Source of the DNA: Rickettsia typhi
GTDB taxonomy: Bacteria > Pseudomonadota > Alphaproteobacteria > Rickettsiales > UBA1997
DNA length: 12,343 bases
Reading direction: 5' to 3'
Assembly: GCA_945903615.1 (NCBI GenBank)
Contig: CAMDOL010000038.1
Location: 1 to 12,343 of the forward strand
Positions within the stretch are counted from its first letter, which is position 1. Every line of letters starts with the position of its first letter. The position numbers were made by a program, and so were the translations under genes. This document shows positions 1 to 12,343 of this stretch, in pieces. The notes under the pieces were generated by a model. That model searched no databases. It was not told the DNA's origin and was given only the letters and a program-made list of their open reading frames with translations.

Positions 1-2246
1 ACCACCAATTGTTTTATTTCATCTTCGGTTAGTGTTTTGTAGCGTTCAATCACTTTTATATCCAAATCGGCAATAGCATCTTTTATTTTTTTGCTTAGTT
101 CGGTTTGGTCGTCAATAAGTTTTAAATAAGCCTTTAAAACTTTTATTTCTTCAGCATTTTCAAGTGATAATTTTGGTGTATCAATGGCTTTTAATCGCTT
201 TTGCACGCCCACTTTGTTCACCTTATCCAAATCAGCGAAAAAACCCTCTTCAACGCCGTGTTCTTCTTCCAATTCGGTTAGCTGTGTGGCAATGGCTTCT
301 TTATCTGCTTCTAAATGCTCAATGGCTTTTTTCTCCGTTAAAAAATAGCGATCAATCACCAAGGTTTTTGGCAATAAATCACAATCCCAAATAGTGGCTT
401 GTTTGGTTTGTTTTGTAATGCCAAGCTCTGCCCTCCAGCCGTCAACGGCAATCAAATAGCAATCATCTTGCATTACATCATTCCAATAATTCATTAAATG
501 CTGATAAACATCATATTTGTCCATCAGGGCTTTGCCTGTGTAGGCAATTAAGATATCTTCTGAAATGCAAAAAATGGTTTGTTTTGGTTTTATGCCAATA
601 GTTAGCGCTTTTAAAGTTTTGGTGTTTCGTATTTTCCAATCAGCAAATAAGGAGTCCATTTGGGCACTAAAACTCACAAATTCGGGGTGCGAAAAAATTT
701 CGTTTTTTAATTGCGAATGATCAATATTTAGCTGCGAATAGTTTTTGCGACCATCTTTAAATAGGTGTTTTCTAAGGTTAGGATAAGCAGCCCAATATTC
801 TTGCAAAGCGTCAATATCTGCACTTGGAATATCGCCTAATAAATGTGCCTCAATGTCTTGAATGTCTTCAACTTCTCCGCTGTCGATATAGCGCAGAATG
901 TTTAAATTAAAATCATTTTTAGGGTCGCTAATTTCTTCAACACTCACCAATCGGCTATATTTAGGCAGCTCGGTTTGTTTATTAAAAATATCGACAATTT
1001 TGTGAATATCTTGCTCGCGCAAACGGTTTTTGTTGCCGTCTTTGATGTAGCCTTTGCTGGCATCGACCATAAAAATATGCTTGCGCTCACCCGCCCCTTC
1101 TTTGTCCATCACAATAATGCAGGCGGGAATGCCAGTGCCATAAAACAAGTTGGCGGGCAAACCAATAATGCCTTTGATGTAGCCCCGCTCAATAAGGCTT
1201 TGGCGAATTTCAGCCTCGGCATTTCCCCTAAACAATACGCCGTGCGGCAGAATGCAAGCGCCTTTGCCCGTGCTTTTTAATGATTTGATAATGTGCAAGA
1301 GAAAAGCGTAATCGCCATTTTTATCAGGCGGTATTTTGTAAGATGCTTTGCCTGTTTTAGCGCTTTCAATTTCATCTTTTTCAAAGCGACCAAAAAGGTC
1401 GTCTTGTGGATTAAACCCCGTTGCCCAGTTTTTGGAAGAAAATGGCGGATTAGCCACAACAAAGTCGAAGGTTTTTAAATGACCGCTGCTGTCTTTAAAG
1501 AACGGTGCAGAAAGCGTGCTTTGTCCTTTGTGAATTTCAATAGTTGCTTGCCCATGTAAAATCATATTCATACGAGCAAGGGCGGCAGTTGCCACATCTT
1601 TTTCTTGCCCATAAATAGTGCCTTTTCCATCGGCTTCGTCCAAAGCTTTTAAAAGCAGAGAACCCGAACCGCAAGTTGGATCATAAAAAGTGGTGTTATT
1701 AGTGGCATTGTGAATGCTCAAAACCTTTGCCATTACTCGGCTTACCTCGCTTGGTGTATAAAACTGCCCTTTGCTTTTTCCGCTTTCGGTGGCAAAGTTT
1801 TTCATCAAATATTCAAAGGCATCGCCCAAAATATCATCGCCGCCTGCACGGTTTTTACTAAAATCTAGGGCAGGATTTTCAAAAATGGCAATCAGTTTGG
1901 TGAGCGTGTCCTCCATATCTTTTCCCTTGCCCAATTTATCATCGTCTGCAAAGTCAGCAACATCAATAACTCCTATTAAATCATTGGCTTTCGCCAACTC
2001 GCCAATAATGACATTCATTTGATCGCCAATATCCTTATTGCCTTTTAAGGCTTGCATATCTTTAAAACCGCCATTTTCTGGTATTTCAATAATTGCATCA
2101 GGATCGCCCGCATATTTGTCGGAAACATATTTTACAAACAACAATACGAGAATGTAGTCCTTGTATTGGCTTGGATCCATTCCTCCTCTTAACGCATCGC
2201 AACTTGCCCACAAAGAGCTGTATAATTCAGATTTTTTGATTGCCAT
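1..2246 (-). CDS. hsdM: Type I restriction-modification DNA methyltransferase subunit M (HsdM), C-terminus cut by window edge
   Basis: This is the N6-adenine methyltransferase subunit of a type I restriction-modification system. It works with a specificity subunit (HsdS) and a nuclease (HsdR), neither of which is in the window. The frame is open for about 748 codons from an ATG at 2246 to base 1. Visible motifs are the AdoMet-binding motif DPTCGSG at residues 189-195 and the catalytic NPPF at residues 266-269. The N-terminus (MAIKKSELYSSLW...) and the segment LREQDIHKIVD are typical of the family. The C-terminal part is charged and probably coiled-coil, ending near DDQTELSKKIKDAI and TEDEIKQLV, as in the long (roughly 750-800 residue) HsdM type, so only a short tail should be missing. 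The catalytic core is richer in G+C (34/60 at 1081-1140, 33/60 at 1201-1260) than the genes to the right, which may reflect transfer. No Shine-Dalgarno is obvious. The family call is firm. Confidence 0.95.
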   Translation of the reverse strand, partial: MAIKKSELYSSLWASCDALRGGMDPSQYKDYILVLLFVKYVSDKYAGDPDAIIEIPENGGFKDMQALKGNKDIGDQMNVIIGELAKANDLIGVIDVADFADDDKLGKGKDMEDTLTKLIAIFENPALDFSKNRAGGDDILGDAFEYLMKNFATESGKSKGQFYTPSEVSRVMAKVLSIHNATNNTTFYDPTCGSGSLLLKALDEADGKGTIYGQEKDVATAALARMNMILHGQATIEIHKGQSTLSAPFFKDSSGHLKTFDFVVANPPFSSKNWATGFNPQDDLFGRFEKDEIESAKTGKASYKIPPDKNGDYAFLLHIIKSLKSTGKGACILPHGVLFRGNAEAEIRQSLIERGYIKGIIGLPANLFYGTGIPACIIVMDKEGAGERKHIFMVDASKGYIKDGNKNRLREQDIHKIVDIFNKQTELPKYSRLVSVEEISDPKNDFNLNILRYIDSGEVEDIQDIEAHLLGDIPSADIDALQEYWAAYPNLRKHLFKDGRKNYSQLNIDHSQLKNEIFSHPEFVSFSAQMDSLFADWKIRNTKTLKALTIGIKPKQTIFCISEDILIAYTGKALMDKYDVYQHLMNYWNDVMQDDCYLIAVDGWRAELGITKQTKQATIWDCDLLPKTLVIDRYFLTEKKAIEHLEADKEAIATQLTELEEEHGVEEGFFADLDKVNKVGVQKRLKAIDTPKLSLENAEEIKVLKAYLKLIDDQTELSKKIKDAIADLDIKVIERYKTLTEDEIKQLV

Positions 2247-2273
2247 TTTTATATATTTTAAGGTTCAAGACAA

Positions 2274-2454
2274 CTTAAGGAACCTCTGAACAACTAAAAA
2301 TTGATATTTCTGAGGATTTTTTGAGTAGAAATTTCATTACTTTTTGGCGAAATATTGCCATATTTTGCCAAAAAGTAATGAAATTTATGCCAAAAAAGAC
2401 CAGAAAGATCAATTTTCCTAAAACATCGTTTTAGTTATTCAGAGGTTCCTTAAG
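2274..2454. repeat. 181-base nested palindromic element (MITE-like)
   Basis: Outer arms at 2274-2299 and 2429-2454 are 26-base inverted repeats with one mismatch, beginning CTTAAGGAACCTCTGAA. A middle pair, 2297-2312 with 2401-2416, matches at 15 of 16 bases. A perfect 20-base inner pair, 2329-2348 with 2367-2386, encloses an 18-base loop. The right arm has about 12 extra bases near 2417-2428. There is no coding capacity. The outer ends include TTAA/CTTAAG, which could be a target duplication or part of the arms. The size, terminal inverted repeats and lack of genes fit a miniature inverted-repeat element, or a very strong RNA hairpin in the hsdM 5' region. The parent transposase family is not recognised. 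Confidence 0.7.
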
Positions 2455-2615
2455 CTTGATTAAAAGAATTGATCAAGCCATATTTTGTCTATGTTAAACA
2501 AGTATATAACTCGTTCAAGAATTTCTGAAGCTAAATTTGAGCCTGTCGCAAACCCAAGCCGCAAAAATTAAAATTAGAAAGTGTCTAATGATAAAATTAG
2601 GATTGCAAACCTAGA
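2455..2615. other. Intergenic stretch with a short hairpin, no gene seen
   Basis: With the palindromic element before it, this makes up the roughly 370-base gap between hsdM and the next coding trace. It starts with a small inverted repeat (GCTTGAT at 2454-2460 and ATCAAGC at 2472-2478, loop of 11 bases). No open frame of useful size, RNA gene or convincing promoter was found. An in-frame TAG at 2598-2600 closes the frame of the following NAD-kinase-like fragment upstream. Confidence 0.4.
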
Positions 2616-2810
2616 ATGAGATTATATTTTTGCGGCAAAATTAGATTCACAATTTTAATAAATGCGAAAGAAATTTTAGCCAGTGCCACAGCAGATTGTT
2701 ATAATGGTATAAGTAGAAAAGTAGAAATTGAAGAAGATAAAAATCATCAATTCACTATTTTGTTTGATCCAGCCGTTGATGAGAAGAGAATTGTCAGAGA
2801 AAATTTATAG
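2616..2810 (+). pseudogene. Fragment resembling the C-terminus of NAD kinase
   Basis: This 64-codon frame ends in a pattern I recognise from NAD kinases: A-x-A-T-A-D at residues 22-27, VEIEED at 36-41, then ILFDP at 48-52 and a terminal KRIVRENL. Alphaproteobacterial NAD kinases typically end with similar VEI-ED, LLFDP and ERI-REQF segments. NAD kinase phosphorylates NAD to NADP and is normally about 250-300 residues. The ATP-binding GGDG and the NE/D motifs that make the catalytic site lie upstream in the family and are absent here. The frame is closed by a stop at 2598-2600. It is therefore best read as the decayed or truncated end of a nadK copy rather than a working enzyme. It could still be expressed as a small protein from the ATG. 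The call rests on remembered family motifs only. Confidence 0.45.
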
Positions 2811-2842
2811 AAGAAATTTTTTAGGTAGAGCGGTAGCTTGCT

Positions 2843-2872
2843 TTGGTTGTTATTCACATGAGATTATATAAA
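2843..2872 (+). promoter_or_regulatory. Candidate promoter for the leucine-rich-repeat gene
   Basis: A TTGGTT at 2843-2848 (-35-like) is followed after 18 bases by TATAAA at 2867-2872, or after 16 bases by TATATA at 2865-2870. It sits about 55 bases before the preferred ATG. In AT-rich DNA such matches are common, so this is weak. Confidence 0.25.
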
Positions 2873-2924
2873 GCCTGATCTCAACAATTTGTTAATTAAT
2901 TTAAAAAATAAAATCACGAGAAAT

Positions 2925-4265
2925 ATGAAAAGAAATAATGGAGAACTACCAAAATCAAAAGTAGATATAGAACCAGGAGTAAATAAAAAAGTAAAACAAG
3001 AGAATAAAATAAAGAAGATTACAGATCTTGCTCAACTCCCGCAGCGCATCATCGCCTCAATGATTGGTGCAAAGCGAAATACAAAAGTTATTACAGAAGA
3101 TAATTTCCAAGAATTTTTTAATTTAATAAGCAAGGGCTTAAAAGTTAGAAAAGAAACTCCTCATTTTCAAGATCCACTGAGTAATTTGACCACTTTTTCG
3201 AATTTAGAATCTACGCCTGTGAAAAGGTTGGCAAGCCCTTTGGATGAGGGGGGTTATAACGGCTTGATACTACGGATTAAATCACCTACAGCTTTTTTAG
3301 AATTATTAAAGCGTGATTCTTTCGCTACAAGCGAGGGTCTTCCATCAGAAGATTTTGTAAAATTTCAAAGTTGTTTTGAATCAGTGGAGTTGAGTTTTGA
3401 GGATAAAACAATAAATACAACCGATGATCTGACATTAGAAAACATTATAAAATGTTTTAAGGAATCCAAAGTTTCGCTTAATCTTAATGATAATGAGAAG
3501 CTTAAAGAATCAAATATTGAGAATCTTGTAAGTATAATATCAAAAAATAACAACCTAATTGGTCTTAGTATTGCTAACTGTGATCTTGATGTTAATGACA
3601 TCAAAAGTGTTTTATCGGCGGTAAGCAAGTCTCAAATCAAAAGTCTTGATATTTCTAGTAATTCAGAATTACAAGATGTCGATATGGCTCAATTTCTATC
3701 AGAAAATAAATCCATAGAATACCTAGGTCTAGCTGGGTGTGATTTGACTGATCCACAGATAAAACCTATTTTTGATGCTTTGTTAGAAAATCCAAAAATT
3801 ACCTCATTAGATCTTTCTTGTAATGAATTTTGTGCGGCTTCAACCAAAACTCTTGCAAGTTTTTTATCACGGTCAGATTGCAAATTAAAAAAACTTGCAA
3901 TTCAATACGATCCAGCGGTAATTGAAAATATAGACCTTATAATTGAAGCTCTCCAAACCAACACATCTCTTGAATTTGTAGATTTGTCTGGTTCGGGTGA
4001 GTACTCTCAAATATTAACTGATATGTCCGGTGAATCTGAAGAATTACCTATTATTGATGATATTAAATTTTCAAGCTTAATTGAGGCGTTAAAAGGTAAA
4101 AAATGCAAGATTAAGGAATTTATCTGTGATAACCCTGATCAGCAGACGCAAATCAACAAAGCTATCAAAGACAGGACTGCCAATATTCCAAGTGTCAGCC
4201 CACAAAAATCTCAAGCTCAACAAGTTGACTTTCAAAATACAATTCAACAAAGTAACACTCAATAA
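2925..4265 (+). CDS. Leucine-rich-repeat protein (ribonuclease-inhibitor-like repeats)
   Basis: This is a 446-residue protein with no recognised enzymatic motif. The first 25 or so residues are lysine- and asparagine-rich and polar, with no signal peptide or membrane segment. Residues about 175-360 form roughly five repeats of about 28 residues with the L-x-x-L-x-(I/L)-x-x-(N/C)-x-L spacing of ribonuclease-inhibitor-type repeats (for example LIGLSIANCDL, IKSLDISSNSEL, IEYLGLAGCDL, ITSLDLSCNEF, LEFVDLSGS). The tail is glutamine- and serine-rich. Such repeats form a curved protein-binding scaffold and are common in effectors of host-associated bacteria. Effector function is inferred only; no secretion signal can be read. 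An in-frame TTG at 2889 would add 12 residues, but the ATG at 2925 is preferred because it starts a typical MKRNN terminus. Upstream RBS is weak. A hairpin follows the stop. Confidence 0.85.
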   Translation: MKRNNGELPKSKVDIEPGVNKKVKQENKIKKITDLAQLPQRIIASMIGAKRNTKVITEDNFQEFFNLISKGLKVRKETPHFQDPLSNLTTFSNLESTPVKRLASPLDEGGYNGLILRIKSPTAFLELLKRDSFATSEGLPSEDFVKFQSCFESVELSFEDKTINTTDDLTLENIIKCFKESKVSLNLNDNEKLKESNIENLVSIISKNNNLIGLSIANCDLDVNDIKSVLSAVSKSQIKSLDISSNSELQDVDMAQFLSENKSIEYLGLAGCDLTDPQIKPIFDALLENPKITSLDLSCNEFCAASTKTLASFLSRSDCKLKKLAIQYDPAVIENIDLIIEALQTNTSLEFVDLSGSGEYSQILTDMSGESEELPIIDDIKFSSLIEALKGKKCKIKEFICDNPDQQTQINKAIKDRTANIPSVSPQKSQAQQVDFQNTIQQSNTQ

Positions 4266-4273
4266 CTATCCAA

Positions 4274-4402
4274 ATGGGGATTGACTTACTCAATCTCCAT
4301 CTCATTTTATACCAAAGTTCTGGCGAAAAAGAAAATTATCTTGATAATTTCAATAGAATCGCAGTGCAGATAAAAGAAATTTCTGCCAAAAAAACAATGT
4401 GA
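4274..4402 (+). other. Possible 42-codon open frame or gene remnant
   Basis: A frame from ATG 4274 to TGA 4400-4402 encodes a peptide whose last part (NYLDNFNRIAVQIKEIS) looks amphipathic and protein-like rather than random. It overlaps the candidate terminator of the leucine-rich-repeat gene and ends 8 bases before the ATG of the aminotransferase, so it could be a coupled leader or the stump of a lost gene. No family is recognised and no ribosome-binding site is clear. Confidence 0.18.
4276..4298 (+). terminator. Candidate terminator after the leucine-rich-repeat gene
   Basis: GGGGATTGA (4276-4284) pairs with TCAATCTCC (4290-4298) across a 5-base loop. The stem is nine base pairs with one G-T wobble, ten bases after the stop codon. 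The trailing T run is poor (CATTTTAT at 4304-4311), so termination may be partial. Confidence 0.4.
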
Positions 4403-4410
4403 TAACAAAA

Positions 4411-5316
4411 ATGGAAAGAGTTAGCTTTATAAACGGAAAATTTTTACCACACAGTCAATGCTTTGTGCACATTGAAGATCGTGGATTTCAAATGGCTGAC
4501 GGAGTTTATGAGGTGATTCTATTGAAGAATAATAAATTGATTGATTGTGATGAGCATTTACAAAGACTATTTCGCTCGCTTTCTGAATTAAAAATTCAAT
4601 TTTCTCAAACCAAAGAGCAGTTAGAAAAAATTATTTTAGAACTATTTGCCAAAAATAATTTGTTTGATGGTTCAGTTTATTTGCAAATCACCAGGGGCGT
4701 TGCCCATCGTCAGCAAGGTCTTCCTCACAATTGCCCCCCAACAATTACCGCCACAGTTTCTCCGTTAAAAAATATTGATGGCATTGGTTTATCCGTAATC
4801 ACTCACCCAGATATTCGCTGGCAAAGATGCGATATCAAATCAATTTCGCTTTTAGCTAGCTCATGGATTCGCCAAAAGGCTTTTGATTTGAAGGTTGATG
4901 ATGCAATTTTAGTTCGAGATGAATGTGGATCTCCACAAGATTTATCCTTTGGAGGGGTGCAGCAAGTTCTCCTTGAAAATAAAGCAACATACCAAAGCTA
5001 TGTAACTGAAGCAACTTTTGCTAATGTTTTTGTTGTGGATAAAAAAAATACTTTAATCACTCATCCATCTGACAATTTTGTTCTGTGCGGCATTACCCGC
5101 AATAGAATAATTGACTTAGCCAAAAGAAATGGCATTGAAGTTTTAGAAAGAAAATTTACGGTTGCAGAAATGCTTGCCGCTAAAGAAGTTTTTTTATCAA
5201 GCACAACTTTGCTGATTCGCCCAGTTATCAAGATTGATGGGCATATTATTGGCGATGGACATTTTGGTCAAACAAGTCAAAAACTTTTGGATTTATACAA
5301 AAACTTTATAAATTAA
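4411..5316 (+). CDS. Class IV aminotransferase, D-amino-acid transaminase type
   Basis: This is a PLP-dependent fold-type IV enzyme, most like D-amino-acid (D-alanine) transaminase. That enzyme swaps the amino group between D-alanine and 2-oxoglutarate and so links pyruvate to D-amino acids for peptidoglycan. Seen in the sequence: the N-terminal DRGFQMADGVYEVI motif, catalytic lysine K143 in DIKSISLL, the phosphate-binding region YVTEATFANVFVV, then THPSDNFVLCGITR and the late FLSSTTLLIRPV segment. The ATG at 4411 is preferred over an in-frame GTG at 4399 and gives 301 residues, against about 280-290 for the family. The excess is explained by residues 171-196, a stretch between the AILVRD strand and YVTEA that I do not expect in this family. 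Branched-chain aminotransferase or aminodeoxychorismate lyase are less likely alternatives. The gene ends 3 bases before the first prepilin-like gene and probably shares its transcript. Confidence 0.85.
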   Translation: MERVSFINGKFLPHSQCFVHIEDRGFQMADGVYEVILLKNNKLIDCDEHLQRLFRSLSELKIQFSQTKEQLEKIILELFAKNNLFDGSVYLQITRGVAHRQQGLPHNCPPTITATVSPLKNIDGIGLSVITHPDIRWQRCDIKSISLLASSWIRQKAFDLKVDDAILVRDECGSPQDLSFGGVQQVLLENKATYQSYVTEATFANVFVVDKKNTLITHPSDNFVLCGITRNRIIDLAKRNGIEVLERKFTVAEMLAAKEVFLSSTTLLIRPVIKIDGHIIGDGHFGQTSQKLLDLYKNFIN

Positions 5317-5319
5317 TTA

Positions 5320-6198
5320 GTGAAAAAATATCGCCCAAGAACAGCATTCTCGATGATTGAACTTTCAATTGTGGCGGTGATTATTTCAATATTGGTTGGC
5401 ACCATTATTACCGCCAGCAGAATCTCCGCGAATGCCACATTAAACACCGCTCAATCCCTAACTGTATCTTCTCCAGTCAATGATATTGATGGTTTAGCTT
5501 TGTGGTTAGAAACCACAATGCCAAAAAGTTTTGACGATTTATCAGCTGATGATGGCAAGGCAATTGCCACTTGGTATGATTTGAGCGCTAATAAAAATAA
5601 TGCCGTTAATGCCGTTACCGGATCAGCACCAACCTACACCGCCAATGTTATCAATGGCTTGCCAGTTGTAAGATTTAATGGCTCAAGTAATTTTCTTACT
5701 TTTGATGGCTCTCCTCTTGTCAGCAGCAACTATACAATTTTTGCAGTCACAACCCGAAGAAGTGATAAGGATAATAACGCAATTCTTGGTGGAACAGAAG
5801 TTGGCTGCAATTATTGTAATTTGCGTATAGGATATTTTATCAATGGTAGTCCGCGATTTAGATTTGCACATTATAACGACGGAACTTCTGCAACTGATTA
5901 TATTGATACCGATATCTCGGCTTATGTTAGCTCTATTTTTGAAGTCAGCACTATGTCATTTGATTCAAGTTCAGGAAAAATATATTATAAAAATGGCGCT
6001 ACAATAGCATCGGTTACAACCGCCGCAGCAAAAACTGTTCTGGCAAGTTGGGGTGGTTCTGCGGTCGGAAGATCAGAAGCTTTTTATTTTAATGGTGATA
6101 TTGCTGAAATTATTATCTTCACTAAGTCTTTGAGCTTTACTGAGAGAAAAGATGTTGAACAATATTTAGGGAAAAAATGGGGGATAACCATATCTTAA
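5320..6198 (+). CDS. Prepilin-like protein with C-terminal LamG-like domain, copy 1
   Basis: This is a 292-residue protein with a short basic leader MKKYRPRTA, a predicted prepilin-peptidase cut after A9, and a mature start FSMIE with the conserved glutamate at position 5. A hydrophobic helix runs to about residue 30. The rest is a beta-rich domain of LamG/concanavalin-A-like type, recognised from WLETTMPKSF, PTYTANVINGLPVVRFNG and the closing IAEIIIF-x-x-x-L-S-x-x-E-R-K-D-V-x-x-Y-L and KWGITIS. Such a protein would be anchored in the inner membrane and built into a pilus or pseudopilus with the lectin-like domain exposed. Carbohydrate binding is an inference from the fold. The residue before the cut is Ala, not the usual Gly. 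The start is GTG; the next in-frame ATG (codon 12) would destroy the leader. A C-x-x-C pair (GCNYC) is present. It sits 3 bases after the aminotransferase stop. Confidence 0.88.
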   Translation: MKKYRPRTAFSMIELSIVAVIISILVGTIITASRISANATLNTAQSLTVSSPVNDIDGLALWLETTMPKSFDDLSADDGKAIATWYDLSANKNNAVNAVTGSAPTYTANVINGLPVVRFNGSSNFLTFDGSPLVSSNYTIFAVTTRRSDKDNNAILGGTEVGCNYCNLRIGYFINGSPRFRFAHYNDGTSATDYIDTDISAYVSSIFEVSTMSFDSSSGKIYYKNGATIASVTTAAAKTVLASWGGSAVGRSEAFYFNGDIAEIIIFTKSLSFTERKDVEQYLGKKWGITIS

Positions 6199-6253
6199 AA
6201 TGAATTATAAAAAAAATTTGAATCCAAAATTAGAGCAAGGGAAATTGGGCCAA
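6172..6253 (+). repeat. 82-base junction repeat, first copy
   Basis: This segment spans the end of prepilin copy 1 and the start of copy 2. It matches 7966-8047 at 77 of 82 positions by hand alignment, and its first 39 bases (6172-6210) are identical. It covers the last codons (KKWGITIS), the stop, the single-base gap, the ATG and the leader of the next gene. It marks a duplication or gene conversion within the array. Confidence 0.85.
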
Positions 6254-7117
6254 AGGAAAGTAGGCCAAGGAAAATTAGGATTTTCACTTTTAGAACTTTC
6301 TATCGTTCTTATTATAATTTCGTTGTTAATGGTAGCAGTGATAAAGGGTAGTGATTTGATTGGTCAAGCAAAATTAGCTGCGGCTGGACAACTAACAGTT
6401 GCATCTCCAGTATTGAATATAAAGGGATTGTTAATGTGGTATGAAACAACATTATCCAAAAGTTTTATAGATTCAGAAGTTAAGGATAACAGCCTGATTA
6501 GCACTTGGTATGATATAGCCAACCCACCGAGCACCACCAAAAATATGCTGCAAACAACGCCAGCAAATCAACCTACATATAAATCCGGCGCGATAAATGA
6601 TCTTCCTGCACTTTATTTTGATGGAACAAGCGATTATATGGTCAATGCCACCAGTTCAATTGATACCAACATCCTTAGCCCCCAGAGTCGAAATACTATT
6701 TTTATAGTGATGAGATATATAAGCGGAACAGTGATTTTTCAAATTCAAAATTCGATTACCAATAGGATTAGCCTAGAAAATAGCGCCGGATCTGTTAGAT
6801 GGGATTTTCCAAACAGCACTGGAGGGGGATTAGTTGGAGCATCAAATATGTTGCAAAAATCAATAATTTTAACTCTTGATAAAAACAGCACTACTCAATC
6901 AATATTTATTAATGGAGCAATTGATAATTCACAAAGCAACACACTAACACTGACACCCTTCATATCAAATATAACAATAGCCGCAGATACTAATGGAGCT
7001 CTATTTTCTCAAATGTATATATCCGAGCTAATAATCTATGATCGCTCTTTGTCAACCCAAGAAAGAAAAGATGTTGAGCGTTATTTGGGAAGAAAATACA
7101 ACATTATCGTTCCATAA
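6200..7117 (+). CDS. Prepilin-like protein with C-terminal LamG-like domain, copy 2
   Basis: This is a 305-residue paralogue of the preceding gene. The leader is 27 residues, starting MNYKKNLNPKL and followed by three degenerate five-residue units (EQGKL, GQRKV, GQGKL). It then has the canonical G27-F28-S-L-L-E32 cleavage and methylation site and a hydrophobic helix. The C-terminal domain keeps the family marks: MWYETTLSKSF, TWYD, PTYKSGAINDLPALYFDG, then SELIIYDRSLSTQERKDVERYLG near the end. It ends in KYNIIVP, unlike the KWGIT(I) ending of the other three, and has no cysteine. It starts one base after the stop of copy 1 with no separate ribosome-binding site visible, so translation is probably coupled. 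The expected location is the inner membrane or a pilus fibre; no assembly ATPase, platform or prepilin peptidase gene is in the window. The lectin role is inferred. Confidence 0.88.
   Translation: MNYKKNLNPKLEQGKLGQRKVGQGKLGFSLLELSIVLIIISLLMVAVIKGSDLIGQAKLAAAGQLTVASPVLNIKGLLMWYETTLSKSFIDSEVKDNSLISTWYDIANPPSTTKNMLQTTPANQPTYKSGAINDLPALYFDGTSDYMVNATSSIDTNILSPQSRNTIFIVMRYISGTVIFQIQNSITNRISLENSAGSVRWDFPNSTGGGLVGASNMLQKSIILTLDKNSTTQSIFINGAIDNSQSNTLTLTPFISNITIAADTNGALFSQMYISELIIYDRSLSTQERKDVERYLGRKYNIIVP
6233..6277 (+). repeat. Three degenerate 15-base tandem units in the leader of copy 2
   Basis: Codons 12-26 read EQGKL-GQRKV-GQGKL. These are the same units found six times in copy 4 but more diverged. 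The repeat keeps frame and lies wholly before the predicted prepilin cut. Confidence 0.75.
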
Positions 7118-7119
7118 AA

Positions 7120-7992
7120 ATGTATAAAAAAATTAGAAAAGGTTTTTCACTACTTGAGATTTCCATCGTTATCGTTGTCTTTGCTCTTTTGGCACTTGGT
7201 GTAATGCAAGGTGGAGAATTAGTCAGAAAATCCAAAATCACTTCCGCGCAAATGTTAACCAAATCTTCACTGATTGGAAAAATGGATAGTTTGGTTTTGT
7301 GGCTAGAAACCACAATGCCCAACAGCTTTGATGATACTGAAGAAGTTGATGGCGGAAAAATTAGCACTTGGTACGACACCAGCAATACCAAAATCACCCC
7401 AGTTAATGCCCTTCAAACTAACGCTACTAATAAACCAACTTATACAACCAATGCTATTAATGGCTTGCCCGCTTTAAAATTTATCAGCTCCAATAGCACC
7501 TATATGTCGGTTGCCAGCGGCTTTGATAATAACGCTGATACCGTAACGCTGTTTTTAGTTTGGCAACCAACAACAGCGGCTGGAGCAGAAAATGATTTGC
7601 TAGAAAAATGGGCTGGAAGCGGACCCTACCCATATGCTTTAAGATCAACAACAACTTATTATTCCAAATCATCTGACGGAACAAATAATCCTGGCCCAAA
7701 TAGCACAACATCCAAAAGATCTGGAGTTCCTCATATAATTTCAGCACGAAAAATTAAAAGTGGTGCGATGAATTTGTGGGTCAATGGCTCTGCCGAAGGT
7801 GGCACGGTTACTGATAACACAGGAACCAGCTTTAATAATGCTAATCTTTTTATAGGTTGCAGAGGAAATTTAACTCAATTCACAGATGGTTATATTGGCG
7901 AAGCAATTATTTTTGATAGAGCTTTGAGCGACCAAGAAATAGCAGATATTCATAGATATCTGAGCAAAAAATGGGGGATAACCATATCTTAA
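7120..7992 (+). CDS. Prepilin-like protein with C-terminal LamG-like domain, copy 3
   Basis: This 290-residue paralogue has the shortest leader of the array (MYKKIRKG, 8 residues), followed by the canonical G8-F9-S-L-L-E13 site and the hydrophobic segment ISIVIVVFALLALGVM. The globular domain shows LWLETTMPNSFDD, TWYDTSN, PTYTTNAINGLPALKF and the closing IGEAIIFDRALSDQE with YLSKKWGITIS. The closing motif is the clearest match in the array to the typical C-terminal strand of LamG-like domains. One cysteine is present (IGCRG). It starts two bases after copy 2. Its first half resembles copy 1 (TTMP-x-SFDD), and its 3' junction is nearly identical to that of copy 1, which supports the view that copies 1-2 and 3-4 are a duplicated pair. 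Confidence 0.88.
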   Translation: MYKKIRKGFSLLEISIVIVVFALLALGVMQGGELVRKSKITSAQMLTKSSLIGKMDSLVLWLETTMPNSFDDTEEVDGGKISTWYDTSNTKITPVNALQTNATNKPTYTTNAINGLPALKFISSNSTYMSVASGFDNNADTVTLFLVWQPTTAAGAENDLLEKWAGSGPYPYALRSTTTYYSKSSDGTNNPGPNSTTSKRSGVPHIISARKIKSGAMNLWVNGSAEGGTVTDNTGTSFNNANLFIGCRGNLTQFTDGYIGEAIIFDRALSDQEIADIHRYLSKKWGITIS

Positions 7993-8047
7993 AATGAATT
8001 ATAACAAAAATTCGAATCCAAAATTGGGTCAAGGGAAATTGGGCCAA
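7966..8047 (+). repeat. 82-base junction repeat, second copy
   Basis: This is the partner of 6172-6253, with the first 39 bases (7966-8004) identical and 77 of 82 matching overall. It spans the end of copy 3 and the leader of copy 4. A shorter 23-base exact repeat links the 3' ends of copies 3 and 4 (7957-7979 and 8921-8943). Confidence 0.85.
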
Positions 8048-8956
8048 GGGAAATTAGGTCTAGGGAAATTAGGTCTAGGGAAATTAGGCCAAGGAAAATT
8101 AGGCCAAGGAAAATTAGGATTTTCGATCCTAGAACTTTCAATCGCTCTAATCATCATCTCAATTTTGATTATGGCAGTTGCTAAGGGTAATCATATTCTA
8201 AAAAGATCCCGAATTGTCTCCGCTCAATCACTCACCAAATCATCTCCCGTTCTTCGTATGTCCAATTTGGTAGTTTGGTATGAAACTACGATGGATAGCA
8301 GCTTTAGTGAGGCCGATATTGCATCAACCAATATTAATAATTGGTATAATCTAAATCCGTCCATCAAAACTAATAATGCCACCGCTGGCGTTGCTCCCAT
8401 CTACACGAAGAACAGCATTAACAATCTTCCATCTCTATTATTTAATGGCTCAACTAGCTATTTAACTTTTGATGGCACATCAATTATCAATAGAGATTAT
8501 ACAGCGATTGTGGTTGAGCAAAGACTAGGAAGCGGTAGTGATAGATATTTTATTTCTAGTAACCCAGCTAACAGCAACCAAAGTTTAACTTTAGGATATA
8601 GAACCAATACCCAAATAACTTTTGCCCAAGGTGACAATGGCTACAACATTGCAATACCAGGATACCAGTCGCCATCACCAAGAATTCATATTTTTCGTTT
8701 TAGCTCATCACTTGGCAAAAACTATTATCTAAATGGATCCGGACCACAAAATCTTGTTGCTTGCTGCGGCAGCACTCCAGTTCCAACGCAAGGATTAACT
8801 GATTATCCTAACGCTCAAATTGCCAGATACGCAACCACCAACTACTACTTTGGAAATATTGGCGAGATCATCATTTTCAACAAATATATCAATGATGACG
8901 AAATGAATGACATTAAATTATATCTGAGCAAAAAATGGGGGATTACCATCACTTAA
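7994..8956 (+). CDS. Prepilin-like protein with C-terminal LamG-like domain, copy 4 (long repeat leader)
   Basis: This is the longest paralogue, 320 residues. Its leader is 42 residues, against about 5-25 in ordinary prepilins: MNYNKNSNPKL, then six five-residue units G-(Q/L)-G-K-L, then the canonical G42-F43-S-I-L-E47 site and a hydrophobic helix. The C-terminal domain shows VWYETTMDSSF, NWYNLN, PIYTKNSINNLPSLLFNG, then IGEIIIFNKYINDDE and YLSKKWGITIT. An adjacent Cys-Cys pair (VACCGS) could form a vicinal disulphide or contribute to a bond. It starts one base after copy 3 and is the last gene of the apparent operon. If prepilin peptidase acts normally, all copies yield mature proteins with the same type of N-terminus, so the leader repeats affect only the precursor. 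Confidence 0.88.
   Translation: MNYNKNSNPKLGQGKLGQGKLGLGKLGLGKLGQGKLGQGKLGFSILELSIALIIISILIMAVAKGNHILKRSRIVSAQSLTKSSPVLRMSNLVVWYETTMDSSFSEADIASTNINNWYNLNPSIKTNNATAGVAPIYTKNSINNLPSLLFNGSTSYLTFDGTSIINRDYTAIVVEQRLGSGSDRYFISSNPANSNQSLTLGYRTNTQITFAQGDNGYNIAIPGYQSPSPRIHIFRFSSSLGKNYYLNGSGPQNLVACCGSTPVPTQGLTDYPNAQIARYATTNYYFGNIGEIIIFNKYINDDEMNDIKLYLSKKWGITIT
8027..8116 (+). repeat. Six perfect-length 15-base tandem repeats in the prepilin leader of copy 4
   Basis: Codons 12-41 are six units of G-(Q/L)-G-K-L with no indels. Units 3 and 4 (GGTCTAGGGAAATTA) are identical, as are units 5 and 6 (GGCCAAGGAAAATTA). Near-identity of neighbours indicates recent slippage expansion. Because the unit is 15 bases, copy-number change never shifts the frame. 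Confidence 0.92.
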
Positions 8957-8976
8957 GGGCACCCCCAAAAGTGCCT
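8957..8976 (+). terminator. Weak candidate terminator after the prepilin array
   Basis: GGGCAC (8957-8962) pairs with GTGCCT (8971-8976) with one wobble, right after the stop codon of copy 4. No T run follows (AAAATTAATTAT), so it may be an RNA 3' end stabiliser rather than an intrinsic terminator. Confidence 0.25.
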
Positions 8977-9052
8977 AAAATTAATTATATCGAGTTGAAT
9001 TTTTATTTTTCAAAACTACCATAACCAGCCTTATCAAAATAATCATCAAACC

Positions 9053-9433
9053 ATGAGCCAAATCAGCGAAATCGTCGAACTATCTGAACGCATTACTTCC
9101 GATTCAAATCTTCTAGTCCAAAAAGTTGCAGGAATTAATTTTCTTGGCGGCGGTGTTGATCCATTTGTTTTTGGATTAACCGCTTTTGTCTTAGCTTGTT
9201 TTATTGGCTATTTTGTAGTTTGGAAAGTAACCCCCGCTTTACACACACCTTTGATGTCAGTAACCAACGCAATTTCAGGAGTCATTTTGATTGGAGCAAT
9301 TATTGCTCTTGGTGCCGCGCACTCTTTCTTTATTGGATTTTTCAGCTTTTTGGCAATCGTTCTAGCTTCAATAAATATCTTCGGCGGCTTCGTGGTGACT
9401 TGGAGAATGTTGGAAATGTTCAGAAAGAAATAA
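9053..9433 (+). CDS. pntAB: Proton-translocating NAD(P) transhydrogenase, membrane subunit PntAB
   Basis: This 126-residue membrane protein matches the small membrane part of the transhydrogenase alpha subunit, which in Alphaproteobacteria is a separate gene (PntAA, PntAB, PntB). The enzyme moves hydride from NADH to NADP using the proton gradient at the inner membrane. Seen here: a polar N-terminus of about 35 residues, then hydrophobic segments at about 38-57, 67-87 and 91-116, with the very characteristic [13 protein letters not shown] loop at about 64-76 and the ending [11 protein letters not shown]. The length agrees with the family (about 110-140). The usual partners, PntAA (NAD-binding) upstream and PntB (NADP-binding) downstream, are not next to it: the prepilin array lies before it and a convergent flavoenzyme after it. 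The gene is therefore detached from its complex. No clear ribosome-binding site. Confidence 0.92.
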
Positions 9434-9440
9434 AATAGTC

Positions 9441-9470
9441 GCAAGTTTGGGCTTAACGCTAGAAACTTGC
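9441..9470. terminator. Hairpin between convergent genes
   Basis: GCAAGTTT (9441-9448) and AAACTTGC (9463-9470) form a perfect 8-base stem with a 14-base loop, placed between the converging pntAB and nitronate monooxygenase genes. It could serve either strand. T runs are weak on both sides. Confidence 0.35.
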
Positions 9471-9488
9471 CACTCGAAACTTATAAAT

Positions 9489-10895
9489 TTATTTCCCCGT
9501 CATAATTATATCCACCAACTCTTTGATAGTTGGCACAAATCCATTATCATAGAATGGATCAGTTGAAAAACGATAAGCATTGTGCCCAGCAAACATTAAT
9601 TGGTTTTCAATATCAATTCCGTTGCGAACTTCTTGCAAAGTTTTTTGAATACAAAAACTTCTTGGATCAGCTTTTTTGCCATTGTTATAATTAGTTTCTG
9701 GCATTTGTGACCAGTTGCTAAAACGACACTGGCTCAGACATCCCATACAATTAATTTGATCAGTTAAAATTTGTTGAGCTTTTGATTTATCAACAAACAT
9801 CAAGGTTTCATCTGGTGTTTTCATTCCCTCATCAAAGCCATTTTTAACCCAATCATTAACTTTGATTTTGTCTTCTGGCTTAACATAAACAACTCGACCC
9901 CTTTGCCCGAAAGGAATTTCGGCAGCAAAAACACCTTCTGCCTTAGAACGATACTCAACTTGTCTTAATTCGCGACCTTGCAATTCTTTGATAAAGTTAT
10001 TTTCAACCGCAGAAGAATAAAAACCAGTTGGACTAAAACGGTTTAGATAAACATCGCCTGATTTTAAGGTTAGAAGTCTTTTTTTCCAAGAATCAGAAAT
10101 TGGATATTCTTTAGTTAAAAGTGGACGAGTTCCAAATTGAAAAACGATTGGCCCAATTTCAGGATTATCTAACCAACCTTCATATTCCTCAATGTTCCAA
10201 ACGCCGCCAGCCATAATTATTGGCACCTCATTCAAACCAACTGAGTTCATAAAAGTTCTAATTTCAGCAACTCTTGGATATGGATCTTGAAAAACTTTTG
10301 GATCTTCCGCATTTGACAAACCATTGTGACCACCCGCTTTCCACGGACATTCATAAACCACACCGCCTAATAAATCGGCTGCTTTTCCGTAACTTCTTTT
10401 CCACAAAGCTCGGAAGGCACGCATTGAAGAGACGATTGGATAATAATAAACTTGATACTTTTGAGCAATTTCTGAAAGGCGATAAGGCATTCCTGCTCCG
10501 CAAGTGATGCCATGGATTAAACCTTTAGTATTTTCCAAGACTCCGTGCAAAATTCGTTCTGCTCCACCCATTTCCCAAAGAACATTCATATGAACCGCAC
10601 CATTACCACCAGATAAATCATGAGCAATTCGAGCTTGAGCAATGCTGCCTTTGATTCCATAATTCACCAACTCTTCGTGTCTTTCTTTTCTGGTTTTGCC
10701 GCTATAAACCACCGGCACCAAATTGCCTTTTTCATCATAATAATCAGCGTTCACACCTGAGAATGTTCCAACCGCGCCAGATTTAGCAAAATGCCCAGCA
10801 GTAATACCAGTAGTCACACCAATGCCTTTACCACCCTCAATGATTGGTAGGCACATTTTATTAGAAACTTTGACACTTTTTATAGCTTTAATCAC
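9489..10895 (-). CDS. Nitronate monooxygenase (2-nitropropane dioxygenase) family flavoprotein with C-terminal cysteine cluster
   Basis: This is an FMN-dependent TIM-barrel oxidoreductase of 468 residues. Family marks are GITCGAGMP at residues 129-137, the flavin-phosphate AGGHNG at 187-192, the strand IIMAGGVWN and the segment QFGTRPLLTKE. Known members oxidise alkyl nitronates, but many relatives have other or unknown substrates, so the reaction is not assured. Ordinary members are about 320-380 residues. This one carries roughly 100 extra C-terminal residues with C383-x2-C386-x3-C390 and C415, a spacing that could bind an iron-sulphur cluster or zinc. The start is GTG at 10895; the first ATG (codon 14) would remove the first barrel strand. 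It converges on pntAB and diverges from the ATPase gene. A perfect 12-base inverted repeat brackets it. Confidence 0.88.
   Translation of the reverse strand: MIKAIKSVKVSNKMCLPIIEGGKGIGVTTGITAGHFAKSGAVGTFSGVNADYYDEKGNLVPVVYSGKTRKERHEELVNYGIKGSIAQARIAHDLSGGNGAVHMNVLWEMGGAERILHGVLENTKGLIHGITCGAGMPYRLSEIAQKYQVYYYPIVSSMRAFRALWKRSYGKAADLLGGVVYECPWKAGGHNGLSNAEDPKVFQDPYPRVAEIRTFMNSVGLNEVPIIMAGGVWNIEEYEGWLDNPEIGPIVFQFGTRPLLTKEYPISDSWKKRLLTLKSGDVYLNRFSPTGFYSSAVENNFIKELQGRELRQVEYRSKAEGVFAAEIPFGQRGRVVYVKPEDKIKVNDWVKNGFDEGMKTPDETLMFVDKSKAQQILTDQINCMGCLSQCRFSNWSQMPETNYNNGKKADPRSFCIQKTLQEVRNGIDIENQLMFAGHNAYRFSTDPFYDNGFVPTIKELVDIIMTGK
9490..9501. repeat. Left arm of a 12-base inverted repeat around the flavoenzyme gene
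   Basis: TATTTCCCCGTC, overlapping the last codons of the flavoenzyme gene, is the exact reverse complement of 10919-10930, which lies 23 bases upstream of its start. The two arms bracket the gene with about 1.4 kb between them. Confidence 0.6.
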
Positions 10896-10918
10896 AGACT
10901 TTTTTGTTTAAATTAATG

Positions 10919-10930
10919 GACGGGGAAATA
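10919..10930. repeat. Right arm of a 12-base inverted repeat around the flavoenzyme gene
   Basis: GACGGGGAAATA is the exact reverse complement of 9490-9501. It lies in the 168-base divergent gap between the flavoenzyme and the ATPase gene, so it might also be an operator-like site. Confidence 0.6.
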
Positions 10931-10986
10931 TATTTTACCATCCTGAATTATGCAATTAAATTATCAGCAAAATTGGATTTGTTTTG

Positions 10987-11017
10987 TTGACTTAAATCTT
11001 TTTTCTGCTTTGATATT
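10987..11017 (+). promoter_or_regulatory. Candidate promoter for the ATPase-TOPRIM gene pair
   Basis: TTGACT at 10987-10992 is a good -35 match. The -10 is poorer: TTGATA at 11010-11015 (17-base gap) or GATATT at 11012-11017 (19-base gap). It sits about 50 bases before the ATG at 11064 in a 168-base divergent intergenic region. Confidence 0.35.
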
Positions 11018-11063
11018 GGGTCTTTGAAAAGGAATTTATAAAAAAAATAAATCAAGAATAAAT

Positions 11064-12161
11064 ATGTTAAAAAACATAAAAATCCAAAATTATCGCGGAA
11101 TTAAAGATTTGGAAATTAAAGATTTTAAGAGAATTAATTTGTTGGTTGGTGATAATAATTCCGGAAAGACAAGTGCCCTAGAAGCTATATTTGCTCTTTT
11201 ATCGCCAACTAATCCACTTGCTCTTGCAAATATAATTAATAAAAAAAGAGGGGAAATTCTAATAAATGCAAAATCCGGTCAAGAAACTTTAGATATTTTA
11301 TCGGATGATTTTTGGAACGGAATGACCAGCATTTTTAATGAAAAAAACACCAAAAATGCCATTAGTATTTCTTCAGAAGACAAAACCAATAAATCAAAAT
11401 CTAAAAAAGCAGTTTTAGAAATTTCCTACAATCAAGATTCTAAATCTTTTGTTAAAAGCAATTTAATTGCTGAATCGCAAAAAAACTTTATTTTCAACTT
11501 TACTAGCGAAGATGGTAAAAAAACCGAAACTGGATTTTCCAATGTTAGCGGCAATCACTTTTCTGACCCCGCAATTAAGAAAATTTTTGGATTAACAGAT
11601 ACTGCTATGTTGTATGCCGAGCCAAAAAGAGCCAACGACATATTTAGATTGCTTGAACAATATTGTTCAAGCCTCAGCAAAAAACAGGAAATATTAAAAA
11701 TATTGCAAAATCTTGAACCAAATTTAACAAGTTTTGATATTAATAACTACATACACTGCTATTTTAAAGGCGTTAATGATGTTAATGATGATTACAAACT
11801 ACCAATTAATCATCTAGGAGATGGCATTAGATCAATATTGGCAACCATTGTTAATATTGCAAAATACAGTGGAGGCGCTTGTTTGCTTGATGAAATTGAA
11901 AATGGTTTGCATTACAAATCACAAAAATTGATGTGGCAACAAATATTTAATGTAAGCAAATCCGCCAATACCCAAATTTTTGCTACTACTCATTCTTATG
12001 AGATGATTAAAAGTCTAGTTGAGCTTTGCGAAGATGGAATAATTGATGAAAAAGAAATTATGCTTTACAGCTTAGATAAGAAAGCTGGGAAAAACTATGT
12101 AAGCACTTTTGATGGCAAATCTCTTGATGGAATGATTAGTAGTGGAGGAGAAGTTAGATAA
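11064..12161 (+). CDS. OLD/RecF-like ABC-type AAA ATPase
   Basis: This 365-residue ATPase begins with the strand pattern IKIQNYRGIKDLEI and Walker A G29-D-N-N-S-G-K-T36, typical of OLD, RecF and AAA_15/AAA_21 proteins. Later come a signature-like HLGDGIRSIL, Walker B CLLDEIENGLH with D276 and E277, and the H-loop ATTHS. Residues about 105-160 are a lysine- and serine-rich insert between the two halves of the ATPase fold. OLD nucleases carry a TOPRIM domain on the same chain; here the protein stops after the ATPase, and a TOPRIM-like protein is encoded by the next gene, overlapping by one base. That layout resembles two-gene ATPase plus TOPRIM anti-phage modules such as PARIS (AriA/AriB). A defence role is inferred from architecture. 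A DNA repair or plasmid-maintenance role is the alternative. Confidence 0.87.
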   Translation: MLKNIKIQNYRGIKDLEIKDFKRINLLVGDNNSGKTSALEAIFALLSPTNPLALANIINKKRGEILINAKSGQETLDILSDDFWNGMTSIFNEKNTKNAISISSEDKTNKSKSKKAVLEISYNQDSKSFVKSNLIAESQKNFIFNFTSEDGKKTETGFSNVSGNHFSDPAIKKIFGLTDTAMLYAEPKRANDIFRLLEQYCSSLSKKQEILKILQNLEPNLTSFDINNYIHCYFKGVNDVNDDYKLPINHLGDGIRSILATIVNIAKYSGGACLLDEIENGLHYKSQKLMWQQIFNVSKSANTQIFATTHSYEMIKSLVELCEDGIIDEKEIMLYSLDKKAGKNYVSTFDGKSLDGMISSGGEVR

Positions 12162-12343
12162 TGGTTAAAAAATTTGATTTTAAAAAATTTTCTGAACATA
12201 AAACCAACACCGAACAATCTGTCGGATTGATTCTTGTGGAAGGAGAGGATGATGCTAATTTTATCTATTTTTTAATAAAAAATAGCGAAAGTTTTGCTAA
12301 AGATTTTTTAAAAAGAAACTACATATTTTATCTTGGCGGTAAA
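12161..12343 (+). CDS. TOPRIM-like (DUF3226/DUF4435-like) protein, 3' end cut by window edge
   Basis: Only the first 61 codons are visible; the frame is open to the last base. The start ATG overlaps the TAA of the ATPase gene (TAATG), so the two are translationally coupled. After a basic, lysine-rich start comes the strand LILVEGEDDANFIYFLI (residues 23-39) with E27 as the likely TOPRIM glutamate. The visible end YLGGK (residues 57-61) fits the start of the next strand and loop in DUF3226-type proteins. In such families the TOPRIM fold supplies the metal-dependent nuclease or sensor half that works with an ATPase partner. The DxD motif and C-terminal parts lie beyond the window, so activity and exact family cannot be judged. 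Confidence 0.72.
   Translation, partial: MVKKFDFKKFSEHKTNTEQSVGLILVEGEDDANFIYFLIKNSESFAKDFLKRNYIFYLGGK

What the first reader, a model, noticed from the sequence alone, without database searches (positions are those of the whole stretch)
5320..8956. Tandem array of four pseudopilins each fused to a LamG-like lectin domain
Four consecutive genes share a prepilin N-terminus (cut site before F-x-x-x-E plus hydrophobic helix) and a roughly 240-residue beta-rich C-terminal domain with the closing E-(I/L/A)-I-(I/V)-(F/Y)-...-YL-x-(K/R)-K motif. Classical minor pilins are smaller and usually present once each. A set of four lectin-tipped paralogues suggests a pilus or pseudopilus with several alternative or jointly used adhesive subunits. 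In a host-associated bacterium this would be a surface recognition organelle. It may be a poorly described system.
Basis: partly seen in the sequence, partly recalled or inferred. Interest (0 to 1): 0.85.

Follow-up and report, generated by a model that had tools for sequence, protein, structure and literature searches.

The report
Lectin-headed pilins expanded in Rickettsiales
Four neighbouring genes encode pilus-type subunits whose head has a sugar-binding-type (LamG) fold, and related uncultured Rickettsiales carry many such genes, which may be a toolkit for recognising other cells.

Summary
Four tightly packed genes (5320-8956) each encode a prepilin N-terminus joined to a ~240-residue LamG/ConA-like domain. 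AlphaFold models of two of them (pLDDT 94, 88) show the helix running straight into a jelly-roll sandwich; Foldseek matches include the lectin minor pilin PilC of Streptococcus sanguinis. Lectin-type modular pilins are thus a known kind. What I met in none of the papers or listings seen is the scale: 23 of 23 related genomes, chosen because they have the family, hold 4-28 matches each (399, fragments included, in 1.0-1.7 Mb); 46 of 343 genomes of the order score strongly; in a class-wide sample only 1 of 385 (the centre genome) shows the full architecture. Most relatives have PilB/PilT-type ATPases, PilC, prepilin peptidase and a secretin; PilY1 was detected in 0 of 44. The array slot (Dat - pilins - PntA2) recurs in one relative with five genes, only one of them a likely orthologue. 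Helix and frame are conserved, the domain's centre is highly variable. Best reading: a birth-and-death repertoire of lectin-headed minor pilins. Filament membership, tip position, glycan binding and host are inferred; the window's own genome is not held.

The parts
4399..5316 (+). Dat: D-amino-acid transaminase-like (class IV aminotransferase), left flank of the array, 3 nt before gene 1, possibly co-transcribed
   Evidence: PF01063 1.3e-41; PRK06680 3.5e-86, below its cut-off; 63% identical gene at the same place in L001
5320..6198 (+). p1: prepilin with LamG-like head (292 aa)
   Evidence: PF07963 0.0037, under cut-off; aligns with p2-p4; family profile E 2e-91 (p1 is a row of that profile); tree partner P0074, 100/99
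6200..7117 (+). p2: prepilin with LamG-like head (305 aa), repeat-bearing leader
   Evidence: PF07963 0.00077 and PF13385 5.4e-4, both under cut-off; TIGR02532 over cut-off; family profile 1.3e-81 (p2 is a row of that profile)
6227..6279 (+). degenerate 15-bp tandem repeat in the p2 leader
   Evidence: TRF 3.5 copies, 76% matches
7120..7992 (+). p3: prepilin with LamG head (290 aa); modelled
   Evidence: PF07963 23.9 and PF13385 36.1 bits, both over cut-off; model pLDDT 94.2, helix 11-49, then sandwich and C-terminal helix 271-285
7994..8956 (+). p4: prepilin with LamG-like head (320 aa), long repeat-bearing leader; modelled
   Evidence: PF07963 0.0036, under cut-off; TIGR02532 over cut-off; model pLDDT 87.7, same fold, leader of low confidence
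8021..8118 (+). 15-bp tandem repeat (KLGQG/KLGLG units) in the p4 leader, directly before the cleavage site; P0061 has two units fewer
   Evidence: TRF 6.5 copies, 91% matches; alignment with P0061
6092..6279 (+). junction block p1|p2, repeated as p3|p4 at 7886-8073 (78% over 188 nt; 46 of 51 identical across stop and start)
9053..9433 (+). PntA2, transhydrogenase alpha subunit 4TM part; right flank of the array
   Evidence: PF12769 5.5e-35; 86% identical gene at the same place in L001

Best explanation
Each of the four genes encodes a minor type IV pilin that ends in a LamG/ConA-type lectin head. After prepilin peptidase removes the leader, the conserved N-terminal helix (F1, E5) would insert the subunit into a type IV pilus, most likely at or near the tip, and the jelly roll would be displayed as a ligand-binding head. 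The array is one locus of a repertoire of such genes maintained by local duplication, divergence and loss in a group of small-genome Rickettsiales; different members would bind different glycans on a eukaryotic host, prey or surface, with PilT-driven retraction pulling the cell in. Shown by sequence or model: prepilin N-terminus, fold of p3 and p4, multiplicity, restriction to part of one order, assembly genes in relatives, conserved frame with variable centre, one kept slot with changed content. Inferred: cleavage, assembly into a pilus, tip location, glycan binding, distinct specificities, host recognition.
Against: The window's own genome is not held, so its machinery is unseen. Two of four genes have no PF13385 match and one is below cut-off. 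A LamG fold does not prove sugar binding: many of the best structural rows are clostridial neurotoxin binding domains and their partners, where the likeness is of fold, and TM-scores are moderate. No separate pilin globular domain is visible in the models, so packing into a filament is not certain. Two of the 177 fetched sequences, P0093 and P0094, keep the LamG part but lack the E5 motif and have another N-terminal hydrophobic stretch; I had left them and P0095 (no N-terminus) out of the 165. Among the 23 genomes PilB-type is missing in 3, PilT-type in 3, prepilin peptidase in 4, T2SSF in 1, secretin in 1; incomplete assemblies are a likely but untested reason. In G001 PilB, the platform protein and the secretin score below the cut-offs of their best NCBIfam models. 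Expression is unknown, and G001 holds copies in pieces. A variable centre could also mean relaxed constraint.
Confidence: 0.58

Rival explanations
1. Pseudopilins of a type II secretion system: the LamG heads act in the periplasm, for example holding secreted glycan-active cargo.
For: Some sources name relatives PulG or GspH family; the platform protein of G001 scores best with GspF (267.5 bits, under cut-off) and its PilB nearly as well with GspE (491 against 510 bits, both under cut-off).
Against: Matches of the four to GspG (p2) and GspJ (p3) cover the N-terminal helix only, 13.2 and 15.3 bits against cut-offs of 88.85 and 64.85; G001 has PilT over cut-off, and its secretin scores best with MshL, though under cut-off. 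GspC, GspL and GspM were not searched for.
Confidence: 0.12
2. The LamG pilins are structural: they make up much of the filament (a heteropolymer) and the variable heads are a coat that changes, for example to avoid phage or grazers, with no particular ligand.
For: In G001 only 3 of 19 prepilin N-termini found lie outside the family; highly variable centre.
Against: Two adjacent non-LamG prepilins in G001 (292 and 272 aa) are candidate major pilins; ~240-residue sandwich heads would have to pack; some of the matched folds are carbohydrate-binding modules or lectins.
Confidence: 0.13
3. Membrane-anchored lectins that use the prepilin signal only for export and anchoring and are not assembled into filaments.
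For: No pilin globular head is visible in the models; two relatives, P0093 and P0094, have the LamG part behind another hydrophobic stretch without the pilin motif; in L034 one prepilin N-terminus carries four LamG matches.
Against: E5 is kept in 164 of 165 aligned sequences, a residue kept for subunit packing in filaments (recalled).
Confidence: 0.14

Closest known systems
PilC of Streptococcus sanguinis type 4 pili (7oa8; PMC9934059, passages read)
   Same: Prepilin N-terminus with a ConA-like lectin module, described there as binding a subset of glycans; structural match to both models in Foldseek.
   Different: A single gene among five pilins of a firmicute; a pilin moiety and an Ig-like module come before the lectin. 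Here the models show the helix running directly into the sandwich, and there are many paralogues.
Modular pilins with PF13385 (PMC8179133, passages read)
   Same: Same domain order; [quoted passage not shown]
   Different: The passages describe architectures over more than 1,200 proteins; they mention no clade-wide expansion or arrays (only passages were read).
PilC/PilY1 tip adhesins of diderm T4P
   Same: Variable ligand module presented by a pilus carrier (parallel drawn in PMC8179133).
   Different: Not pilins; detected in 0 of 44 relatives (positives elsewhere).
Neisseria pilE/pilS and other variable pilin loci (recalled)
   Same: Conserved N-terminal helix, variable head, copies in pieces beside intact ones.
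   Different: No silent-cassette system was shown here; the intact copies have their own start and leader.

Membership tests
Type IV pilin (class III signal peptide) | Leader ending in G/A, then F, E at +5, hydrophobic stretch | tested here: met
   all four show it; 3 of 4 over the TIGR02532 cut-off, 1 of 4 over PF07963; leaders of p2 and p4 are unusually long (27 and 42 residues)
Modular pilin (PMC8179133 sense) | Pilin N-terminus plus an extra domain that is not specific to T4P | tested here: met
   for p3 and p4; by alignment only for p1 and p2
Modular pilin (PMC8179133 sense) | A globular pilin moiety between helix and module | tested here: inconclusive
   Models show helix 11-49 (p3) or 45-82 (p4) and then the sandwich; predictions only
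LamG_3 / ConA-like lectin (PF13385) | Score over the Pfam cut-off | tested here: inconclusive
   p3 over, p2 under, p1 and p4 not reported at E 0.1; fold agrees for p3 and p4
LamG_3 / ConA-like lectin (PF13385) | Binds carbohydrate | not testable with these tools
   No ligand data
Type IV pilus system | PilB, PilC, PilD, PilT and secretin in the same genome | tested here: inconclusive
   Present in most relatives and all five in G001; the window's own genome is not held
Type IV pilus system | The proteins are found in the filament | not testable with these tools
   Needs an experiment
T2SS pseudopilin (GspG/H/I/J/K) | Full-length match to a pseudopilin model | tested here: not met
   Only N-terminal matches to GspG and GspJ, 13.2 and 15.3 bits against cut-offs of 88.85 and 64.85; GspH, GspI and GspK not reported at E 0.1
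PilY1 tip adhesin | PF05567 domain | tested here: not met
   Not among the Pfam matches of the window proteins at E 0.1

The most novel reading that the evidence does not exclude
A lineage of small-genome Rickettsiales has turned the type IV pilus into a multi-specific recognition organelle: the lectin sandwich sits directly on the pilin helix in place of the usual head, ten or more divergent versions are kept per genome, in slots where copies are born, exchanged at conserved gene junctions and lost, and they stand in for the PilY1 tip adhesin that I did not detect. It would be the attachment repertoire that decides which protist or other cell these uncultured bacteria bind.
Probability: 0.33. 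Interest if true: 0.8.

Novelty: new variant of a known kind. Interest (0 to 1): 0.6.

Why it matters
How host-associated Rickettsiales outside the classical families attach to cells is open. A 2024 study links pili to extracellular attachment in Deianiraea and possibly its relatives, and thinks uncharacterised lineage-specific interaction proteins likely in the less studied families (PMC10847448, passages). A pilin family with a conserved scaffold and variable lectin-type heads, present in many copies in ~1.4-Mb genomes, is a concrete and testable candidate, if this clade proves to be related to those families, which I did not establish. It would also show that a lectin can take the place of the pilin head.

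Tried and rejected
The genome scan with the 66-row alignment could not run for lack of conserved stretches; a 13-row alignment worked, so that scan rests on one peptide pattern and misses members without it. Of its 53 loci, 10 (L040, L041, L043, L046-L052; Verrucomicrobia, Opitutia, Kiritimatiellae, Brevinematales, Thiotrichaceae and others by title) match only the LamG part and were not counted; L042 gave no match there. The other loci lie in 23 genomes.

Order-wide search: 159 of 343 genomes have some match at E 0.001, but 113 of these have a best E above 1e-40, and many may be generic pilin helices or generic LamG domains. At most 7 candidates per genome were scored there, so copy numbers come only. 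The 399 matches include fragments and helix-only matches: in G001, 23 matches come down to 14 intact genes and 3 in pieces. The class sample scored at most 6 candidates per genome and was drawn evenly, so few genomes of this order are in it.

Idea that the array always sits beside PntA2: rejected. PntA2 was found in 34 of 44 genomes and 30 loci with up to 1.5 kb of flank were read; only G001's has a pilin directly next to it, one more (L112) has one about 550 bp away on the other strand, and in at least three (L100, L109, L110) the contig ends too soon to tell. Idea that p1-p4 are recent duplicates: rejected by the tree (45 rows: 4 of the window, 14 of G001, 27 of the 173 fetched proteins), although junctions p1|p2 and p3|p4 are nearly identical. 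In that tree p4 with the last L001 gene alone has weak support (89/49); the supported group is these two with P0045 (100/98).

PilY1: alone was uninformative, because none of the tool's 14 controls rang; they stayed silent too, but there 2 of my 6 extra genomes were positive. Leader repeat: the exact 23-base pattern is in none of 144 loci. VIA-align rows show the best 50 entries only; 7oa8 is not among the rows shown. The tool gives no order name; 'Rickettsiales' rests on record titles, and titles such as Rhizobium, Rickettsia typhi or Pelagibacterales I take as misnomers because all 23 genomes fall into one order. Aquatic origin was guessed from isolate names and not checked, so it is not claimed. 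Nanohaloarchaeota lead (PMC9563170, passages): secreted LamG proteins, not pilins. PMC9418006 (passages): nothing on pilins.

Literature: no paper in the library holds Rickettsiales, pilin and LamG together. Listings (11 of 11; 15 of 48; 5 of 5; 20 of 394; 15 of 34,624; 5 of 5) showed no title or abstract start on this family. Most subscription papers are not held; the Deianiraea description (10.1038/s41396-019-0433-9) is not held.

Full report
What is in the window. Four ORFs on the + strand, 5320-6198, 6200-7117, 7120-7992 and 7994-8956, follow each other with 1-2 nt between stop and start, 3 nt after a class IV aminotransferase (Dat, 4399-5316) and 96 nt before pntA2 (9053-9433). All four begin with a prepilin signal (F at +1, E at +5) and end with the same E-x-I-I-(F/Y) ... 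YL-x-(K/R)-K motif. LamG_3 is over the Pfam cut-off only in p3, sub-threshold in p2 and unreported in p1 and p4, but all four align over their full length.

Relatives. Gene 3 has 95 homologues, the 66-row profile 659 among 7992 scored candidates. Names, where a source gives one, are prepilin-type, hypothetical, PulG-, GspH- or LamG-like proteins; organisms named are Rickettsiales, Rickettsiaceae, Alphaproteobacteria, Proteobacteria/Pseudomonadota and one Chlamydiae MAG (P0066). A genome scan gave 53 loci, 43 of them not limited to LamG repeats of other phyla, in 23 genomes. In these 23, chosen because they have the family, the profile finds 4-28 matches each, 399 in all, median 16, in 1.0-1.7 Mb. 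In the whole order 159 of 343 genomes match at E 0.001; 46 of 343 have a best E below 1e-40 (my count from the table; all 23 are among them). In 385 genomes sampled from the class, 4 match at E 1e-20; only G001 shows the full architecture, the other three match the LamG part alone. The family therefore looks restricted to part of one order, the Rickettsiales by record titles; I did not place that part among named families.

A close look at G001, the best assembly. It holds 14 intact family members and 3 more in pieces; of 19 prepilin N-termini found at E 0.1, 16 belong to the family (two of them to copies in pieces) and 3 do not (one search read). Two of those three lie side by side (292 and 272 aa) and could be major pilins. 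PilB (best model TIGR02538, under its cut-off), PilT (over cut-off), a GspF/PilC platform protein and a secretin nearest MshL (both under cut-off) and a prepilin peptidase with both A24 domains are present, on different stretches of the genome. Across the 23 genomes: T2SSE family 23; by size and score I sort these into PilB-type in 20 (two as contig-end pieces), PilT-type in 20, and a shorter VirB11-like group in 22; T2SSF 22, prepilin peptidase 19, secretin 22. PilY1 was found in 0 of 44 (44 of the 46 strong genomes) and in 2 of 6 unrelated genomes used as my own control.

The array as a slot. In L001 (G001) the same slot holds Dat, five pilins and PntA2; Dat is 63% and PntA2 86% identical to the window's. 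p4 and the last L001 gene fall, with P0045, in one supported group (100/98) and are each other's clear best match (39%); p1, p2 and p3 group with proteins from elsewhere (P0074, P0019, and P0003/P0006 and others), while neighbouring genes within G001 pair with each other (a1/a2, a3/a4, 684/685, the C3 cluster) (45 rows). So the place is kept while most of its content differs, as local duplication and loss would give. Among 30 PntA2 loci read, no other has a pilin directly adjacent, three of them being too short to tell.

Conserved frame, variable centre. In 165 sequences (the four of the window and 161 of 173 fetched; 12 left out for length, near-identity or a missing or odd N-terminus, listed) the helix has mean entropy 1.64 bits, sandwich strands 2.34, loops 2.61; ten-residue blocks from 151 to 250 lie at 2.8-3.2, while blocks 61-70, 81-90, 111-120, 261-270 and 281-290 lie at 1.3-1.7. 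Seven residues of the sandwich and C-terminal helix (W61, W84, P117, E261, Y280, L281, K284 of p3) and T47 of the helix are the same in 165 of 165, and E5 of the pilin motif is E in 164 with one gap. Among the window's four, helix identity is 32-49%, the C-terminal part 29-60%, the centre 8-25%. A common scaffold with diverging recognition surfaces would look like this; relaxed constraint would look similar, and I could not map the sites on coordinates.

Gene junctions and leader repeats. The p1|p2 and p3|p4 junctions are 46 of 51 identical across stop and start, and 78% over 188 nt, although the bodies belong to different branches; this suggests exchange or conversion at gene ends. The leaders of p2 and p4 contain 15-bp repeats (3.5 and 6.5 copies); with up to two mismatches the unit occurs 11 times in the window, 9 of them in these two leaders, against 1.2 expected. 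A protein (P0061) that otherwise differs from p4 by two substitutions has two 5-residue units fewer, so leader length appears to vary between close relatives. Other leaders with different short repeats before the cleavage site occur (P0076, P0085, P0143, P0163). Effect unknown.

Interpretation. The best reading is a repertoire of lectin-headed minor pilins for attachment. A lectin pilin is a known kind: PilC of S. sanguinis binds glycans, and PF13385 pilins are named among the frequent modular architectures (passages read). New, as far as the searches show (mostly partial listings), are the clade-wide expansion, the direct helix-to-sandwich build and the kept slot with changed content, with PilY1 undetected. 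Two Rickettsiales studies record type 4 pili, one calling the apparatus likely ancestral and present in basal families and the DDG clade; the word pilin does not occur in the main text of either (PMC9352585, PMC10847448; passages).

Limits. No data on expression, cleavage, filament membership or ligand. Assembly gaps affect absences. The genomes were selected through the family. Two fetched relatives have the LamG part without the pilin motif (P0093, P0094), which leaves room for a plain membrane anchor. The window's own machinery is unseen.

Noticed in passing
window 8021-8118 and 6227-6279; P0061, P0076, P0085, P0143, P0163: Short tandem repeats inside prepilin leaders, just before the cleavage site; P0061 differs from p4 by exactly two repeat units and two substitutions, which points to length variation between close relatives.
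   Followed up: partly
L144 (G001 C3:45000-60000), about 52267-54651 of the contig: What look like three LamG pilin copies in pieces between intact ones in a cluster; two of them share a near-identical stretch. Pseudogenes, silent copies or assembly errors.
   Followed up: partly
P0093 and P0094 (proteins, no locus): LamG-part relatives with a hydrophobic N-terminus but without the prepilin F-x-x-x-E motif.
   Followed up: no
L034 6929-12910: In the Rickettsiales record AM-377-L16 one frame has a prepilin N-terminus with four LamG matches (about 1340 residues), and the frame before it a prepilin N-terminus with one full and one partial LamG match (about 655 residues).
   Followed up: no
L006 9980-12097; matches in G020, G002 and G303: Family members lying in open frames of about 657-1265 residues, so perhaps with extra domains; only L006 was seen to extend beyond the head, the others were not inspected.
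   Followed up: no
window 2889-4265: 458-aa protein with weak leucine-rich-repeat similarity (LRR_6 18.9 bits, under cut-off) and a very weak one to a plant-pathogen effector model (15.4 bits against 450).
   Followed up: no
window 3-2246 (-): Type I restriction HsdM-like methylase (242.5 bits against a cut-off of 242.75), running off the window.
   Followed up: no
window 9489-10895 (-): 468-aa protein with a nitronate monooxygenase domain (37.3 bits, over cut-off) and weak FabK similarity, longer than those models.
   Followed up: no
window 11064-12161: AAA ATPase of the AAA_15/AAA_21 kind, with weak sub-threshold similarity to defence ATPases such as PtuA.
   Followed up: no
L142 5544-7308 (G001 C4): Two adjacent non-LamG prepilins of 292 and 272 aa with no Pfam domain over cut-off beyond the N-terminus; candidate major pilins.
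   Followed up: partly
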